This document shows positions 1 to 64,000 of a DNA stretch of 64,000 nucleotides, piece after piece. The stretch comes from Micromonosporaceae bacterium KJ-029 (GTDB lineage Bacteria > Actinomycetota > Actinomycetes > Mycobacteriales > Micromonosporaceae), in the NCBI GenBank assembly GCA_005402585.1, contig BIFP01000008.1, forward strand, positions 620,001 to 684,000, written 5' to 3'. The notes below the pieces were generated by a model. That model ran no database searches and was not told the origin of the DNA. It was given only the letters and a program-made list of their open reading frames with translations. Each line of letters opens with the position of its first letter. Position 1 is the first letter of the stretch. The translations under genes and the position numbers were made by a program.

Positions 1-1
1 C

Positions 2-130
2 ATGCGGGTACCGAACACGCTGATGGCCGCCGCCGTACGCCGGTGCCTGGAGGTGCTCCCGCTGGAGGCCACCGTGGTCGGCGCCGCCCTCACCGACCAC
101 GCCCGCAACATCTCCCACCCCCTCCCTTGA
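2..130 (+). CDS. C-terminal end of an unidentified protein (partial)
   Basis: An open frame runs from the window edge to a TGA at 128-130. Third positions are almost all G or C (about 39 of 42 codons), which is the coding signature of this genome, so it is probably the tail of a gene entering from the left. The 42 visible residues (MRVPNTLMAA... ending SHPLP) contain no motif I recognise. An ATG sits at position 2, but nothing shows that it is the true start. It ends 11 bp before the convergent siderophore reductase gene, so a siderophore role is possible but unsupported. Confidence 0.5.
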   Translation: MRVPNTLMAAAVRRCLEVLPLEATVVGAALTDHARNISHPLP

Positions 131-140
131 CGGGTCGGGG

Positions 141-1046
141 TCAGGAGGGGTCGGCGCGGCCGTGGCGCCAGTAGCCCATGAAGGCCACCGCGCGTCGGTC
201 GAGGCCGCGTTCGGCGACCAGATGCCGGCGCAGGGTACGGATGACTGCCGCCTCCCCCGCCAGCCACGCGTAGAGCGGGGCCGTCGGGATCACGTCGGGC
301 ACCTCCCAGAGGATCTCGCGGTCCACGTCCACCTCGTCGACCGGCTCGGCGGCCGGCGACACGGTGCCGGTGAGCAGTTCCCCCGCCGCGGCGGTGACGG
401 CGGCGACCAGCCGGCTGCCGTGCGGGGCGGTGCCCCGGGGCAGCCAGGTCACCTCCACCCCGGGCGGCGATACCAACGGCAACGCGTCCTGTTCCGCCGG
501 CACCTCCAGCAGCACCCGGCCGTGCGCGTGCGACGGCAGCCGCTCGCAGATGCCGCTGATCGCCGGCACAGCCGTCTCGTCCCCGGCCAGCAGCAGGCAC
601 CCGGTCGACGGGGGCCGGAACTCGATCCCACCGTGATCGCCGCCGTACCCGGCGTCGGGACCAAGGATGGCGATCTCGTCGCCGAGCCGGACCTGCCGGG
701 CCCACCGGGTCGCCGGACCACCGTCGCCGTGCAGCACCAGGTCGACGTCCAGCTCGTTGAGCTGCGGCCGGACCGCCCGGGCGGTGTAGGTACGGATCGG
801 GTTACGCCGGTACTCCGGCAGCGCCCGCCACTGCGCGTACCAGTCCGGGCCCTGGGGCAGGTACACCCCGCGCTGGCCGGGCAACGGCAACGCCAACTTG
901 ATCCGCTGGTCGTAGCCGTTGTCGGCGAAGCGGTCCAGGTCCGGGCCGGTGAAGGTGACCCGGACGAAGGACGGGCTGAGCCGGCGTACCGCGCGGACCT
1001 CGACGGTGAACATCCGCCACGGTGCTACGGGCAGGGTGTTGATCAT
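141..1046 (-). CDS. Siderophore-interacting protein (FAD-dependent ferric-siderophore reductase)
   Basis: A 301-residue cytoplasmic flavoprotein of the SIP/ViuB family, which releases iron by reducing imported ferric siderophores with NAD(P)H. The N-terminal FAD-binding barrel shows RVTFTGPDL (29-37) and the flavin-contacting RTYTAR (85-90), then the [11 protein letters not shown] loop (107-117). The C-terminal NAD(P)-binding half has GDETAVPAI (155-163) and the family ending GYWRHGRAD. Length and motif order are those of a complete member. It is the last gene of the minus-strand iron uptake operon, 33 bp after the permease, so it should follow the iron box at 5045-5063. The exact siderophore cannot be told from sequence. 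Confidence 0.9.
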
Positions 1047-1079
1047 GGTGTCTCTCTCCTTGCGGACCGGATCGGAGGA

Positions 1080-3188
1080 CTACCGGGGTTGGGACGCCGA
1101 GGCGCGGGAACGCCACAGCAGCCAGACGAAGTACGGGGTGCCGACCATGGCGGTGACCAGGCCGGCGGGGATCTGTGCCGGGGCGATCAGGGTGCGGCCG
1201 AGGGTGTCGGCGAGGCTGACCAGAGCCGCACCGAGCAGTACGGCGACCGGAAGCACCCGGGCGTGCCGGCCGCCGACCAGCGCGCGGGCGGCGTGCGGGG
1301 CGACCAGCCCGACGAAACCGATCACGCCGACGGCGGAGACCGCGGTTGAGGTGAGCAGCGCCGCCGCGCCGAGTGCGAGCAGCCGGGTGCGTTCCAGCCG
1401 GACGCCGAGCACCCGTGGGGTGTCGTCGTCCAGCGTCATCAGGTCCAGTTCCCGCCGGGCGGCGACCACGGCCGGGGTGAGCACCAGCAGGGCGATCGCC
1501 ACCGGCAGCACCTGAGTTGCGGTACGGCCGTAGGTGGAGCCGGAGAGCCAGGTCAGGGCCTTGCCGGTGTTCCACGGGTCGAAGGCGACGATCAGGAAGG
1601 TGATCATCGCCATGCCACCCTGCCAGGCACCGAATCCGATCAGGACCAGCCGGTCGGAGCTGAGCCCGCCGCGCCAGGCCGCACCGTAGACGAGGGCGAA
1701 GGCCAGCATCGCGCCGAGGCCGGCCACGCCGGAGACGGCCCAGACGCCGGCCAGCGGCACGAAGGTGAGCAGCGAGACCGCGCCCAGCCCGGCGCCGGCG
1801 GTGATGCCGAGGATGCCGGGCTCGGCGAGCGGGTTGCGGCAGACCGCCTGCACGGTGGTGCCGGCGACCGCGAGGGCCGCACCGGCCAGCATCGCCGCGG
1901 CGACCCGGGGCCACCGCTGGTCCAGCACGAAGGTGTACGCCGGCCCGGTGGTCCCGTTGACCCAGTTGACGATGTCGCCGAGCAGCACCCAGGTGTCCCC
2001 GGCGAGCATGCCGAGCAGCATCGCGGCGGCGGTGACCGTACCGGCGACGGCGAGGACGGTGCGGTGCAGGGCCGCCGACCGGACCGCCACGTGGCCGGCG
2101 GGCGGGCGGCGGGTGGTGCCGGCGTCGCGGTGCCGGCGGGCCAGCCAGATCAGGATGGCCGCGCCGAGCAGGGTGGTCACCACGCCGGTGGGGATGTCGA
2201 CGCCGGCCTGCCCGCCCATCACGGCCCGCAGCAGCACGTCGGAGCCGAGCACGATGACCACTCCGGCGATTCCGGACAGTGGCAGGAGCACCCGGTGCCG
2301 GTGCACGCCGGGCACGACCGGGGCGAGCAGCCGGACGATCACCGGCGCGCAGAGGCCCACGAAGCCGACCGGGCCGGTGAGGGTGACCGCCGCGGCGGAC
2401 AGCAGTACGGCGAGCACCGTGACGACCAGCCGGGTACGCCGCACGTCCAGGCCGAGCACGGTGGCGGTGTCGTCGCCGAGGGCGAGGATGTCGAGCCGGT
2501 GACTGAGCAGCGTCAACGCCACGATGGCGGCACCGATCACCGGGGCGAGTTGGGTGAGCGTCCTCAGGTCGCTCTGCACCAGCGAGCCGTTGCCCCAGGC
2601 GAACAGGCCGATGGTGGCCTGTTCGAAGAGCAGGAGCAGCAGGGTGGTCACAGAACTGAGCGCCAGTGCGGTGGCCGAGCCGGCGAGGATCAGCCGGGTG
2701 GTGCCGGCCTGCCCACCGGCCGACATCGCCATCACCAGGCCGGCTGCGGCGAGTCCGCCGCAGAAGGCGAGGCCACCGGCCGGCAGGGCGGGCAGGGCGA
2801 TGCCGAACGCGGCGACCGACACGATGGCCAGGTGGGCGCCGGCGTTGACGGCGAGGGTGTCCGGCGAGGCGAGCGGGTTGCGGGCGATCGACTGCAGGGC
2901 GGCACCGGCGAAGCCGAGGGCGACGCCGATGGTCAGTCCGGCGAGCAGCCGGGGCAGCCGGGAGGCGATCAGCACCCGGGCCGTCTCGTCGTCGCCACCG
3001 GTCAGCAGGCGCAGCAGGTCGAGCGCGCCGACGGCGGAGGTGCCCTGGGTGAGGTGGACCGCCGCGACCACCAGCAGCAACACGGTGGCCGCGATGAAGG
3101 CGCCGGCGACGCGGGGGGCGGAGAGGCGCCCGGCCGGAGCCGGCCGGATGGCCGGCTCCGGGCGCGGGGGCGCGGTCAGCGCGGTCAC
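1080..3188 (-). CDS. Fused FecCD-type ferric-siderophore permease (FhuB-like double permease)
   Basis: A 702-residue inner-membrane protein made of two FecCD permease halves in tandem, each with many hydrophobic segments. The family signature appears twice: first half LQSIARNPLASPDTLAVNAG, second half VQAVCRNPLAEPGILGITAG. The coupling segment is also duplicated (LGLDVRRTR and LGVRLERTR), as is GFVGL..AP. Most systems use two separate subunits; this is the FhuB arrangement, so one polypeptide can form the whole channel. The start is a GTG at 3188 overlapping the stop of the binding-protein gene by four bases (GTGA), which implies translational coupling. It partners the ATPase at 4207-5040 and the lipoprotein at 3185-4168. 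Confidence 0.92.
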   Translation of the reverse strand: MTALTAPPRPEPAIRPAPAGRLSAPRVAGAFIAATVLLLVVAAVHLTQGTSAVGALDLLRLLTGGDDETARVLIASRLPRLLAGLTIGVALGFAGAALQSIARNPLASPDTLAVNAGAHLAIVSVAAFGIALPALPAGGLAFCGGLAAAGLVMAMSAGGQAGTTRLILAGSATALALSSVTTLLLLLFEQATIGLFAWGNGSLVQSDLRTLTQLAPVIGAAIVALTLLSHRLDILALGDDTATVLGLDVRRTRLVVTVLAVLLSAAAVTLTGPVGFVGLCAPVIVRLLAPVVPGVHRHRVLLPLSGIAGVVIVLGSDVLLRAVMGGQAGVDIPTGVVTTLLGAAILIWLARRHRDAGTTRRPPAGHVAVRSAALHRTVLAVAGTVTAAAMLLGMLAGDTWVLLGDIVNWVNGTTGPAYTFVLDQRWPRVAAAMLAGAALAVAGTTVQAVCRNPLAEPGILGITAGAGLGAVSLLTFVPLAGVWAVSGVAGLGAMLAFALVYGAAWRGGLSSDRLVLIGFGAWQGGMAMITFLIVAFDPWNTGKALTWLSGSTYGRTATQVLPVAIALLVLTPAVVAARRELDLMTLDDDTPRVLGVRLERTRLLALGAAALLTSTAVSAVGVIGFVGLVAPHAARALVGGRHARVLPVAVLLGAALVSLADTLGRTLIAPAQIPAGLVTAMVGTPYFVWLLWRSRASASQPR

Positions 3189-4168
3189 ACCGCGTAGGTG
3201 TTGACGAACTGTTCGATGTACTGCTTGCCGGAGAGCGGCCCGCCGAAGGTCCAGATGCCGTCGGGCATCCGGTGCAGGTTGCCCTGCTTGACGAAGGGCA
3301 GCGACTTCCAGATGGCGTTGCCGGTGAGACCGTCGGCAAAGACGTCGGTACCGTCCGAGGCGTTGTAGAAGAAGTGCAGGTCGGGGTTCTTGAGAACGGT
3401 CAAGCCCTCGACGTCGGTCTGGCCCAGGCCCCATGCCTCGTCGGTCTTGCCCTCCCAGGCGTTGGTGAGGCCGAGCTGGATGCCGATCTGGGAGACCAGT
3501 GCGCCCTGGCCGAACATCCGGATGCTGACCGTGCTGCCCTCCTGCCAGCCGTCGGCGATGGCAAACGGCTTGCCGGCCGCACCGGCGTCGGCGATCTTCT
3601 TCCTGCCCTCGGCGATGGCGGTGTCGAAGTCGGCGAGCAGCTTCTCCGCCTCGGCCGTCTTGCCGACCGCCTTGGCGATCATGTTCAGGTCCGTACGCAT
3701 CCGGCCGAGGTTGTCCGAGGCGTCGCTGCCCTTGGTGACGATGACCGGGACGTACCGCTCCAACTGGGTCACCAGGTTGGCGCCGCGGTCGTCCTCCATC
3801 ACCACCAGGTCGGGCTGCAGAGCGACGATCGAGTCGACGCTCGGCTCGCCCCGGGTACCCACGTCCTTGACGCTCGGGTCGAGCCTGGCGGCGCTGACCC
3901 AGGTGGCGTAGCCCTTGGTGTCGGCGACGCCGACCGGCATCACGCCGAGGCCGACCAGCATCTCGACCTCGCCCCACTCCAGGCCGACGACCTTGGTGGC
4001 GGGACGGTCGAGCTTCACCTCCTTGCCGCGGCTGTCGGTGACGGTGACCGGTCCACCGGCGGCGGGAGCGGAGGTCGCGGGCTCGGTCGGGTTCTCGGTG
4101 GTGCCGCAGGCGGCCAACAGCAGTGCGGTGGCGGCAGCGACCAGGGCGGTTACACGGGTTCGGAGCAT
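3185..4168 (-). CDS. Ferric-siderophore-binding lipoprotein of the ABC importer
   Basis: A 327-residue substrate-binding protein of the FecB/FepB (Peripla_BP_2) class. It begins with a lipoprotein signal peptide whose lipobox LLAAC puts the lipidated cysteine at residue 21, so the mature protein is anchored outside the membrane. The body has the two-lobe layout typical of the class, with conserved segments such as VVGLEWGEVEMLVGLG, DSIVALQPDLVV and the C-terminal WTFGGPLSGKQYIEQ. It captures the loaded siderophore and hands it to the double permease, whose GTG start overlaps its stop. The 38-bp gap from the upstream ATPase gene carries a weak purine-rich ribosome site. Confidence 0.9.
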   Translation of the reverse strand: MLRTRVTALVAAATALLLAACGTTENPTEPATSAPAAGGPVTVTDSRGKEVKLDRPATKVVGLEWGEVEMLVGLGVMPVGVADTKGYATWVSAARLDPSVKDVGTRGEPSVDSIVALQPDLVVMEDDRGANLVTQLERYVPVIVTKGSDASDNLGRMRTDLNMIAKAVGKTAEAEKLLADFDTAIAEGRKKIADAGAAGKPFAIADGWQEGSTVSIRMFGQGALVSQIGIQLGLTNAWEGKTDEAWGLGQTDVEGLTVLKNPDLHFFYNASDGTDVFADGLTGNAIWKSLPFVKQGNLHRMPDGIWTFGGPLSGKQYIEQFVNTYAV

Positions 4169-4206
4169 GATGTTCTTTCTCGGGTGCGGTTCGTGACTGT
4201 TCTGGT

Positions 4207-5040
4207 TCAGACCGGGATCCGGGTCAGGTGCCGACCGACAGGGCGGGTGGTCACCAGTCCGCTGAGCGGATCGGCGGTGACCTCGATGGCGATCCCGTAG
4301 GTCTCGGTCAGGTCCTGCTCGGTGAGGACCTCGGCCGGGGTGCCGGTGGCGCGGATCCGGCCGCCGTGCAGCAGGACCACCTCGTCGGCCACCGCGGCGG
4401 CCTGGTTGAGGTCGTGCAGCACGACGCCGACCGCGACGCCGTGGTCGTCGGCGAGGTCACGCATCAGGTCGAGGATCTCGACCTGATAGCGCAGGTCGAG
4501 GAAGGTGGTCGGTTCGTCGAGCAGCAGCACGGGGGTGTCCTGGGCCAGGCAGGTCGCCAACCAGACCCGTTGCAACTCGCCGCCGGACAGCTCGTCCACC
4601 GGCCGGTCGGCCATCGCGGTGACCCCGGTGACGTCCATCGCGCGAGCGACGGCGGTGGGCCCGTCGGGGTCGTGGGCGCTCCAGCGACCCCGGTACGGGT
4701 GGCGGCCGTAGCCGACCACGTCGCGGACGGTGACCCCGCTGGGCACCGGCCGGCTCTGAGCGAGCAGGGTGACCCGGCGGGCGAACTCCTTGGCCGGCAG
4801 GCCCGCCGCGGTGGCGCCGTCGGCGAAGTGCACCGCCCCACTGTCGATCGGGTGCAGCCGGGCGAGGGCCCGCAGCAGGGTTGACTTGCCGCTGCCGTTC
4901 GGTCCGACCAGGGCGGTCACCGCGCCGGGGCGCAGGGTGATCGCGGCACCGTGCACGACCGGAGTGCCGTGGTAGCCCAGGCGGAGATCGACCCCGCGGA
5001 GGCTCTGCTCGGCGCCGCCCGACGCCAGTCCGCTCGCCAT
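4207..5040 (-). CDS. Ferric-siderophore ABC transporter ATP-binding protein (FepC-like)
   Basis: A 277-residue cytoplasmic ATPase that powers siderophore import. All nucleotide-site motifs are visible: Walker A GPNGSGKST (46-54), Q-loop Q95, signature LSGGE (151-155), Walker B VLLLDEP (171-177) and the switch histidine H209 in VVLHDLNQA, the form typical of FepC/FhuC proteins. It is the first gene of the minus-strand operon ATPase, binding protein, permease, reductase. Its ATG lies only 4 bp from the iron box, and no clear ribosome site separates them, so the transcript may be leaderless or nearly so. Confidence 0.93.
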   Translation of the reverse strand: MASGLASGGAEQSLRGVDLRLGYHGTPVVHGAAITLRPGAVTALVGPNGSGKSTLLRALARLHPIDSGAVHFADGATAAGLPAKEFARRVTLLAQSRPVPSGVTVRDVVGYGRHPYRGRWSAHDPDGPTAVARAMDVTGVTAMADRPVDELSGGELQRVWLATCLAQDTPVLLLDEPTTFLDLRYQVEILDLMRDLADDHGVAVGVVLHDLNQAAAVADEVVLLHGGRIRATGTPAEVLTEQDLTETYGIAIEVTADPLSGLVTTRPVGRHLTRIPV

Positions 5041-5044
5041 GCGG

Positions 5045-5063
5045 TTAGGTTAACCTAACCTAA
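5045..5063 (-). promoter_or_regulatory. Iron box (DmdR/IdeR-type operator) with candidate promoter
   Basis: TTAGGTTAACCTAACCTAA is a 19-bp palindromic element that closely matches the actinobacterial iron box bound by iron-loaded DtxR-family repressors (IdeR, DmdR1). On the minus strand a TTGACG (5069-5074) lies 16 bp upstream of TAACCT inside the box, giving a plausible -35/-10 pair. Repressor binding would therefore cover the -10 region. The first codon of the ATPase gene follows immediately, so the whole uptake operon down to position 141 should be switched on by iron starvation. Confidence 0.88.
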
Positions 5064-5352
5064 CTTGCCGTCAAGCGCGGGTCCCGGTCGCCGTCCACCT
5101 ACCGGGTGACGGCAACACCGCAGGTGGACAGGGCTCTATGCGACGCCGGAAACACCACAGGCCACTCCTGGTGGACGCCGCACTCCCCGTCCCGATGCGA
5201 CGGTCGAGGTGGGTGCCGCCCCGGCACTGCCGGGCGGGCGACGCGAAACGGTACCGGGGTGGGACGACAGACCCACGGAAGCAGCGGTAGCGTTGCGCGT
5301 CACCGCCGCCGGGCCGCCGGTATGGCGCTCGCGATCGTACGGAGGATGGGGC

Positions 5353-7053
5353 ATGTCCATCGGCGAGGAGCCGTTCGCAGCCCGCGACGACCTGGCCTCG
5401 CGGCCGAACTTCGAGGTCACCCTGCGCGGGTACGAGAAACGGCAGGTCGACCGCTACTGCGACCAGGTGGAGAGCCGGCTCGCCGTGGCCTCGGCCGAGC
5501 GGGACCGGGCCTCGGCGCAGGTGCGTGACCTCAACGGCAAGCTCCAGACGTTCCAGGGCGAGGTGGCGGAGCTGCGACAGCGGCCCGCGCAGATGGACCG
5601 GGCGTCGTTCCGGGACCTCGGCCCGATGGTCGACCAGATCCTGGACCTCGCCGAGAAGCAGGCCGGAGCGATCGTCGAGACCGCCACCCAGCGGGCCGCC
5701 AAACTCCAGGCGGAGGCGGAGAAGACGCTCGCCAACGCGCGGGAGCGGACCGTCAAGGCGCTGGCGGACCTCGACGAGGAACTGGCCGGCCGACGGGCCG
5801 AGCACGAGAAGACGTACGGCGAGCTGCGGGCGGCGGCCGACGCCGAGCTGACCGAGACCCGCGAGCGGGCCGACAAGCTGCGCGCCGAGGGGGAGGCCGC
5901 ACACGAACGCGCCCAGCAGGAGGCGCAGAAGATCAGCGAGCAGTGCCGCCAGCAGGTCGAGCAGGCGCGGGCGGCGGCCGAGGCGCTGACCACCTCCGCA
6001 CGTACCCAGATCCACCAGGAGATCCAGGCGGCCCGGTCGAAGAGCCAGCAGGAGCTGGCCCAGTGGCGGTCCACTGTCGAGGAGGAGCTGGCGGAGCGGC
6101 GCTCCGCCGCCGAGGAGGACCTGACCGAGCAGCGGGCGGCGGCCGAACGCGAGTTGGCCGCCCAGCGGTCCGCCGCGGAGCAGCGGGTCAGCTCGATGAT
6201 CGCGGACGCGCAGCAGTACTCCGCGGAGATCCGCAAGCGGGCCGACGAGCAGGCAACCGAGGTGCGCAAGCACAGTGACGAGCAGGCCGCTGTCGCCCAG
6301 GAGCAGCTCAACGCCGTACAGCTGGAGGTCGGCCAGCAGCAGGAGGCGTTGGTCCGCGTGCGGGAGGAACTGGACAGCGCCCAGCAGGATCTCGACGAGG
6401 CGCGGCGGGACAAGGACGCCACCGACGCCGAGCTGACCCGGTTGCGGCAGCAGGTGGAGGAGACCGGCCGGGAACTCGCGGCGGAGGGCCGGCGGCTGGA
6501 CGAGATGCGTCGCGCCGCCGAGGCGGCCGAGCGGCACGCCAAGGAGACCCGGGCGCGGGTGCAACGGGAGGCCAAGCGGGTCGCCGACCTGGCGGCCGCA
6601 GCCGTGATGGCCGCCGCGGCCGGCGGCGGCGAGACCGCCGAGTACCCGGTGGTGGCCGCCCGCGCCGGAGCCGCCCGGACCGGCGGGGAACCGGGCGCGG
6701 CGGCCGGCGGAGGAACGCGGCCCGGCGACGGTGAGGCCGAGGGGGCCGCCGGCCCGGCGGGCGCCGACCGGCCCGAGCCGGACGCGGACCGGACGATGGC
6801 CGAAAGCGCCAACTCGCCCACCCAGGAACTGGACGGCGTCGCAGCCGGCCGGCTCGGCCACCCGCAGCCCGAAGCCGCCGGGCGCGGGGCGCAGGACCCG
6901 GTCGCCCGCGCCGCGGCGGCGGTGGCGGCCGGTGGGCCGGGTGGTATCGACTGGTTCGCCGGCCAGCAGGCCCCAGGACAGGGCGACGAGACGGAACGGC
7001 CGGAGGCCACGGGAACCGACGCCGACCGGGCTCCCGAGCCCGCGCCACACTGA
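5353..7053 (+). CDS. DivIVA-domain coiled-coil protein
   Basis: A 566-residue protein. Residues 18-50 (PNFEVTLRGYEKRQVDRYCD...) match the N-terminal DivIVA/Wag31-type membrane-binding segment. From about 40 to 435 it is an almost unbroken heptad-rich coiled coil with many Ala, Glu, Gln and Arg. The last 130 residues are a disordered Ala/Gly/Pro/Glu-rich tail. The start at 5353 is chosen because GGAGGA (5341-5346) sits 6 bases ahead and the DivIVA motif then lies at the usual distance from the N-terminus. Such proteins organise polar growth, division or cytoskeleton-like filaments in actinomycetes. It stands alone on the plus strand, divergent from the iron operon. Confidence 0.83.
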   Translation: MSIGEEPFAARDDLASRPNFEVTLRGYEKRQVDRYCDQVESRLAVASAERDRASAQVRDLNGKLQTFQGEVAELRQRPAQMDRASFRDLGPMVDQILDLAEKQAGAIVETATQRAAKLQAEAEKTLANARERTVKALADLDEELAGRRAEHEKTYGELRAAADAELTETRERADKLRAEGEAAHERAQQEAQKISEQCRQQVEQARAAAEALTTSARTQIHQEIQAARSKSQQELAQWRSTVEEELAERRSAAEEDLTEQRAAAERELAAQRSAAEQRVSSMIADAQQYSAEIRKRADEQATEVRKHSDEQAAVAQEQLNAVQLEVGQQQEALVRVREELDSAQQDLDEARRDKDATDAELTRLRQQVEETGRELAAEGRRLDEMRRAAEAAERHAKETRARVQREAKRVADLAAAAVMAAAAGGGETAEYPVVAARAGAARTGGEPGAAAGGGTRPGDGEAEGAAGPAGADRPEPDADRTMAESANSPTQELDGVAAGRLGHPQPEAAGRGAQDPVARAAAAVAAGGPGGIDWFAGQQAPGQGDETERPEATGTDADRAPEPAPH

Positions 7054-7099
7054 CCTCGCGCCACCCGCGACCTTCTACCGCGGCGTGACGATCACACCG

Positions 7100-7759
7100 T
7101 CAGAACGGACGACGCGGCAACCAGCCGAGGAAGCGGTTGCGAGCACGGGTCAGCGGCAGGCCGGGCAGGTCCCGCGTGGCCGCGACCAGGCACGAACCCA
7201 GGTAGACCGCGAGCGCGGCGCGGGCTCCCCCGAACTCGGCCAGCAACTGGCTCTGCTTGACCGCGCACGGCCACTCCAGGCCGCACCCCGTACAGGTCCA
7301 GTCCGGCGGCGAGGGCAGGTGCTCCGGCGGCCTCGCCGCCGAACGGTAGCGGCCGGTGGCGCTGTTGCGCCGGTTCGCCGGGGTACGCACCCGGACCGGG
7401 TCGCCGGACGCCGGACGCCGAGGGGTGAACAGTTCCCTGCGCGCCAACCCGAACGCGCCGCCGACCCGCACCAGTGCGTCCGGTCCCGGGCGGTGACCGA
7501 CCAGGGCGCCCAGCACGTGGTGGCCCAGCAGGTCGAAAGCGTCGGGTCCGAGGCCGAGATCCCGGCACAACGCGATGAGCCGCGACGGCGCCACCATGCG
7601 CTGCGCCACCAGGGCGGCGCTCAGCACGTCCCGCACACCGTCGCCGAGCGCGGCCAGCCGGGTGCCCAGGACGCCGGTCAGGATTACCTCCCCGGCGATC
7701 CGCCGGAGCGCCTCGGCCGTCGCCCGGCGGACGATGTCAGTCGGTTCCCTGGTCTCCAA
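7100..7759 (-). CDS. Hypothetical protein with C-terminal CxxC...WPC segment
   Basis: A 219-residue protein of unknown function. The N-terminal half is helical and Ala/Leu/Arg-rich. Between about 145 and 205 lies WTCTGCGLEWPC followed by a leucine-rich helix and YLGSCLVAATRDLP. This resembles small Micromonosporaceae proteins with the pattern W-C-x(n)-WPC...YL...A..D, some of which are loosely labelled flavin reductase; the present protein shows no flavin motif. The three clustered cysteines could bind a metal or form a disulfide. The only usable start is TTG at 7759. It ends convergently, 46 bp from the coiled-coil gene, and has no operon partner. Confidence 0.6.
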   Translation of the reverse strand: METREPTDIVRRATAEALRRIAGEVILTGVLGTRLAALGDGVRDVLSAALVAQRMVAPSRLIALCRDLGLGPDAFDLLGHHVLGALVGHRPGPDALVRVGGAFGLARRELFTPRRPASGDPVRVRTPANRRNSATGRYRSAARPPEHLPSPPDWTCTGCGLEWPCAVKQSQLLAEFGGARAALAVYLGSCLVAATRDLPGLPLTRARNRFLGWLPRRPF

Positions 7760-8071
7760 CGCACCCCACCCCTTCGCCCGTCCGGTCGATCAGCTACCTC
7801 TCGTTCGACACCCGTCGCATCACCAAGGCCACGATCGTCGGCCGGCCCGACGTACGCGCCGGCCGGGACGCGCTGGCCCGGAACGGGGCCTCTGCCGTCG
7901 GCAACGAGCGATGTCCCCCCGACGCGACGCGTATCTCAGAAACACCGTGGGATTTCTCCCGGTGGATGCCGTCGGGCGGGGATCCTGACCGACCAAGCCT
8001 GGGTCGACCGCCGACGGCGGGTCGCCGTCCGCACGATGGCCGCCGTCCGCGGGCGGTGCCAGAATCGCCCC
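7760..8071. other. 312-bp intergenic region between divergent genes
   Basis: This stretch separates a minus-strand hypothetical gene from the plus-strand LuxR-type regulator, so it should hold promoters for both. I could not identify a convincing -10/-35 pair, palindrome or terminator. Short reading frames here lack consistent third-position bias. Confidence 0.4.
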
Positions 8072-10819
8072 ATGCGGGGTGCGCTCGTCGGCCGGGACGA
8101 GGTGTTCGACCATGCCTGGCGCTCGCTGAGCGAACCCGGGCCGGTGGTGCTGGAGGGTCCCGCCGGGATCGGCAAGACGGCGCTGCTGCGCGGGCTGATC
8201 GACGAGGCGACACGGGCCGGCTGGCGCGTCCTGGCCTGCGCGCCGACCGAGTGCGAGGCCGACCTGCCCTTCGCCGCCCTCGCCGACCTGCTGCGTCCGC
8301 TGACGGACCTGGTGGTGGACCTGCCGCGTCCGCAGCGCGTCGCGGCCGAGGTGGTGCTGCTCACGCGGGACAGTGACGAGACGGTGGACGAACGGGTGGT
8401 CGGCGCGGCCACCCGGTCACTGCTGGAGGCGGCGCTCGCCGCGGGCCGGCCGGTGCTGGTCGCCGTCGACGACACACCGTGGCTGGACCGCCCGAGCGAA
8501 CGCGCGCTGCGGTTCGCGCTGCGCCGGGTGGCCCCGGGGCTGGCCACTCTGGTCAGCTGCCGGAGCGCCAACGGGCCGGCCGTGCGGGCCGCGCCCCTCG
8601 GACTCGACGGCGGCTCCGGCCGGCTGACCCGGCTGACCCTGGCACCGCTCAACGTGGGGGCCCTGCACCACGTCCTACGGGAACGGATCGGGGGCACGTT
8701 GAGCCGCCCGTTGCTCGCCCGGATCGCCCGGGAGGCCGGCGGCAACCCGCTGGTCGCCATCGAGGTGGCCCGCGCGGTGCAGCGCCTGCCGCAGCCACCG
8801 GAGCCGGCGCAGGACCTGCCGGTCGCCTCGTCCATGCACCAGCTCCTCGGCGACGTGCTCGCCGGGCTGCCGGCCTGGTGCCGGGACGCCGTACGGCTGG
8901 CCGCCCTGCTCGGCGTCCCGCTGCTACGGGACCTGGCCGCAGCCGGCGTCGCCCCGCAGGCGTTCGACGCCGCGGAGGAGGCGGGGCTGCTGGTGGTGAC
9001 GCCGGTACGCGTCGAATTCGCCCATCCGGTGTACGCGGCGGCGGTCCGCGCCGCCATTCCGCCGGGTGTCCGGCGGGGCCTGCACCGCAGGCTGGCCGAA
9101 GTGGTGGCCGACCCGGACGAGCGGGTGCGGCACCTCGCCCTCTGCACCACCAGCGCGGATCCGGTGGTGGCCGACGCCCTAGCCGCGGCCGCCGCCCGAC
9201 AGTACGGGCGGGGTGCACCGGAGGCCGCGGCGAACCTCTACGAGGCCGCCGCCCGGCTCACCCCGGCCGACGACCGCGCCGACCACGGAGAGCGCCTGCT
9301 GGCTGCGGCTCGCTGCCGGTTCGACTGCGGCGACCATCCGGGTGCACGGGTCGCCGCCGAGGCGGTGGCCGCCGGTTTCCACGGCGATGTCCGCGCCGAG
9401 GCGCTGCTGCTGCGCGCCGTGGTCGCCTGGAGCGCGGACGAGCCGGGCGGCGTCGCGATCGAGGCCGCCCGGCGGGCGCTGGTGGCCGCCGTGCCGGCTT
9501 CCCCGCTGGCCGGCCGGATCCACGCCCACCTGGCCCTCTTCGTCGACCTGCCGGACCCGGCCCGCGCGCATGCGGAGGCAGCCATCGCCCTGCTCAGCGG
9601 CCCCGGTGGCGACCGCTCGCTGCTGGCCGCCGCGCTGCTGCACCTGTTCTTCAACGAGGTACGCGCCGGTGAACCGCCCCGCACCGAGTTGCTCGACCGC
9701 GCGCTCGTGATGGAGGGGATGGAGCCGTCCTGGCTCGCCGGCACGATCCCGGCGATCTGGTGGAAGGCGATCGACGATCCGGCCCGGGCCCGGGCACGCC
9801 TGGCGGGACTGCTGGAGCGGGCCGCGGCGCGGGGCGACGAACCTTCGCAGTACGAACTGCTCAAGCACCTCGGCGAGACCGAACTGCTCGCGGGGCGCTG
9901 GTCGGCGGCCGAGCGGCACATCGCGGCGGCCCGCGACCTCGGGGAGTTGCTGGGTACCGAGCTGACCGCGGAGACCTGGCTGGCCGGGCTGCTCGACGCC
10001 CTCCGGGGTCGGCTCGACGCGGCGGCACGGGTGGCCGAGGCGGGTCTACGGCTCGGCGAGGAGCTCGACGACGACTGGTGCCGGCGGATCCACCTCCAGC
10101 TGGACGCGTTCGTCGCGCTCTGCGCCGGACGGACAGCCGACGCGGCGGCCGGGTACGGCCGGCTCGCCGCGACAGTCGACCGAATGGGCCTGGCCGAGCC
10201 GCTGGCGCAGCGCTTCGAACCGGACTGGATAGAGGCGTGCGTGGCGGCCGGGGACCTGGCCACCGCCAGGGCAACCCTCGATCGGCTGGCGGAGCGTCAC
10301 CGGCGGATGCCCCGGCCCTGGACACTGCTCGGCCTGGCCCGCAGTCGGGCCCTGTTGGACAGTGCCGGCGGCCTCGACCCGTCGGCCGCCCTGGACGCCC
10401 TCGCCGCCGCGCGCGCCGCGGTGGCACCGGACGTCCTGCCGCTGGACCGCGCCAGATGCCTGCTGGTCGCCGGCGTCGTACAGCGGCGGTTGCGCCGCAA
10501 GCGCCCGGCCCGAGAGGCGCTACAGGTCGCGGCAGCCGAGTTCGACGCGATCGGCGCGGCGGCGTTCGCCGGTCGCGCCCGGGCCGAGGCGGCCCGGCTC
10601 GGCGGGCGCCCGCCGGCACCGTCGGACCTCACCGCGACGGAGGAACGGGTCGCCCGGCTCGCCGCGCAGGGGCGGACCAGCCGAGCCATCGCCGACGAAC
10701 TGTTCGTCAGCCCGAAGACGGTTGAGACGAACCTCTCCCGCGTCTACCGCAAGCTGGGCATCTCCCGACGGGCCGAACTCGGTGCCGCGTTGGCCCGGTC
10801 CGACGGTCGAAGGCCCTAG
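8072..10819 (+). CDS. Large ATP-binding LuxR-family transcriptional regulator (LAL type)
   Basis: A 915-residue regulator. It starts with an AAA/NACHT-like ATPase: Walker A GPAGIGKT at 29-36 and a Walker B-like LVAVDDTPWLD near 130. A long central part is built of alanine- and arginine-rich helical repeats of TPR type. The last 65 residues form a LuxR/GerE helix-turn-helix (LTATEERVARLAAQG..., SPKTVETNLSRVYRKLGI). LAL regulators respond to nucleotide or ligand and often control secondary metabolism or sugar use. Homology to the domain begins directly after the ATG at 8072, so the in-frame open region upstream was not included. No target is obvious; the next gene downstream is a lipoprotein. 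Confidence 0.88.
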   Translation: MRGALVGRDEVFDHAWRSLSEPGPVVLEGPAGIGKTALLRGLIDEATRAGWRVLACAPTECEADLPFAALADLLRPLTDLVVDLPRPQRVAAEVVLLTRDSDETVDERVVGAATRSLLEAALAAGRPVLVAVDDTPWLDRPSERALRFALRRVAPGLATLVSCRSANGPAVRAAPLGLDGGSGRLTRLTLAPLNVGALHHVLRERIGGTLSRPLLARIAREAGGNPLVAIEVARAVQRLPQPPEPAQDLPVASSMHQLLGDVLAGLPAWCRDAVRLAALLGVPLLRDLAAAGVAPQAFDAAEEAGLLVVTPVRVEFAHPVYAAAVRAAIPPGVRRGLHRRLAEVVADPDERVRHLALCTTSADPVVADALAAAAARQYGRGAPEAAANLYEAAARLTPADDRADHGERLLAAARCRFDCGDHPGARVAAEAVAAGFHGDVRAEALLLRAVVAWSADEPGGVAIEAARRALVAAVPASPLAGRIHAHLALFVDLPDPARAHAEAAIALLSGPGGDRSLLAAALLHLFFNEVRAGEPPRTELLDRALVMEGMEPSWLAGTIPAIWWKAIDDPARARARLAGLLERAAARGDEPSQYELLKHLGETELLAGRWSAAERHIAAARDLGELLGTELTAETWLAGLLDALRGRLDAAARVAEAGLRLGEELDDDWCRRIHLQLDAFVALCAGRTADAAAGYGRLAATVDRMGLAEPLAQRFEPDWIEACVAAGDLATARATLDRLAERHRRMPRPWTLLGLARSRALLDSAGGLDPSAALDALAAARAAVAPDVLPLDRARCLLVAGVVQRRLRRKRPAREALQVAAAEFDAIGAAAFAGRARAEAARLGGRPPAPSDLTATEERVARLAAQGRTSRAIADELFVSPKTVETNLSRVYRKLGISRRAELGAALARSDGRRP

Positions 10820-10951
10820 GGAAATACCGGATTCCTTCGTGGGTGGCCGGCGGTAGCGTCGACACGGCACCTGCCAGCCGTTGACGGAACGCTGCCCTGC
10901 GCCGGCTGCTCGACGCCCTGCACTGATGACGCCCGCATGAAGGAGACCATC

Positions 10952-11488
10952 GTGAGGTACCTGACCTCCGCCGCCCGGCTCACGGTGACGGCCATCGTCC
11001 TCACCGCCCTCGTCGCCTGCGGCGCTGAGGAGCCGACGGGGGCGCCGATGCCGCAGGTCGACGGGCTGGAGACGGTCCAGCCGTCCGAGGCGGTCGACCC
11101 GACCGAGCCGCCAGCCGACGCGCCGAAGGTCGACGCGTGCGCGCTGGTGACCAAGCAGGAGGCCGAGAAGCTGGCCGGCACGCCGTTGGATGACGCGGTG
11201 CCCGGCGGGGAGAGTTGTACCTACACCGGGCCGGTTTCCGGACCGACGGCCCAGGTGGAGATCTACGTCGGCGACGGGGCGAAGAAGATCCTCGACATCG
11301 ACCGCGATCTCGATCACGAGTTCGAGACCCTGTCCGGGATCGGGGAGGAGGCGTACCTCGAGGACGGCGCGGTCTTCGTCAACGCCGCCGGAGTCTGGGT
11401 GGCCATCCGGTTGGTCCGGCTGGAGGATCCGGCCCTGTACCGCAAGCCGCTGACCGAGCTGGCCCGGACGGTCGCCGGGCGGCTCTGA
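10952..11488 (+). CDS. DUF3558-like secreted lipoprotein
   Basis: A small exported lipoprotein of 178 residues. A hydrophobic signal (LTVTAIVLTALVAC) ends in a lipobox cysteine. After a Pro/Glu-rich spacer comes the DUF3558-type pattern DACALVTKQEAEKLAGTPL...GESCTYTGP, with two cysteines that probably form a disulfide. The GTG at 10952 is preferred over an ATG at 10937 because AAGGAG (10940-10945) lies six bases ahead of it. Function is unknown; actinomycetes carry many such lipoproteins. A strong hairpin terminator follows 29 bp after the stop, so it is probably monocistronic or the end of the LuxR-type unit. Confidence 0.8.
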   Translation: MRYLTSAARLTVTAIVLTALVACGAEEPTGAPMPQVDGLETVQPSEAVDPTEPPADAPKVDACALVTKQEAEKLAGTPLDDAVPGGESCTYTGPVSGPTAQVEIYVGDGAKKILDIDRDLDHEFETLSGIGEEAYLEDGAVFVNAAGVWVAIRLVRLEDPALYRKPLTELARTVAGRL

Positions 11489-11517
11489 CTCCGCCGGAAG
11501 CACCCGGTCGGTTCGAG

Positions 11518-11557
11518 AGTTCGGGTACGGATCTGATCCGTACCCGAACTCCTTTTT
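11518..11557 (+). terminator. Strong rho-independent terminator after the DUF3558-like gene
   Basis: AGTTCGGGTACGGATC (11518-11533) and its exact complement GATCCGTACCCGAACT (11535-11550) can form a stem of about 15 bp with a tiny loop. It is followed by CCTTTTT (11551-11557). A true T-run terminator is uncommon in this GC-rich sequence. It insulates the cellulase promoter from upstream reading. Confidence 0.9.
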
Positions 11558-11665
11558 GTGCGCCCGGGCCACGCCCGCCTCGTCGCGGCACACCGGGCGC
11601 CCCGCCCTCGCACACCGGCGCCCGGACTGACCTGCGAGGCAGCGACTCGCATCGCAAACAGTCGA

Positions 11666-11695
11666 TTGACAAAGTTGATGATCCCAACTTATTGT
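11666..11695 (+). promoter_or_regulatory. Candidate promoter and operator of the cellulase gene
   Basis: TTGACA (11666-11671) and TATTGT (11690-11695) are spaced by 18 bp, a good vegetative-type promoter. The block is strikingly AT-rich for this DNA. Between the two hexamers lies an inverted repeat, AAGTTG (11672-11677) and CAACTT (11685-11690), separated by 7 bases, well placed for a repressor. It is not the TGGGAGCGCTCCCA box of CebR. The cellulase start codon follows 80 bp downstream. Confidence 0.65.
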
Positions 11696-11774
11696 GCGAG
11701 CCGGCCGGACGTTTCCGGTGGTCCCGGCGGCACCCGGCCAGCCACCCGTCGACACCATCACCTCGAGGAGCGTC

Positions 11775-13889
11775 ATGGCCGGACTGAGCGGGACACTACG
11801 AAGGACACGATGGCGGTTCGGTCTGGTCGCCAGCGGCATCGCCGCACTGCTGGCCGGCGTCGGCCTGATCAACGCGGGCGCCGCGCACGCGGCGGCGGGC
11901 TGCCGGGTGGTGTACTCGGCCCCCAACCAGTGGCCGGGCGGCTTCAGCGCGAACGTGGACCTGACCAACCTCGGCGACCCACTCAACGGCTGGCGGCTGA
12001 CCTGGACGTTCCCCTCGGGACCGCAGGTGACCCAGGCATGGAACGCCACCGTCACCTCGTCCGGCAACAACGTCACCGCCACCAACGTCAGCTACAACGC
12101 CGCGCTCGGCACCAACCAGACGGTGTCGTTCGGCTTCAACGGGTCGTGGTCGGGCAGCAACACCGCCCCGACCTCGTTCTCGCTCAACGGGGTCGCCTGC
12201 ACCGGCAGCGTGGGCGGCACCACGCCGCCGCCGACCACCCCACCGCCGACCACGCCGCCGCCGACCACGCCGCCGCCGACCACGCCGCCGCCGGCCGGTG
12301 ACCCGATGGCCTACGCGGCCGCGATGCAGCCCGGCTGGAACCTCGGCAACACCTTCGACGCCGTCGGTGCCGACGAGACGGCCTGGGGCAACCCGCGGGT
12401 CACCGCGGCCCAGTTGGACGCCATCCGGGCGCAGGGCTTCAACAGCATCCGGATCCCGGTCACCTGGAGCAACCACCACGGGCCGGCACCGTCGTACACC
12501 ATCGACTCGGCCTGGCTGAACCGGATCAAGGAAGTCGTCGGCTGGGCGCTGGACGACGGCTTCTACGTGATGATCAACCTTCACCACGACTCGTGGCAGT
12601 GGATCCACGAGATGCCGACGAACCGCACCACCGTCCTCAACCGCTACAACGCGCTCTGGACCCAGATCGCCGCGGCATTCCGGGACTCCTCGCCGCGGCT
12701 GCACTTCGAGAGCGTCAATGAACCGCAGTTCGCCAACAGCTCCGGGGATGCCCAGAACGCACAGCTGCTCAACGAACTGAACACCTCCTTCCACCGGATC
12801 GTGCGCGCCTCCGGCGGCAACAACGCCACCCGGATGCTGGTCCTGCCGACCCTGCACACCTCGGCCGACCAGCCCCGCGTCAGCGAACTGGCCACCACCA
12901 TCAGCCAGCTGGGCGATCGCAACCTGATCGCCACCGTGCACTTCTACGGTTACTGGCCGTTCAGCGTCAACGTCGCCGGCGGCACCCGCTTCGACGCGGT
13001 CACCCAGCAGGACCTGACCGACGCGTTCGACCGGGTGTCCAACGCGTTCGTCGCCCGGGGCATCCCGGTCGTGATCGGCGAGTACGGACTGCTCGGCTTC
13101 GACCGGCACACCGGCACCATCCAGCAGGGCGAGAAGCTGAAGTTCTTCGAGTTCCTCGGCTACTACGCCCGCACCAAGCGGATCACCACCCAGTGGTGGG
13201 ACAACGGCCAGCACTTCAACCGGACCACCTTCCAGTGGAAGGACGCGGAACTGTTCGCCCAGATCAAGTCGAGCTGGACGACCCGCTCCGGTACCGCCTC
13301 CGCCGATCAGGTGTACGTGCCGCGTACCGGATCGATCACCGCCAAGTCGCTCACCCTGAACCTGAACGGCACCACGTTCCAAGGTCTGCGCCAGGGCAAC
13401 ACCAACCTGACGCAGGGCACCGACTACACCGTCTCCGGCAACCAGCTCACCCTCACCGCGAGTGCGCTGACCCGGCTGGTCGGCAACCGGGCGTACGGCG
13501 TCAACGCCACCCTCCAGGCGCGGTTCTCCGCCGGCGTGCCGTGGCGCATCGACGTGATCACCTACGACAGCCCGGTGCTGTCGAACGCCACCGGATCGAC
13601 CAGTTCCTTCGCCGTCCCGACCCAGTTCCGGGGCGACCAGCTCGCCACGATGGAGGCGAAGTACGCCGACGGCAGTAACGCCGGCCCGCACAACTGGACG
13701 TCGTTCAAGGAGTTCGACGTGACGTTCCGGCCGAACTACGACAGCGGCACGATCACCCTGACCCCGGAGTTCTTCGCCGAGGTGAACACCGGCGCCCCGG
13801 TCACCCTCACCTTCCACTTCTGGAGCGGTGCCCGGGTGACCTACCGGGTCACGAAGTCCGGCAGCAGCGTCACCGGCGTCACCGGCTGA
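11775..13889 (+). CDS. Secreted GH5 endoglucanase (CBM2 - linker - GH5 - CBM_X2)
   Basis: A 704-residue extracellular cellulase. Order: signal peptide (about 1-40, ending AHAA), family 2 cellulose-binding module with paired cysteines C43 and C142, PPPTT linker (149-173), GH5 catalytic domain (about 178-503), then an X2-type module (about 505-600) and a further beta domain to the end. In the GH5 domain E316 of VNEP is the expected acid/base and E436 of GEYG the nucleophile; GWNLGNTFDA opens the barrel as in bacterial endoglucanases. The ATG at 11775 follows GAGGAG (11765-11770). It hydrolyses beta-1,4-glucan outside the cell and has its own promoter and terminators. Confidence 0.95.
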   Translation: MAGLSGTLRRTRWRFGLVASGIAALLAGVGLINAGAAHAAAGCRVVYSAPNQWPGGFSANVDLTNLGDPLNGWRLTWTFPSGPQVTQAWNATVTSSGNNVTATNVSYNAALGTNQTVSFGFNGSWSGSNTAPTSFSLNGVACTGSVGGTTPPPTTPPPTTPPPTTPPPTTPPPAGDPMAYAAAMQPGWNLGNTFDAVGADETAWGNPRVTAAQLDAIRAQGFNSIRIPVTWSNHHGPAPSYTIDSAWLNRIKEVVGWALDDGFYVMINLHHDSWQWIHEMPTNRTTVLNRYNALWTQIAAAFRDSSPRLHFESVNEPQFANSSGDAQNAQLLNELNTSFHRIVRASGGNNATRMLVLPTLHTSADQPRVSELATTISQLGDRNLIATVHFYGYWPFSVNVAGGTRFDAVTQQDLTDAFDRVSNAFVARGIPVVIGEYGLLGFDRHTGTIQQGEKLKFFEFLGYYARTKRITTQWWDNGQHFNRTTFQWKDAELFAQIKSSWTTRSGTASADQVYVPRTGSITAKSLTLNLNGTTFQGLRQGNTNLTQGTDYTVSGNQLTLTASALTRLVGNRAYGVNATLQARFSAGVPWRIDVITYDSPVLSNATGSTSSFAVPTQFRGDQLATMEAKYADGSNAGPHNWTSFKEFDVTFRPNYDSGTITLTPEFFAEVNTGAPVTLTFHFWSGARVTYRVTKSGSSVTGVTG
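12221..12295 (+). repeat. 15-bp tandem repeat encoding the PPPTT linker
   Basis: About five copies of a 15-bp unit (ACCACGCCGCCGCCG) encode the Pro/Thr linker between the CBM2 and GH5 domains. The copies are nearly identical, so their number may vary between strains by slippage; the repeat keeps the reading frame. Confidence 0.85.
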
Positions 13890-13897
13890 CCCGTCCC

Positions 13898-13931
13898 GCG
13901 CCACCGGCCGCCCCCGGGTGGCCGGTGGCGC
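13898..13931 (+). terminator. GC-rich hairpin after the cellulase gene
   Basis: GCGCCACCGGCC (13898-13909) pairs exactly with GGCCGGTGGCGC (13920-13931) around a 10-base loop, starting 9 bp after the cellulase stop. There is no T run, so it is of the stem-only kind common in actinomycetes. It ends 20 bp before the YccF gene and could also act on that gene's leader. Confidence 0.6.
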
Positions 13932-13951
13932 CCGGCAGTCATGATGGATTC

Positions 13952-14332
13952 ATGATCCGATTCGTGCTGAACGTGCTGTGGCTCATCTTCGGCGGTGGGC
14001 TCGTGCTGGCGATCGGCTACGGCATCGCCGCCCTGATCTGCTTCGTGCTCGTCGTCACCATCCCGTTCGGGATCGCGTCGTTGCGGCTGGCGTCGTACTC
14101 GCTGTGGCCCTTCGGCCGCACCCTGGTGCCCAAGCCCGGCGTCGGCGTGGCCTCCGGCATCGCCAACGTCATCTGGGTGATCCTGGCCGGCTGGTGGCTC
14201 GCCCTGTCCCACATCGTGGCCGGTGTCAGCCTCTGCCTCACCATCATCGGGATCCCGTTCGGCGTGGCCAACTTCAAGCTCGTCCCGGCCGCGATCTGGC
14301 CCCTGGGCCAGGAGGTCGTACCCGCGCCATAA
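13952..14332 (+). CDS. YccF-domain inner-membrane protein
   Basis: A 126-residue membrane protein of the YccF (DUF307) family, whose function is not established. The duplicated family motif is clear: VVTIPFGIASLRLASYSLWPFGR in the first half and LTIIGIPFGVANFKLVPAAIWPLGQ in the second, each between hydrophobic segments, giving about three to four membrane helices. The ATG at 13952 (MIRFVLNVLW) is the usual family start. It lies just behind the cellulase terminator and convergent to a short-chain dehydrogenase, without a clear functional partner. Confidence 0.85.
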   Translation: MIRFVLNVLWLIFGGGLVLAIGYGIAALICFVLVVTIPFGIASLRLASYSLWPFGRTLVPKPGVGVASGIANVIWVILAGWWLALSHIVAGVSLCLTIIGIPFGVANFKLVPAAIWPLGQEVVPAP

Positions 14333-14359
14333 CCTGCGGTCAGCCGGCTCCCCCGCCGG

Positions 14360-15055
14360 TCACCACCGGCCGTCCCCGCGCAGCACCTGCTCACCGGAGG
14401 CGTACAGGTCGTCGGCGTTCAACCGGAGCAGCCGGACGACCTCCGCGGCCACCTGCTCCGGCTGCGCGTAGACGTCGTCGAGGAACTCGGCGCCGGCGCG
14501 CTCCTGCAGGCGCGTCGGCATCGGCCCGGGGTGCAGCTGCATCACCTTGACCCGGTTGCTGTGCTGGGCCTCGGCCACCGACTCGACCAGGCTGGCGCCG
14601 TAGCTCTTGGTGGCCCGGTAGACCGGGATACCCGGCCGCGCCCTGGTCACCGCCAATGCCCCGACGTAGACCACGTTGCCGTGGCCCTGCCGGGTCAGGT
14701 GGTGCAGCGCCTCCTTGAGCACGTACGTCGTGCCGAGCACGTTGACCTCCACGGCCCGTCGGATCCGTTCCGGGTCCAGGTCGAGCAGGTCACCGCCGGC
14801 CCACACCGAGGCGCAGTCCGCCACCCCGCCGATCACCCCGTACCGCTCGACCACCCCCTCGAACAACTCCCGCACCTGCTCGTACGAGGCGATGTCGCAG
14901 GCCGCCCCGGGGCAGTCCAGTTCGTCGGCCACCGCCGCGACCTCCCACGGCTCGTCACCGACGACCACCACCCGGTGTCTGCCGATCAACAGGCGCGCGA
15001 CGGCCAGCCCGAGCCCGCTCGTCCCGCCCACCACCACGAAGGTTCCGCCAGCCAT
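14360..15055 (-). CDS. Short-chain dehydrogenase/reductase
   Basis: A cytoplasmic NAD(P)-dependent oxidoreductase of about 231 residues with the classical SDR layout. The Rossmann glycine motif GGTSGLG is near the N-terminus and VNVLGTTYVLKEAL marks the dimer helix. The catalytic YRATK provides Tyr and Lys, but the position usually held by the catalytic Ser reads VYVGALAV, so Ser may be replaced by Gly or Ala and activity is uncertain. The ATG at 15055 is used; a GTG at 15064 is also possible. It is single, convergent with yccF, and its substrate cannot be predicted. Confidence 0.82.
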   Translation of the reverse strand: MAGGTFVVVGGTSGLGLAVARLLIGRHRVVVVGDEPWEVAAVADELDCPGAACDIASYEQVRELFEGVVERYGVIGGVADCASVWAGGDLLDLDPERIRRAVEVNVLGTTYVLKEALHHLTRQGHGNVVYVGALAVTRARPGIPVYRATKSYGASLVESVAEAQHSNRVKVMQLHPGPMPTRLQERAGAEFLDDVYAQPEQVAAEVVRLLRLNADDLYASGEQVLRGDGRW

Positions 15056-15286
15056 GACCCTCACCGCCTCACCGGAGCGGGCGCTGCCTTCCCACTCCCA
15101 CGACCCTCACACCATTCGGCCCGAGCCACTCGGCGTTTTGCGCGGCCCCACCGTGGCCGACGTCATCGCCCACCCGATCGGGTGACCGCGCCACCGGCAA
15201 GCGCCTGGTGCCGCCGCCCCGCATGGATGCGGCGGCGACGGGAAACACGTCACGGAGGTCGGCCGTTCGTGAAGTGGGGAGGCGAC

Positions 15287-15577
15287 ATGCCGTTCATCCA
15301 GGTGGTCGAGTACGAGACAGACCGTCCCGACGAGGTGCGGAAGCTGGGCGAGCAGTGGATGCGGGAGATCCCTGCCGATGGCCCCACCCGGGCCACCCTT
15401 GCCGAAGATCGTGACAAGCCCGGGCACTTCGTGATGGTTGCCGAGTTCCCCAGCTACGAACAGGCCATGGCGCACAGCAAACTGCCGCAGACCTCGAAGT
15501 ACGCCGAGAAGATGCAGAAGCTCGCCAGGGGCAAACCGCGATTCGTGAATCTTGAGGCGACACAGCAGCAGATGTGA
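15287..15577 (+). CDS. Small protein with probable dimeric alpha/beta-barrel fold
   Basis: A 96-residue cytoplasmic protein. It begins with a beta strand (MPFIQVVEYETD), and GHFVMVAEFPSYEQAMAHSKLP resembles the central strand and helix of ABM/EthD-type dimeric alpha/beta barrels. No catalytic residue can be assigned. A strong ribosome site, GGGGAGG (15276-15282), stands five bases before the ATG. The gene ends 85 bp ahead of the polysaccharide deacetylase gene on the same strand, so they may be cotranscribed. Function unknown. Confidence 0.72.
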   Translation: MPFIQVVEYETDRPDEVRKLGEQWMREIPADGPTRATLAEDRDKPGHFVMVAEFPSYEQAMAHSKLPQTSKYAEKMQKLARGKPRFVNLEATQQQM

Positions 15578-15662
15578 GGAGCGGGACCCGCCAGCCGGGG
15601 ATCGCCATTCGCGCGGACCCGGCCCTACGGCCCTGACGGGACTGACATCCGCCGGGGCGGGT

Positions 15663-16478
15663 ATGCGCGCCCGCGTGACAGAGTGCGGGGCGAAGCGCAG
15701 CCGGCGGCGGGACCTGCTCCGTGGCGGCGCCCTGGTCACGTTCGGGGCCGGGCTCGGGGTGGTCGGTTTCGCCGAGGCGGCGGACGTGGTCGACCGGAAG
15801 CTGCCGCTACGCGGTGGTGCGGCGAGCGCGGTGCCGGATCGGCCCGACCTGCTGGGCGGTGGCCGGCTGGAGCTGAACTGGTGCGTGCGGACCGAGCGCA
15901 AGCTCGTCGCGCTCACCTTCGACGACGGGCCGGGGCCCGACTGGACCCCGATGGTCCTCGACACCCTGCACCAGCACGACGTGCGCGCCACCTTCTTCAT
16001 GGTCGGTGAGCGGGCCCGCCGGCACGGGGATCTGGTCCGCGGCCGGCTCGCCGGGCACGAGGTGGGCAGCCACAGCTGGGCGCACCACGACCTGGCCCGG
16101 CTCTCGTACGAGGAGGCGTACGACGACCTGGCGCGAACCCACCAGGAGTTGGTCGCGGTGACCGGGCAGGAGCCCCGACTGCTGCGCCCCCCGTACGGCC
16201 ACCTGGCCGGGAGCACCGCGGCGGCGGCCGTCCGGATGGGTTACCAGATGGTGCTCTGGTCGCAGCAGATGCGGGAGGCGGAGTTCCCCGGCGACCCGGC
16301 CGGGCAGGCCCGGCAGATCATCGCCGACATGCAACCCGGCACGATCCTCCTCGCCCACGACGTGGGTAACGACCAGCGCCTGGTCTCCATCCGCGGCTTG
16401 CCCGAGATCATCGACCAGCTGCGGGCGCGCGGGTACGAGTTCGTCACGGTGTCGCAGCTGCTGGCGGTCCGGCACTGA
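15663..16478 (+). CDS. Exported polysaccharide deacetylase (NodB homology, CE4)
   Basis: A 271-residue metal-dependent deacetylase. The CE4 motifs are intact: TFDDG (85-89) supplies the base and a metal ligand, HSWAHHD (137-143) the two metal histidines, RPPYG (175-179) the third motif, and ILLAHD the late His motif. The N-terminus RSRRRDLLRGGALVTFGAG is a twin-arginine-like signal or anchor, so it acts outside the membrane, on peptidoglycan or another N-acetylated glycan. The ATG at 15663 was chosen because the signal follows at the right distance; the longer frame from 15552 has no ribosome site. Confidence 0.9.
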   Translation: MRARVTECGAKRSRRRDLLRGGALVTFGAGLGVVGFAEAADVVDRKLPLRGGAASAVPDRPDLLGGGRLELNWCVRTERKLVALTFDDGPGPDWTPMVLDTLHQHDVRATFFMVGERARRHGDLVRGRLAGHEVGSHSWAHHDLARLSYEEAYDDLARTHQELVAVTGQEPRLLRPPYGHLAGSTAAAAVRMGYQMVLWSQQMREAEFPGDPAGQARQIIADMQPGTILLAHDVGNDQRLVSIRGLPEIIDQLRARGYEFVTVSQLLAVRH

Positions 16479-16496
16479 CCGTTGGTGGACCCCGCA

Positions 16497-17663
16497 CTAC
16501 CGGATGTTCGCGGTGTGGCCGAGGGAGTAGCGGCCGGGCTGCGGCCAGATGGTCAGGCCGTGCGGTCCCTTGCCCACCGGGATACGGGCCAGCAGCTTGC
16601 CGTCCCTCGTGCCGATGACGTAGACCTCGTTGTGGTAGCGGCCGGACAACCACAGCTTGCTCCCGTCGGCGGACAGTCCGCCCATGTCCGGGCTGCCGCC
16701 ACCGGGGATCTGCCAGGTCGTGGTGGGCTTAAGGGTGGCCAGGTCCAGGACCGTGATGCTGCCGGCGTCCCGGTTGGTGACGTAGGCGAGCTTGCTGTCC
16801 CGACTGAAGTAGATGCCGTGCGCGCCACGGCCGGTGGGGATGAAGTCGGTCTGTCGGCTGGCCTGGGCGTCGAAGACGTACACGCCGTGGGCGTGCATGT
16901 CGGCGACCAGGAAGTGTTGCCCGTCCGGGGTGAGCCGGGTGTCCTGCGGCATCCCGTCGCGGGTTTCGGTCAGGGTGAACTCGCGCAGCTTCTCCAGGCT
17001 GACCGTGTCCAGCACGATCATCCGGTTGGCGAACTCGCAGCTGAACAACATGATCTTCCCGTCGGCCGAGTAGTCCATGTGGTTGATGCCCGCGCACTCG
17101 GGATACCGCTTCGAGCGCACCCGCTGCCAGTTGCCCACGTCGTAGAAGTCCAGCCGCTGATACGCCTCGGCGACCACGATGGCCTGCGCGCCGTCCGGGG
17201 TGAAGTAGAGGTTGTAGACGTCCTCCAGCATCCGGAACTCGCCGGGCTTGCCGGTGCGGGGGTCGACCGGTACGAGCCCGCCGTCGGGGATCTTGCTGGA
17301 GGCGACGTACAGCGTCCGCAGGTCGTAGGACGGCACGACGTGCTGCGGCTCGGGACCGCCCGGGAAGGTGTCCACCACCTTGTACGTGTTCGGGTCGATC
17401 ACCGACACGTCGTTGCTCTTCGTGTTGGGCACGTAGACCAGGGTCTTGTCGCCGCGTACCTGGTCGGCCAGCATGTCGGCGCCGGCCCCCGCGTACACGT
17501 CTCCCGCCCGTGGGTAGGGCGGCATCCCCGCGACCAGGGGGCCGAACGGCGACGGGCTCGCCGCCTGCGTCGTCGGGGGTGACTGTCGCCGCTCCCCCTC
17601 GGCGGTACAACCGCCGCCCACGAGCAGCATCACCACGAGGACGGCCCTCCGATTTCGCCTCAT
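16497..17663 (-). CDS. Lipoprotein YVTN/YncE-type beta-propeller
   Basis: A 388-residue extracytoplasmic lipoprotein. The signal peptide ends in VGGGC, with the lipid-bearing cysteine at residue 19, and is followed by a Ser/Pro/Thr-rich spacer. From about 70 on, seven or so repeats fit YVTN-type blades, for example LVYVPNTKSNDVSVIDPNT, LAYVTNRDAGSITVLDLAT and LWLSGRYHNEVYVIGT. Such propellers are secreted binding or scaffold proteins; no enzyme motif is visible. It converges with the polysaccharide deacetylase (18-bp gap), so a cell-wall role is possible but only by proximity. Confidence 0.85.
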   Translation of the reverse strand: MRRNRRAVLVVMLLVGGGCTAEGERRQSPPTTQAASPSPFGPLVAGMPPYPRAGDVYAGAGADMLADQVRGDKTLVYVPNTKSNDVSVIDPNTYKVVDTFPGGPEPQHVVPSYDLRTLYVASSKIPDGGLVPVDPRTGKPGEFRMLEDVYNLYFTPDGAQAIVVAEAYQRLDFYDVGNWQRVRSKRYPECAGINHMDYSADGKIMLFSCEFANRMIVLDTVSLEKLREFTLTETRDGMPQDTRLTPDGQHFLVADMHAHGVYVFDAQASRQTDFIPTGRGAHGIYFSRDSKLAYVTNRDAGSITVLDLATLKPTTTWQIPGGGSPDMGGLSADGSKLWLSGRYHNEVYVIGTRDGKLLARIPVGKGPHGLTIWPQPGRYSLGHTANIR

Positions 17664-17722
17664 CCGGGCATTTTAAGGGCCATTTCAGCTGCATACCGAC
17701 CAGATGCTACGAACCGGGACGG

Positions 17723-20068
17723 TCACAGCAGGCGCCGGCGAGTCAGCGAGCGCAGCGCGACGTACCCGATCGGGGCGGGTATCCAGAACGTCGCGAGCCG
17801 GTAGATCAGGACACCGGCGACAGCGACGTCGATCGGCACGCCGTAGAGCAGCAGCCCGGAGGCCAGGGCCGCCTCGGTGGCACCGAGGCCGCCCGGGGTG
17901 GGCGCGGCGGTGGCGACGCCCTCCCCGACCACAGAGACCAGGATCACCGGGGGCAGCAGCGACAGGGTGGCCGGCTGACCGACCGCGAGCAGCCCGAAGT
18001 AGAGGCTGAGACCGTAGGCGAGGGTGAGCGCCACCGCCGACACCAGCAACCGGGTCAGCCGGTGCTGGTGGATCAGCGACCGCAGCGCGCCGAGGCTCTG
18101 CCGGGCCGCGGCGCGGCCGCGGTGGCGCAGCCGGGGCACCGCGAGCACCGCCGCGACGGCCAGCAGGACCACCAGGACACCGAGCAGCAACGGCAGCGCC
18201 TTGCTGGTGGCGGCGTGTTCGACGGTACGGACCGGCTGACGCGCGAAGGGCAACAGCACGGGCAGCAACAGCGCGACCGATGCCACACCAGCCGCCCGGG
18301 AGACCGCCACCGCGGTGGCCGACTCGGCGGCGCTGAGCCCCTTCTGGTGCAGATAACGCAGGCTGAGCGCGGCACCACCGACGCTGCCCGGGGCCAACCG
18401 GTTGGCGAAGGAAGCGGCCACCTGCACGACGTTGGCCTCCCCGAACGGGACCCGGTTGGCGGTGGACAGGCGCAGCACGAGGGCGCTGAGCAGGTAGGTG
18501 GCGACCGAGCCGAGCAGGGTCGCGACGAGCGCCAGTGGATGCGCGTGGACGATCAGACGCAGCGCGGTGCGTACCTCGCCGACCTGCGGGAGCAGGACGT
18601 ACACCAGCACGCCGAGCGCGACCAGCAGCAGGATGCCGCGTGGGGTGATCCGCACGACCCGGGCCAACCGGGGCTCCCGCTGCGGGCAGCGGCGCAGGAT
18701 CTCCTCGCGTACCTGCTCCAGCAGGTCGGGGGTTCGCCGCAGGGCGTCGCGGCTGGCCCGGGAGAGGACCGCCCGTTGCAGGTACGGCACGCTCTCCGCG
18801 ACGTGCTCAACGCCGATCTCGTCCATCGCGGTACCGACCGCGGTCGCCGGATCGACCCGGCCGGCGAGCGTGACCAGCAGCTCGACGAGGTCCCGAGCCT
18901 GCTGGTCGGCCGGGGCGCCGTCGATGCCGAACCCGAAGTCGACCAGATGGACGGCCCGGCCACCGACGAGGATGTTGGCCGCGCGCAGGTCCCGGTGGGC
19001 GATGCCGGCACGGTGCAGCAGCGCCACCTGCCGGCACACGTCCGCCACCACCGCGACCGGCAGCGGCCCGACCACCGAGTCCAACGGGGTGGCGTCGACG
19101 AACTCCTGCACCAGCACGGCATCTCCGTCGGGCAGGGTGGCGGTCGTGACCACCGCCGGGACCCGGACACCCGCCCGTTCGGCCAGCAGGGTCAGGTACG
19201 TCTCGTGGTCGCTCTGCTGCTTCGCGCTCAGGTAGGGCGGCTCGTCGGCGACGTGCCGGTAGCGCAGCCGCCGGTAGAGCTTGTACGCCCAGTCCGCGTC
19301 GCGCTGCTGCCCGCCGGTCACCTTGACGAACAGCCACCGCCCGTCGGCGATGACCGCCAGCCAGGGCCACGAACCACGGGCGTCGCCGGTCAGCGGCTCC
19401 AGGCGGACCACGTCGAATCCACGGTGTCGCAGCGTCCGGCGCAGGACACCGGCGGACCGTTCCGGGCCGACCTCCCCGACCATCAGCCGGGTCAGGCACA
19501 CCGCGAACCAGCCGACCAGGACCCCACCGACGGTGTCGAGGGGCAGGTGCGCGCCGACGTGCACCCGCGCCACGGCGACCAGGACGACGATCACCCACAT
19601 CAGGCGGCGCCACCGGGTACCGCCGGCCCGCGCCGCCACCAGCGCCAGCGCGGTGGCGACCGCGACGTGCCCGGACGGGTAGCCCAACCCACCGGTGATC
19701 GTGTCGTGCAGGGTGACGTCGAGCAGCAGGGCCGCCGGCCGTTCCCGGGCCACCGCGGCCTTGTTGACGACCGCCAGCCAGTACGCCAGGTTGCCGGCCA
19801 GCAGCAGGTCCCGCGCCAGCGCGAACCGCCGCAGCAGGCCGGCGAGGGCGGCGGCGACGAACACCGTGAGGTACGAGCCGACCTGCATGATCACGAACAG
19901 CGCCGGTGTCGCCACGGCCGGCAGGTGGTTGAGCAGGGCGAACAGGTCGCGTTCCCAGGCCGCGACCGGATGGTGGCGCACCAGCAGGCTCACCGCGACC
20001 ACCAGACCGGCCGAGACGGCCAGGCTGACCAGCAGGGCCGGCGACGGGCGATGCGTCCGGGATACCAC
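17723..20068 (-). CDS. PAP2 phosphatase / kinase-like / LPG-synthase-type membrane fusion protein
   Basis: A 781-residue polytopic membrane protein with three parts. Residues about 1-195 are a PAP2 lipid phosphatase: K103-x6-R110-P111, PSGH (131-134), and R168-x5-H174-x3-D178. Residues about 215-430 form a kinase-like domain with K249, HRDLRAAN (358-365; D360, N365) and DFG (377-379). Residues about 440-781 are the hydrophobic region found in lysylphosphatidylglycerol synthase/flippase (UPF0104) proteins, with SFANRLAPGSVGGAALS and the late GVATAAPTPGGLGATEAAL. It probably dephosphorylates a lipid-linked substrate and moves or senses it at the membrane. The start is GTG at 20068. A DedA-like gene lies divergently 153 bp away. 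Confidence 0.88.
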   Translation of the reverse strand: MVSRTHRPSPALLVSLAVSAGLVVAVSLLVRHHPVAAWERDLFALLNHLPAVATPALFVIMQVGSYLTVFVAAALAGLLRRFALARDLLLAGNLAYWLAVVNKAAVARERPAALLLDVTLHDTITGGLGYPSGHVAVATALALVAARAGGTRWRRLMWVIVVLVAVARVHVGAHLPLDTVGGVLVGWFAVCLTRLMVGEVGPERSAGVLRRTLRHRGFDVVRLEPLTGDARGSWPWLAVIADGRWLFVKVTGGQQRDADWAYKLYRRLRYRHVADEPPYLSAKQQSDHETYLTLLAERAGVRVPAVVTTATLPDGDAVLVQEFVDATPLDSVVGPLPVAVVADVCRQVALLHRAGIAHRDLRAANILVGGRAVHLVDFGFGIDGAPADQQARDLVELLVTLAGRVDPATAVGTAMDEIGVEHVAESVPYLQRAVLSRASRDALRRTPDLLEQVREEILRRCPQREPRLARVVRITPRGILLLVALGVLVYVLLPQVGEVRTALRLIVHAHPLALVATLLGSVATYLLSALVLRLSTANRVPFGEANVVQVAASFANRLAPGSVGGAALSLRYLHQKGLSAAESATAVAVSRAAGVASVALLLPVLLPFARQPVRTVEHAATSKALPLLLGVLVVLLAVAAVLAVPRLRHRGRAAARQSLGALRSLIHQHRLTRLLVSAVALTLAYGLSLYFGLLAVGQPATLSLLPPVILVSVVGEGVATAAPTPGGLGATEAALASGLLLYGVPIDVAVAGVLIYRLATFWIPAPIGYVALRSLTRRRLL

Positions 20069-20221
20069 CAGTCCTCGCCTTCCCCGGAGGCGGTCGTGGG
20101 CCTGCTGTCGAATCGAACCCTACGGGCTCGCCCGATGCCGCTCGGGGGTTTTGCCCCGTTCGATCGTCGGGCCCCGGGCCGGCGGGCAGGCCACAATCAG
20201 GAGGTGGACCGGTTGCTCACC

Positions 20222-20824
20222 ATGATCACCGCGCTGCCGCCGGTGATCGTGCTGACGCTGGTGTTCGCCCTGCCCGCGCTGGAGTCCTCCACATTGCTGG
20301 GGCTGGTCGTGCCCGGCGAGACGGCTGTCCTGCTCGGCGGGGTGGTGGCGCACGGTAGCGACCTGCCGCTGTGGGCGGTGATCGCCGCCGCGACGGCCGG
20401 AGCGTGGCTCGGCGACCAGGTCGGCTACCTGCTGGGACGACGCTACGGAGCGTCGGTGCTCGCGCACGCACCCGCCGTGGCGCGCCGCCACGTGGACCTG
20501 GACCGGGCGCGGCGGTTGGTGTCCACCCGGGGCGCGGCGGCGGTGGTGATCGGCCGGTGGGTCGCCGTACTGCGCACGGTGGTCCCGATCGTCGCCGGAG
20601 CCAGCGGCATGCGCCGGGCGTTGTTCGGGTGGGCGAACGTGGCCGGCGGGCTGGTGTGGGCGACCGGGGTGGCGGTGGCGGGTTACTTCGGCGCGGCGTC
20701 CTACCGCTACCTGGAGCGGGAGCTGGGCATCGGCACCTACGCCGTGCTCGGCGTGATCCTGGTCGCCGCGCTGCTGGTGTGGCGCCACCGCCGCGCGCGC
20801 CGCGCCACCGGCCCGGACCACTGA
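20222..20824 (+). CDS. DedA/SNARE-associated-type membrane protein
   Basis: A membrane protein of about 200 residues of the DedA family, which includes undecaprenyl-phosphate and phospholipid flippases. Visible family features are the N-terminal E-x-S-x-x-L-G-x-x-x-P-G-E (ESSTLLGLVVPGE), GAWLGDQVGYLLGRRYG, and the central GRWVAVLRTVVPIVAGASGM, followed by G-x(3)-W. The start is uncertain: AGGAGG (20199-20204) is 17 bases before this ATG but eight before an in-frame TTG at 20213. Its divergent neighbour combines a PAP2 phosphatase with a UPF0104 membrane part, which suggests shared work on lipid carriers. Confidence 0.84.
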   Translation: MITALPPVIVLTLVFALPALESSTLLGLVVPGETAVLLGGVVAHGSDLPLWAVIAAATAGAWLGDQVGYLLGRRYGASVLAHAPAVARRHVDLDRARRLVSTRGAAAVVIGRWVAVLRTVVPIVAGASGMRRALFGWANVAGGLVWATGVAVAGYFGAASYRYLERELGIGTYAVLGVILVAALLVWRHRRARRATGPDH

Positions 20825-20889
20825 CCGATGGCGGCAACCCGCCTCGCGACCGGTTCCAGATCGGCGGCGGTGAGCGGCGGCGGTGTGGG

Positions 20890-21894
20890 TCAGTGCCGTA
20901 CCCAGGTGACCGCGATGTCGCGGTCCAGCGCGAGCGGGAAGCCACCCGCCTCCCGCTCGGCGGCCACCCGGACCGGGTCGTCGACCTCAGCCCAGGTGCT
21001 GATCTCGACCTGGTGACCGCGCCGGCGCCAGGTGCCACGCAGTTCCCCGTCGACCAGCAGGGCGCCGGGTTGCCCGGTACCGGCGGGCCAGATCGCCGCA
21101 CGGTGTGCCGCGACCGGCACCAGCAACTCGCGGTCGGCGGCGAGCAGGTAGGAGTCGCCGGACGGCAACAGGCGTACGCCGCCGGCCTGGTGCGCGTCGA
21201 CCAGGGCGGCCCGGTCGGCGTCGAGGATCGCCGGGCCGCCCTGGCCCGCCACGGTCACCTCCGTCAGTTCGTCGGCCAGCGTCCGCCAGCTCTCGCGGGC
21301 GTCGCCGACGGACAGCCCGGTCCATCGGGCGAACCCCTGTGCGGTGGCCGGCCCGAGCGCACCGAGGAATCGGCGCAGCAGTTCCTGGCGTGCCTCGGCC
21401 GGGTCGACCTGCGGCGGGTCGGTCACCCACACCAGGGTGTCCCGGCCGTCCCAGCGGACCCGGAGCCGGCCGGTGGTGCAGGCCAGCAGGAGGCGCTCGA
21501 CCCGGTTGCCGACCGCGCCGAGCACCTCGCGCTTGCGGACCCGGCGCGAGCCGACCGCGTCCCGTACCGCGTCGGCCGCCTCGTACGCCGCCTGCCGCTG
21601 CCGGTCCTCGGCGGGCAGCAGGCCGAGGGTGAAGACCGCGATGTCTGCCTCCGCGACCACGTACACCGCTCCACGTGGCCCCCAGACCTGGGTGAACGCG
21701 GGATCGTCCCAGGCGCCCGGGCCGACCCCGCCGGCCCGGGCGTGCAGCGACAGGACCGCCGAGCGGGGCGCACCGTCCGCCAAGCCGCAACGCGCCGCCC
21801 GGTGGAGTGACCCGGCGGGCAGCCGGCGGTGCAGGTGCTGCGCGCGCAACCGGAACGCGATAACCTCATCCCGACGGACCGAGGCCGTCCCCAT
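20890..21894 (-). CDS. Winged-helix DNA-binding protein (HTH_42 / AlkZ-like)
   Basis: A 334-residue protein of the winged-helix family that includes the DNA glycosylase AlkZ. Typical segments are RLRAQHLHRRLP near the N-terminus, SLHARAGGVGP..W, VWGPRGAVYVVAEAD, the LRRFLGALGPATAQGFARWTGLS block, and LLVDGELRGTWRRRG near the end. AlkZ needs a Gln-x-Gln pair; here the matching place reads AQHL, so glycosylase activity is doubtful. Many actinomycete paralogues are uncharacterised. It is convergent with the DedA gene, and its start lies about 1.4 kb from the head of the redox genes, so it stands alone. Confidence 0.82.
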   Translation of the reverse strand: MGTASVRRDEVIAFRLRAQHLHRRLPAGSLHRAARCGLADGAPRSAVLSLHARAGGVGPGAWDDPAFTQVWGPRGAVYVVAEADIAVFTLGLLPAEDRQRQAAYEAADAVRDAVGSRRVRKREVLGAVGNRVERLLLACTTGRLRVRWDGRDTLVWVTDPPQVDPAEARQELLRRFLGALGPATAQGFARWTGLSVGDARESWRTLADELTEVTVAGQGGPAILDADRAALVDAHQAGGVRLLPSGDSYLLAADRELLVPVAAHRAAIWPAGTGQPGALLVDGELRGTWRRRGHQVEISTWAEVDDPVRVAAEREAGGFPLALDRDIAVTWVRH

Positions 21895-21990
21895 CAGGAC
21901 CCTCCCGCGATCGGATGCTGCACCCGCACCGGCTCCTCCTCGCCCTCGTCGAACCGTACGCGACCATCGGGCCCGGCCCCGACAGTCTCT

Positions 21991-22614
21991 TTAGAGGAGC
22001 GTGGACCAGTAGTCCCAGAAGCGGTGCAGGATGGCGGCCAGGATCACCGCGTACCAGGCGACGAGGACGACGCTGTGATAGCCAGCGATTCCGGCGAGCC
22101 GGGCCAGCGGGGACGACGGCGGGATCTGGCGGAGGTTGTGCAGGGTGGTGTAGAGAAAGATCGCGATGGTCACGACCCAGACCACCATGCAGTACGGGCA
22201 CAGCGCCGAGATGACGTACAGGCTCTGGTAGATCAGCCAGTGCACGAAGAGCACCCCGAAGGTGGCGCCGGCCTGCAGGCCGAGCCAGAACCAGCGGGGC
22301 AGCCGCACGCCGGCGAGCAGGACGACGCCGATGGTGGTGACCGCGGCGAACCCGGCGATGCCGAGCAGCGGGTTGGGGACGCCGAAGGCGGCGGCCTGCG
22401 GGGTGGTCATCACCGAGCCGCAGGAGAGGATCGGGTTGATGCTGCACGTCGGCACGTAGTCGGCGTCGGAAAGCAGGTTGATCTTCTCGACGGTGAGGGT
22501 GGCCGCAGCGAGCAGGCCGACGCCGCCGCCGATGGCCAGCACCCAGGCGGTGACCCGGGCGAGGAACCCGGTGTCCGGCGCGGTGTCCGGGCGGCGGTTC
22601 AGGGTGGCGGTCAT
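21991..22614 (-). CDS. VKOR-family membrane thiol oxidoreductase
   Basis: A 207-residue membrane protein of the bacterial vitamin K epoxide reductase family, which reoxidises DsbA-like partners and passes electrons to quinone. All four redox cysteines are present: C57 and C65 in the loop after the first helix (CSINPILSC) and CPYC at 139-142. About five membrane helices are visible. Its ATG at 22614 overlaps the stop of the DsbA-like gene by four bases (ATGA). The pair is therefore a complete disulfide-forming system for exported proteins, located downstream of copper and metal transport genes. Confidence 0.92.
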   Translation of the reverse strand: MTATLNRRPDTAPDTGFLARVTAWVLAIGGGVGLLAAATLTVEKINLLSDADYVPTCSINPILSCGSVMTTPQAAAFGVPNPLLGIAGFAAVTTIGVVLLAGVRLPRWFWLGLQAGATFGVLFVHWLIYQSLYVISALCPYCMVVWVVTIAIFLYTTLHNLRQIPPSSPLARLAGIAGYHSVVLVAWYAVILAAILHRFWDYWSTLL

Positions 22615-23273
22615 CCGGCGAGCGCGGCGTCGATGGCGGCGACCAGGTCGCCCTGGGTCCGCACCTGGGTCAGCTGGCGACCGTTGAGGAAGAACGTCGG
22701 GGTGCCCTGCACGCCGGCACTCTCGCCGTCGGCCCTGTCCCTGGCCACGCGGGCCGCGGTGGCCGGGTCGTCGAGGTCGCGCTGGAACCGGTCCAGGTCG
22801 AGGCCGAGGGTGCGGGCGTAGCCGACGAACGTCTCGGTCTGTGCCGTACGTTGGTGCCCCCAGGCGTCCTGGTTCTCGAACAGCAGGGTGTACATCTCGG
22901 CGAACCGGTCCTGGTTGGCCGCGGCCTGGGCGGCGCGGGCGGCCAGTTCCGCGTTGGGGTGGCTGGGGATCGGGAAGTACCGCACCACGAAGGTGATCCG
23001 GTCCTGGTAGGTGGCCAGGATCTCCTTGATCGCCGGGTACGCGGCGGCGCAGGACTCGCATTCGAAGTCGAGGAACTCCACCAGGGTGACCCTGCCGTCG
23101 GCGGCGGTGGAGAGCCGGTGGCTGTCGTCGCGTACCAGCACGGCCGGGTCGACGGCCTCGCCGGTGTCGCTGACCGCGCTCGGGGCGGTGTTCCGGTTGA
23201 GGGTCATCAGGCCGAGCACGACGAGGATCACTACCAGGATCATCGCCAGGGTCAGTCGGGTGTTCCTCGTCAT
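22611..23273 (-). CDS. Membrane-anchored DsbA-like thiol oxidase
   Basis: A 220-residue protein with one N-terminal transmembrane anchor (about 8-25) and an external thioredoxin-fold domain. The active site is CESC (72-75) in LVEFLDFECESC, and the cis-proline loop is GTPTFF; the inserted helical domain has the DsbA rather than classical thioredoxin length. It introduces disulfides into exported proteins and should be recycled by the overlapping VKOR gene. A 102-bp gap separates it from the copper gene upstream, so it may have its own promoter; that gap contains an A/T-rich GCTGATTTTCAGC repeat. Confidence 0.9.
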   Translation of the reverse strand: MTRNTRLTLAMILVVILVVLGLMTLNRNTAPSAVSDTGEAVDPAVLVRDDSHRLSTAADGRVTLVEFLDFECESCAAAYPAIKEILATYQDRITFVVRYFPIPSHPNAELAARAAQAAANQDRFAEMYTLLFENQDAWGHQRTAQTETFVGYARTLGLDLDRFQRDLDDPATAARVARDRADGESAGVQGTPTFFLNGRQLTQVRTQGDLVAAIDAALAG

Positions 23274-23375
23274 GCGGGTGTCAACCTTCTTCTCTGCGGG
23301 GTGCGACCAATGCTGTATCGACTGGCTGTCAGCTTGCTGAAAATCAGCGGCAGCGCCGGTGACCCGGCGGGACGC

Positions 23376-25388
23376 TCATCCGCGCACCTGGCGGTCCCGC
23401 TCGGCCAGCTCGACGAGCATCCGGTTGTAGGCGGCCAGTTCGGCGTCCTCGCGCCCCTCGGCCTCGGCCCGGTCGGCTGCCCGGTCGCGGCGGCGGGCCT
23501 CCCGCTGGTCGGCCTGGATCCACTGGTAGAGCAACGCCCCCATGACGATCACCGTGGGCAGCTCACCGAAGGACCAGGCGATGCCGCCGGCGGCGCGCTG
23601 GTCCTCCAGCGGCGTGGGCCCCCAGGGGCGGGCCAGCGCCGTCCACCAGTCGGCGGCGAGCACTGTGGACGATTGCATGAGGGCCACCCCGAGGAAGGCG
23701 TGCAGCACCATGCTGATCAGCACCAGGATCATCTTCAGCGGGTGCGGGACGCGGCGCGGGGCCGGGTCGATGCCGATGACGGCCCAGAAGAAGAGGTACC
23801 CGACGCCGAGGAAGTGGGCGACCATGGCCAGGTGTGCCGCGTGCGAGCGCACCGCCAGCTCGTACAGGCCGGTGAAGTACAGCACGTACAGGCTGGCCAC
23901 GTAGAGGGCGAGCGCCACCACCGGGTGGGTCAGCGCGCGGGACACCCGGGAGTGCAGGGCCGCCTGCAACCACTCCCGGGGGCCGGGCCAGCGCGGGTCG
24001 GTCGAGGGTGCCAGGGCGCGCAGCGCGAGGGTGATCGGCCCGGCGAGGACGAGCATGATCGGCGCGACCATCATCAGCAGCAGGTGCTGCACCATGTGTA
24101 CGGCGAACAGCACCGGCCCGTAGCGGGCCAGCCCGCTGGAGGTGGCGATGATGATCACCGCGCAGCCGGCCAGCCACAGCGCGGTGCGGGCCGGTGGCCA
24201 GGCATCGCCGCGCCGCCACAGTCGCCACACCCCGGCAACGTAGAGCCCGGCCGCGACCAGGGCGGCGGTGATGATCAGCGGTTCCGGCAGCCAGAGCCGG
24301 GCCACCGTCTCGACGCTCAGCGCAGGGGGCATCGGGAAGCCGAGGAGAGCGGTGGCCGGATCCTCCTCCGCCCCGCCGACCGGGGCGGGCGTCCGGGACA
24401 GTGCCACGGCGGTGCCCACCGCGGCGGCGAACAGCAGCGTCTCCACCACCGCGACCCGCAGGAAGGGACGCCGCCGGCCGGCGGTCAGGGCGGGGATCGC
24501 CCAGCGGCGGTGCAGCAGGCCGGTCACCGCGATCGCGACCAGCACAGCGGTCTTCACCAGCAGCAGCTGCCCGTAGCGGGTGCCGGTCAGATCGGCCGGA
24601 CCGGTCAGCCGTACGCCCGCCGACAGCAGCCCGGACGCGCCGACCGCGACCAGGCAGGCCAACGCCAGCGGGGTGAACCGGCGCACGGCGACCGCGAGGT
24701 CGGCGGCGCTGCCCCGGGCGGTGACCGCCAGGGCGAACAGGCCACCGGCCCACACCGTCACCGGCACGACGTGCAGCAGCAGGCCGGACACGGCCAACTG
24801 ATGGTTGCTCGCCGAAGCGGCGTGGCCGGTGAAGACCGGCGGCACCACCGCCGCCAGCGCGGCCAGCAGTGCCACCACCGCGCCGGCGGGCCGCAGGCTC
24901 CGCGCCGCGATCACCGCCGTGACCAGCGCGAGTACGCCGTTGAGGGCCAGCGCCTGCCCCAGCGGCACGGTCAGGGCGAAGTTCAGCACCGCGCGGATCG
25001 ACAACACCTGCGAGGCGGGCAGCCCGAACAGGTCGACCAGGGTGTAGCAGAGCGCGACCCCGGCGGCCACCGACCACAGGGCGGCGGTCAGCGCGGAGGC
25101 GCGCAGCCGGCGGTAGCCCAGCCCGGACAGCCGGCCGCCGTCGTCGCGCGGGGACAGGATCACGACCGCCAGCAGCAGCCCGACGGTGGTCACCGCCCCG
25201 ATCTGCGTACCCAGCCGGGCCGCCGGCAGCAGCCACGCCGTGGTCCGGTCCGGCTCGGGCAACCCGGGTGGCGTCGGCGGCACGCTGCCGCCACCCCACC
25301 ACAGCAGCGCCGCCCCGACCCCGGCCGCGACCAGCACCGTGGCCACGGGCACCAGCACCGGACGGCGCAGCACGGCAGCCGGACTCAT
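23376..25388 (-). CDS. CopD-CtaG fusion: copper uptake / cytochrome oxidase assembly membrane protein
   Basis: A 670-residue membrane protein with about fourteen hydrophobic segments. The N-terminal 350 residues match the CopD/YebZ copper-resistance domain (VFTGHAASASNHQLAVSG and VPVTVWAGGLFAL). The C-terminal part is the actinobacterial CtaG domain (LARYGPVLFAVHMVQHLLLMMVAP, HAAHLAMVAHFLGVGYLFFW, GVALMQSS), thought to deliver copper to cytochrome c oxidase. Repeated His and Met residues in membrane segments fit copper handling. The ATG at 25388 overlaps the stop of a 31-codon frame upstream, so translation may be coupled to the CDF gene through two mini-ORFs. Confidence 0.9.
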   Translation of the reverse strand: MSPAAVLRRPVLVPVATVLVAAGVGAALLWWGGGSVPPTPPGLPEPDRTTAWLLPAARLGTQIGAVTTVGLLLAVVILSPRDDGGRLSGLGYRRLRASALTAALWSVAAGVALCYTLVDLFGLPASQVLSIRAVLNFALTVPLGQALALNGVLALVTAVIAARSLRPAGAVVALLAALAAVVPPVFTGHAASASNHQLAVSGLLLHVVPVTVWAGGLFALAVTARGSAADLAVAVRRFTPLALACLVAVGASGLLSAGVRLTGPADLTGTRYGQLLLVKTAVLVAIAVTGLLHRRWAIPALTAGRRRPFLRVAVVETLLFAAAVGTAVALSRTPAPVGGAEEDPATALLGFPMPPALSVETVARLWLPEPLIITAALVAAGLYVAGVWRLWRRGDAWPPARTALWLAGCAVIIIATSSGLARYGPVLFAVHMVQHLLLMMVAPIMLVLAGPITLALRALAPSTDPRWPGPREWLQAALHSRVSRALTHPVVALALYVASLYVLYFTGLYELAVRSHAAHLAMVAHFLGVGYLFFWAVIGIDPAPRRVPHPLKMILVLISMVLHAFLGVALMQSSTVLAADWWTALARPWGPTPLEDQRAAGGIAWSFGELPTVIVMGALLYQWIQADQREARRRDRAADRAEAEGREDAELAAYNRMLVELAERDRQVRG

Positions 25389-25480
25389 CGCCCGCTCTCC
25401 CGCCCTCGGTTCGCCGTCGCGGTGACGGCGGGCACGGGCGGCAGGCGTACGGGCAGGACAGGGTGGTGCAGGCGGTTCAC
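25385..25480 (-). CDS. Candidate 31-residue mini-ORF between metal-transport genes
   Basis: A short frame that opens with GTG at 25480, overlapping the stop of the preceding mini-ORF (GTGA), and closes with a TGA overlapping the ATG of the CopD-CtaG gene. The peptide (MNRLHHPVLPV...RGRESGR) has two adjacent histidines and many prolines but no known motif. Third positions are about 87 percent G/C, in line with real genes here. It may be a coupling leader rather than a functional peptide, so confidence is low. Confidence 0.3.
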   Translation of the reverse strand: MNRLHHPVLPVRLPPVPAVTATANRGRESGR

Positions 25481-25557
25481 GGACGCTCCCCGGTGGCGGA
25501 CGGCTCGTCAGGTAGTCGCCAGCGGGGTGCGAATAGTTCCGGATGAAATGTCACCAT
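25477..25557 (-). CDS. Candidate 26-residue mini-ORF overlapping the CDF gene end
   Basis: A frame of 26 codons whose ATG at 25557 overlaps the CDF stop (ATGGTGA) and whose TGA overlaps the next GTG. The peptide starts MVTFHPELFAPRW and has no known motif. Third-position G/C is only about 62 percent, clearly below neighbouring genes, so this may be a chance frame or a leader that carries ribosomes from the CDF gene towards CopD-CtaG. Confidence 0.22.
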   Translation of the reverse strand: MVTFHPELFAPRWRLPDEPSATGERP

Positions 25558-26465
25558 TGCGCACCGTCGCAGACGCCGTCGGCACCCTTGGGCTCGACCT
25601 GCAGCGTCGCATGCTCGATGGCGAACCGGTCGTGCAGGACCCGCCGCGCGGTGGCCAGCACCCCGGCGAGGTCCGCCCCGGCGTCGAGGGTCAGATGCGC
25701 CGAGGCCACCTCCATCCCCGAGGTCAGCGTCCACACGTGCAGGTCGTGTACGTCGGCGACACCGTCGACCGCGCGCAGCCCGTCGCGTACCTCGGCGACG
25801 TCCAGGTGCGGCGGCGCGGCCTGCACGAGCACCCGCAGCGCCGCGCGGCCCAGTCGGTAGGTGCGGGGCAGGATGAACACGCCCACCGCCACGGCGACGA
25901 TCGGGTCGGCGTACCACCAGTCGGTGACCGCGATCACCCCGGCCGCGACGATCACGCCGACCGAGGCGAAGAGATCCCCGAGGACCTCCAGGTAGGCACC
26001 GCGCACGTTCAGGCTCTCCTTCGAGCCGGACCGCAGCAACAGGAAGGCCACCACGTTCGACACCAGCCCCGCCAGGGCCACCAACAGCATCGGGCCGGCC
26101 AGAACCTCCGGCGGTTCGCCGAGCCGGCGCACCGCTTCCACCAGTACGTAGAGGGCCACCCCGAACAGCAGCACCGCGTTCGCCAGGGCCGCTAGGACCT
26201 CCATCCGGTACAGGCCGAAGGTGCGCTGTCCGTCGCGGGACGCCCGGCTCGCCGCGGTGATCGCCGCGAGCGCCATGCCGATGCCGAGCACGTCGGTGAA
26301 CATGTGGCCGGCGTCCGACAGCAGTGCGAGGGAACCGGTCCACCACGCCGCCACCGCCTCGACCGCCATGAACACGGCCAGCAGGACGAAGGCCGCCCAC
26401 AACCGCCCGCGGTGCTTCTCCCCGGCGCGCAACCCCTGCTGCCCGTGGTCGTGCCCGGCACCCAC
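25551..26465 (-). CDS. Cation diffusion facilitator (CzcD-type zinc/heavy-metal exporter)
   Basis: A 304-residue inner-membrane exporter of the CDF family. It has a short His-bearing N-terminus (GHDHG), six membrane helices with the metal-site pairs SDAGHMFTD (helix 2) and LGDLFASVGV (helix 5), and a cytoplasmic domain ending in the HDLHVWTLTSG and LTLDAGAD region typical of CzcD. It removes Zn2+ or similar ions by proton antiport. The GTG at 26465 is chosen because GGAGGG lies eight bases upstream, directly after the stop of a tiny HMA-like frame. Cysteine codons further upstream in the same frame (PCRGCHGCTYC) are judged non-coding. Confidence 0.9.
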   Translation of the reverse strand: MGAGHDHGQQGLRAGEKHRGRLWAAFVLLAVFMAVEAVAAWWTGSLALLSDAGHMFTDVLGIGMALAAITAASRASRDGQRTFGLYRMEVLAALANAVLLFGVALYVLVEAVRRLGEPPEVLAGPMLLVALAGLVSNVVAFLLLRSGSKESLNVRGAYLEVLGDLFASVGVIVAAGVIAVTDWWYADPIVAVAVGVFILPRTYRLGRAALRVLVQAAPPHLDVAEVRDGLRAVDGVADVHDLHVWTLTSGMEVASAHLTLDAGADLAGVLATARRVLHDRFAIEHATLQVEPKGADGVCDGAQW

Positions 26466-26478
26466 GTCGCATCCCTCC

Positions 26479-26634
26479 TCACTCCGACTCCCGCCCGGAC
26501 AACATATGCTGACATTGCAATAAGTGCAACCGTGGCACCCCCGGCAGGGCTTCCAGGATCCGGCGGACCGCCGCCTCGGAGCGGTCACAGCACAGGGTGC
26601 GGACGGCGAGCATGTAGGTGACGGTGTCGTTCAA
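26479..26634 (-). CDS. Candidate HMA-like mini-protein upstream of the CDF gene
   Basis: A 51-codon frame starting with TTG at 26634 behind GAGGG. The first 36 codons have very strong third-position G/C. The peptide fits half of a heavy-metal-associated fold: VTYMLAVRTLCC (strand and metal loop), RSEAAVRRILEALPGV (helix, with the LPGV turn typical of HMA domains), then PRLHLLQCQ. The loop has CC instead of CxxC. The stop lies 13 bp before the exporter start. The last ten codons are AT-rich and overlap a candidate promoter, so the C-terminus may be degenerate. It could be a metallochaperone, a remnant, or chance. Confidence 0.42.
   Translation of the reverse strand: MNDTVTYMLAVRTLCCDRSEAAVRRILEALPGVPRLHLLQCQHMLSGRESE
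26501..26529 (-). promoter_or_regulatory. Candidate promoter/operator for the CDF exporter
   Basis: On the minus strand TTGCAC (26524-26529) and TATGTT (26501-26506) are 17 bp apart, in an AT-rich patch that stands out from its surroundings. The -35 overlaps an inverted repeat TTGCA-N5-TGCAA (26515-26529), a layout used by ArsR/SmtB-type metal sensors. No sensor gene of that family is seen in the window. Confidence 0.42.
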
Positions 26635-26823
26635 GATGTCCCTCTGCACGACGAGACTGCCGCGCCCTGCCGTTGCCGGCGTCGACGCCGGCCGTGGCAC
26701 CGGACCACGGCACCGACGGGGAACCACGACCCGCCGGGCGGGCGCGACACGTCGAAGCCCGCCGCGCACTGCCAGCCATGCAGGACGAACAGGGCGACCA
26801 GCCACCCCACCCCACCCCACTCC

Positions 26824-26908
26824 AGCCCGGCGATCATGCAGTTGTGGTGCCTCACAAATGCTCCACCTCGGGACAACTCGCCCACCACAACTGCATGATC
26901 GCCGGGCT
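26824..26908. repeat. Perfect 26-bp inverted repeat with 33-bp spacer in a 424-bp gene-free region
   Basis: The arm at 26824-26849 (AGCCCGGCGATCATGCAGTT then GTGGTG) is exactly complementary to 26883-26908; the spacer is 26850-26882. It lies in the 424-bp region 26635-27057 between the HMA-like frame and the TetR gene, where I see no convincing gene. The arms are less GC-rich than their surroundings. It could be a dispersed REP/MITE-like element, a bidirectional terminator for the two minus-strand units, or a structured RNA. No second copy occurs in this window and no transposase is nearby. Confidence 0.8.
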
Positions 26909-27057
26909 CGTGCAAGCGCACCCGGAGGCCCCGTCGCGGCCAATCCCGTGATCACCTGGGACCTCAACGCCCAGACGGCGATCTGGGATGTCGCCGCGCA
27001 GCAGCCCGGCCATCACCCGGTACGTCGTCCGGCACCCACCAGGCGGGGCCGGAGGCG

Positions 27058-27633
27058 TCAGTGGGCGCGGGCGGCGTTGACGAGTGCCGCCAGGGCCGCC
27101 TCGACGGCGGCGGGGTCGACCGGTTCGCCGGTGGCGAGGTGTTGCAGGGCGACCCCGTCCACGAAGACGGCGATCGCTCGCGCGGCCTCGTCGCCGACGA
27201 TCCGCGCCAGCACCTGACGGATCTGCCCCAACCAGGAGACCGCCAGTCCGCGTAGCTCGGGGCTCCGCGCGGCGGCGAGATACAACTCGAACTCGGTGAG
27301 CGACCGGCCCCGGTCGTCCAGGTACTCGCAGAGCAGGCGGGTGAGCCGGGCCGGCAACTCGGCACCGTCGCCGAGGTGATCGGCCCAGCGACGCAGCTCG
27401 ACGCCGAGGTCTGCGTGTGCTCTCTCCAGCGCCGCGGCGACCAGGTCGGCCAGGGTGGGAAAGTAGTAGGTCGTCGCCCCGAGCGGCACGCCGGCCCGCT
27501 CCGCGACCGCCCGGTGGGTGGTTCGCCCGATACCCACCTCGGCGATCACCTCCAGGGCGGCGGCGGCCAGGGCTCGACGCCGCCCTTCCGGGTCGCGACG
27601 GCGGGCCGGTCGGCGCGGTTGACCGGTACTCAG
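27058..27633 (-). CDS. TetR-family repressor, cotranscribed with an SMR pump
   Basis: A regulator of about 191 residues. The N-terminal helix-turn-helix is clear: ALAAAALEVIAEVGIGRTTHRAVAERAGVPLGATTYYFPTLADLV, followed by a helical ligand-binding domain. No ATG, GTG or TTG exists in frame between the upstream gene and the DNA-binding helix. The only start-like codon is CTG at 27633, which overlaps the SMR stop (CTGA), as coupled genes do. The protein most likely binds the 40-bp palindrome in front of the operon and represses both genes until a toxic ligand binds. Confidence 0.83.
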   Translation of the reverse strand: MSTGQPRRPARRRDPEGRRRALAAAALEVIAEVGIGRTTHRAVAERAGVPLGATTYYFPTLADLVAAALERAHADLGVELRRWADHLGDGAELPARLTRLLCEYLDDRGRSLTEFELYLAAARSPELRGLAVSWLGQIRQVLARIVGDEAARAIAVFVDGVALQHLATGEPVDPAAVEAALAALVNAARAH

Positions 27634-27962
27634 TGGGCACCACCGAGGTTGAGCAACACGACGCCGGCAATGACGATGCCGACGCCGAGGACCTTGGTGA
27701 GCGTCAACGGCTCGCCGAGGAAGGCCGCTCCGATAGCGACGATCGCGGCGGTGCCCAGCCCCGACCACATGGCGTACGCGACACCGACCTGGATGCCCTT
27801 GACCGCCTGGGCGAGCAGCGCGAACGCCGTCACGTAGGCCAGGATCAACCCGAGCGTGGGCCACAGCCTGGTGAAGCCCTCCGTCGACTTGAGCAGGCTC
27901 GTGCCGGCGACCTCGGCCGCGATGGCCAGCAACAGGAAGACGTACGCCACCCCACACCCCAT
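27630..27962 (-). CDS. Small multidrug resistance (SMR/QacE-EmrE) efflux protein
   Basis: A 110-residue, four-helix proton-coupled efflux protein. The essential membrane glutamate lies in the first helix (LLLAIAAEVAGTSLLKST), and the family motifs GIQVGVAYAMWSGLGTAAIVAIG and LGVGIVIAGVVLLNL are intact; the length is exactly that of the family. Related proteins export quaternary ammonium compounds and other cations or guanidinium. The ATG lies inside the last bases of a 40-bp palindrome with no ribosome site in between, which suggests a leaderless or tightly repressed transcript. The following gene is a TetR regulator. Confidence 0.92.
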   Translation of the reverse strand: MGCGVAYVFLLLAIAAEVAGTSLLKSTEGFTRLWPTLGLILAYVTAFALLAQAVKGIQVGVAYAMWSGLGTAAIVAIGAAFLGEPLTLTKVLGVGIVIAGVVLLNLGGAH

Positions 27963-28000
27963 TTCTAGTACGTTCGTACATGTACGAACGTACTAGAAAT
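27961..28000. promoter_or_regulatory. Perfect 40-bp palindrome, probable TetR operator
   Basis: ATTTCTAGTACGTTCGTACA (27961-27980) is followed immediately by its exact reverse complement (27981-28000), a palindrome with no spacer. The core GTACGTTCGTACATGTACGAACGTAC resembles long operators that bind two TetR dimers, as QacR does on its 28-bp site. It covers the SMR start codon on one side and ends 13 bp before the epimerase stop on the other. The regulator encoded by the second gene of the operon is the likely ligand. Confidence 0.85.
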
Positions 28001-28012
28001 CCGGGCGGATGC

Positions 28013-28936
28013 TCAGTGCCCGGTGACCGGCGTCACCGGGGCCGTGGCGCCGACGTGGTCCCGCCATGAGTGCTTCGGGTCGTAGCCGAGCACCCGACGC
28101 GCCTTGTCGATGCTGAGCAGGGTCTCGTGCTCGCCGAGCTGCTTGCGGACCTCGACGCCCGGATACACCTCGGCCATGAGGCTGGCGCTGGACCGGCTCA
28201 TCACCGTGTCGGCGTTGGCGATGATGAACACGTCGGCACCGGGCTGGTCGTGGGCGAGCGCCCGCTCGACCGCCTGGGCCGCGTCACGGGCGTCGATGTA
28301 CCCCCACAGATTCCAGCGGCGCAACTGGGGGTCGGCGTCGAAGGACGGGAACTTCGCGTAGTCCTCGACGTCCATCACGTTGGAGAACCGCAACCCCACC
28401 ATGACCAGCTCGGGGTCCCACCGGCAGAAGTGCCGCGCCATCTCCTCCTCGAGCGCCTTGTTCAGCGAGTACGTCGACTCCGGGCGCGGCGCGTACTCCT
28501 CGTCGACCGGCGCGTACGGCGGCGGGGTGTCGAACGGCAGCCCGAGCACCGTCTCGCTGGACGCCCACACCACCCGCTTGATCCCGGCCGCCCGGGCCGC
28601 GGCGAAGACGTTGTACGTCGCGGCGGAGTTGTTCGCGAAGGTGGCCGCGTTGGGCATCAGCCCGGGGGCCGGCACCGCCGCCAGGTGCACGACCGCGTCG
28701 ATCCTGCCGGCGTGCTCGTCGGCACCGCCGGTGAGCGCCTCCACCACCTGCCCGTAGTCGGTGAGGTCGACGAGGAGGAACTCGCCGTCGACATCGCGGG
28801 GGTCACGCCCGCCGGCGCGGTCCACCGCCAGCACGTCGACGCCCGCGTCGCGCAGGTACGTCACCACGGCACGGCCGAGTTTGCCGGTGGCTCCGGTGAC
28901 GACGACGCGGCTGCGGAGTGCGGGTTCGAGAATCAT
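28013..28936 (-). CDS. NAD-dependent epimerase/dehydratase (extended SDR)
   Basis: A 307-residue cytoplasmic Rossmann enzyme. The nucleotide loop is VVVTGATGKLG, VVHLAAVPAPG marks the fourth strand, ASSETVLG holds the catalytic Ser, and YSLNK supplies Tyr and Lys of the YxxxK motif. The later RFSNVMDVEDY and GYIDARDAAQAVERAL segments fit sugar- or uronate-type extended SDRs. The ATG at 28936 (MILEPALRS) places the glycine motif near the start; a longer frame upstream has no support. Substrate unknown. A lipoprotein gene starts divergently 134 bp away. Confidence 0.87.
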   Translation of the reverse strand: MILEPALRSRVVVTGATGKLGRAVVTYLRDAGVDVLAVDRAGGRDPRDVDGEFLLVDLTDYGQVVEALTGGADEHAGRIDAVVHLAAVPAPGLMPNAATFANNSAATYNVFAAARAAGIKRVVWASSETVLGLPFDTPPPYAPVDEEYAPRPESTYSLNKALEEEMARHFCRWDPELVMVGLRFSNVMDVEDYAKFPSFDADPQLRRWNLWGYIDARDAAQAVERALAHDQPGADVFIIANADTVMSRSSASLMAEVYPGVEVRKQLGEHETLLSIDKARRVLGYDPKHSWRDHVGATAPVTPVTGH

Positions 28937-29070
28937 GGCGACATCCTGGCCCGGGCTGCGGCCGGCGGCACAACGGGGGTGCGGTGCGCCTGCCGGTGGC
29001 ACACTGCTGCGATACGGTGACGGGCGTCTCTGGTGGACGACCGCCCGGCAGTACCCGGAAGGGAGACGTC

Positions 29071-29679
29071 GTGAGGAAGGTTCTGGCAGGGCTCGCGATG
29101 GTGCTCGTCGCCCTGAGCGGCTGCGGCCAGCCGGGCGGGGCCGCGCCCGGCGAGACGAACCGTCAGGTTGGCGACGGCGTCCGGGCCTGCAGCCCCGACG
29201 CGCGACCGCCGGCGCCGATAGTGACCGCCGAGGCGACGATGTATCCCACCACCGACGAGATGTCTCAGGCACTCACCCGTATTCAGCATGCCGGGGAGTC
29301 CACCTACCGCGACATCTTCGCCGGGCTCGAAGTCGTGCCCGAAGAGGGGTACGCGATCGTCTACGGCGTGCCCTCGGCGGAGTTCGAGGCGTTCGTCGGC
29401 GACGCGGCCGGAGGTCAGTGTGTGGTCTACCGGAACGCCACCCACTCCTTCGCCGAACTCAGCGCGCTGCAGCATCGGATCATGAACGACACGGATTTCT
29501 GGCGGAAGCGGGATATCCACATCAATTCGACCGGTCCACGGCACGACGGCTCGGGCGTGACGGTGGGAACCCTCGAGGTCGAGAAGGCGCGAGCGGAGTT
29601 GCCGGCGCACTACGGCACCGAGATCCCGATCATCGTGGAGCAGGTCGGCCGGGCGGTCCCCCTCGTCGGACGCGACTGA
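29071..29679 (+). CDS. Hypothetical secreted lipoprotein
   Basis: A 202-residue lipoprotein of unknown function. The signal peptide VRKVLAGLAMVLVALSGC ends in a lipobox. The mature part is mixed alpha/beta, with no recognised domain, and contains two further cysteines (RACSPDA and GGQCVVY) that could pair. GTG at 29071 follows the purine-rich GGAAGGGAG (29057-29065). Its base use is less extreme than that of its neighbours (several A/T-ending codons such as ATT, AAT and GAT), which may hint at more recent arrival. It ends 71 bp before the convergent flavin monooxygenase. Confidence 0.75.
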   Translation: MRKVLAGLAMVLVALSGCGQPGGAAPGETNRQVGDGVRACSPDARPPAPIVTAEATMYPTTDEMSQALTRIQHAGESTYRDIFAGLEVVPEEGYAIVYGVPSAEFEAFVGDAAGGQCVVYRNATHSFAELSALQHRIMNDTDFWRKRDIHINSTGPRHDGSGVTVGTLEVEKARAELPAHYGTEIPIIVEQVGRAVPLVGRD

Positions 29680-29750
29680 CCAGTCCGGCCACGAGCACAC
29701 CCACTACCGCGTGCCGGACGGGCCGACCGGGCGACACCGCCGGTGGCCGG

Positions 29751-31127
29751 TCAGCGTGCCCGCTGGTTGGCGCGCAGGGCGCCCAGGATCACGCCGGGGG
29801 TGGCCAGTGAACTCGGGTGCTTCCGCATGGAGACGACGTCGTTGAACCGTCGGGCCGTCGTCACGTCCGTGATGGTCGCCGTGACGATCTGCCGGCTGAC
29901 CCAACTGGAGAACCGGTAGCCGCGCGGGTAGGGCCCGTCAACGTGCGGCAACGCCAGGTCCGCGGAGGTCGACGTCGACCAGGCGGCGTCCACCACCACC
30001 CGTTGCAGGGCGAGGAAGTGGCGCGCGGGCCGGGACAGGTCCGGCTTCGACCGCAGGTACGTCGACAGGCAGGCCGCCTGCAGCGCCGCCGCCGTGATCC
30101 CCTGCCCGTACACCGGGTTGAACGACGCGACCGCGTCACCGACGCTGACCAGCCCGGCCGGAAACCGCGTCAGCGCGTGGAAGTCCCGGCGCCGACTGTC
30201 GGCATGGTGGTAGGTCTGTACGTCGCCGAGCATCTCGCTGCCGGCAACCTCGCCGAACTCCGGCGGGAACTGGTCCCGCAGCCGGCGGACGAAGTCCTCG
30301 CCGGTACGCCCCGGGTGGTTGTCCCCGTAGCCGGCCATCATTGCCATCCATCGGCCGTCCTCGACGGCGAAGAAGGCGGCACCGGCCACCTCCGACGACG
30401 TCTGCGGACTGTGCAGGGCCAGCACCACCGTCAGCTCCGGGTCCGGCTCCCGCCGCCGGAACAGGGCCGTGGCGTAGTTGAGATGCACGGTCATCCGCCG
30501 CATGGCGGGCCGATCCCAGCCGGCCTGCTCCAGCCAGTCGGAGAGCCGGCTGGAACGGCCCATGGCGTCCACCACGAGATCGGCGCTCTCGACGCCGGGC
30601 GCGCCGCCCACGTCGTAGCGGACCCCGGTGGTGACGGCACCGTCGAACACCAGACCCGTGGCGCGGGCAGTGACCGTCTTGACGTTGGGCAGCCGGAGCA
30701 CCTGCTCGCGGATCAACCCTTCCAGCAGGGGTCGGCTGCCCGCCAGGCTGTCGGCGTCGTCGGGCACGACGACCTTCAGCCGACCGTCGAAGTAGTGCCG
30801 CCGGGCCGCGGGTGGAGCCTCGACGGCACCATGGGTCACCGCCTGGTCCCGGAATCCCGGGAACATCTGCTCTAGCTGGAGGAAGCCGCCGGGCAACAGC
30901 GCGTGCAGTTGCGTGCCCTGTGGCACGCCGGGCCGCCCGCCGGTCAGGTGCAGGTCGTCCCGGTCGATGACGACGACGCTCTCCGCGAAGTCGGCCAACA
31001 CCCGGGCTGCCAACAGTCCGGCGATGCTGCCGCCGACCACGACGGCCTTGTCCATGACCGGGGACGCCTGGTCGGACGGTCGCACCGCGTTCAGCGCGGC
31101 GAAGACCCGAGCCGGAGAGAGGGACAT
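29751..31127 (-). CDS. FAD-dependent monooxygenase/oxidoreductase
   Basis: A 458-residue flavoprotein. VVVGGSIAGLLAARVLAD (30-47) is the dinucleotide-binding motif, VVVIDRDDL the end of the second strand, and VSVGDAVASFNPVYGQGI the GD motif that touches the FAD ribityl chain and pyrophosphate. The order is that of PHBH-like group A monooxygenases and related halogenase-type proteins, but no halogenase motif is present. ATG 31127 follows GGAGAG; an internal ATG at residue 25 would also keep the motif. Substrate unknown; it may hydroxylate an aromatic or a secondary metabolite. No operon partner. Confidence 0.85.
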   Translation of the reverse strand: MSLSPARVFAALNAVRPSDQASPVMDKAVVVGGSIAGLLAARVLADFAESVVVIDRDDLHLTGGRPGVPQGTQLHALLPGGFLQLEQMFPGFRDQAVTHGAVEAPPAARRHYFDGRLKVVVPDDADSLAGSRPLLEGLIREQVLRLPNVKTVTARATGLVFDGAVTTGVRYDVGGAPGVESADLVVDAMGRSSRLSDWLEQAGWDRPAMRRMTVHLNYATALFRRREPDPELTVVLALHSPQTSSEVAGAAFFAVEDGRWMAMMAGYGDNHPGRTGEDFVRRLRDQFPPEFGEVAGSEMLGDVQTYHHADSRRRDFHALTRFPAGLVSVGDAVASFNPVYGQGITAAALQAACLSTYLRSKPDLSRPARHFLALQRVVVDAAWSTSTSADLALPHVDGPYPRGYRFSSWVSRQIVTATITDVTTARRFNDVVSMRKHPSSLATPGVILGALRANQRAR

Positions 31128-31298
31128 CGTGCTCTCCAAGGGGTGAAAGGTGTGGCGTCTTCCGGCCGCGACCACGACGCGGTAGGCCGGCGGACCGGGA
31201 TCGTCGGCATGACGCACGACGATCCTTGCACAAGCGCCGACCGCCGCCCCGGACTCGCACGCAGGATCGTCACCCCGAGTCGCCTATTGGTCACAGCC

Positions 31299-32195
31299 TC
31301 AGGTGGCGGGGGCTTCACCTCCGGTCTCGACCGACCGGACGCCGACGCGGGTCACCAGGTATCCGAAGGCCGCGGCGGTGAAGAACATGACGACGCCGTA
31401 GACGGCCGCCGGGATCGCCATCTGGGTGCTGTTGAGCAGCGCCGGGCTGAGCGCGATGGTGATGGCCAGGGTGCTGTTGTGGATGCCGATCTCGAACCCG
31501 GCCGCCGTCGCGGCGCTCCGGTCGACCCCGGCCAACCGGGGCACCCCGTATCCGACCGCGAGGCTCAGCAGGTTGAACGCGAGCACCGCCAGACCGACCG
31601 AGACGAAATAGTCGGCGATGTTCTCGCGCTCGCCGAGCACCGCGCCGGCGATCACCGCGACGAGGACCACCACGGACAGGATTCGGACCGGACGGTTCAG
31701 GCGTTCGGCGACGTGGGGCACCCGGGCCCGGACCACCATGCCGATCGCGACCGGGATGAGCACGATGGCGAACACCTGCAACACCTTGTCGAACTGGAGG
31801 CCGATGCTCGCCGCGTCGGTCAGGAAGTACGACGCCGACAGGTTGACCACGATCGGCAGGGTGAACACCGCGAGCACCGAGTTGATGGCGGTCAGGGTGA
31901 TGTTCAGCGCCACGTGCCCGCCGAACAGGTGACTGTAGAGGTTGGCCGTGGTGCCGCCGGGCGACGCCGCCAGCAGCATCATCCCGACCGCCAGTGCCGG
32001 CGGCAGGTCGAAGCCGAGCACCAGGCCGAAGCAGAGCGCCGGCAGCAGCAGCACCTGGCACACCAGCGCGATGACGGCGGCCTTCGGGTGTTGGGCCACC
32101 CGGCGGAAGTCCGCGATGGTCAGTCCGAGACCAAGGCCGAGCATGATGATGCCGAGGGCGATGGGCAGTCCGACCAGAGTCAAGCCTGAGTCCAT
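31299..32195 (-). CDS. Bile acid:sodium symporter (SBF) family transporter
   Basis: A 298-residue membrane protein with nine to ten helices. Family signatures are MMLLAASPGGTTANLYSHLFGG (the sodium-site region), ITLTAINSVLAVFTLP, and GFEIGIHNSTLAITIA, the second discontinuous helix. Bacterial members import organic anions with sodium; related Acr3-like proteins export arsenite, but the Acr3 cysteine is not seen. Directly upstream, 11 bp from the ATG, lies an 18-bp inverted repeat likely to be a TetR-type operator, so expression is probably ligand-controlled. Confidence 0.87.
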   Translation of the reverse strand: MDSGLTLVGLPIALGIIMLGLGLGLTIADFRRVAQHPKAAVIALVCQVLLLPALCFGLVLGFDLPPALAVGMMLLAASPGGTTANLYSHLFGGHVALNITLTAINSVLAVFTLPIVVNLSASYFLTDAASIGLQFDKVLQVFAIVLIPVAIGMVVRARVPHVAERLNRPVRILSVVVLVAVIAGAVLGERENIADYFVSVGLAVLAFNLLSLAVGYGVPRLAGVDRSAATAAGFEIGIHNSTLAITIALSPALLNSTQMAIPAAVYGVVMFFTAAAFGYLVTRVGVRSVETGGEAPAT

Positions 32196-32205
32196 GACAC
32201 GACAT

Positions 32206-32223
32206 CGTTACCGACCGGTAACG
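32206..32223. promoter_or_regulatory. TetR-type operator upstream of the SBF transporter
   Basis: CGTTACCG-AC-CGGTAACG is a perfect 8-bp inverted repeat around two bases, the classic spacing and sequence style of TetR/AcrR operators. It begins 11 bp upstream of the transporter start codon, so binding would block transcription or initiation. No TetR gene is adjacent; the nearest one (27058-27633) has a quite different operator. Confidence 0.6.
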
Positions 32224-32282
32224 CCCTCGCAATCCCCCGATCAGATCGAAGGAGGTTACAGACGCGAGCGGCACGAAAGGGC

Positions 32283-33533
32283 TCAGCGATCGACGGGAGC
32301 GGACCCGATGCCGACCACCCGTGCCCACTCGGGCGGCGAGTCCGGCACGTAGTCGGGATCGTCCTCGTCCCACCGGGTGGCACGGGGAAACAACCCCACC
32401 ACCGTCCGGCAGGGCGGTCGCGAGATCGGCCACGGCGTCTGCCCGTCGGTCAGCACGACGATGACATCCGGGCCCGGTCTGTCCCGCAGCGCCCGAGCGA
32501 AACCCGCGCGTAGATCCGTACCCCCACCACCCACCAGCGGGATGTCCTGGGCCCGGCACAGCGGGCCCACGGCGCGGGCCGCCGCGTCGCACGGCAGCAC
32601 TCTGACCAGGTCACGTCGGCCGCCCACGGCCCGAGAGATCGCGGCGACCTCGAGCAGCGCGCTGCCCAGTTCGGCATCGCTGACCGAACCGGATGTGTCG
32701 ATGATGACGCAGACCCGTGGCGGCTGGCGCCGCAGCGCCGGCAGGACGACGCCGGGTACACCGGCGGAGCGCCGCGACGGCCGGCCGTAGGTGTAGTCCT
32801 CGCCCACGCCGGGCGCGGAAACCGCCGAGCGGAGCGCCGCCCCCAGGAGTTCCCGCCACGGCTGCGGTGGATGGAACGCCTGTTCCGCCCACCGCCGCCA
32901 ACCCTGGGGTACGTGGCCCGGTCGGCCGGTGATGCCCTCCGCCACCCGGAACCGCACCGCGTCCCGTTCCTGTGGGCTGAGGGCGTGCGCCCCGTACGGG
33001 CCGAGGTCCCACTCCCGGTCCAGCCCGTCGGCGCCGCTGCCGCAGTCCAGCCAGGCCAGGTGCTGGGTACGCGGCCCGAGCCGGAACTGGCGCAGGTAGT
33101 CCTCCATCAGCTGTCCCTCGGGCAGCTGCAGCGAGCCGGGCTCGACGACGCCTGCGGGCCGGGCCAGCCCGTCGCCGAAGACATCGTCGTTGATCTCGCA
33201 GTCCGCGGCGATGTTCATCCGCAGCCGCTCCCCCGGCCCGGACAGCCCGTGTTCCCGCGCGGCCCGGTCGCTGCGCCCGTGGTGGTCCCGGAGCAGGTGC
33301 GAGACCTCGTGCACCCACACTCCGGCGAGTTCCTCCACCGGGGTCCGGTCCACGAACACGGGCGAGACGTAGCACCGCCAGTACCGGTCCACACCCATCG
33401 TCGGCACCCGACGGGACTCGACCACGTGCAGGGCGAACAACGCCGTGGCCAGGTAGGGACGGACCCGGGCGGCGTGCAGCCGGGCGGTGAAGAGCTTGTC
33501 CCGGTCCAGCGTCCCGGCGCGGTCGGTGGTCAT
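32283..33533 (-). CDS. VWA-like protein with HExxH metallopeptidase domain (MoxR partner)
   Basis: A 416-residue protein. The N-terminal half has a zincin-like motif, VWVHEVSHLLRDHH (HEVSH at 75-79), as in the DUF2201 putative metallopeptidase domain. The C-terminal half is a von Willebrand A-like domain with an intact MIDAS start, DTSGS, and GGGGTDLRAGF as the following metal-loop threonine. Such proteins work with MoxR ATPases, which remodel or load them. Its ATG overlaps the stop of the MoxR gene by four bases, and the two proteins are probably made in fixed ratio. Substrates are unknown. Confidence 0.88.
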   Translation of the reverse strand: MTTDRAGTLDRDKLFTARLHAARVRPYLATALFALHVVESRRVPTMGVDRYWRCYVSPVFVDRTPVEELAGVWVHEVSHLLRDHHGRSDRAAREHGLSGPGERLRMNIAADCEINDDVFGDGLARPAGVVEPGSLQLPEGQLMEDYLRQFRLGPRTQHLAWLDCGSGADGLDREWDLGPYGAHALSPQERDAVRFRVAEGITGRPGHVPQGWRRWAEQAFHPPQPWRELLGAALRSAVSAPGVGEDYTYGRPSRRSAGVPGVVLPALRRQPPRVCVIIDTSGSVSDAELGSALLEVAAISRAVGGRRDLVRVLPCDAAARAVGPLCRAQDIPLVGGGGTDLRAGFARALRDRPGPDVIVVLTDGQTPWPISRPPCRTVVGLFPRATRWDEDDPDYVPDSPPEWARVVGIGSAPVDR

Positions 33534-34768
33534 CGGCCCACTGAGGCCGCGACCCGGGCCGCCGTCCGATCAGCCCGCCCGGACAGCGACACCACGCCGG
33601 CGAGCCTCTCGATCGACGCGGGCACGTCCCAGTCCTCGCGCCGCAGCCGGGCGAGAGTGGACGCGGGGACGACCACCAGGTCCGGGGCACCCGTCTCCAG
33701 CGCCAGGACCAGCAGCGTCCAGGCCGCGTCCCAGCGGGACCGATCCGGGCGTACGCGCACCGCTTCCACCACCCCGTCCAGCACGATCTGGCGTAGGTCG
33801 CCCCGTTCGGGCAGGACGGCGGAGGCCGGATCGGCCAGCAACACCTCCGGGTCGGGAAGGTCCATCCGGTCCAGGCTGGCCAGCAGTTCCAGCCCCGGGC
33901 CGTCGCCCACAGTGCCTCTGACCAGCATCGACAGGACCTCCCTAGAGGTGTCGGCCGCGGTCGCGAAGGCGATCAGACGCAACGTCATCTCCCAGCTCCG
34001 CGGCGACGGCCACGGCCCGCCCCGGCCCGCCTCACCGGTGGGCAGCCGGTGCACGAGCCCCGGGCGGGCGGACAGGAGTCCACACACCGCACGACGGGCA
34101 AAGGTCACGGCCTCCGACAGCCGTTGCGGGTCCAGCCGGGGCAGCACCGCCCGAGGCCAGGTCCCACCCAGGCCGCGTACGACAACCTCGTGGTCATGGG
34201 TCCACTGGAGGTGGACGAAGCGGTTCGCCAACGGCGGGCTCAACTCCCAGCCGTCGGCCGCCGAGGAGCGCGGATTGGCGGCAGCCACGATCCGGACCTC
34301 GGCCGGCAGGCGCAAACTGCCGATCCGCCGCTCGAGCACGAGGCGGAGCAGGGCGGCCTGCACAGCAGGCGGGGCGGTCGACAATTCGTCCAGGAACAGC
34401 AGTCCGCGACCGGCGCGTACCAGACGCACCGCCCAGTCCGGCGGCGCCATCGGAACGCCCTGGACGGCCGGGTCGTCGCCGACGACCGGCAGTCCGGAGA
34501 AGTCGGACGGCTCGTGGACGCTGGCGATCACCGTCGTGAGCGGCAGGTCCAGGGAGGCGGCGAGCTGCGTCAGCGCGGCGGTCTTGCCGATTCCCGGCTC
34601 ACCCCAGAGCAGCACCGGCAGGTCGGCAGCCACGGCCAGGTTCAGTGCCTCCAATTGAGGGTTGGCGCGGGCCTCGGTGGTGGTGTCGCACAGCAACGCG
34701 AGCAGGTCGGCGGCGACGTCGAGTTGCGGAAGCGGAGTCGAGTCGATCGAGATACGGGTCGAGAGCAT
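33530..34768 (-). CDS. MoxR-family AAA+ ATPase
   Basis: A 412-residue ATPase. Walker A is GEPGIGKT (56-63), Walker B GLLFLDELST (about 138-147), and sensor 1 lies in RIVAAANPRSSA. The region after Walker A (VIASVHEPSDFSGLPVV) is typical of MoxR/RavA-like proteins. A C-terminal helical lid follows. MoxR ATPases act as chaperones that activate VWA-domain partners, here the downstream overlapping gene. An uncharacterised gene precedes it by 73 bp on the same strand, giving a conserved-looking three-gene unit. Confidence 0.9.
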   Translation of the reverse strand: MLSTRISIDSTPLPQLDVAADLLALLCDTTTEARANPQLEALNLAVAADLPVLLWGEPGIGKTAALTQLAASLDLPLTTVIASVHEPSDFSGLPVVGDDPAVQGVPMAPPDWAVRLVRAGRGLLFLDELSTAPPAVQAALLRLVLERRIGSLRLPAEVRIVAAANPRSSAADGWELSPPLANRFVHLQWTHDHEVVVRGLGGTWPRAVLPRLDPQRLSEAVTFARRAVCGLLSARPGLVHRLPTGEAGRGGPWPSPRSWEMTLRLIAFATAADTSREVLSMLVRGTVGDGPGLELLASLDRMDLPDPEVLLADPASAVLPERGDLRQIVLDGVVEAVRVRPDRSRWDAAWTLLVLALETGAPDLVVVPASTLARLRREDWDVPASIERLAGVVSLSGRADRTAARVAASVGR

Positions 34769-34841
34769 GTGAGATCACCTGGGAAGTCGTGGTGGGCCGG
34801 CCTGAGGCCGGGAGAGCCGAAATTTAAGGAGGTCCCGCTGA

Positions 34842-36242
34842 TCAGCGGGCGATTGCCTGGCGGGGGTGGGAGCGGCGGTCACGCTTGGGCCGCTGGTCGA
34901 GGAGGGAGGCGGGTGGTCCGTGTCCGGTCAGCCGGGCCCGAAACATTCCGTACGCGATCCGCCGCAACGCGGCGTTCTCCAGTTCCTCCCGTAGATTCCC
35001 GTCGCGTAGAAGCGCATCGGGTCCGAGCAGGGCCTCGACGGCGGCCAGTGCGCCGGTGGTGTCCCCGTGGTCCAGACGGGCACGGATGTCGGGGAGGCAC
35101 TCCGGACGGCGATGTGCATCGTCGATCGCCCGCAGGCAGGGAAGCGGGGTACCGGTCAGTGCGGCCAGTAGTTCCTCCCGGCGGATCTCCGCCGGGTCGT
35201 GGTCCAGGGCGGCGAGCACTCCGTCCACCAGGCCGATCCGGTGCCAGACTCCACGGCAGGCCACGAGCCGTGGCGTTTGCGTCGGGTCCGGGGCCGCCAG
35301 GTTGGCTGCCAACGGGTGACCGGGTGCGAGCGCCGACGCCACCAGCGGATGAAGCCGGTCGACCGTGATCAGCCCGTGGCGCAGCAGATCCAGGTCGGGT
35401 GTCGTCCAGGTTGCCGCGTCGGGCAGCACCGGCAGCGCCGCGACACGACCCGCCCGCGACGCCCGGTCGATCCGCGCCTCGGGCGGCCGAAGGTCCGTCC
35501 CGGCCGAAGCGACGTCGAGGACCAGCCGACGTCGAGGCCCGAGCCGCACCGCCACCACACCGCTGGCGCGGCCTTCGGCCTGGAGCAGCAACGTCGCCTC
35601 GGCCGCCCACCGGTGCACCGCGTAACCGCGTTCCTCCAGTGCGCCCCAGCGTGGGTCTGGCGGCACCCCGGCAACGCCGTCACCGGACGGTTGCTCCGCG
35701 CCGGACCGGCTCCGCAGCTCGTCGGCCCTGCGGGCGTCCCAGAGGTGACGGTGCAGGTCGAGGCGGAATCGGCGGTCGGGACGGGGATGTGGATGAGCGC
35801 CGCTGGTCTCGTCGAAGGATCCGGCCCACAGTGCCAGGCTGATCCGCTGCCCCGCGTCCGCCCAGGCCGGTGGCGTTCGGGCCACGAGGTGCAGCGGCTC
35901 GGTACCGTCGTGTTCCGCCCCGCCGTACCGGGCCAGTGAGACGGTCAGTCCCGGACGCAACAGACCGTCCGGGCCGATCCTCGGCATGTGCCAGCGCAGC
36001 AGGTCGGGCGCGAGGTGCCGGAGATCTGCCCGGAGCAGGGCGGCCAGTTCCCGGCCGTGGTGGCGAGCCACGGTGCGCAGGTCCAGGTCGGCGTCGACGC
36101 GAGCGGCGGCGCACGCGCCGGCCCAGTCACCGACACGACGACGAACGGTCGCAGCTTTGATCATCGAGCGCGGCACGGCGTACTCACGCACGCGCCGCCA
36201 GAGGAAGAGGCGGGATTCCGCATTCGCGGCCGGGGAGCGCAT
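34842..36242 (-). CDS. Uncharacterised actinobacterial protein of the MoxR/VWA triad
   Basis: A 466-residue protein with no catalytic motif I recognise. It begins LWRRVREYAVP..MIKAATVRRRVGDWAGACAAARVDADLDL, a helical, Arg-rich segment that also occurs next to MoxR/VWA pairs in other actinomycetes, as far as I recall. The middle is beta-rich (RRFRLDLHRHLWDAR, VVAVRLGPRRRLVLDV); the end is helical with an Arg/Lys/His tail. ATG 36242 follows GGGTGAG; a GTG at 36248 is possible. As first gene of the unit it may be the substrate, adaptor or sensor for the ATPase/VWA machine. Confidence 0.78.
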   Translation of the reverse strand: MRSPAANAESRLFLWRRVREYAVPRSMIKAATVRRRVGDWAGACAAARVDADLDLRTVARHHGRELAALLRADLRHLAPDLLRWHMPRIGPDGLLRPGLTVSLARYGGAEHDGTEPLHLVARTPPAWADAGQRISLALWAGSFDETSGAHPHPRPDRRFRLDLHRHLWDARRADELRSRSGAEQPSGDGVAGVPPDPRWGALEERGYAVHRWAAEATLLLQAEGRASGVVAVRLGPRRRLVLDVASAGTDLRPPEARIDRASRAGRVAALPVLPDAATWTTPDLDLLRHGLITVDRLHPLVASALAPGHPLAANLAAPDPTQTPRLVACRGVWHRIGLVDGVLAALDHDPAEIRREELLAALTGTPLPCLRAIDDAHRRPECLPDIRARLDHGDTTGALAAVEALLGPDALLRDGNLREELENAALRRIAYGMFRARLTGHGPPASLLDQRPKRDRRSHPRQAIAR

Positions 36243-36416
36243 CAGCACTCACCCTGTGCGAATCGGACCCCCAATCTGAGAGAAAGATTCATCGCGGCGG
36301 AGCCTAGCGGCTCGCCACGAACTCCGCCAGGGCTGATTCTTCGTCGTTTGTGGTGGCACGGACAGCGCAGCTCGTCCTCATGAGCAATCCCGTGGTAGAC
36401 ACCCACCGCCTCACTC

Positions 36417-36447
36417 GCCGACATCACCCGGTCCGGGTGATGTCGGC
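36417..36447. promoter_or_regulatory. 31-bp near-perfect palindrome between divergent operons
   Basis: GCCGACATCACCCGG (36417-36431), one central T, then the exact complement (36433-36447). It lies in the 258-bp region between the MoxR triad (minus) and the SCP2/glycosidase genes (plus), 53 bp before the latter. With only one central base it suits a dimeric repressor or a cruciform better than an RNA hairpin, although a terminator cannot be excluded. Confidence 0.65.
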
Positions 36448-36500
36448 TCGCCCCCTGGCCGGCCAGGCTCTTCCTGCGGCCGTACCGCGAAGGGGGGCGG

Positions 36501-36863
36501 ATGTCCGAGACGACCAGGGACTTCTTTACCGACATCGAACGGGACAGACCACATGTTCCCGCGAAGTACACCGGGACGATCCGGTACGACCTGTCCGTCG
36601 ACCATGTGACGGAGCACTGGGTGTTGAGAATCGATTCGGGTGCGGTGAGTGTCGCCCAGGACGCCCGGGAGGCCGACTGCGTCGTCCGGACCAGCCGTGA
36701 CGTGTTCGACCGGATTCTCAACGGACAGCAGGGGGTCTACGCCGCCGTCTGGCGCAACCTGCTCAGCGTCGAAGGCGACATCTCCCTGATCGCCACGCTG
36801 CGCGAGCTGCTGCCGGCGGCCCGGGGGGCCAGCCGGACCGCGTCCCGGAAGCCGGAGGTGTGA
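36501..36863 (+). CDS. SCP2 sterol-transfer-like small protein
   Basis: A 120-residue cytoplasmic protein that fits the SCP2-like lipid-binding fold: KYTGTIRYDLSVD (first strands), HWVLRIDSGAVSVAQ, ADCVVRTSRDVFDRILNGQ (the helix carrying the ...G..) and LLSVEGDISLIATLRELLP at the end. The length is right for a stand-alone domain. GGGGGGCGG lies close before the ATG. It ends 3 bp before the GTG of a glycogen-debranching-type enzyme, so the two are almost certainly cotranscribed; the pairing of a lipid-binding fold with such an enzyme is not explained. Confidence 0.78.
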   Translation: MSETTRDFFTDIERDRPHVPAKYTGTIRYDLSVDHVTEHWVLRIDSGAVSVAQDAREADCVVRTSRDVFDRILNGQQGVYAAVWRNLLSVEGDISLIATLRELLPAARGASRTASRKPEV

Positions 36864-36866
36864 GCG

Positions 36867-38960
36867 GTGAGTCGGAGTCTGGTCAGCATCATGGACGGCA
36901 ACACGTACCTCCTGAGCAACGACCGCGGCGACATCTCCGCCGCCGCCGGCCCGCAGACGGGGCTGTACTCCTTCGACACCCGGCATCTGAACCAGTGGCA
37001 CCTGAGCCTCAACGGAGAGCGCCTGAACACCCTCGCGGTGGACGACCTGAACCACTTCGAGACGCGCTTCTTCCTGGTGCCGGGGGCGGCGACCCACTAC
37101 GTGGACGCGACGGTGTCGGTGATCCGGCACCGCTGGGTGGGTGCCAGCTTCAACGAGGAGCTGACCCTGTTCAACCACGGCATGTCGCCGGCTCCGATCA
37201 CGGTCAGGATGGACATCAGCAGCGACTTCGCCGACACGGTCGAACTACGCCAGGGCAGCAGCGGGCCACGGAAGGGCCGCACCTGTGTCCGGGTCGAGGA
37301 CGGTTGCCTGCGGCTCACCTACGAGCGGGAGTCGTTCGTCCGGGAGACGATCGTGTCGTCGTCCGAGCCGGCGTTGGTGGACGAGCGGGGCATGACGTTC
37401 GAGGCGGCCATCGGGCCGCACGGCAGTTGGCAGACCACGTTGCACGTGGAAACCGTGCTGCGCGGCGCCCGGGGCCGGGACGTTCGGGCGAACCTCGCCG
37501 CCCACCGTGGCCGGCAACGGCCGGAGATGCGCCAGGAGCACGACGAGTGGCTCAAGTCGGCGCCGTCGCTACGCGCCGAATCGCCCTCGCTGACCGCCAC
37601 CTACCAACGCAGCCTGACCGACCTGGGCGCACTGCGCTACTCCTCGTGGACCTATCCGGAGCGGCTGCCCATGGCCGGAATGCCCTGGTACATGACCATG
37701 ATCGCCCGGGACGCGCTCATCACCTGCCTACAGGCCATCTCGTTCACCCCGCAGCTCAGCGTGCCCACGCTGCGATTGTGCGCCGCCGGGCACGGCACCG
37801 TGTCGGACGACTTCCGGGAAGAGGAACCGGGCAAGGTCTTCTACGAGGTCCGGTACGGCGAGAGCGGGGCGTTCGAGGACCTGCCACAGGCCGCGGACTT
37901 CAGCGCGGCCGACACCACCCCGCTGTTCGTAGTCCTGCTCGACGAGTACGAGCGGTGGACCGGCGACCAGAGCCTGGTACGGGAACTGGAGTACGAGACG
38001 CGCAAGGCCCTGGACTGGATCGACCAGTATGCCGACCTGACCGGCCGGGGATACGTGTCGTACCAGCGGCGCAACCAACGAACCGGCCGCCTCAACCAGG
38101 GCTGGAAGAACACGCCGGACGCCATCTCGTACCGCGACGGGCGGCTGCCCGGCTACCCTCTCGCCACCTGCGAGCTGCAGGGCTACGCGTACGACGCGAA
38201 GCTGCGAGGTGCCCGGCTGGCTCGACTGGTCTGGGGCGACCCGGCGTACGCCGACCGCCTGGAACGGGAGGCCGCGGAGCTGAAGGACCGGTTCAACCGG
38301 GACTTCTGGATCGCCGACCGCGGTTACTACGCGGTCGCGGTCGAGGCCGACGGCGCCCAGGTGGACGCGCTCACCTCCAACATCGGCCACCTGTTGTGGA
38401 GCGGGATCGCCACGGAGGACAAGGCCGCCCAGGTGGTCGAGCACCTGATGAGCGACCAGATGTACACGGGCTGGGGAATACGCACCCTGGCCACCGACAA
38501 CCACCGTTACAACCCGATCGGCATCCACACCGGCATGGTGTGGCCGTTCGACAACGCGCTGACCGCCTACGGCCTACGCCGGTACGGCTACGACCAGGAG
38601 GCGGCCCGGGTCGCCGAGGGACTCCTGGCGGCGGCGAGCCGCCTGGACGGACGGCTGCCGGGCGCCTTCGCCGGATACGCCTGCGACCAGACGAAGTACC
38701 CGGTCACCGAGCCGGGCATGGGCTCACCGCAGGCCCTCTCGGCCGCGGCCCCGCTGATGTTGCTCCGCACCCTGCTCGGCCTGGAACCCTGCGAAGGGCG
38801 CCTGACGGTGCAACCGGCGGTCCCGGAGAAGATCGGCCTTGTCGAACTGCTCGACGTCCCGGGTCCCTGGGGACGGCTGGACGCCGCCGCCGCCCGCGGC
38901 CGACTGCCGGCGTCCGTCCGACCGGAACATCAGGCGGCCCTGCAGATCCTGCCCAGATGA
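36867..38960 (+). CDS. Glycogen-debranching-type glycosidase (GDE N-terminal domain + (alpha/alpha)6 barrel), copy 1
   Basis: A 697-residue enzyme of the amylo-alpha-1,6-glucosidase-like family. Residues about 1-220 are the GDE N-terminal beta domain (TGLYSFDTRHLNQWHLSLNG). The rest is an (alpha/alpha)6 barrel with PWYMTMIARDALITCLQ, GTVSDDFREEEPGKVFYEVR, NQGWKNTPDAI and GIHTGMVWPFDNAL, where acidic residues near REEEPGK and the late EPGMGSPQALSA region are candidate catalytic groups. It should cleave alpha-glucosidic bonds in an intracellular glucan or related sugar. The start is GTG 36867 behind GGAGG (36854-36858). A paralogue follows at 39622. Confidence 0.88.
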   Translation: MSRSLVSIMDGNTYLLSNDRGDISAAAGPQTGLYSFDTRHLNQWHLSLNGERLNTLAVDDLNHFETRFFLVPGAATHYVDATVSVIRHRWVGASFNEELTLFNHGMSPAPITVRMDISSDFADTVELRQGSSGPRKGRTCVRVEDGCLRLTYERESFVRETIVSSSEPALVDERGMTFEAAIGPHGSWQTTLHVETVLRGARGRDVRANLAAHRGRQRPEMRQEHDEWLKSAPSLRAESPSLTATYQRSLTDLGALRYSSWTYPERLPMAGMPWYMTMIARDALITCLQAISFTPQLSVPTLRLCAAGHGTVSDDFREEEPGKVFYEVRYGESGAFEDLPQAADFSAADTTPLFVVLLDEYERWTGDQSLVRELEYETRKALDWIDQYADLTGRGYVSYQRRNQRTGRLNQGWKNTPDAISYRDGRLPGYPLATCELQGYAYDAKLRGARLARLVWGDPAYADRLEREAAELKDRFNRDFWIADRGYYAVAVEADGAQVDALTSNIGHLLWSGIATEDKAAQVVEHLMSDQMYTGWGIRTLATDNHRYNPIGIHTGMVWPFDNALTAYGLRRYGYDQEAARVAEGLLAAASRLDGRLPGAFAGYACDQTKYPVTEPGMGSPQALSAAAPLMLLRTLLGLEPCEGRLTVQPAVPEKIGLVELLDVPGPWGRLDAAAARGRLPASVRPEHQAALQILPR

Positions 38961-39076
38961 GCCGGCGCACCCTTCGCCCGCCGTCTCCTCGGCGAGGACG
39001 GCACGAGCGCGTCCGCATCGTCGTCCCTACTCGGTCGTTTACCGGGATGACCCTGGTCAGGACCAGAGAGGGTGTC

Positions 39077-39490
39077 ATGGCTTCTCGACTCAACCCGTAC
39101 TTCAACTTTCCCGGCAACGCGCGGGAGGCGATGGAGTTCTACCGGAGCGTGTTCGGCGGCGATCTCACGCAGAACACCTTCGGCGAGTTCGGTACGGAGG
39201 ATCCCGCACTGGCCGACAAGATCATGCACGCCATGCTGGAGACCCCGAACGGCTACACGCTGATGGCCGCGGACACGGCCCCCGGGATGGAGCACGTGCC
39301 GGGCAACAACGTGTCGGTGAGCCTCAGCGGCGACGACGACGCCGATCTACGCGGGTACTGGACACGGCTCTCCGACGGCGGCACGGTGATGGTGCCGCTG
39401 GCCAGGCAGATGTGGGGCGACGAGTTCGGCATGTGTCTCGACCGGTTCGGCATCGGCTGGATGGTGAACATCATCCAGCGCGAGGGCTGA
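39077..39490 (+). CDS. VOC-family (PhnB/glyoxalase-like) protein
   Basis: A 137-residue protein of the vicinal oxygen chelate fold, PhnB-like subgroup. Typical segments are LNPYFNFPGNAREAMEFYRSVFGG at the N-terminus, HAMLETPNGYTLMAAD in the middle, and MWGDEFGMCLDRFGIGWMVNI at the end, with the paired beta-alpha-beta3 modules. The metal ligands of true glyoxalases are not all evident, so activity is uncertain; many relatives are annotated only by fold. The ATG at 39077 is the family start. It lies between the two glycogen-debranching paralogues on the same strand. Confidence 0.86.
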   Translation: MASRLNPYFNFPGNAREAMEFYRSVFGGDLTQNTFGEFGTEDPALADKIMHAMLETPNGYTLMAADTAPGMEHVPGNNVSVSLSGDDDADLRGYWTRLSDGGTVMVPLARQMWGDEFGMCLDRFGIGWMVNIIQREG

Positions 39491-39621
39491 TCCGCTACGA
39501 GAGGCGAGCCCGCCGGCCCACAGGTGTATCGCCGGCGCGACCGGGTACGAACCGCTGACCGCTGCGTCCGCGGGCGGTACCCGATCGGCGCGTGGGGCAC
39601 ACCGCAGGTCAGGGGGTTCGC

Positions 39622-41790
39622 ATGAGCCGCGTGCGGAATCTGCGTGTCCGCCCGGACCTGCTCTACGTGGCGAGCGGCTGGAGCACGCTGGTCACCGACG
39701 TTCGCGGTCGCATCACCGGCGCCGACCCGCAGGGCTTCTTCGCGCGCAACACCCGGGTGCTCAGCACCGAACGGATCACCATCAACGGCCGCGAGCCGGT
39801 GCCGTTCAGCACGGCGACCGTGCAGGGGCACGCCCAACTGTCGTACGCCGAACTCGGCGACGGTGCGAAACTGCCCTCCCGCGCGGCGTACCTGCTGGTG
39901 GAGCGCTTCGTCGGCGCGGGCCTGCGGACCAGGCTGACCGTGGTCAGCTACGCCGACGAGCGGCTGGACCTGCGACTGCGGATCCACCTCGCCGCCGACT
40001 TCGCCGACACGGGCGAGGCCGAGACCGGCCGCCGCATCCAGTCCGGCCCGGTCGATGCCCGGTGGGATCCCACGGACCAGGAACTACGCCTGACGTACCG
40101 GTGCGACGGGCTGGACCGGGCGGTGGCGATCCAGATCCGGGCCGACGAACCGGTCCGGTACGCCGACGGCGAGTTCGCCGTCGACATCACGGTGCGGCCC
40201 CGGGAACGCAGCCGGGTGGAACTCACCGTCGAGCCCGTCTTCGACGGCCAGCGCCTCGCCGCGCCGCCGCCGAACTTCACCGAACCCGACGACGCCGCCA
40301 GTTCGGCACGGGCCCGACTCGGCCGCGAGTTCACCCGGCTGACCAGCTCCAACTTCGACGTCACGGCGGCCTGGCGGTGCGCCCGGGAGGACCTGTCCGG
40401 GCTGCCCCTCGGCGAACCGGCCGGACCGGCCGCACCGATCGCCGGCCTGCCGATCTACCAGGAGATCTTCGGTCGGGACACGATGACCGCATCGTGGCAG
40501 GCCCTGCTCGCCGGGCCGACGATGCTCGCGGACAGCCTCCGGCTGAACGCCCGTTACCTCGGCCGGCGGGTCGACGACTGGCACGACGAGGAGCCCGGCA
40601 AGCCACTGCACGAGGCGCGCCAGGGGCCGGTGTCGGCGCTCGGCATCGATCCGCTAGCCCACTACTACGGCGACTGGTCGACCGCGCCGGACTTCCTGGT
40701 CTACCTCGGCCAGTACTACGCCTGGACGGCGGATCTCGACACGGTCCGCGAGTTGCTGCCGGCGGCACGCCGCGCCCTGGCCTGGATCGACCGGTACGGC
40801 GATGTCGACCACGACGGTTTCCTCGAGTACCACTGCCGTTCCCGGGGAGGTGTGAAGAACCAGGGCTGGAAGGACTCCGACGACGCCGTCGTCGACGAAC
40901 ACGGTCGGATCGTGCCGAATCCGATCGCGACCAGCGAGTTGCAGGCGTACTGGTACGCCGCCCTGCGGCACGCCGCAGTGGCCTTCACGGTGGCCGGTCA
41001 TCCCGCGTTCGGTCTCGGCCTGGTCCGCAAGGCGGCCGCCCTGCGGCGCCGCTTCCACGGTGCCTTCTGGATGCCTGACCAGGGCTGCTACGCCATGGCA
41101 CTCGACCCGGACAAGCGGCAGGTCCGCTCGGTCAACTCCAACGACGGTCACCTGCTGGCCACCGGGATCGTGCCGGCCCGGATCGCGCCCCTGGTCGCCG
41201 ATCGGCTGCTGGCGCCCGACATGTTCAGCGGCTGGGGCATTCGCACGCTCTCCTCCGCCCACCCGTCGTACAACCCCTTCAGCTACCACCGGGGCAGCGT
41301 CTGGCCGGTCGAGGCGGGCACCATCGGCGTCGGGCTAGCCCGCTACGGCCGCTGGGAGCACCTGCACCGGCTGGCCGAGGGGGCGTTCGCGGCCTCGGCG
41401 CTGTTCGCGGAACACCGCCTACCGGAGGTGCTCAGCGGCCTGCCCCGCGACGACGTACATCCCCACCCCGGCGTCTACCCGAACTCCTGTTCCCCGCAGG
41501 CGTGGTCGGCCAGTTCGGTCGTCATACTGATCCAGGCGCTGCTGGCGCTGCGTCCCGCCGCATCACTGCGGACGATCTTCATCGACCCGCACCTGCCGGA
41601 GTGGCTGCCCGACCTGAGGCTGGAAGGCGTGCAGGTCGGTGACCGCACCGTCGACCTCACCGTCCGACGTCGACGGGGCGGGCGGACGTCCGTACGCACC
41701 AGCGGCGACCGGATCGCCGTGATCCGCCGACCCACCGTCCAGGCCATCTCGACCCGCCGCCACCAGGCAGGACCAGGCGGCCCCTTCTAA
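39622..41790 (+). CDS. Glycogen-debranching-type glycosidase, copy 2
   Basis: A 722-residue paralogue of the enzyme at 36867. It has the GDE N-terminal domain (DVRGRITGADPQGFFARNTRVLSTERITING) and the barrel with IYQEIFGRDTMTASWQAL, DWHDEEPGKPLHEARQG, NQGWKDSDDAVVDEHG and YHRGSVWPVEAG. The DEEPGK and WPxE-like sites match positions seen in copy 1 and probably form the active site. Sequence identity between the copies is modest, so this is an old duplication with separate roles. ATG 39622 follows AGGGGG (39611-39616). A hairpin follows the stop. Confidence 0.88.
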   Translation: MSRVRNLRVRPDLLYVASGWSTLVTDVRGRITGADPQGFFARNTRVLSTERITINGREPVPFSTATVQGHAQLSYAELGDGAKLPSRAAYLLVERFVGAGLRTRLTVVSYADERLDLRLRIHLAADFADTGEAETGRRIQSGPVDARWDPTDQELRLTYRCDGLDRAVAIQIRADEPVRYADGEFAVDITVRPRERSRVELTVEPVFDGQRLAAPPPNFTEPDDAASSARARLGREFTRLTSSNFDVTAAWRCAREDLSGLPLGEPAGPAAPIAGLPIYQEIFGRDTMTASWQALLAGPTMLADSLRLNARYLGRRVDDWHDEEPGKPLHEARQGPVSALGIDPLAHYYGDWSTAPDFLVYLGQYYAWTADLDTVRELLPAARRALAWIDRYGDVDHDGFLEYHCRSRGGVKNQGWKDSDDAVVDEHGRIVPNPIATSELQAYWYAALRHAAVAFTVAGHPAFGLGLVRKAAALRRRFHGAFWMPDQGCYAMALDPDKRQVRSVNSNDGHLLATGIVPARIAPLVADRLLAPDMFSGWGIRTLSSAHPSYNPFSYHRGSVWPVEAGTIGVGLARYGRWEHLHRLAEGAFAASALFAEHRLPEVLSGLPRDDVHPHPGVYPNSCSPQAWSASSVVILIQALLALRPAASLRTIFIDPHLPEWLPDLRLEGVQVGDRTVDLTVRRRRGGRTSVRTSGDRIAVIRRPTVQAISTRRHQAGPGGPF

Positions 41791-41811
41791 CCGGCATCCA
41801 TGTCCGATCCG

Positions 41812-41834
41812 GGAACCGCCCGAACGGCGGTTCC
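41812..41834 (+). terminator. Hairpin after the second glycosidase gene
   Basis: GGAACCGCC (41812-41820) pairs exactly with GGCGGTTCC (41826-41834) around CGAAC, 22 bp after the stop codon. No T run follows. A second inverted repeat (ACGTCGCGG at 41843-41851 and CCGCGACGT at 41872-41880) lies between it and the next gene and may be regulatory. Confidence 0.5.
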
Positions 41835-41908
41835 GGGGACAGACGTCGCGGCGTTACCGTACGCGAGCTTCCCGCGACGTTGCTCCCCCGACGGAGAGGA
41901 CCAGGCGC

Positions 41909-42988
41909 ATGGACGGTACGGCCCGCCGACACCGACTGGTCAGACTGGTCACCGTCGCCGCCCTGGTGGTGGCCGCCCTGGGGCTGGCGGCTCCGCCGGC
42001 GTCCGCCCAGGCGGGGCCCAAGATCACCGTGATGACCCGCAACCTGTACCTCGGCGGCGATCTCACCCCGTCGATGACCGCGCCGAACCTGCCGGCGTTC
42101 CTCGACGCGAACGCGGCCCTGCTCAGCCATGTGGACCTGGTCGACTTCCCGGCCCGCGCGAAGCTGATCGCGCAGGAGATCCGCGAGCACAAGCCCGACG
42201 TGGTCGGCCTTCAGGAGGTCGCGCTCTGGCGCACCGGGCCGTTCCTGGACCCGGCGCCGGCCACCACGGTCCGGTACGACTACCTCGCGCTGCTGATGCG
42301 GGAACTGGCCGCCGCCGGCCACCGGTACGACGTGGCGGTGGTGCAGGAGCAGGCGGACCTGGAAGCCCCGGCCGGGGCACCGCACAACGTGGACGCCCGG
42401 CTCACCATGCGCGATGTCATCCTGCTCCGGCACGGCGGCCGGGTGAAGGTGACCGGCACCTCCTCGGGGAACTTTGCCGAGAACATGCAGATCCAACTGC
42501 CGGCGCCCCTGGGCACCGTGACGAGCACCCGGGGTTGGACTGCGGTGGACCTGGTCCACGGTCAGCGGGCCTTCCGGGTGGTGAACACCCACCTGGAGGC
42601 CTTCCACCCGGTGGTGCGGGCGCGGCAGGCCGAGGAACTGCTGGCCGGCGCGCTGAACCACCCCGGACGGGTCGTCCTCGTCGGTGACCTCAACAGCGGG
42701 CCGGAGCTGCCCGTCCCGGTCAACCGGGCGGCCTACCTCGCCCTGACGGCGGGCGGCATGGTCGACACCTGGCCGGTCCTGCATCCCGGCGAGCCGGGAT
42801 ACACCTCCGGCCTGGGCGACGATCTGACCGAGCCGGCCGACGCCGTCGAACACCGGATCGACATGGTGCTGGTCCGTGGAGCGGTGGTCCCGGTGGCGAG
42901 TGAGGTGTTCGGTACCGAGCGGCGGACCGCCGCTGGCCGCTGGCCGTCCGACCACCTCGGTTACCTCGCGACCGTCGCACTACCGTAG
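41909..42988 (+). CDS. Secreted endonuclease/exonuclease/phosphatase-family protein
   Basis: A 359-residue exported hydrolase of the EEP superfamily (DNase I, sphingomyelinase, inositol phosphatase fold). A signal peptide (VAALVVAALGLAAPPASAQA) precedes the core. Motifs in order: MTRNLYLGGDL (first strand and Asn), PDVVGLQEV with the metal Glu, TRGWTAVDLV, NTHLEAFHP, VLVGDLNSGP with the Asp-x-Asn pair, and the terminal PSDHLGYLATV with the catalytic Asp-His. All catalytic groups appear present. It acts outside the cell on an unknown phosphodiester or phospholipid. It overlaps the convergent methyltransferase gene by 9 bp. Confidence 0.9.
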   Translation: MDGTARRHRLVRLVTVAALVVAALGLAAPPASAQAGPKITVMTRNLYLGGDLTPSMTAPNLPAFLDANAALLSHVDLVDFPARAKLIAQEIREHKPDVVGLQEVALWRTGPFLDPAPATTVRYDYLALLMRELAAAGHRYDVAVVQEQADLEAPAGAPHNVDARLTMRDVILLRHGGRVKVTGTSSGNFAENMQIQLPAPLGTVTSTRGWTAVDLVHGQRAFRVVNTHLEAFHPVVRARQAEELLAGALNHPGRVVLVGDLNSGPELPVPVNRAAYLALTAGGMVDTWPVLHPGEPGYTSGLGDDLTEPADAVEHRIDMVLVRGAVVPVASEVFGTERRTAAGRWPSDHLGYLATVALP

Positions 42989-43534
42989 AGCGGGGGCCGG
43001 CGCGGCGAGCCCGGCCGGTGGGCGGCCCACGATCCCCACCACGGACGCCGACCGTCTGGTCGCCACCGAGAAGCCGCCGGCCGCGAGTGCCTCGGTCACC
43101 TTCCCGGCGATCTCGTCCGTGCGCCCGGATGGCGGCTCGTAGTACAGATGCACCGCACCACCCGGCGCCAGTAGCCCCCTGAGCAGGGCACATTCGTCAC
43201 GCGCCGGCCTGGTCCAGAACAGGTTCACGTTGATCGCGAAGATCGTGTCGAACCGTTCGCGGTCGAGGCCCACGGCGGCGACGTCGGCCGGTCGGAAGGC
43301 AACCGGCTGGATGGTCGCGCGACCAGTTCGGATGTCGGGTTCGTTGAGCCGCCGCGCCCGCGCGACCATCGTCTCGGACCGGTCGATCGCGGTGATGCTG
43401 CCGGTCGACAGTCGCGGGCAGATCAGCGCGACCGCGACACCACCTCCGCAGCCGATCTCCAACAGCCGGTCGGTCGGTTTGACGGCCAGCGTTTCCACCG
43501 CCCACCTGATCCGTTCCGGTACCGCCGCCGGCAT
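42980..43534 (-). CDS. Class I SAM-dependent methyltransferase
   Basis: A 184-residue methyltransferase. Motif I is LLEIGCGGGVAVAL, motif II TAIDRSETMVARAR and motif III FDTIFAINVNLFW, followed by LLAPGGAVHLYYEPP. The protein is shorter than many relatives and lacks a substrate-binding insertion, so the substrate cannot be guessed. It ends with an Ala/Pro tail overlapping the 3' end of the secreted hydrolase gene by nine bases on the other strand. It is not part of the adjacent LacI-controlled operon, whose last gene ends 107 bp upstream on the same strand. Confidence 0.88.
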   Translation of the reverse strand: MPAAVPERIRWAVETLAVKPTDRLLEIGCGGGVAVALICPRLSTGSITAIDRSETMVARARRLNEPDIRTGRATIQPVAFRPADVAAVGLDRERFDTIFAINVNLFWTRPARDECALLRGLLAPGGAVHLYYEPPSGRTDEIAGKVTEALAAGGFSVATRRSASVVGIVGRPPAGLAAPAPALR

Positions 43535-43641
43535 GCCCGCAGCGTACCCGGCGAGGTGGGCGGCACCCGCGCCCGCGGCACGCCCCGACCGGCCCGCCGG
43601 ACGAAACGACTACGGACGGCCCGTACGCGGGTCGGTGGTGC

Positions 43642-44796
43642 TCACGGCGTCAGCTCCTCGACCTCGACGCGCCGGCCCTCGCGCGCCGACCGCAGGCCGA
43701 GTTCGGCCAGCTGCACGCCGCGCGCACCGGACCACAGGTCCCAGGTGTACGGGGCGTCCTCGGCGACGTGTCGCAGGAACATCTCCCACTGCGCCTTGAA
43801 GCCGTTGTCGTAGACCTCGTTGTCCGGCACCTCCTGCCACTGCGACCGGAAGTCGTCGGTGGTGGGCAGGTCAGGGTTCCAGACCGGTTTCGGGGTGGTG
43901 GCCCGGTGTTGCACGCGGCAGCGGCGCAGCCCGGCCACGGCGCTGCCCTCGGTGCCGTCGACCTGGAACTCCACCAGTTCGTCGCGGTTGACCCGCACCG
44001 CCCAGGACGAGTTGACCTGAGCCACGATGCCGCCGTCCAGTTCGAAGATGGCGTACGCGGCGTCGTCGGCGGTCGCGTCGTAGGGCTGGCTGTCCTCGTC
44101 CCAGCGTCGCGGGATGTGGGTCGTGACGTGCGCGGTGACCGCCCGGACCGGGGCGAAGACCTGCTCCAGCACGTAGTGCCAGTGCGGGAACATGTCGACG
44201 ACGATGCCGCCGCCGTCGGCGGTCCGGTAGTTCCAGCTCGGACGCTGCGCCGTCTGCCAGTCGCCCTCGAAGACCCAGTAGCCGAACTCGCCGCGCACCG
44301 ACAGGATCCGGCCGAAGAAGCCGCCCCGCACCAGCCGGTCCAGCTTGCGCAGGCCGGGCAGGAACAGCTTGTCCTGCACCACACCGTGCCGTACGCCGGC
44401 CGCGTCGGCGGCCCGGGCCAGGTCGACCGCGCCGGACAGGGTGGTGGCGAGCGGCTTCTCGGTGTAGATGTGCCTGCCCGCCTTGATGGCCTGGCCGATC
44501 GCCTTCTCCCGCTCGCTGGTGACCTGGGCGTCGAAGTAGATCGAGACGTCCGGGCGGGCCAGCGCCGCGGCCAGGTCGGTGCTCCACTCGGTCAGCCCGT
44601 GCCGGGCCGCGACGTCGCGCAGCTTGGCCTCGTTGCGCCCGACCAGGACGAGTTCCGGCCACAGCCGGCCGCCGCCGCGCAGCGGCAGGCCGCCCTGTTC
44701 CCGGATGGCCAGCAGGGACCGGACCAGATGCTGTCGGTAGCCCATCCGCCCGGTCACGCCGTTCAACACGATCCCGATCGGAACACGTGCCGTCAT
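43642..44796 (-). CDS. Gfo/Idh/MocA-family oxidoreductase
   Basis: A 384-residue NAD(P)-dependent sugar or cyclitol dehydrogenase. The N-terminal Rossmann fold (IGIVLNGVTGRMGYRQHLV) is followed by the family hallmark EKP in HIYTEKPLA, whose lysine is catalytic, and by a C-terminal beta domain with GGIVVDMFPHWHYVLEQVF and conserved His residues. Variants of this type act on inositols, glycosides or 3-keto sugars. The ATG at 44796 follows GGAGGGTGAGG. It is the last gene of the block read away from the LacI gene; a hairpin separates it from the secreted dehydrogenase-like gene. Confidence 0.88.
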   Translation of the reverse strand: MTARVPIGIVLNGVTGRMGYRQHLVRSLLAIREQGGLPLRGGGRLWPELVLVGRNEAKLRDVAARHGLTEWSTDLAAALARPDVSIYFDAQVTSEREKAIGQAIKAGRHIYTEKPLATTLSGAVDLARAADAAGVRHGVVQDKLFLPGLRKLDRLVRGGFFGRILSVRGEFGYWVFEGDWQTAQRPSWNYRTADGGGIVVDMFPHWHYVLEQVFAPVRAVTAHVTTHIPRRWDEDSQPYDATADDAAYAIFELDGGIVAQVNSSWAVRVNRDELVEFQVDGTEGSAVAGLRRCRVQHRATTPKPVWNPDLPTTDDFRSQWQEVPDNEVYDNGFKAQWEMFLRHVAEDAPYTWDLWSGARGVQLAELGLRSAREGRRVEVEELTP

Positions 44797-44826
44797 CGCC
44801 TCACCCTCCAGGTAAGCCTTTGTCCG

Positions 44827-44849
44827 GGCACCCGACTTCTCCGGGTGCC
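44827..44849 (-). promoter_or_regulatory. Small hairpin in front of the Gfo/Idh/MocA gene
   Basis: GGCACCCG (44827-44834) and CGGGTGCC (44842-44849) form an 8-bp stem with a 7-base loop about 30 bp upstream of the start codon. It may attenuate or stabilise the transcript entering the oxidoreductase gene. Confidence 0.35.
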
Positions 44850-44880
44850 GCAAAACGTCGCCCCGGTCCCCCGGTCCCCC

Positions 44881-44908
44881 GGGTGCCGGGTGCCGGGTGC
44901 CGGGTGCC
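44881..44908. repeat. Four tandem GGGTGCC heptamers
   Basis: GGGTGCC is repeated four times without interruption directly beside a strong hairpin in the intergenic region 44797-44954. The same heptamer half occurs in the small hairpin at 44827-44849, so the units can pair with it in several ways. It looks like a slippage product. Confidence 0.7.
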
Positions 44909-44909
44909 C

Positions 44910-44945
44910 GGTGGGAACGGCGGCGACGCTGCCGCCGTTCCCACC
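44910..44945 (-). terminator. 15-bp hairpin after the secreted dehydrogenase-like gene
   Basis: GGTGGGAACGGCGGC (44910-44924) pairs perfectly with GCCGCCGTTCCCACC (44931-44945) around a six-base loop, 10 bp after the stop of the gene ending at 44955. There is no T run. It probably ends or reduces reading into the oxidoreductase gene. Confidence 0.72.
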
Positions 44946-44954
44946 GCAGCGGTC

Positions 44955-47051
44955 TCAGGCCGGCGTGCCGGTCACCTTCATGTGACGCAGGCGGCCGACG
45001 TTGTCGAACGAGCCGAATCCGACCCGCCCGGAGTCGAACGTGCTGTCCTTCGCGGTCATCAGCGGGTCCTTGCTGCCGTCGACGTACACGGCGATCTCGC
45101 CGGTGGCCGGCAGGTGCACGACCCGCACCTTGTGCCAGTCGGCGTCGACGATCGCCGGGTTGGCACCGCGCGAGCGTCCGTTCCACTGGTAGTCGATGCG
45201 CTCACGGTCCGCGTTGTTGACCTTGAAGATGCCGTTGTGCGGGTAGATCGTGTGATCGGTGGAGAGGTGGGCGTAGTAGTACTCCGTGTCCGAACGCCAG
45301 CCGAACACGATGATCACGTCCCGGTTGCTGACCTCCACCGGCGTGTCCAGCCGTACCTGCGCCTCGATCTCCACCGAGGACCACTGCGGTCCGGCGGTCA
45401 CCACGGCGTACTCGAACGGCCGGCGCGGGCCGGGCCGGCTGACGCCCGGCTCGGCGAGGATCACCTCGTCCTTGTGGAACTGCCACTTGGAGGGGGTCAC
45501 CGGCGTCCAGTCCCGCAGGCCGGAGGGCTTGCTGAGCTTGGTGTTCCCGACCTTGCCGCCGGCGAAGACCCTGGTGCCGGTGACCTTCCAGATCTTGCCG
45601 TTGGCCTTGGCCAGGATGTACAGCTCGCCGGCGGCGTCGGTGCCGAAGCGCAGGTCGACCCGCTCCGCGCTGCCGGGCGCGCCGGGAGCGGAGAGATCCT
45701 GCATCCGCACCGGGTTGCCGGCCGCGTCGAACAGGGCCAGCCTGTGCAGCGGGGCCAGGTCCTCGCCCCGGCGCATCTGCTTGGCCTCGGTGTAGAAGAC
45801 CTGCCCGTCGACCAGGTCACCGAAGACGTACTTGCCCTTCAGCGCGGGCACATCCTTGCCGCGGTAGACGAACCCGCCGGCCACCGCGACCCCCACGTCG
45901 GAGGTGCAGTTCCAGCCGGGAGCGGGGTTGTGGTCGTACGCCGCCACCGGGTACGTGTAGCCGTACTCCGCGTCGTTCGCCGGCAGCGGAAGGAGCTTGT
46001 CACAGGCGCCGGCCGCCCGGTCGAAGACGAAGGCGCCCTCCCGCTCGCTCCAGCCGAAGTTGTCCCCGGCGCGCACCTCGTAGATCGCCTCGATGGCGTG
46101 CTCGCCGATGTGGCCGAGGTACATCCGGCCGGTGGCCCGGTCCCAGCTGAACCGGTGCGGGTCGCGGAAGCCCACCGCGTAGACCTCGCCCAGCGCGCCG
46201 GTCTGGCCGACGAACGGGTTCGACGGCGGGATGCCGTACTGACCGTTGGCGGAGTTGGTGCCGCGCGGGTCGATCCGCAGCAGCTTGCCGTGCACCATGC
46301 CCAGGTTCTGCGGCTCGGTGTTGCGGACTCCGGTGCCGCCGTCACCGACGGCCAGGTACAGCAGCCCGTAGTCGCTGTCCTTGCGCTTGGCGGTCGGGTT
46401 GAAGTTGATCTCCTGGACACCGTGGACCTGGCCGGCGAAGCCGATCCGCAACACCTCACGCCGGCTGCCGGCGAAGGTGTCGGCGGCCGGGTCGGTCGCC
46501 GTCCACTCGGTGATGACGCCGTGGAAGATGCTGTTGGCCTGGGCGTAGTCCGGCACCTCGGTGGTCGTCGACGCCTGCTCGGTGTGGATGGTGTAGAAGC
46601 GGCCGTTGCTGCCGAACTCCGGGTGGAACGCGACGTAGCCGAAGCCCTGGCCGAGACCGCGGCCGGAGAAGAACTGCGGGGCAAACGTGGCGGCCACGTC
46701 GAGGTAGACGTGTGGCACGCCGTCCTTGACCAGGTACAGCCTGCCGTTGAGGTCCGGTACGGCGCGGCGCCCGGAGCCGTCGGGCAGCTCCATGATCGTG
46801 TTGATCCGGGCGGTCCGCATGAGCCGCTGGTCGACCGGGGCCGGGTTGGGGAAGGACTCGGGGAAGCTGGCGTACTCCTCGAGGACCAGGCCGAGCCGGG
46901 ACTGGGTGGGCATCTCGATGATCGGGTCGTGGATCGGGTCGGCGGCCCGGGCCGGGCCGGCGGTGAGGGTGGACAGCACGAGGGTGGCGGCCGTGAGCCC
47001 GGCCGTCAGCGCGGATCTGCGGAGGCTGCCGGTTATGCGGAGGCTACGCAC
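44955..47051 (-). CDS. Secreted PQQ-dependent-sugar-dehydrogenase-like propeller with C-terminal glycan domain
   Basis: A 698-residue exported protein. After a signal peptide (to about ARAADP) comes a six-bladed propeller of the soluble glucose/aldose dehydrogenase (GSDH/YliI) type: GQGFGYVAFHPEF, GQVHGVQEINFNP, LYLAVGDGGTG, VYAVGFRDPHRFSWD, and LGHIGEHAIEAIYEVRAGDNFGW. Residues about 520-698 form a concanavalin-like domain similar to the DUF1080 / 3-keto-disaccharide hydrolase group. It may oxidise or bind an extracellular sugar; cofactor binding cannot be proved here. It follows the LamG gene by 37 bp and should share its operator. Confidence 0.87.
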   Translation of the reverse strand: MRSLRITGSLRRSALTAGLTAATLVLSTLTAGPARAADPIHDPIIEMPTQSRLGLVLEEYASFPESFPNPAPVDQRLMRTARINTIMELPDGSGRRAVPDLNGRLYLVKDGVPHVYLDVAATFAPQFFSGRGLGQGFGYVAFHPEFGSNGRFYTIHTEQASTTTEVPDYAQANSIFHGVITEWTATDPAADTFAGSRREVLRIGFAGQVHGVQEINFNPTAKRKDSDYGLLYLAVGDGGTGVRNTEPQNLGMVHGKLLRIDPRGTNSANGQYGIPPSNPFVGQTGALGEVYAVGFRDPHRFSWDRATGRMYLGHIGEHAIEAIYEVRAGDNFGWSEREGAFVFDRAAGACDKLLPLPANDAEYGYTYPVAAYDHNPAPGWNCTSDVGVAVAGGFVYRGKDVPALKGKYVFGDLVDGQVFYTEAKQMRRGEDLAPLHRLALFDAAGNPVRMQDLSAPGAPGSAERVDLRFGTDAAGELYILAKANGKIWKVTGTRVFAGGKVGNTKLSKPSGLRDWTPVTPSKWQFHKDEVILAEPGVSRPGPRRPFEYAVVTAGPQWSSVEIEAQVRLDTPVEVSNRDVIIVFGWRSDTEYYYAHLSTDHTIYPHNGIFKVNNADRERIDYQWNGRSRGANPAIVDADWHKVRVVHLPATGEIAVYVDGSKDPLMTAKDSTFDSGRVGFGSFDNVGRLRHMKVTGTPA

Positions 47052-47088
47052 GCGGTTCTCCTTCTCGGTAGGACGGTGCCGAGGGTGG

Positions 47089-48045
47089 TCAGCGGGCCAT
47101 GTAGCGGTACTGCTTCTCGACGTCGCTCGCCGAGACCACGCGGTCGAGGAACATCAGGGCGTCCATGCGGCAGTCGCAGGGGTTCCGCTCCAGCGTGTTC
47201 TGCGGGAAGCTCCCGCCGATCTTGATGCCCCGGGGGTCGGAGGCGGTGGTCACGTGCGGGCCGGGCCCCGACACGAGCCACGGGTCGTCGGTACGGGTGT
47301 AGAACCCGTCCAGCGGCTTGCCGTTGCGGTAGAGCGCCAAGGTTCCGGTGTTGAAGTCGAAGGTGGCGGCGAGGTGCACCCAGGTCCCCTTCGGCAGCAG
47401 GGTGCGCCAGTCCTCGCTCGCGGCGAAGGTCTGCGAGTTGCCGCCGTCGAGGCGCCGGCCGAGCGCGACCAGGCGCAGTTCCCCGTTGACGTCGATGAGT
47501 TCGAGCAGCGCCCGTACGCCGTGACCGTCGGAGTCGCCGGTCAGGATGCCGGCCAGCCCGATGGCGTTGAACCGGTCGGACGGGTTGACGGTGGTGGAGT
47601 TGGGCGCCGGGGCGTCCATCTCCAGCTTGAACCAGCCCATCACCGTGGTGCCCTGCGTCCCGGCGAACGGGCGCAGCGTCCGGACGCCGCTGGACGACCA
47701 GATGCCGGCCTTCCAGTCGTCGTTGCCGGCCTCGGCGGGGTTGACCTGCCGGGTCTGCAGCGCCTTGCCGCTGCCCGGGTAGGCCCGGTCGGCCACCCGC
47801 ATCGCGGCGCCGCCGTTGACGAGTTCGATCTCGGTGCCGGATCGGCCCTGGTCGCGTTCGAGCGCGGCGTCGCCCTCGACGGGGTGGTCGAAGTCGTAGA
47901 AGGCGACCAGGTTCGATCGCAGGTGCGGGTGGACGTCGCGCGGGTGGCTCCGGTCCGCCTGGGCGGCGGGCGCTCCGGCGCCCAGCACCATACCGACCGC
48001 CAGCAGGGTGGCGGTGGTGGCCACGAAGCGTCTGGTTCTGGTCAT
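47089..48045 (-). CDS. Secreted LamG/concanavalin-like protein
   Basis: A 318-residue exported protein: signal peptide (TRTRRFVATTATLLAVGMVLGAGAPAAQA), then a laminin-G/concanavalin-type beta sandwich from about 45 to the end (LVAFYDFDHPVEGD, GTTVMGWFKLEMD, GTWVHLAATFDFNTGTLALYRNGKPL, RMDALMFLDRVVSASDVEKQY). No catalytic residues are seen, so it is probably a carbohydrate-binding or surface protein. ATG 48045 is preceded by GAGGTG; a GTG at 48054 is possible. The LacI-type operator at 48079-48101 is 34 bp upstream. Confidence 0.84.
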   Translation of the reverse strand: MTRTRRFVATTATLLAVGMVLGAGAPAAQADRSHPRDVHPHLRSNLVAFYDFDHPVEGDAALERDQGRSGTEIELVNGGAAMRVADRAYPGSGKALQTRQVNPAEAGNDDWKAGIWSSSGVRTLRPFAGTQGTTVMGWFKLEMDAPAPNSTTVNPSDRFNAIGLAGILTGDSDGHGVRALLELIDVNGELRLVALGRRLDGGNSQTFAASEDWRTLLPKGTWVHLAATFDFNTGTLALYRNGKPLDGFYTRTDDPWLVSGPGPHVTTASDPRGIKIGGSFPQNTLERNPCDCRMDALMFLDRVVSASDVEKQYRYMAR

Positions 48046-48078
48046 CGCGTACACCTCGTTTCGCGTCTCTCGTGGAGG

Positions 48079-48101
48079 CGTAACCGCTTTCGTAAGCGCT
48101 T
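48079..48101 (-). promoter_or_regulatory. LacI-type operator, copy A (before the LamG gene)
   Basis: On the minus strand this reads AAGCGCTTACG, A, AAGCGGTTACG, two imperfect direct copies of an AAGCGCTT palindrome 12 bp apart. CGTAAGCGCTTACG (48091-48104) is itself a perfect 14-bp palindrome. It matches copy B at 52862-52884 in 22 of 23 bases and lies in the 95-bp gap between the ABC transporter and the secreted-protein genes. Confidence 0.83.
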
Positions 48102-48140
48102 ACGTACGTGTACTCAGCTGCTGTGTCGTACCGGTGGGGG

Positions 48141-48890
48141 TTACCGCTTCGGCGCGGCCGTCGGCTCGGCGGGCCGGCCGCCGAGGTATAGCTCACCGAG
48201 CTGGGGGTCGGCCAGCAGTTGCGCCGCCGGCCCGGAGATGTGCACCCGCCCGAGGTCGAGCACGCACCCGAGGTCGGCCGTCTCAAGCGCCCGCCGGGCG
48301 TTCTGCTCCACCAGCAGCACCGCCGTGCCGGCGTCACGCATCCGCACGACCTGTTCGAACACGATGCCGGTCGCCTTCGGATCCAGGCCCATGGACGGCT
48401 CGTCGAGGAGGACGACCTTGGGGTTGACCATGAGGGACCGGGCGAACTCGACCTGCTTCTGCTGTCCGCCGGAGAGCAGGCCCGCCAGCGACTCCCACCG
48501 CTGCGCGACCACCGGGAAGAGATCCTTGACGAGGGCGGTCCGCTCGGCGATGAGCGCCTTGTCCTTCAACGTGTAGCCGCCCAGGAGCACGTTCTCCGCG
48601 ACGGTCATCTCGCGGAACACACTGTGCCCCTGCAGGACGTGCGCCACCCCCGAGGCGAGCATCCGTTGCGGTCCCTGGCCGGTCACGTCCACGCCACCGA
48701 CGAGGATCCGCCCGGAACGCGGCTTGAGCAGCCCGCTGGCGACCTTCAGCACGGTCGACTTGCCGGCGCCGTTGGGACCGACGAGGCAGACGATGGTGCC
48801 GGCGGGCACCGAGACGGTCAGGCCGCGCAGCACCGGTGCGGCGCGCCCGTAGCCGGCCTGGATGTCGACGAGTTCGATTTCAGACGCCAA
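48141..48890 (-). CDS. HAAT (Liv-type) ABC transporter ATP-binding protein 2 (LivF-like)
   Basis: An ATPase of about 249 residues. Walker A is GPNGAGKST, the Q-loop lies in VLQGHSVF, the signature reads LLSGGQQKQVE, Walker B VVLLDEPSMGLDP, and LVEQNARRALE is the LivF-type switch region. Homology starts with IELVDIQAGYG, so TTG at 48890, overlapping the end of the LivG-like gene by 11 bp, is the best start. Together with the LivG-like ATPase it powers the LivH/LivM-like channel. It is the last gene before operator A. Confidence 0.9.
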   Translation of the reverse strand: MASEIELVDIQAGYGRAAPVLRGLTVSVPAGTIVCLVGPNGAGKSTVLKVASGLLKPRSGRILVGGVDVTGQGPQRMLASGVAHVLQGHSVFREMTVAENVLLGGYTLKDKALIAERTALVKDLFPVVAQRWESLAGLLSGGQQKQVEFARSLMVNPKVVLLDEPSMGLDPKATGIVFEQVVRMRDAGTAVLLVEQNARRALETADLGCVLDLGRVHISGPAAQLLADPQLGELYLGGRPAEPTAAPKR

Positions 48891-49620
48891 GGTATGCCCC
48901 CAGCACGCGTTCGTCGGAACGGATGAGCGACGGCGGGCCCTCGGCGATCGGGCGGCCACGGTCGAACACCACGATGTGGTCACTGACGCTCATCACCAGG
49001 TCCATGTTGTGCTCGACGATCACGAAGGTCCTCCCCTCGGCGTTGAGCTCGCGGACCAGGGTGCCGATCCGGTCCAGCAGGGCCGGGTTGACCCCGCCGG
49101 CCGGCTCGTCGAGCAGCACTGTCTCCGGGTCGCCCATCAGCACACCGGCGAGTTCCAGCAGCTTCTGCTGGCCCCACGACATGTTGCGCGCCTCCACGTC
49201 GGCCAGGTGCTCGATGCCGAGGCGGGTGAGCCAACCTCGGGCCCGGTCCACCTCCGTACGGGCGCGGGCGCCCCGCAGCAGGCCGGGCAGGCCGGCCGGG
49301 CGGACGGCAGCGAGCACGTTGTCCAGCGCGGTCATCCGGGGGAAGACCCGGCACAGCTGGAAGGTGCGGCCGACACCGGCCCGGACGATGGCGTGCGGCG
49401 CCTTGCGGGTGATGTCGCGCCCGCGGTAGGTCGTCTGCCCGCTGTCCGGCCGGATCATCCCGGTGACGCAGTTGAAGAAGGTCGTCTTGCCCGACCCGTT
49501 CGGCCCGATCAGGGCGTTGACCTGGCCGTGGCGGAACTCGACGGTGGCACCGTCGAGGGCCACCACACCGCCGAACGCCTTGGTCAGGCTCGCGGTCGCC
49601 AGGCCGCGTACCTCGGTCAT
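48880..49620 (-). CDS. HAAT ABC transporter ATP-binding protein 1 (LivG-like)
   Basis: A 246-residue ATPase with Walker A GPNGSGKTT, Q-loop in GRTFQLCRVFP, signature NMSWGQQKLLE (the LivG-type variant of LSGGQ), Walker B TVLLDEPAGGVNP and the switch histidine in VIVEHNMDLVMS. The C-terminal LGAYLGV ending is characteristic of LivG. Its start overlaps the LivM-like gene by four bases and its end overlaps the LivF-like gene, so the five transporter genes form one tightly coupled operon. Confidence 0.92.
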   Translation of the reverse strand: MTEVRGLATASLTKAFGGVVALDGATVEFRHGQVNALIGPNGSGKTTFFNCVTGMIRPDSGQTTYRGRDITRKAPHAIVRAGVGRTFQLCRVFPRMTALDNVLAAVRPAGLPGLLRGARARTEVDRARGWLTRLGIEHLADVEARNMSWGQQKLLELAGVLMGDPETVLLDEPAGGVNPALLDRIGTLVRELNAEGRTFVIVEHNMDLVMSVSDHIVVFDRGRPIAEGPPSLIRSDERVLGAYLGV

Positions 49621-50738
49621 CTCGCCCCCTCCCTACGGCCGGCGGCGGCGTCGACCGGCTCCCGCGCTTCCGCCTCCGCGGCGCGCTGGTCGCGCAACTG
49701 CGCGGCGGTGACCTCACGGATGGAGTTCTGTGCCGGCCGGAACACCCGGTTGAGCAGGCCGCCGATGGCCGGCAGGACCCCGTCGGGCATGAACAGCACG
49801 ACCAGCGCCAGCAGGACGCCGGTCGCGACCAGGTGCAGCTGGGTGTCGCCGAACTCGACCTTGAAGTACTCCAGGGCGATACCGACCACCAGTGCCCCGA
49901 CCAGCGGACCGAACAGGTTCCGGACGCCGCCGAGCAGCGCCATCAGCACCATGTACGAGCCGGTGAGGATGGAGAACTGGAAGACCGGGTCGAGGTCGCC
50001 GAACCAGAGCGCGTAGAGCCCGCCGGCCAGGCCGGTGAAGCCCGCCGAGACCACGAAGACCACGAGCTTGTACGCGAACGTCGGCGTGCCCAGCGCCTCC
50101 GCCTTGTCCTCGTCCTCCCGGATCGCCTTGAGCCCGAGGCCGAACCGCGAACGGTCGATCAGCCACCACGCCAGCAACGCGAGGCCGAGCAGCGCGGCGA
50201 AGAGGAAGTAGAAGACCCGGTGGTGCTCCGGGCGCAGCAGCCCGGGGAACGGGCGCGGCACGACCAGGCCCCGCGACCCGCCGGTCAGCGACGCCCAGCT
50301 CTGGAAGACCAGCAGCAGGATCAGCACCAGGGCGATGGAGACGATCACGAACGAGGCGCCCCGCACCCGCAGCGCCGCGAAGCCGATCGGCACGGCCAGC
50401 GCGGCCACCAGCAGCGCCGCGACCACCAGGGCCACGAAACTCGGCAGCCCGGCCCTGGTGACCAGCAGGGCGGTGCCGTACGCGCCCAGCCCGGCCAGGG
50501 CGCCGTGGCCCAGGGAGATGTAGCCGGTGAACCCGCCGACGAAGTTCCACGAGGTGGAGAGCACCGCGTAGTTCAGCACCACGACGCCCGCGGAGAGGAT
50601 GTACGGGTTGGGAGCCAGTGCGGGGAAGGAGAGCACCGCCGCGGCGAGCACCAGGACCATGGCCACCTGGACGATCCGGCCGACCGGCCGGCGCGCGATT
50701 GCCATCGGTGTCGTGGCCTGTTCAGAAGCGCTGGGCAA
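49617..50738 (-). CDS. HAAT ABC transporter permease 2 (LivM-like)
   Basis: A 373-residue permease with about nine to ten helices. The LivM signatures are NFVGGFTGYISLGHGALAGLGAYGTALL near the N-terminus, then ALRVRGASFVIVSIAL, and later GLKAIREDEDKAEALG, the ATPase-contacting loop. A charged 35-residue tail follows the last helix. The TTG at 50738 was chosen because GGAGG lies five bases upstream; this overlaps the LivH-like gene by 17 bp. An ATG at 50705 lacks a ribosome site. Confidence 0.9.
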   Translation of the reverse strand: MPSASEQATTPMAIARRPVGRIVQVAMVLVLAAAVLSFPALAPNPYILSAGVVVLNYAVLSTSWNFVGGFTGYISLGHGALAGLGAYGTALLVTRAGLPSFVALVVAALLVAALAVPIGFAALRVRGASFVIVSIALVLILLLVFQSWASLTGGSRGLVVPRPFPGLLRPEHHRVFYFLFAALLGLALLAWWLIDRSRFGLGLKAIREDEDKAEALGTPTFAYKLVVFVVSAGFTGLAGGLYALWFGDLDPVFQFSILTGSYMVLMALLGGVRNLFGPLVGALVVGIALEYFKVEFGDTQLHLVATGVLLALVVLFMPDGVLPAIGGLLNRVFRPAQNSIREVTAAQLRDQRAAEAEAREPVDAAAGRREGAR

Positions 50739-51609
50739 GGCGACCTCCGAAGAATCCTTGTGGCCGGAAGGCCAGGGTCGCGAACAGGGCGAGGTAGAAG
50801 ATGGTCTGCGCCCAGGTCGTACCCAGCGGGATCTGCAACAGGCTCTGCGCCAGGCCGAGCACCATCGCGGCCATCGCCGCCCCGGGCACGCTGCCCAGCC
50901 CGCCCACCACGATGATGGCCATCAGCGGGCCGATCCAGTGCCAGTGCAGCGACGGGTAGATGGTGGTGTCGAGGGCGAGGGCCGTGCCGCCGACCGCGGC
51001 CGTGGCCAGGCCGATCCCGAAGCCGTACCCGGCGATTCGCTCGGTCTCGATGCCGACCAGGCGCGCGGCGTCGCGGTGCTGGATGGTCGCCCGCAGCGCC
51101 CAGCCGAACGTCGTCTTCTTCATCAGCAGGTAGAGGGTGAGCAGCGCGACGGCGGCGAGGCCGAACGCGATCAGCTTGACCACCGCGATCCGGGCCCCGA
51201 ACAGACCGAAGCTCGCCGAGCCGTAGCCGAGCTGGATGCGCCGCTGGGTGCCGGTGAAGGCGTACCCGAGCAGTCCCTCGATGGTGACCGCGATCGCGAA
51301 CGTCAACAGCACGGACATCATGGTCAGGGTGACCGGTCGCAGCCGGGCCAGCAGCAACCGTTGCAGCAGCACTCCGCAGCCGAAGAAGAGCGGCACGGTG
51401 ACGATCATCGACAGCAGCGGGTCGACGCCCAGCCGGGAGTGGGACCACCAGGCGAGGTAGGCGGCGAGGATGAGGAACGCCGAATGGGCGATCATCACGA
51501 CCCGCATGATTCCGAAGTAGAGGGTCAGGCCCGCCGCCAGGAGGGCGTAGAGCCCTCCCAGCAGCAGACCCAGGATGACGCTCTGGAAGAGCAGGGCACC
51601 CGATGGCAT
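50722..51609 (-). CDS. HAAT ABC transporter permease 1 (LivH-like)
   Basis: A 295-residue permease with about eight helices. LivH features are GLLLGGLYALLAAGLTLYFGIMRVVMIAHSAF at the start, the ATRATIQHRDAARLVGIETER-like coupling loop, and the GGLGSVPGAAMAAMVLGLAQSL segment. It begins 6 bp after the binding-protein gene. It forms the membrane channel with the LivM-like protein. The Liv label describes the family only; the substrate here may not be an amino acid. Confidence 0.91.
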   Translation of the reverse strand: MPSGALLFQSVILGLLLGGLYALLAAGLTLYFGIMRVVMIAHSAFLILAAYLAWWSHSRLGVDPLLSMIVTVPLFFGCGVLLQRLLLARLRPVTLTMMSVLLTFAIAVTIEGLLGYAFTGTQRRIQLGYGSASFGLFGARIAVVKLIAFGLAAVALLTLYLLMKKTTFGWALRATIQHRDAARLVGIETERIAGYGFGIGLATAAVGGTALALDTTIYPSLHWHWIGPLMAIIVVGGLGSVPGAAMAAMVLGLAQSLLQIPLGTTWAQTIFYLALFATLAFRPQGFFGGRLAQRF

Positions 51610-51615
51610 CGGCGC

Positions 51616-52836
51616 CTACCAGGCTGGCTTCGGGTAGACGAGGTCGGCTTCCTTGGCGTTGGCCGGCAGCACGATCTTGATCTCACCGCCCAGCCATTGC
51701 TGGATCATGTGAGCACCCTTCGGCTTGCCCGTCTCGTCCCAGGAGAGCGGGCCGACCACCGTCTCGACGGTGTTGTTGCGGACCCAGTCCACCAGCTTCT
51801 GCTGGCACTCCCCCTGCTCGGCACAGCCGACCGCGGTGACCGCCGCAGCCACGACCTGGCCGGTCGTGTACGCGTTGGCCTCGTCCTCCTCCGGCGCCGA
51901 GCCGAACTGCGCGGTGTACTTCTGGACGAACTCCTGGTTGCTCGGGTACGGCGCGTCCTGCGCGTACCCGGTCGGCGAGAGGATTCCCTCGGTCTTGTTG
52001 CCGATCGCCGCAGCGAACTCGGGGTTCGTGGGCGCCGTCGAGAAGGCGGCGAGCTTCGGCTGGTACTGCAGTTGTTGCAGGGCGACGATCAGGTTCACGC
52101 CGTCCTGGTACTGCGAGCCGCCCACCACGATGTCGGCCTTCGAGGCCGCGATCTTCGCGGCGATACTGCCGAAGTCGGTGGTGTTCGGCGGGTACACCTC
52201 GTTGACCAGCGTACGGATGCCCGCCGCCTCGAGCTTCTCCTTCAGCCCGTACGCCGTGCCCTGCGCGAACGGGTCGTCCATGGCCGCGTACGCCGCCGTC
52301 TTCGGCCGCTGGTCCTCGGGCAGCGCGAGTAGGTAGTCGGCCAGGTGGTTGTAGTGGTCGTTGGCCACCGCCGGGGCGGCGTAGAAGAGGTTCTTGAACC
52401 CCTGCTCGAAGACCTCCTTCGCCGCGCCCGCGGGCTCGACGAAGAGCATGCCGTACTCCTCGGCGACCCGGGCCGCCGGCACCACGAGGCGGGTCGAGAA
52501 CGGGCCCACCACGAGGTCGACCTGGTCCTGGCCGATGAGCTGCTCGTAGTCGGCGACCACCCGGTCGGCATTGGACTGGTCGTCGAGGATCTTGAGTTCA
52601 ACCTGGCGGCCAAGCAGGCCACCGTTCTCATTGGTGATCTTGGCCCACGCCTCGTAGCCACGCTGGACACCCTTGCCCGGCTCGGAGAAGTCTCCGGTCA
52701 GCGGGAGGGAGATCCCGATCACGATCGAATCGTCGCTGGTGGACGATTCACCGCCGCCACCGCAGGCACCCAACGCGAGCGTCGTCGTCACACCGAGGGC
52801 TGTCATCCACTGCATTCGCCTGTAACGGGTTGTCAT
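51616..52836 (-). CDS. HAAT ABC transporter substrate-binding lipoprotein
   Basis: A 406-residue type I binding protein (Peripla_BP_6). The signal peptide ends in LALGAC, a lipobox, followed by a Gly/Ser linker. The mature protein starts VIGISLPLTGDFSEPGKGVQRGYEAWAKITNENGG, the usual first strand and ligand loop, and continues with two alternating lobes (VVGPFSTRLVVPAA, KADIVVGGSQYQDG). AAAGGAG stands before the ATG. It is the first gene of the transporter operon; the tandem LacI-type operator lies 26 bp upstream and the LacI gene diverges from it. The ligand is unknown. Confidence 0.9.
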   Translation of the reverse strand: MTTRYRRMQWMTALGVTTTLALGACGGGGESSTSDDSIVIGISLPLTGDFSEPGKGVQRGYEAWAKITNENGGLLGRQVELKILDDQSNADRVVADYEQLIGQDQVDLVVGPFSTRLVVPAARVAEEYGMLFVEPAGAAKEVFEQGFKNLFYAAPAVANDHYNHLADYLLALPEDQRPKTAAYAAMDDPFAQGTAYGLKEKLEAAGIRTLVNEVYPPNTTDFGSIAAKIAASKADIVVGGSQYQDGVNLIVALQQLQYQPKLAAFSTAPTNPEFAAAIGNKTEGILSPTGYAQDAPYPSNQEFVQKYTAQFGSAPEEDEANAYTTGQVVAAAVTAVGCAEQGECQQKLVDWVRNNTVETVVGPLSWDETGKPKGAHMIQQWLGGEIKIVLPANAKEADLVYPKPAW

Positions 52837-52861
52837 CCCGTACGCTCCTTTGCCGGGACGG

Positions 52862-52884
52862 AAGCGCTTACGAAAGCGCTTACG
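52862..52884. promoter_or_regulatory. LacI-type operator, copy B (between LacI and transporter genes)
   Basis: AAGCGCTTACG, A, AAGCGCTTACG: two perfect direct copies of an AAGCGCTT-centred palindrome, 12 bp apart, in the divergent intergenic region. The core is of the CG-centred kind used by LacI/GalR regulators. Binding would cover the promoters of both the transporter operon and the LacI gene, giving autoregulation. Confidence 0.85.
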
Positions 52885-52951
52885 TAGCCTAGGCTGTGTC
52901 CCGGATCACTCGCAAGAGTTCGAATACATGGATGTTTCACGGGAGTTTCCG

Positions 52952-53986
52952 ATGCCCAAGCCTGGCACCAGGCTGCGCCTGATCGACGTGGCCGAACGCG
53001 CCGGGGTCTCACTGGCGACCGCGTCCCGGGCCCTCTCCGGCCGGGAAGGCGTCAGCGAGGAGGTGGCGGGTCGGGTACGGGCGGTGGCGCGGGAACTCGG
53101 CTACGTCGCCAACCCGTACGCCCGCACCCTCGCCGGTGGCGCGAGTTCCACCGTCGGGCTGGTCGTCCACCAGGTCGACGACCCCTACTTCTCCGAGATC
53201 GCCAGTGGGGTCATCGAGGTCGCTGCCGAGGAGGGGTTGCTGGTCCAGATCTGCCACTCCGGTCGCGACCCCGACGCCGAACTGCGGCAACTGCGGCACC
53301 TCATCGCGCAGCGGGTCGGGATCATCCTCGTCGCCGGCTCCGGCTACAACGACCCGCGGGTGGAGGCCGAGGCGCGGGCCGAGCTGTCGGAGTTCCAGCG
53401 CCAGGGCGGGCGGGTCGCCGTCATCGGCCGGCACGCCCTCGGCGTCGACGCGGTCCTGCCCGACAACGAGGCCGGCAGCCGCGCACTCGCCGGGCACCTG
53501 CTGGACCTCGGCCACCGGCGGATCGCGATCGCCGCCGGCAAGGAGGGCCTCACCACGATCGCCGACCGGATCGCCGGGGTGTCGGCCGCCCTGCGCCAAC
53601 GCGGGCTCGACCTCGACAGCCTCCCGATCGTGCACAGCGACTTCACCCGCGGCGGCGGCCGTGTGGCCGCCGAGCAGATCCTGTGCGACCACCCGGAGAC
53701 GACCGCGATCATCGCGCTCAACGACGCGATGGCGATCGGGGTGCTGTCGACGCTGCGCGCGCACCACATCCCGGTGCCCGAACGGATGTCGGTCGTCGGA
53801 TTCGACGACGTCTCCGTCGCCGCCGACCTCGCTCCCAGCCTCACCACCATCCGGCTGCCCATGACCGACATGGGGAAAATGGCGCTCAGCCTCGCGCTCA
53901 AACCGCGAGCGGCCCGGCCACGACGCCGGCCGACCGGTCACCTGCTCGTGGTACGCGACTCGACCGGACCCGCCCCGAGCGACTGA
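52952..53986 (+). CDS. LacI-family transcriptional regulator
   Basis: A 344-residue repressor. The N-terminal headpiece is complete: LIDVAERAGVSLATASRALSGREGVSEEVAGRVRAVARELGYVANPYARTL, with hinge-helix style LAGG instead of the usual LxxL. The periplasmic-binding-protein-like core follows (TVGLVVHQVDDPYFSEIASGV, GHRRIAIAAG, VVGFDDVSVA). ATG 52952 follows GGGAG by six bases; an ATG at 52928 is less likely. It should sense a sugar-like ligand and control the divergent ABC importer and the secreted genes via operators A and B. Its 3' end overlaps the convergent glycosyltransferase gene by 49 bp. Confidence 0.92.
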   Translation: MPKPGTRLRLIDVAERAGVSLATASRALSGREGVSEEVAGRVRAVARELGYVANPYARTLAGGASSTVGLVVHQVDDPYFSEIASGVIEVAAEEGLLVQICHSGRDPDAELRQLRHLIAQRVGIILVAGSGYNDPRVEAEARAELSEFQRQGGRVAVIGRHALGVDAVLPDNEAGSRALAGHLLDLGHRRIAIAAGKEGLTTIADRIAGVSAALRQRGLDLDSLPIVHSDFTRGGGRVAAEQILCDHPETTAIIALNDAMAIGVLSTLRAHHIPVPERMSVVGFDDVSVAADLAPSLTTIRLPMTDMGKMALSLALKPRAARPRRRPTGHLLVVRDSTGPAPSD

Positions 53987-55536
53987 CCGGCGGGGCGGTG
54001 GTGCCGGGAACGCTTGGCGAGTTCGGCGAAGCATCTTCCGTCGTGCCGGAACACCTCTCGTACGACCAGCCCGGCATCCCGGCTCAGCGCGGACACCGCG
54101 CCCACCCCGACCCGGGCCCACCGGAACCGGGCACCTGCCGAGGTAGGACCGTGCGCCGGGGCGGAGCACACCCACGCATGACCCCGCCACAGCCCGACTC
54201 CGCCGGGTTCCATCTCGACGATCGCCGTCCCGCCGGCGTTCAACAGGACAGCGCAACGGCGCAGCAGGGCGGCCGGGTCTCCGCCGATGCCGATGTTGCC
54301 GTCGATCAGCAGCACGTGTGTCCACCCGCCCTCGCGCGGCAGCGGGGAGAAGACGCAGCGGTGCACGGCGGTGGCGCCCCGGGCTCGGGTCAGCCGGACC
54401 GCGGTGGCGGAGATGTCCACCCCGAGCGCGGTCCGTCCCGCGCGGACCAGGGCCGCCGTCAGCCGGCCAGGGCCGCAGCCGACGTCCAGGGTGGGACCGG
54501 TGCAGCGCGTGACGACCACCCGCAGGGCGTCCTCGGCCTCGCCGTACCACCGGCTGACCGGGAGCGGGCTGACCCGTCCGTCGCCGCATACCAGCCAACG
54601 CGGGGTCAGCGGTTCGAGCAGCGCGGACCCGAATCCGCCCTCGGGCCGGGCCAACGTTCCCGTCCGGACGGTGGCCCCGCCGCCGACACTCACCACTGGC
54701 GCCGCTGGCGCGAGGAGGGTGCCGGCCCCGCTCGCCCCGCAGCCGCCGTCGACGACGGCCCTGAGCGCGAGAGGCGGGCCCGGTTCCACCGGCCCCGCAC
54801 CCGCCATACTGGCTGGCTCCGAACGCGAGGAGTGCGCCGAATCCGCTTGCCCCGTGAAGGCGATCGGTTCCGTGGCCGGGACCGAACAGGCCGCGGCGAC
54901 CTCCCGGGCGAATCGGCTGCCGGGGACCCCCGCCGCGACCGCCAGGGCGTCGGACCACTCGTCCACGTCCCGTAACCGGGGCAGCGGCACTGCGCGCAGC
55001 CCCTGCGCGGCGAGTGCCGTTCGGGTCAGCCGGGCCGTCCGCGGCGTCGACATGGGCACCGCGCGCAGCACGGCGGCCCGCCGCGGGTCACGCAGGCCCA
55101 ACGCCCACCAGCCGCCGTCGACGGCGCCGCCGAGCACCGCCTCGGACCGCGCCAGCCGCCGCGTCGCCGCGCCGAGCAGGCCGGCGGTGAGCTGCGGGGT
55201 GTCCATGCCGATCTGAAGCACCGGCCGCCCCGGGTAGACCCGCGCCACGTCGGCGTGGGCGTGGGCGAGCCGAGCCCCCAGGTCGCCGCCGCGCTGCGGC
55301 AGCACCAGCCAGCCAGCCGCGGCCGCGGTCAGGGCGGCCGGGTCCACGCCGTCGCCGAGCCGGCCGGCGAGGGCGAGCACCGGCGTCACACCGGGAGTGG
55401 CGGCGACCGTCGCCATCGTGTCGAGCAGGGCCGCGGCGGCGATCCGGGCAGCCTGCTCCGGTGTGATAGGCGGGCAGAGCCGGGTCTTCACCGCCCCGGG
55501 CACGGGGGCCTTGGCCATCACCAGCAGGACGGTCAC
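53938..55536 (-). CDS. DUF2064/TIGR04282-type glycosyltransferase fused to a SAM methyltransferase
   Basis: A 532-residue bifunctional protein. Residues 1 to about 215 match the CofC-like/DUF2064 nucleotidyl- or glycosyltransferase group: LLVMAKAPVPGAVKTRLCPP, LQIGMDTPQLT (Asp metal ligand), and GGAVDGGWWALGLRDP. A low-complexity linker follows (about 215-320). Residues about 325-525 are a class I methyltransferase with TLDVGCGPGRLTAALV, LGVDISATAV and HVLLIDGNIGIGGDP. The DUF2064 type often pairs with a GT2 glycosyltransferase in cyanobacterial arsenosugar and related pathways; here that GT2 gene overlaps it by four bases. No radical-SAM partner is present in the window. Confidence 0.86.
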   Translation of the reverse strand: MTVLLVMAKAPVPGAVKTRLCPPITPEQAARIAAAALLDTMATVAATPGVTPVLALAGRLGDGVDPAALTAAAAGWLVLPQRGGDLGARLAHAHADVARVYPGRPVLQIGMDTPQLTAGLLGAATRRLARSEAVLGGAVDGGWWALGLRDPRRAAVLRAVPMSTPRTARLTRTALAAQGLRAVPLPRLRDVDEWSDALAVAAGVPGSRFAREVAAACSVPATEPIAFTGQADSAHSSRSEPASMAGAGPVEPGPPLALRAVVDGGCGASGAGTLLAPAAPVVSVGGGATVRTGTLARPEGGFGSALLEPLTPRWLVCGDGRVSPLPVSRWYGEAEDALRVVVTRCTGPTLDVGCGPGRLTAALVRAGRTALGVDISATAVRLTRARGATAVHRCVFSPLPREGGWTHVLLIDGNIGIGGDPAALLRRCAVLLNAGGTAIVEMEPGGVGLWRGHAWVCSAPAHGPTSAGARFRWARVGVGAVSALSRDAGLVVREVFRHDGRCFAELAKRSRHHRPAGQSLGAGPVESRTTSR

Positions 55537-56207
55537 CGACGGCCGTCCACAGAGCGCAGCACGGTCGCGAAGTCACGGGTGGCGCGGAGGGTGCCGCGTA
55601 CCGAGCCGGACACCTTGGAGCGGGTGCCGGCGGCGCGCGGGCCGTAGGCCACGTCCAGTTCGACGATGCGCCAGCCGGCGGCGGCGGCCCGGATCAGCAG
55701 TTCCAGCGGGTAGCCGAAGGACCGGTCGACGACGTCGAGACCGAGCAGCTTCTCCCGGTACGCGACCCGGATCGGACTGATGTCGCGCAGTGGTACGCCC
55801 CGGTGGCGCAGCAGCGCGGCGACCAGCGCGGTGCCGGCTCGGGCGTGCCATGGCCAGGCTCCGGAACGGATCGGGCGGCGGCGGCCGACCGCCAGGTCGG
55901 CGACGCCGGTGGCCACCGGGTCGGTGAGGGCGAGCAGCGCCGCCGGGTCGAAGGAGCCGTCGGCGTCGAGCACGCAGACCAGGTCCGTCTCGGCGGCCTC
56001 GATGCCGGTGTGCACCGCCGCGCCGTAGCCCCGCCGGGGCTCGTGCACCACCCGGGCACCGTGTCGGGCGGCCACCTCCGGAGAACCGTCCCGGGAGCCG
56101 TTGTCCACCACGATCGCCCGATAGCCGGGTGGTAGCGCCCGCAGGACGCCGGGCAGCGCGGCGGCCTCGTCGATGCAGGGCAACACCACGTCGATCGGGG
56201 TCGGCAT
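55533..56207 (-). CDS. GT2-family glycosyltransferase (DPM/TIGR04283-like)
   Basis: A 224-residue GT-A fold glycosyltransferase. VDVVLPCIDEAAALPGVLRAL opens the fold, AIVVDNGSRDGSPEVA binds the nucleotide sugar, VCVLDADGSFDP carries the DxD metal motif, and PLRDISPIRVAYREKLLGL fits polyprenyl-phosphate-type GT2 enzymes. There are no membrane helices, so it is cytoplasmic or peripheral. It starts the two-gene unit with the DUF2064-methyltransferase fusion. It probably transfers a sugar to a lipid carrier or small acceptor. Confidence 0.9.
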   Translation of the reverse strand: MPTPIDVVLPCIDEAAALPGVLRALPPGYRAIVVDNGSRDGSPEVAARHGARVVHEPRRGYGAAVHTGIEAAETDLVCVLDADGSFDPAALLALTDPVATGVADLAVGRRRPIRSGAWPWHARAGTALVAALLRHRGVPLRDISPIRVAYREKLLGLDVVDRSFGYPLELLIRAAAAGWRIVELDVAYGPRAAGTRSKVSGSVRGTLRATRDFATVLRSVDGRR

Positions 56208-56348
56208 GCGATCACGCTAGGCCGGTTGCTCCCGCGTCATGAGCGGATCGGGATGGTATGAACCGAAAGGTAGTGCTTGTTACCGGCCGGTGACGACACT
56301 GCGGACCGGCTGACGACGGCGTTCGGCCCGCGTACCGTCCGGCTCGTC

Positions 56349-57770
56349 ATGACCGGAACCGTCCTCCCGCGGCACGCGCCGACGCCGCACCGGCGCACCC
56401 GGCACCGGGGCGACCTGGTCGTGCTCGGGGTCGAGGCGGTGCTGCTGGCCGCCGCGGTGGGGGTCGGGGCGCTGTTGAACCACCGGGGAGCGGGCCTCTA
56501 CGCCGACGCGGCACCGCTGTACGCCACCTGGTCGCCACACGTCGGCTGGGGCACCCCGGCCGCCGTACTGATCGCCGCCGCCGTCGTCGGGCCGGGAGGA
56601 CGCTGGGCACGGACCGCCCGGCGGGGTCCCCTGCTGGCCGCCTCGTGGCTCACGGCGGTGGCCTGGACGCTGTCGCTGGCCCTCGTGGACGGCTGGTCGA
56701 CCGGGTTGACCGGACGCCTCACCGTGCAGGCCGAGTACCTGCACGAGGTACCGGGAGTCACCGACATCGCCGGCATGCTCGCCGGCTTCGCCGACCGGAT
56801 CCTCGATTTCCAGCCGGACTCCTGGTCCACCCACACCGCCGGTCATCCGCCGGGCGCGCTGCTGCTCTTCGTCTGGCTCGACCGGATCGGTCTCGGCGGC
56901 GGCACCGCAGGGGCCCTGGCCTGCGTCCTGGTCGGTGCGTCGGTCGCGGTCTGGGTGCCGCTCACCCTCTGGCGGCTGAACGCGCCGGCCGCGGCTCGGG
57001 CCGTGTTGCCGTTCCTGGTGCTGCTGCCGGGCGCGGTCTGGGTGGGTGCCTCCGGTGACGGCATCTTCGCCGGCCTGGTCGCCGCCGGGCTGGCCCTGCT
57101 GGCGGCACGGCGGCTGACCGGGGTCCTCGCCGGGGGCCTGCTGCTCGGCTACGCGCTGTTCCTGTCGTACGGGTTCGTGCTGGTCGCGCCGCTCGCCCTG
57201 GCCGTGCTGGCGCTGCGCCGCAGGCGACGCCTCGCCGCGCTGCTCGTCGGCGCGGCCGGGGTCGTCGCGGTGGCCGCCGCGTTCAGCCTGGCCGGCTTCC
57301 ACTGGTGGGAGGGGTACGCGCGGGTGATCGAGCGCTACTACCAGGGCTGGGCGGCCGAGCGCCCGTACGGGTACTGGGTCTGGGCGAACCTGGCCGCGCT
57401 GCTGCTCTCGGCCGGTCCGGTGGTGGGCCCGGCACTGCGCCGCGCCCTGGTCGCCGCCCACCCGAGACGGCAGGCCCCGACGGCGCACCGACTCGACGAC
57501 GCACCGTCGCGGTCGTCGCTGGGGCGACTGGTCCAGTGGGTCCACCGGCTCGGTCCGGCGGTTCTGCTCCCGGCCGCCGCCGCACTGGCCGTGGTCGTGG
57601 CGGACCTGTCCGGGATGAGCAAGGCGGAGGTGGAACGCATCTGGCTGCCGTTCACGGTCTGGTTGCTCGTCGCCACCGCGTACCTTCCGGAGCCGACCCG
57701 CCGCTGGTGGCTCACCGGGCAGGTACTCACCGCCCTCGCCGTCAACCACCTGCTCCTCACCGTCTCCTGA
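56349..57770 (+). CDS. Polytopic membrane protein, GT-C glycosyltransferase-like
   Basis: A 473-residue membrane protein with about eleven to twelve helices. The first external loop contains EYLHEVPGVTDIAGMLAGFADRIL and a STHTAGHPPGALLLFVWL segment with acidic and His residues where GT-C enzymes bind dolichol- or polyprenyl-phosphate sugars. A late ERIWLPF segment resembles the conserved region of ArnT/PMT-like proteins. No motif proves activity. It is divergent from the two glycosyltransferase genes (141 bp) and is flanked by an epimerase gene, which supports a role in building a surface glycan. Confidence 0.7.
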   Translation: MTGTVLPRHAPTPHRRTRHRGDLVVLGVEAVLLAAAVGVGALLNHRGAGLYADAAPLYATWSPHVGWGTPAAVLIAAAVVGPGGRWARTARRGPLLAASWLTAVAWTLSLALVDGWSTGLTGRLTVQAEYLHEVPGVTDIAGMLAGFADRILDFQPDSWSTHTAGHPPGALLLFVWLDRIGLGGGTAGALACVLVGASVAVWVPLTLWRLNAPAAARAVLPFLVLLPGAVWVGASGDGIFAGLVAAGLALLAARRLTGVLAGGLLLGYALFLSYGFVLVAPLALAVLALRRRRRLAALLVGAAGVVAVAAAFSLAGFHWWEGYARVIERYYQGWAAERPYGYWVWANLAALLLSAGPVVGPALRRALVAAHPRRQAPTAHRLDDAPSRSSLGRLVQWVHRLGPAVLLPAAAALAVVVADLSGMSKAEVERIWLPFTVWLLVATAYLPEPTRRWWLTGQVLTALAVNHLLLTVS

Positions 57771-57823
57771 CCGACGCCCGACCGGCAGTCACGGCCGGAA
57801 TCCGGGAGCCGCCGGTTGCGGTG

Positions 57824-58885
57824 TCAGACGGTCACGGCGGCGGACTCCCGCAGCGGGTCGGTGGCGAAGGCGGTCACCCCTTCGACGAAGCCGACCCGCG
57901 CGGTGTAACCGAGACGCTCGGCGGCGCGGCGCGGATCGGCGGTCACATGCCGCACGTCGGTCGCCCGCGCGCCACCGACCACCAGCGGCTGCGGGCCACC
58001 CATCGCCGCCGCGAGCGCGGTGGCCAGCTCCCCGACCGTGTGCGGCTCGCCGGAACAGACGTTGACCGGGACCATGCCTTCCGGGGCAGCTGCGGTCAGC
58101 GCCAGCAGGTTGGCCCGGGCGACATCGGTGACGTGCACGAAGTCGCGCAGTTGCCGGCCGTCCTCGTACACCCGGGGTGTCTGCCCGGCGGCCAGGGCGG
58201 AGCGGAAGATCGACGCCACCCCGGCGTACGGGGTGTCGCGGGGCATCCGGGGGCCGTAGACGTTGTGGTAGCGCAGCGCCCATCCTCCGCCGCCGGTCTG
58301 CCGGGCCCAGGCCGCGGCCAGGTGTTCCTGGGCGAGCTTGCTCGCCGCGTAGGTGCTGCGCGGGTCCGCCGGGGCGTCCTCGGGGACGGGCTGCGGCACC
58401 AGCGCCCGGCCACACCCCGGGCAGGTGGGGTCGTACCGCTGGGCGGCCAGGTCGGCGGCGGAGCGCGGAAGTGGCCGGACCACGCCGTGCCGGCCGCACC
58501 GGTAGCGCCCCTCCCCGTACACGACCATCGAGCTGGCCAGGACCAGGCGGGCAACCCCGGCCCGGTGCATGGCGGCCAGCAGCACCGCCGTGCCGTGGTC
58601 GTTGTGGCTCGCGTACTCCGGGGCGTCGGTCGGGTCCGTCCCGTGGCCGACCATGGCCGCCTGGTGGCAGACCGCGTCCACCCCGTCCAGCAGCCGGTCG
58701 AGCAGGGACGCGTCGCGGACGTCGCCGACCACCGGGGCGTGCCGGCGGGACCAGGCCGGCAGTCCGCCCCCGTGTGCCTGCGGCAGCAGCGCGTCTACGC
58801 AGCGCACGTCGTGCCCCTTGGCGACCAGCAGATCGGCGATGTGCGACCCGATGAAACCGGCCGCGCCGGTGACCAGTACCCGCAT
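57824..58885 (-). CDS. NAD-dependent nucleotide-sugar epimerase with Cys/His insertion
   Basis: A 353-residue extended SDR enzyme of the GalE/RmlB class: VTGAAGFIGSHIADLL (6-21), DALLPQ after the second strand, CHQAAMVG, SSMVVYG with the catalytic Ser, and YAASK (179-183) with Tyr and Lys. Between SSMVVYG and YAASK is an unusual insertion holding C130, H133, C155 and C158 (YRCGRH and CPGCGR), which looks like a zinc site. The ATG at 58885 gives the standard N-terminus. It probably makes a modified NDP-sugar for the neighbouring glycosyltransferases. Confidence 0.88.
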   Translation of the reverse strand: MRVLVTGAAGFIGSHIADLLVAKGHDVRCVDALLPQAHGGGLPAWSRRHAPVVGDVRDASLLDRLLDGVDAVCHQAAMVGHGTDPTDAPEYASHNDHGTAVLLAAMHRAGVARLVLASSMVVYGEGRYRCGRHGVVRPLPRSAADLAAQRYDPTCPGCGRALVPQPVPEDAPADPRSTYAASKLAQEHLAAAWARQTGGGGWALRYHNVYGPRMPRDTPYAGVASIFRSALAAGQTPRVYEDGRQLRDFVHVTDVARANLLALTAAAPEGMVPVNVCSGEPHTVGELATALAAAMGGPQPLVVGGARATDVRHVTADPRRAAERLGYTARVGFVEGVTAFATDPLRESAAVTV

Positions 58886-58976
58886 TCCCGTCACGCTAGG
58901 CCAGCCCATCCGACCATTTTCCCGATATGGCCGATTCGAGCCGGTGGGCTGGAACGTTGAGCCCTACCGGAAGCGG

Positions 58977-60380
58977 ATGGCCCGACCACCCATCCACTGG
59001 AGAAGCGACAGGAGACCGACTATCACTGGTCGAGATCCCACCCTGGCCGGGCGGGGGACATCCCGGGAGGCGACGGCGTTCCCCCGGCGGCTGTGGCGCG
59101 CGCTGGAGCGGCATCCCCCGCCCGGCGCCCTGGCGATCGGCCGCCGCTGGCGCAGTCCGCTGCGCGGGCCCTGGCTGACGTCGGTCTTCGGGCTGGTCCT
59201 GCTGATCGGCCTGCCACTCGTGATCATCACCGGGTTGCTCGACTACGCCGCCTACGGGCCCCAGTTCGGTCAGGCGCTCCCCCGGAACGTGGGCTGGCTG
59301 CGGCTACCGCCGTTCGAGTGGCCCACCCGACCGGCCTGGCTGTTCCGAGTCAGCCAGGGGCTGCACGTGATCCTCGGGATCGTCCTCATCCCCGTGGTGC
59401 TGGCCAAACTCTGGTCGGTGATCCCCAAGCTGTTCGCCTGGCCACCGGCCCGGTCAGCGGCACAACTGCTGGAACGGCTCTCGCTGCTGCTGCTGGTCGG
59501 CGGCATCCTGTTCCAGATCGCCACCGGCCTGCTCAACACCCAGTACGCCTACCTGTTCGGCTTCGACTTCTACACCGCGCACTACTTCGGCGCCTGGGTG
59601 TTCACCGCCGCGTTCGTCACCCACGTCGCCCTGAAACTGCCCCGCATGATCTCGGCCCTGCGCTCCCGCCCGTTCCGCACCGAGTTCCGGCGGGGAGCCG
59701 CCGTCACCGGGCCCGAGCCGCCGGACCCCGACGGCCTTGTCGCCCCCCGCCCCGGCCCGGCAACCGTCAGCCGGCGCGGCGCGTTGACCCTGGTGGGAGG
59801 GCTATCCCTGCTCCTCGGCGGGTTGACCGTCGGACAGACCATGGACGGTCCGCTGCGCCGCACCGCGCTACTGATGCCGCGCGGCCGGCAGCCGGGTACC
59901 GGGCCGAACGGCTTCCCCGTCAACCGGTCCGCCGCCGCGGCCGGCGTCACCGAGGAACGGACCGGTCCAGGCTGGCGGCTCACCCTCACCGCCGCCGGCC
60001 GGACGGTCACTCTCGATCGGCAACAACTGCTCGCCCTGCCCCAGCACACCGCGACCCTGCCCATCGCCTGCGTCGAGGGCTGGTCGACCTCGCAGACCTG
60101 GACCGGCGTACGGCTGCGCGACCTGGCCGCCCTCGCCGGCGCCGGGCAACCGGCGTCGGCACTGGTGCGTTCGCTGGAACGAACCGGCCTGTTCAACCAG
60201 GCACAGTTGCAGTCCAACCAGATCCTGGACCGGGACTCCCTGCTGGCGCTCAAGGTCAACGGCACCGACCTGGCCCTCGACCACGGCTACCCGGCCCGGA
60301 TCATCGTGCCCGCCCTGCCCGGGGTGCACTGCACCAAGTGGGTCGCCACCATCGATTTCCGGGACACCGCCGGTGGCTGA
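58977..60380 (+). CDS. Cytochrome b / sulfite-oxidase-fold molybdopterin oxidoreductase fusion
   Basis: A 467-residue protein. Residues about 62-240 hold four membrane helices of a cytochrome b561-like domain with candidate heme histidines H130, H202 and H216. A twin-arginine-like SRRGALTLVGG then leads into a sulfite-oxidase-fold domain (about 310-467). C365 in LPIACVEGWS is the expected molybdenum ligand, and YPARIIVPALPGVHCTKWV is the late family segment. The molybdenum domain should face outward and exchange electrons with the membrane quinone pool through the heme part. The last 8 bp overlap the next gene. Substrate unknown. Confidence 0.85.
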   Translation: MARPPIHWRSDRRPTITGRDPTLAGRGTSREATAFPRRLWRALERHPPPGALAIGRRWRSPLRGPWLTSVFGLVLLIGLPLVIITGLLDYAAYGPQFGQALPRNVGWLRLPPFEWPTRPAWLFRVSQGLHVILGIVLIPVVLAKLWSVIPKLFAWPPARSAAQLLERLSLLLLVGGILFQIATGLLNTQYAYLFGFDFYTAHYFGAWVFTAAFVTHVALKLPRMISALRSRPFRTEFRRGAAVTGPEPPDPDGLVAPRPGPATVSRRGALTLVGGLSLLLGGLTVGQTMDGPLRRTALLMPRGRQPGTGPNGFPVNRSAAAAGVTEERTGPGWRLTLTAAGRTVTLDRQQLLALPQHTATLPIACVEGWSTSQTWTGVRLRDLAALAGAGQPASALVRSLERTGLFNQAQLQSNQILDRDSLLALKVNGTDLALDHGYPARIIVPALPGVHCTKWVATIDFRDTAGG

Positions 60381-60858
60381 GTCACCCGGCCGGCTGTCCA
60401 CCGGCTACGGAGCCGGGCCGCTGCACCTGGTCGTCACCGTGGGCGGCCTGGCTGTCGCCGGCTGGGTGGCACTACGGCTCGCCGGCGAACCGAACGCCGG
60501 ACGCATCCTGGTCTGGTTCGTCGGTGCGGCAATCGCCCACGACCTGGTGCTCTTTCCCCTCTACGCCGGCACCGACGCCGGACTGCGCCGGCTGCTCCGG
60601 GCGACCACCGCCACCCCGGCACCCGGCCGTGTCCGGATCCTCAACCACATCCGGGTCCCCGCCCTCGCCGCCGGGCTGACGTTCCTTGTCTACCTGCCCG
60701 GCATCCTGGGGCTCGGGAAGGTCACCTACCAGGCGGCCACCGGTCAGCATCGGCGGCAACTCCTCGGTGATTGGCTCGTCCTCGTCGCCGTCCTGTTCGC
60801 CGCCAGCGGACTGGCGTACGCGGTCCGGGCCGCCCGCCGGACCCGGCGACGAACCTAG
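60373..60858 (+). CDS. Small integral membrane protein downstream of the molybdoenzyme
   Basis: A 161-residue membrane protein with about four helices and a basic C-terminus, not matching a named family I can recognise. The GTG at 60373 overlaps the molybdoenzyme gene by eight bases, so expression is coupled. Histidines at membrane edges (LVVTVGG, AAIAHDLVLFPLY, LNHIRVPALAAG) could bind heme or support the partner, but this is only inference. It ends 47 bp before the alcohol dehydrogenase gene. Confidence 0.75.
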   Translation: MAESPGRLSTGYGAGPLHLVVTVGGLAVAGWVALRLAGEPNAGRILVWFVGAAIAHDLVLFPLYAGTDAGLRRLLRATTATPAPGRVRILNHIRVPALAAGLTFLVYLPGILGLGKVTYQAATGQHRRQLLGDWLVLVAVLFAASGLAYAVRAARRTRRRT

Positions 60859-60905
60859 GGCCTGGGTCGTAGTCAGTCCGCCTCCGGCGTGCCAGGATGC
60901 GGCGC

Positions 60906-61958
60906 ATGCGTGCCGTGATCTTCGACGAGTTCGGTGCCCGACCGCAGGTCCGCGACCTCCCGGACCCGGTGCCGCCGCCCGGTGGCGCGGTGGTCCGGGT
61001 CGAGGCGACCGGGTTGTGCCGCAGCGACTGGCACGGTTGGCAGGGCCACGATCCCGACATCAGCCTGCCGCACGTCCCTGGGCACGAGTTCGCCGGTGTC
61101 GTCACGGCGGTCGGCGCGGGCGTACGTGACTGGCGGCCCGGCGACCGGGTCACCGCGCCCTTCGTCTGCGCCTGTGGGCGGTGCCCGGCCTGCCTCGCCG
61201 GCGACCAGCAGGTCTGCGAGCGGCAGACGCAACCCGGCTTCACCCACTGGGGTTCCTTCGCCGAGTACGTGGCGGTCCAGGATGCCGACGTCAACCTGGT
61301 CCGGCTCCCCGACGACCTGGACCATCCGACCGCGGCGGCGCTCGGCTGCCGCTTCGCCACGGCGTTCCGGGCCGTGGTCGCCCAGGGACGGGTGTCCGCG
61401 GGTGAGTGGGTGGCGGTGCACGGCTGCGGTGGCGTGGGACTTTCCGCGGTGATGATCGCGGCGGCGGCCGGGGCGCGGGTGGTGGCGGTCGACATCGCTC
61501 CTGGCGCGCTCGAACTCGCCAGAAGTTGTGGAGCCACCGTCTGCCTGGACGGCAGCACCCTCACCGCACCCGGCGCGGTGGCCGCCGCCGTCCGGGAGGC
61601 CACCGGCGGCGGCGCCCACCTGTCCCTCGACGCGCTGGGCAGTCACGCCACCTGCACCGCCTCCATCGAGAGCCTGCGGCGGCGCGGACGGCACGTGCAG
61701 GTGGGGCTCCTCCCCGCCGCCCAGGGCCGCCCGGCTCTGCCGATGGAACTCGTGATCGCGTACGAGCTGGAGCTACGCGGCAGTCACGGCATGGCCGCGC
61801 ACGCCTATCCGGAGCTGCTCCGGCTGGTCACCGCTGGCGTCCTGCGCCCCGCCGAGCTGATCACCCGCACCATCGGCCTCGCCGAGGTGCCCGAAGCGTT
61901 GACCACAATGGACCGACCGGCGTCCGGCGGGATGTGTCTCATCACTCCGGGCCAATAG
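60906..61958 (+). CDS. Zinc-dependent alcohol dehydrogenase (MDR family)
   Basis: A 350-residue cytoplasmic oxidoreductase of the medium-chain zinc type. Catalytic-zinc ligands are C38 ([11 protein letters not shown]) and H60-E61 (PGHEFAG), and the four structural cysteines are in [17 protein letters not shown]. The coenzyme motif is [18 protein letters not shown] 60906 matches the usual start of homologues; another ATG lies at 60897. It uses NAD(P) to oxidise an alcohol or polyol. It has no obvious partner, and the purine nucleosidase-like gene follows 40 bp downstream. Confidence 0.93.
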
Positions 61959-61998
61959 CCGGCGGCCGCTGTTTGCCGGTCACGGCTACCATCGCCCG

Positions 61999-62568
61999 GT
62001 GGATCTTCGAGGAACGATCAGCCCGGACCGCCCCCTCCTCGTCCTAGCTCTCGCCGAAGAGGCCGCCCACCTCGATTCGGACCTTCCGGTGCTGCTCACC
62101 GGGATGGGAAAGGTCAACGCCGCGGCCGCCCTCGCGGCGACGCTGGCCCGAGTCCCGCTGCCGTCGGCGGTGGTCAACCTCGGCACGGCCGGGGCGCTGC
62201 ACTCCGGCTGGACCGGTACCCACGAGGTGGGCAGCGTCGTGCAGCACGATCTGGACACGGAGTTCCTCCGGCGGCTGACCGGGCAGACCGTCGGGGCTCC
62301 GCTGGCCCTGGCCGGTGACGGTCCGGTGCTGGCCACCGGCGACCAGTTCATCGCCGACGACGACGTACGCGCCGGGCTGGCCGCGCACGCCCAACTGGTG
62401 GACATGGAGGGCTACGCCCTCGCCTCCACGGCCCTGCGGTTCGGCGTACCGGCTCGCCTGATCAAACATGTCAGCGACGAGGCCGGGACCGGAGCGGACC
62501 GCACCTGGAAGGAGTCGATGGACGACTGCGCCCGGGTCCTCGCCCGGTGGGTCCGGGATCATCTCTGA
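61999..62568 (+). CDS. Nucleoside phosphorylase/nucleosidase-family protein (MTAN-like)
   Basis: A 189-residue member of the PNP_UDP_1 superfamily. Visible features are LLTGMGKVNAAAAL (ligand glycine loop), VVNLGTAGAL and LVDMEGYALAST, which holds the substrate-binding Met-Glu pair of 5'-methylthioadenosine/S-adenosylhomocysteine nucleosidases, followed by ARLIKHVSDEA with the catalytic Asp region. It is shorter than E. coli MTAN (232 residues), mainly at the N-terminus. The start is GTG 61999. It may salvage a nucleoside or futalosine-type compound. Confidence 0.87.
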   Translation: MDLRGTISPDRPLLVLALAEEAAHLDSDLPVLLTGMGKVNAAAALAATLARVPLPSAVVNLGTAGALHSGWTGTHEVGSVVQHDLDTEFLRRLTGQTVGAPLALAGDGPVLATGDQFIADDDVRAGLAAHAQLVDMEGYALASTALRFGVPARLIKHVSDEAGTGADRTWKESMDDCARVLARWVRDHL

Positions 62569-62601
62569 CGCCGCCCCACGCTCAGCAAGCGGTCCGGCCG
62601 G

Positions 62602-63075
62602 CTACTGAACCGCCATCCGGCGGGTCAGTTCGGCCGCCCGGTACGACGCGACCTGGCGCGCCTGCGTCGCCACGAACCGCCGCAGCGGTGCCGGAGCACC
62701 GGCGGTGACCCGCTCCCGTACCCGGGTGCCGTCCGCCACGGCGGTCAGGTCCACCTCGGCGCGCAGCCACACCCGTGCGGGGCTGCACACCTCGCTGACC
62801 AGTTGGCCGGCCGGCTCGGTCGACACCATCCGTACCCGGATGTGGTTGTCCCACCGCAGCGGCCCGGCCAGCCGGAACCGCTCGACTGCGACATAGTTCG
62901 TGACCGCGCGACCGGCGTCGTCGTGCCCGGTCCGTACGTCGTGGACCGCCACGACCAGCGGCGACAAGCCGATGTAGCTGTACGGGTCGGTCAGGTGGCG
63001 GTACACCGTCTCCGGCGAGGCCGCGACGACGCAGGTCGTCTCGAACGCGATCGACGCCTTCCGGTCCCTGTCCAC
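62602..63075 (-). CDS. SRPBCC (START/Bet v1-like) family protein
   Basis: A 157-residue protein of the polyketide cyclase/START superfamily: SIAFETTCVVAASPETVYRHLTDPYSYIGLSPLVVAV forms the first strand and two helices of the helix-grip fold, and LRRFVATQARQVASYRAAELTRRM the long final helix that closes the ligand cavity. Such proteins bind hydrophobic ligands or act as cyclases, but no catalytic residue can be named. The start is GTG 63075. It stands between a nucleosidase gene and a two-component system without clear partner. Confidence 0.86.
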   Translation of the reverse strand: MDRDRKASIAFETTCVVAASPETVYRHLTDPYSYIGLSPLVVAVHDVRTGHDDAGRAVTNYVAVERFRLAGPLRWDNHIRVRMVSTEPAGQLVSEVCSPARVWLRAEVDLTAVADGTRVRERVTAGAPAPLRRFVATQARQVASYRAAELTRRMAVQ

Positions 63076-63164
63076 GCCTCATCCTGTCACGCCGGCGGCC
63101 CCGGGCCGAGGGCCCGTTTCCCGGTCTCGGGTGGCGGTGTTCCCCGCGCACCCACGCCGTCGCG

Positions 63165-63809
63165 TCAGTCCAGGATGCCCTCGTGCAGTGCGCGGAGCAC
63201 CGCGTTCGTCCGGTCCCGCGCGCCGAGCTTGGGCAGGATCGTGGAGACGTGGTTCTTGACGGTTCCTTCCGCCAGGAAGAGGACCTCCGCGATCTCGCGG
63301 TTGCTGTACCCGTGCGCCACGAGACGCAGCACCTCCCGTTCCCGTTCGGTGAGGCTCTGCACGGGCGGCGCCTCCGGTCCGGCCGGCGACGGCCCGGAAC
63401 GGATCGCCCGGAGCATCCGGTCGGTGATCGACGGTGCGATGAGGGTGCCGCCCTCGGCGAGCGTACGGATGGCCCGGGTGAGCCGCTCCAGCGTCACGTC
63501 CTTGAGCAGGTAACCACGTGCTCCCGCGCGGAGGGCGGCGAGCACGAGCGCGTCGTCGTCGAAGGTGGTCAGTACGAGCACCGGGACGTCGACGTTCTGT
63601 GCGCGAAGCCGTTCGAGCATCCAGATCCCGTCGAACCGGGGCATCCGCAGGTCGAGCAGGATCACGTCGGGTGCGGTTTCGGCGACGACCGCGAGGGCGG
63701 CCCGCCCGTCGTCGGCCTCGCCGACCACGTCGATCTCGGCGACCTCCAGCAGCCCCCGGATGCCCTGCCGGATGAGGGTCTGGTCGTCGACGACCACCAC
63801 CCGGGTCAC
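63165..63809 (-). CDS. NarL/FixJ-type response regulator
   Basis: A 214-residue transcription factor. The receiver domain has D9-D10 (VVVDDQ), the phospho-acceptor D53 (LLDLRMP), T in VLTTFDD and the lysine in YLLKDV. A LuxR-type helix-turn-helix follows near 150-205 (LTEREREVLRLVAHGYSNREIAEVLFLAEGTVKNHVSTILPKLG). Its GTG start overlaps the sensor-kinase stop by four bases, so both are made together. Targets are unknown; these systems often govern stress or secondary metabolism in actinomycetes. Confidence 0.94.
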   Translation of the reverse strand: MTRVVVVDDQTLIRQGIRGLLEVAEIDVVGEADDGRAALAVVAETAPDVILLDLRMPRFDGIWMLERLRAQNVDVPVLVLTTFDDDALVLAALRAGARGYLLKDVTLERLTRAIRTLAEGGTLIAPSITDRMLRAIRSGPSPAGPEAPPVQSLTEREREVLRLVAHGYSNREIAEVLFLAEGTVKNHVSTILPKLGARDRTNAVLRALHEGILD

Positions 63810-64000
63810 GGCACCGGCACCCGGGCGATCACGCGAAACCCGTCACCGCCGTCGATCGCCAGCTCGCCGCCGAGGGCCTGGAACCGCTCACGGAGTCCCC
63901 GAAGTCCGTTGCCGAGCACGGGATCCGGCGCGCCGCGCCCGTCGTCCCGGGCCTCCAGCACGGTGCCTCGGGCGTCGGCGGTCACCGAGATCCACAACTC
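63806..64000 (-). CDS. Sensor histidine kinase, C-terminal end (partial)
   Basis: The last 64 codons of a histidine kinase that continues beyond the window. The HATPase region is recognisable from RDDGRGAP (G1 box) and GNGLRGLRERFQALGGEL (G2-like), ending in GFRVIARVPVP as in NarX/DesK-type (HisKA_3) kinases. The stop overlaps the response-regulator start (GTGA). The sensor part and ligand are not visible. Confidence 0.9.
   Translation of the reverse strand, partial: ELWISVTADARGTVLEARDDGRGAPDPVLGNGLRGLRERFQALGGELAIDGGDGFRVIARVPVP

Follow-up and report, generated by a model that had tools for sequence, protein, structure and literature searches.

The 64,000-nt window of Micromonosporaceae bacterium KJ-029 analysed here contains, on its minus strand, three genes that form a real, dedicated unit, which is widespread in actinomycetes and is headed by a conserved leader element. 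The first encodes a 466-aa protein (gene 1), the second a MoxR-type AAA+ ATPase (gene 2) and the third a protein combining a metallopeptidase motif with a VWA domain (gene 3). MoxR/VWA pairs are widespread, mostly without known targets, and the pair encoded here is of a known kind; what is new to the sources searched is, most of all, the leader, and besides it the ankyrin-related third component. A third obligate partner of a MoxR/VWA pair is hereby defined, its kinship to ankyrin proteins is traced and a sister operon of the LRR-ANK type is described. We propose, with a probability of roughly one half, that the unit specifies an adaptor-guided, ATP-driven protein-remodelling module of an ATPase and a metallopeptidase, placed under translational control. 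In this model, (i) the promoter would start transcription of the operon at the start codon of the very short leader ORF, (ii) ribosomes finishing the leader may re-initiate at the overlapping ATG of gene 1, so that the leader would set or sense translation of the unit, (iii) the AAA+ ATPase ring would be assisted by the VWA protein in the role of co-chaperone, as its family and the NorQ/NorD precedent (PMC13036017) suggest, (iv) the gene 1 product, as the third obligate part, would select or hold the target and (v) the putative zinc-binding metallopeptidase domain of the VWA protein would cut the remodelled target or load it with metal.

Table 1. Features of the three-gene unit and of the region preceding it (window positions).
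Feature	Position	Strand	Description
-35-like hexamer CTGGCG	36325..36330	minus	18 nt ahead of the -10 box; weak alone (3/6 matches)
-10 box TAGGCT (TANNNT)	36301..36306	minus	8 nt ahead of the leader ATG
Leader ORF	36242..36292	minus	16 codons, MNLSLRLGVRFAQGEC*; probably leaderless; TGA shares a base with the gene 1 ATG (TGATG)
Nucleotide-conserved core	36240..36277	minus	AGATTGGGGGTCC...GGTGAGTGCTGATG; contains the Shine-Dalgarno sequence of gene 1
Gene 1	34842..36242	minus	466 aa, ATG at 36242; ANK-repeat-related family, proposed target adaptor
Gene 2	33530..34768	minus	MoxR-type AAA+ ATPase, 412 aa; Walker A GEPGIGKT (56-63), Walker B LLFLDE (123-128)
Gene 3	32283..33533	minus	416 aa; putative N-terminal zinc metallopeptidase (HEVSH 75-79, H84, D111) fused to a VWA domain
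VWA domain of gene 3			MIDAS intact: DTSGS 279-283, T339, D363

A preliminary description of this DNA had recognised three neighbouring minus-strand genes, a four-base overlap between those of the ATPase and the VWA protein, the HEVSH motif of the latter and an uncharacterised 466-residue protein. All of these features were recovered (Table 1): genes 2 and 3 overlap as ATGA (33530-33533), and searches of Pfam, PADLOC and NCBIfam gave no match for the gene 1 product. The span then given for the unit, 32283-36242, is right for the three genes and falls short of the full extent, because the leader ORF and promoter, which it overlooked, also belong to the unit; the conserved minus-strand unit thus runs from 32283 to about 36330. 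The narrower range singled out at that time, 34842-36242, is a real ORF that covers gene 1 only, with the rest of the unit lying outside it.

The linkage of the three genes was examined in the best 80 loci of at least 435 relatives obtained in a GTDB scan. These originate from Micromonospora, Salinispora, Plantactinospora, Streptomyces, Kitasatospora, Embleya, Nocardia, Amycolatopsis, Allokutzneria, Nonomuraea and other genera; by its nearest named relatives, the KJ-029 genome itself belongs in or near Micromonospora. The order and strand of all three genes are the same in 75 of the 80 loci, the other five running off the end of a contig, and no fourth conserved neighbour was found, the next-commonest one occurring in 8/80 loci. 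Among 395 genomes of the class, 45 carry relatives of gene 1, and these also contain the VWA gene (45/45) and the ATPase gene (44/45). A VWA match was obtained in 13 further genomes of this set, in distant forms only (at most 50% identity); the cases that were opened mostly contain an ATPase-VWA pair with no recognised third gene. Among 61 relatives, gene 1 is present in 10 genomes, gene 3 in the same 10 and gene 2 in 9, the tenth being a fragmented assembly. Nine plasmids bear gene 1, and all nine also have gene 3. The dedicated unit that had been suggested, with constant co-occurrence named beforehand as its test, is thus seen in the 80 loci, the 395 genomes and the plasmids. Homologues of gene 1 occurring mostly apart from the pair, the outcome that would have spoken against it, were not found; the exceptions are two ankyrin-bearing homologues, one standing alone (L031) and one with no pair adjacent (L142). 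Two copies of unit genes, a gene 1 with an in-frame TAA (G131:C22:136028-137638) and an ATPase gene in two frames (G147:C1:3671812-3672995), look broken or mis-assembled.

The sequence immediately preceding gene 1 is strongly conserved. In an alignment of 73 loci, conservation is near-perfect over the last 36-38 positions upstream of the gene, and the core contains 24 invariant columns in 62 sequences. The leader ORF is present in all 73 inspected loci, with its stop at the same place; it comprises 16-19 codons, mostly 18, and its TGA stop and the gene 1 ATG overlap. The 3′ part of the core, the 14-mer GGTGAG[TC]GCTGATG, was found in 79 of the 80 loci and in 8/8 loci from the nearest relatives, and it also precedes the shortened gene 1 of L154 and one plasmid copy. 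One more copy of the 14-mer, without the rest of the element, is located elsewhere in the KJ-029 genome (C34). A longer leader pattern occurs at least 26 times in the 395 genomes, always directly before gene 1, with no occurrence of a reversed-pattern control; this count is a lower bound because the pattern was one base off register, and copies with several differences would escape it. The leader element is absent before the LRR-ANK-AAA-VWA operons described below.

The type of constraint acting on the leader can be judged from its codon positions. When the Shine-Dalgarno codons are set aside, positions 1, 2 and 3 have entropies of 0.25, 0.67 and 0.24 bits, respectively; the values for a conserved part of gene 1 are 0.58, 0.59 and 1.00 bits. 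The third positions of the leader are therefore steadier than the second ones, the opposite of protein-coding constraint; judged by these alignments, the leader is conserved as bases and not as a peptide, which makes it probably a control element. The presence of the ORF with the same stop in 73/73 loci, and of a Cys before that stop in 68/73, could also be explained by a functional micropeptide with a conserved GEC tail. We regard this explanation as very unlikely, since the second positions vary (L/S/M/W/T, V/D/A) at otherwise conserved codons and the relation between second- and third-position entropy is the reverse of that in gene 1.

Every one of the 73 loci has a TANNNT sequence 7-10 nt upstream of the leader ATG, compared with 0.8% in control windows; a CTGRCR-like hexamer usually precedes it by 17-18 nt. 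If the spacing between this -10 box and the start point is normal, the transcript is expected to start at the leader ATG or right beside it; it is probable that the leader ORF is leaderless, with the transcript starting at its ATG. A sigma-70 scan reported no promoter because the -35 hexamer is weak, and the promoter emerged from the comparison of loci, CTGGCG being the best -35 candidate at the preferred spacing of 17-18 nt.

An Rfam search over the leader gave chance matches only. The consensus fold of the leader reaches -2.9 kcal/mol, with one pair changed on both sides and no real covariation, and single leaders fold no better than shuffled sequence. A hairpin hiding the Shine-Dalgarno sequence, suggested by individual Streptomyces sequences, was dropped for these reasons. 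With no stable fold and no covariation, a classical attenuator is thus unsupported. The leader may instead be a binding site for a protein or a small RNA, or a sequence controlling the passage of ribosomes. Leaderless or regulatory upstream ORFs of such a general kind have been reported in mycobacteria and E. coli (PMC11260477, PMC4965119, PMC12121999), and translational control is therefore favoured for the leader. A more specific version of this idea, speculative and on the whole improbable, is that the leader constitutes a new type of translation sensor, i.e. a leaderless ORF at the 5′ end whose bases would gate re-initiation at gene 1 according to the state of the ribosome. If so, a chaperone-protease module would be switched, e.g. 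under ribosome-targeting antibiotics released by neighbouring actinomycetes. A linear 38-base element that is almost unchanged across several actinomycete orders, and steadier than the genes behind it, is unusual, and it offers a direct genetic handle on when the system switches on.

The preliminary assignment of genes 2 and 3 to a MoxR ATPase and a VWA-like protein with a metallopeptidase motif agrees with their Pfam matches. Gene 2 matches AAA_5 (1.9e-9, 38.1 bits; cut-off 22) and is borderline for the MoxR model AAA_3 (PF07726), with 26.0 bits in hmmscan and 28.2 bits in a six-frame search against a cut-off of 27. Its Walker B motif LLFLDE and the motifs AAANP and NRF are present without exception in 79 sequences, and the Walker A motif GxPGxGK[TS] nearly so. 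Gene 3 matches DUF2201_N (PF13203; 1.1e-23, 84.6 bits, cut-off 23.2) and DUF2201 (PF09967; 1.8e-14, 54.3 bits, cut-off 26.4). No account of the function of DUF2201 was found in the open literature. In the structure model, the VWA part of gene 3 resembles CMG2 (Z 10.8, rmsd 2.8 over 119 residues), and the MIDAS residues D279, S281, S283, T339 and D363 show no variation in 53 sequences with identities as low as 27%.

In the same 53 sequences, the residues H75, H79, H84, N107 and D111 of the putative metallopeptidase domain are also invariant; either H84 or D111 could serve as the third metal ligand. A Foldseek comparison of the model with zincins produced weak matches to the mini-zincins selecase and jannalysin (E 0.2-0.4). 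The HExxH motif is present in 51 of the 53 proteins. The remaining two, of the related loci L152 and L153, have HLTSH with the other metal-site residues kept, and they likely represent a pseudo-peptidase branch. The metal-site residues are thus better conserved than the catalytic Glu, and cleavage may therefore not be the conserved output of the system.

Gene 1 is the fastest-evolving of the three (typical identity to the window protein about 64%, compared with about 80% for gene 3 and about 85% for gene 2). Relatives within its family carry ankyrin repeats at the C-terminus: one congener encodes two distant relatives (31-35% identical) that run on into such repeats. The alignment of gene 1 with these ANK proteins extends as far as the onset of the repeats, so gene 1 is most simply an ANK-family protein minus the repeats; that it lost them, rather than that the relatives gained them, is our guess. 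Shortened variants of 171 aa (L154), 306 aa (L179) and 343 aa (L152) keep only the region around residues 325-379, which is therefore likely to be the functional core. An AlphaFold model built from 65 sequences (pLDDT 75.5, pTM 0.74) found no relative by structure (best E 1.6 in the PDB, nothing in BFVD, best Z 3.6 with a second aligner), and a search of PDB sequences with the gene 1 profile gave no match. These missing matches do not establish a new fold. We propose that gene 1 encodes an adaptor by which the target is chosen or held; its homology to ankyrin proteins is observed, and the predicted role follows from ancestry and evolutionary rate only, because the fold search gave no relative.

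The nearest systems of known function lead to another reading of the module. To our knowledge, the VWA proteins of NorQ/NorD and RavA/ViaA are not of the DUF2201 type and have no HExxH domain, and both systems differ from the present unit in having no counterpart of gene 1. They likewise consist of a MoxR-type ATPase and a VWA co-chaperone encoded by adjacent genes (PMC13036017, PMC9976466), and the proteins matched by gene 2 in sequence include NorQ (3.9e-5). MoxR/VWA pairs whose job is known mostly perform metal or cofactor insertion or remodelling (PMC13036017, PMC9976466). The unit could accordingly be an insertion chaperone like NorQ/NorD or CbbQ/CbbO, with gene 1 encoding the client enzyme, instead of an adaptor, into which the pair loads metal or which it remodels, and the zincin-like domain carrying the metal instead of cutting. 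The invariance of the metal-site residues even in the proteins that lack the catalytic Glu would fit such a role, as would the fact that gene 1 never occurs without the pair inside its own clade. A client enzyme is, however, difficult to reconcile with a gene 1 product in which Pfam, PADLOC and NCBIfam recognise no enzyme domain, with relatives ending in ankyrin repeats, which are a binding module, and with forms as short as 171 aa that keep just the 325-379 core. We consider this reading doubtful, though not negligible.

The unit also has a sister system. The LRR-ANK-AAA-VWA operon (L030, L140-L151), which includes a gene 1 relative of one congener and is found in about eleven other actinomycete loci, shares the gene order of the unit; its ANK proteins are 31-39% identical overall to gene 1, its ATPases about 60% and its VWA proteins about 50% identical to their counterparts. 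It differs in the extra LRR gene, the ankyrin repeats, the presence of one to three ANK copies and the lack of the leader. These operons (L140, L142, L146-L151) and the solitary ANK gene (L031, 2027) mostly start less than about 200 bases downstream of a same-strand tRNA gene (Arg, Asp, Cys, SeC and others); no tRNA was found next to the start of the three-gene unit in 46 loci scanned. At L141 (1978-7757), three consecutive ANK-family genes precede the ATPase and VWA genes, a local expansion of the proposed adaptor.

A pair with the same two-protein composition as genes 2 and 3 has been described in group 2.2 jumbo phages, in which a MoxR AAA+ protein and a vWA protein with an N-terminal metallopeptidase were proposed to act in virion assembly (PMC7824862). 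The leader is not described there. Distant relatives of gene 3 occur in 123 phage records (24-30% identity among the matches listed), whereas no relative of gene 1 was found in 50,697 phage records. In Synechococcus phage MinM2 (L161, 2680-7137), genes for a MoxR ATPase, a DUF3150 protein and a DUF2201 VWA protein lie in one run. Plasmids of Mycolicibacterium and Rhodococcus (L159, L160) carry a conserved block of mostly overlapping genes for an AAA ATPase, a VWA-like protein (38-40% identical to gene 3), a small ORF, a hypothetical protein of about 400 aa and a second AAA ATPase.

Gene 1 is distributed patchily, being present in about a quarter of 37 congeneric genomes, and the flanks of the unit vary between genomes within the genus. 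The flanking DNA that is syntenic with the closest relative (about 88-90% identity) ends at window position 32242 and resumes at 36418; the extra segment therefore comprises the operon and little else. An empty site could not be joined, as the two flanks lie on different contigs of the draft genome, and the two breakpoints alone could be placed. A tree of the concatenated genes 2 and 3 nevertheless follows the genera (13 genus changes, with a minimum of 12), on which ground a wide horizontal spread between genera was rejected. Taken with the differing sites, this tree suggests that the unit moves and is lost inside genera, and it lends no support to frequent transfer from one genus to another.

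These data also bear on the suggestion in the preliminary description that the unit takes part in biological conflict, i.e. that it is an anti-phage or other conflict system with gene 1 as sensor or effector. The patchy occurrence at different sites, the plasmid copies and the jumbo-phage pair (PMC7824862) would suit such a role, and other MoxR-vWA systems have been proposed as conflict systems (PMC7159879). The ternary ones among them, of the VMAP, iSTAND, FtsH and beta-propeller types (PMC7159879), likewise combine an ATPase, a VWA protein and a third obligate protein and are frequent in actinomycetes. However, they possess hypervariable effector modules, and no recurrent or variable effector gene was found in the 80 loci. 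The beta-propeller type requires bpMoxR (PF20030), for which gene 2 scores 17.0 bits, below the cut-off of 27, and gene 1 is unlike the third components of the VMAP, iSTAND and FtsH types as far as these are covered by Pfam, which may not hold all of them. PADLOC models match neither gene 1 nor gene 3, and gene 2 only partially as a generic AAA protein. Defence matches are no more numerous among 100 direct neighbours than among 100 genes further out, and the idea of a defence island was therefore dropped; the genes nearby are a mixture of metabolic and regulatory ones. As for phages, the link extends to distant relatives of gene 3 only. Together with the tree that follows the genera, these results do not bear out a conflict role, which we judge distinctly unlikely.

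Some other features of the window lie beside the unit. An ARAGORN tRNA-Trp call on the minus strand (30508-30582) falls inside a same-strand ORF (29751-31217) and is probably false. Two tandem paralogous glycogen-debranching-like genes (36867-38960 and 39592-41790) are separated by a short glyoxalase-like ORF, and several more copies of this gene family are present in congeners.
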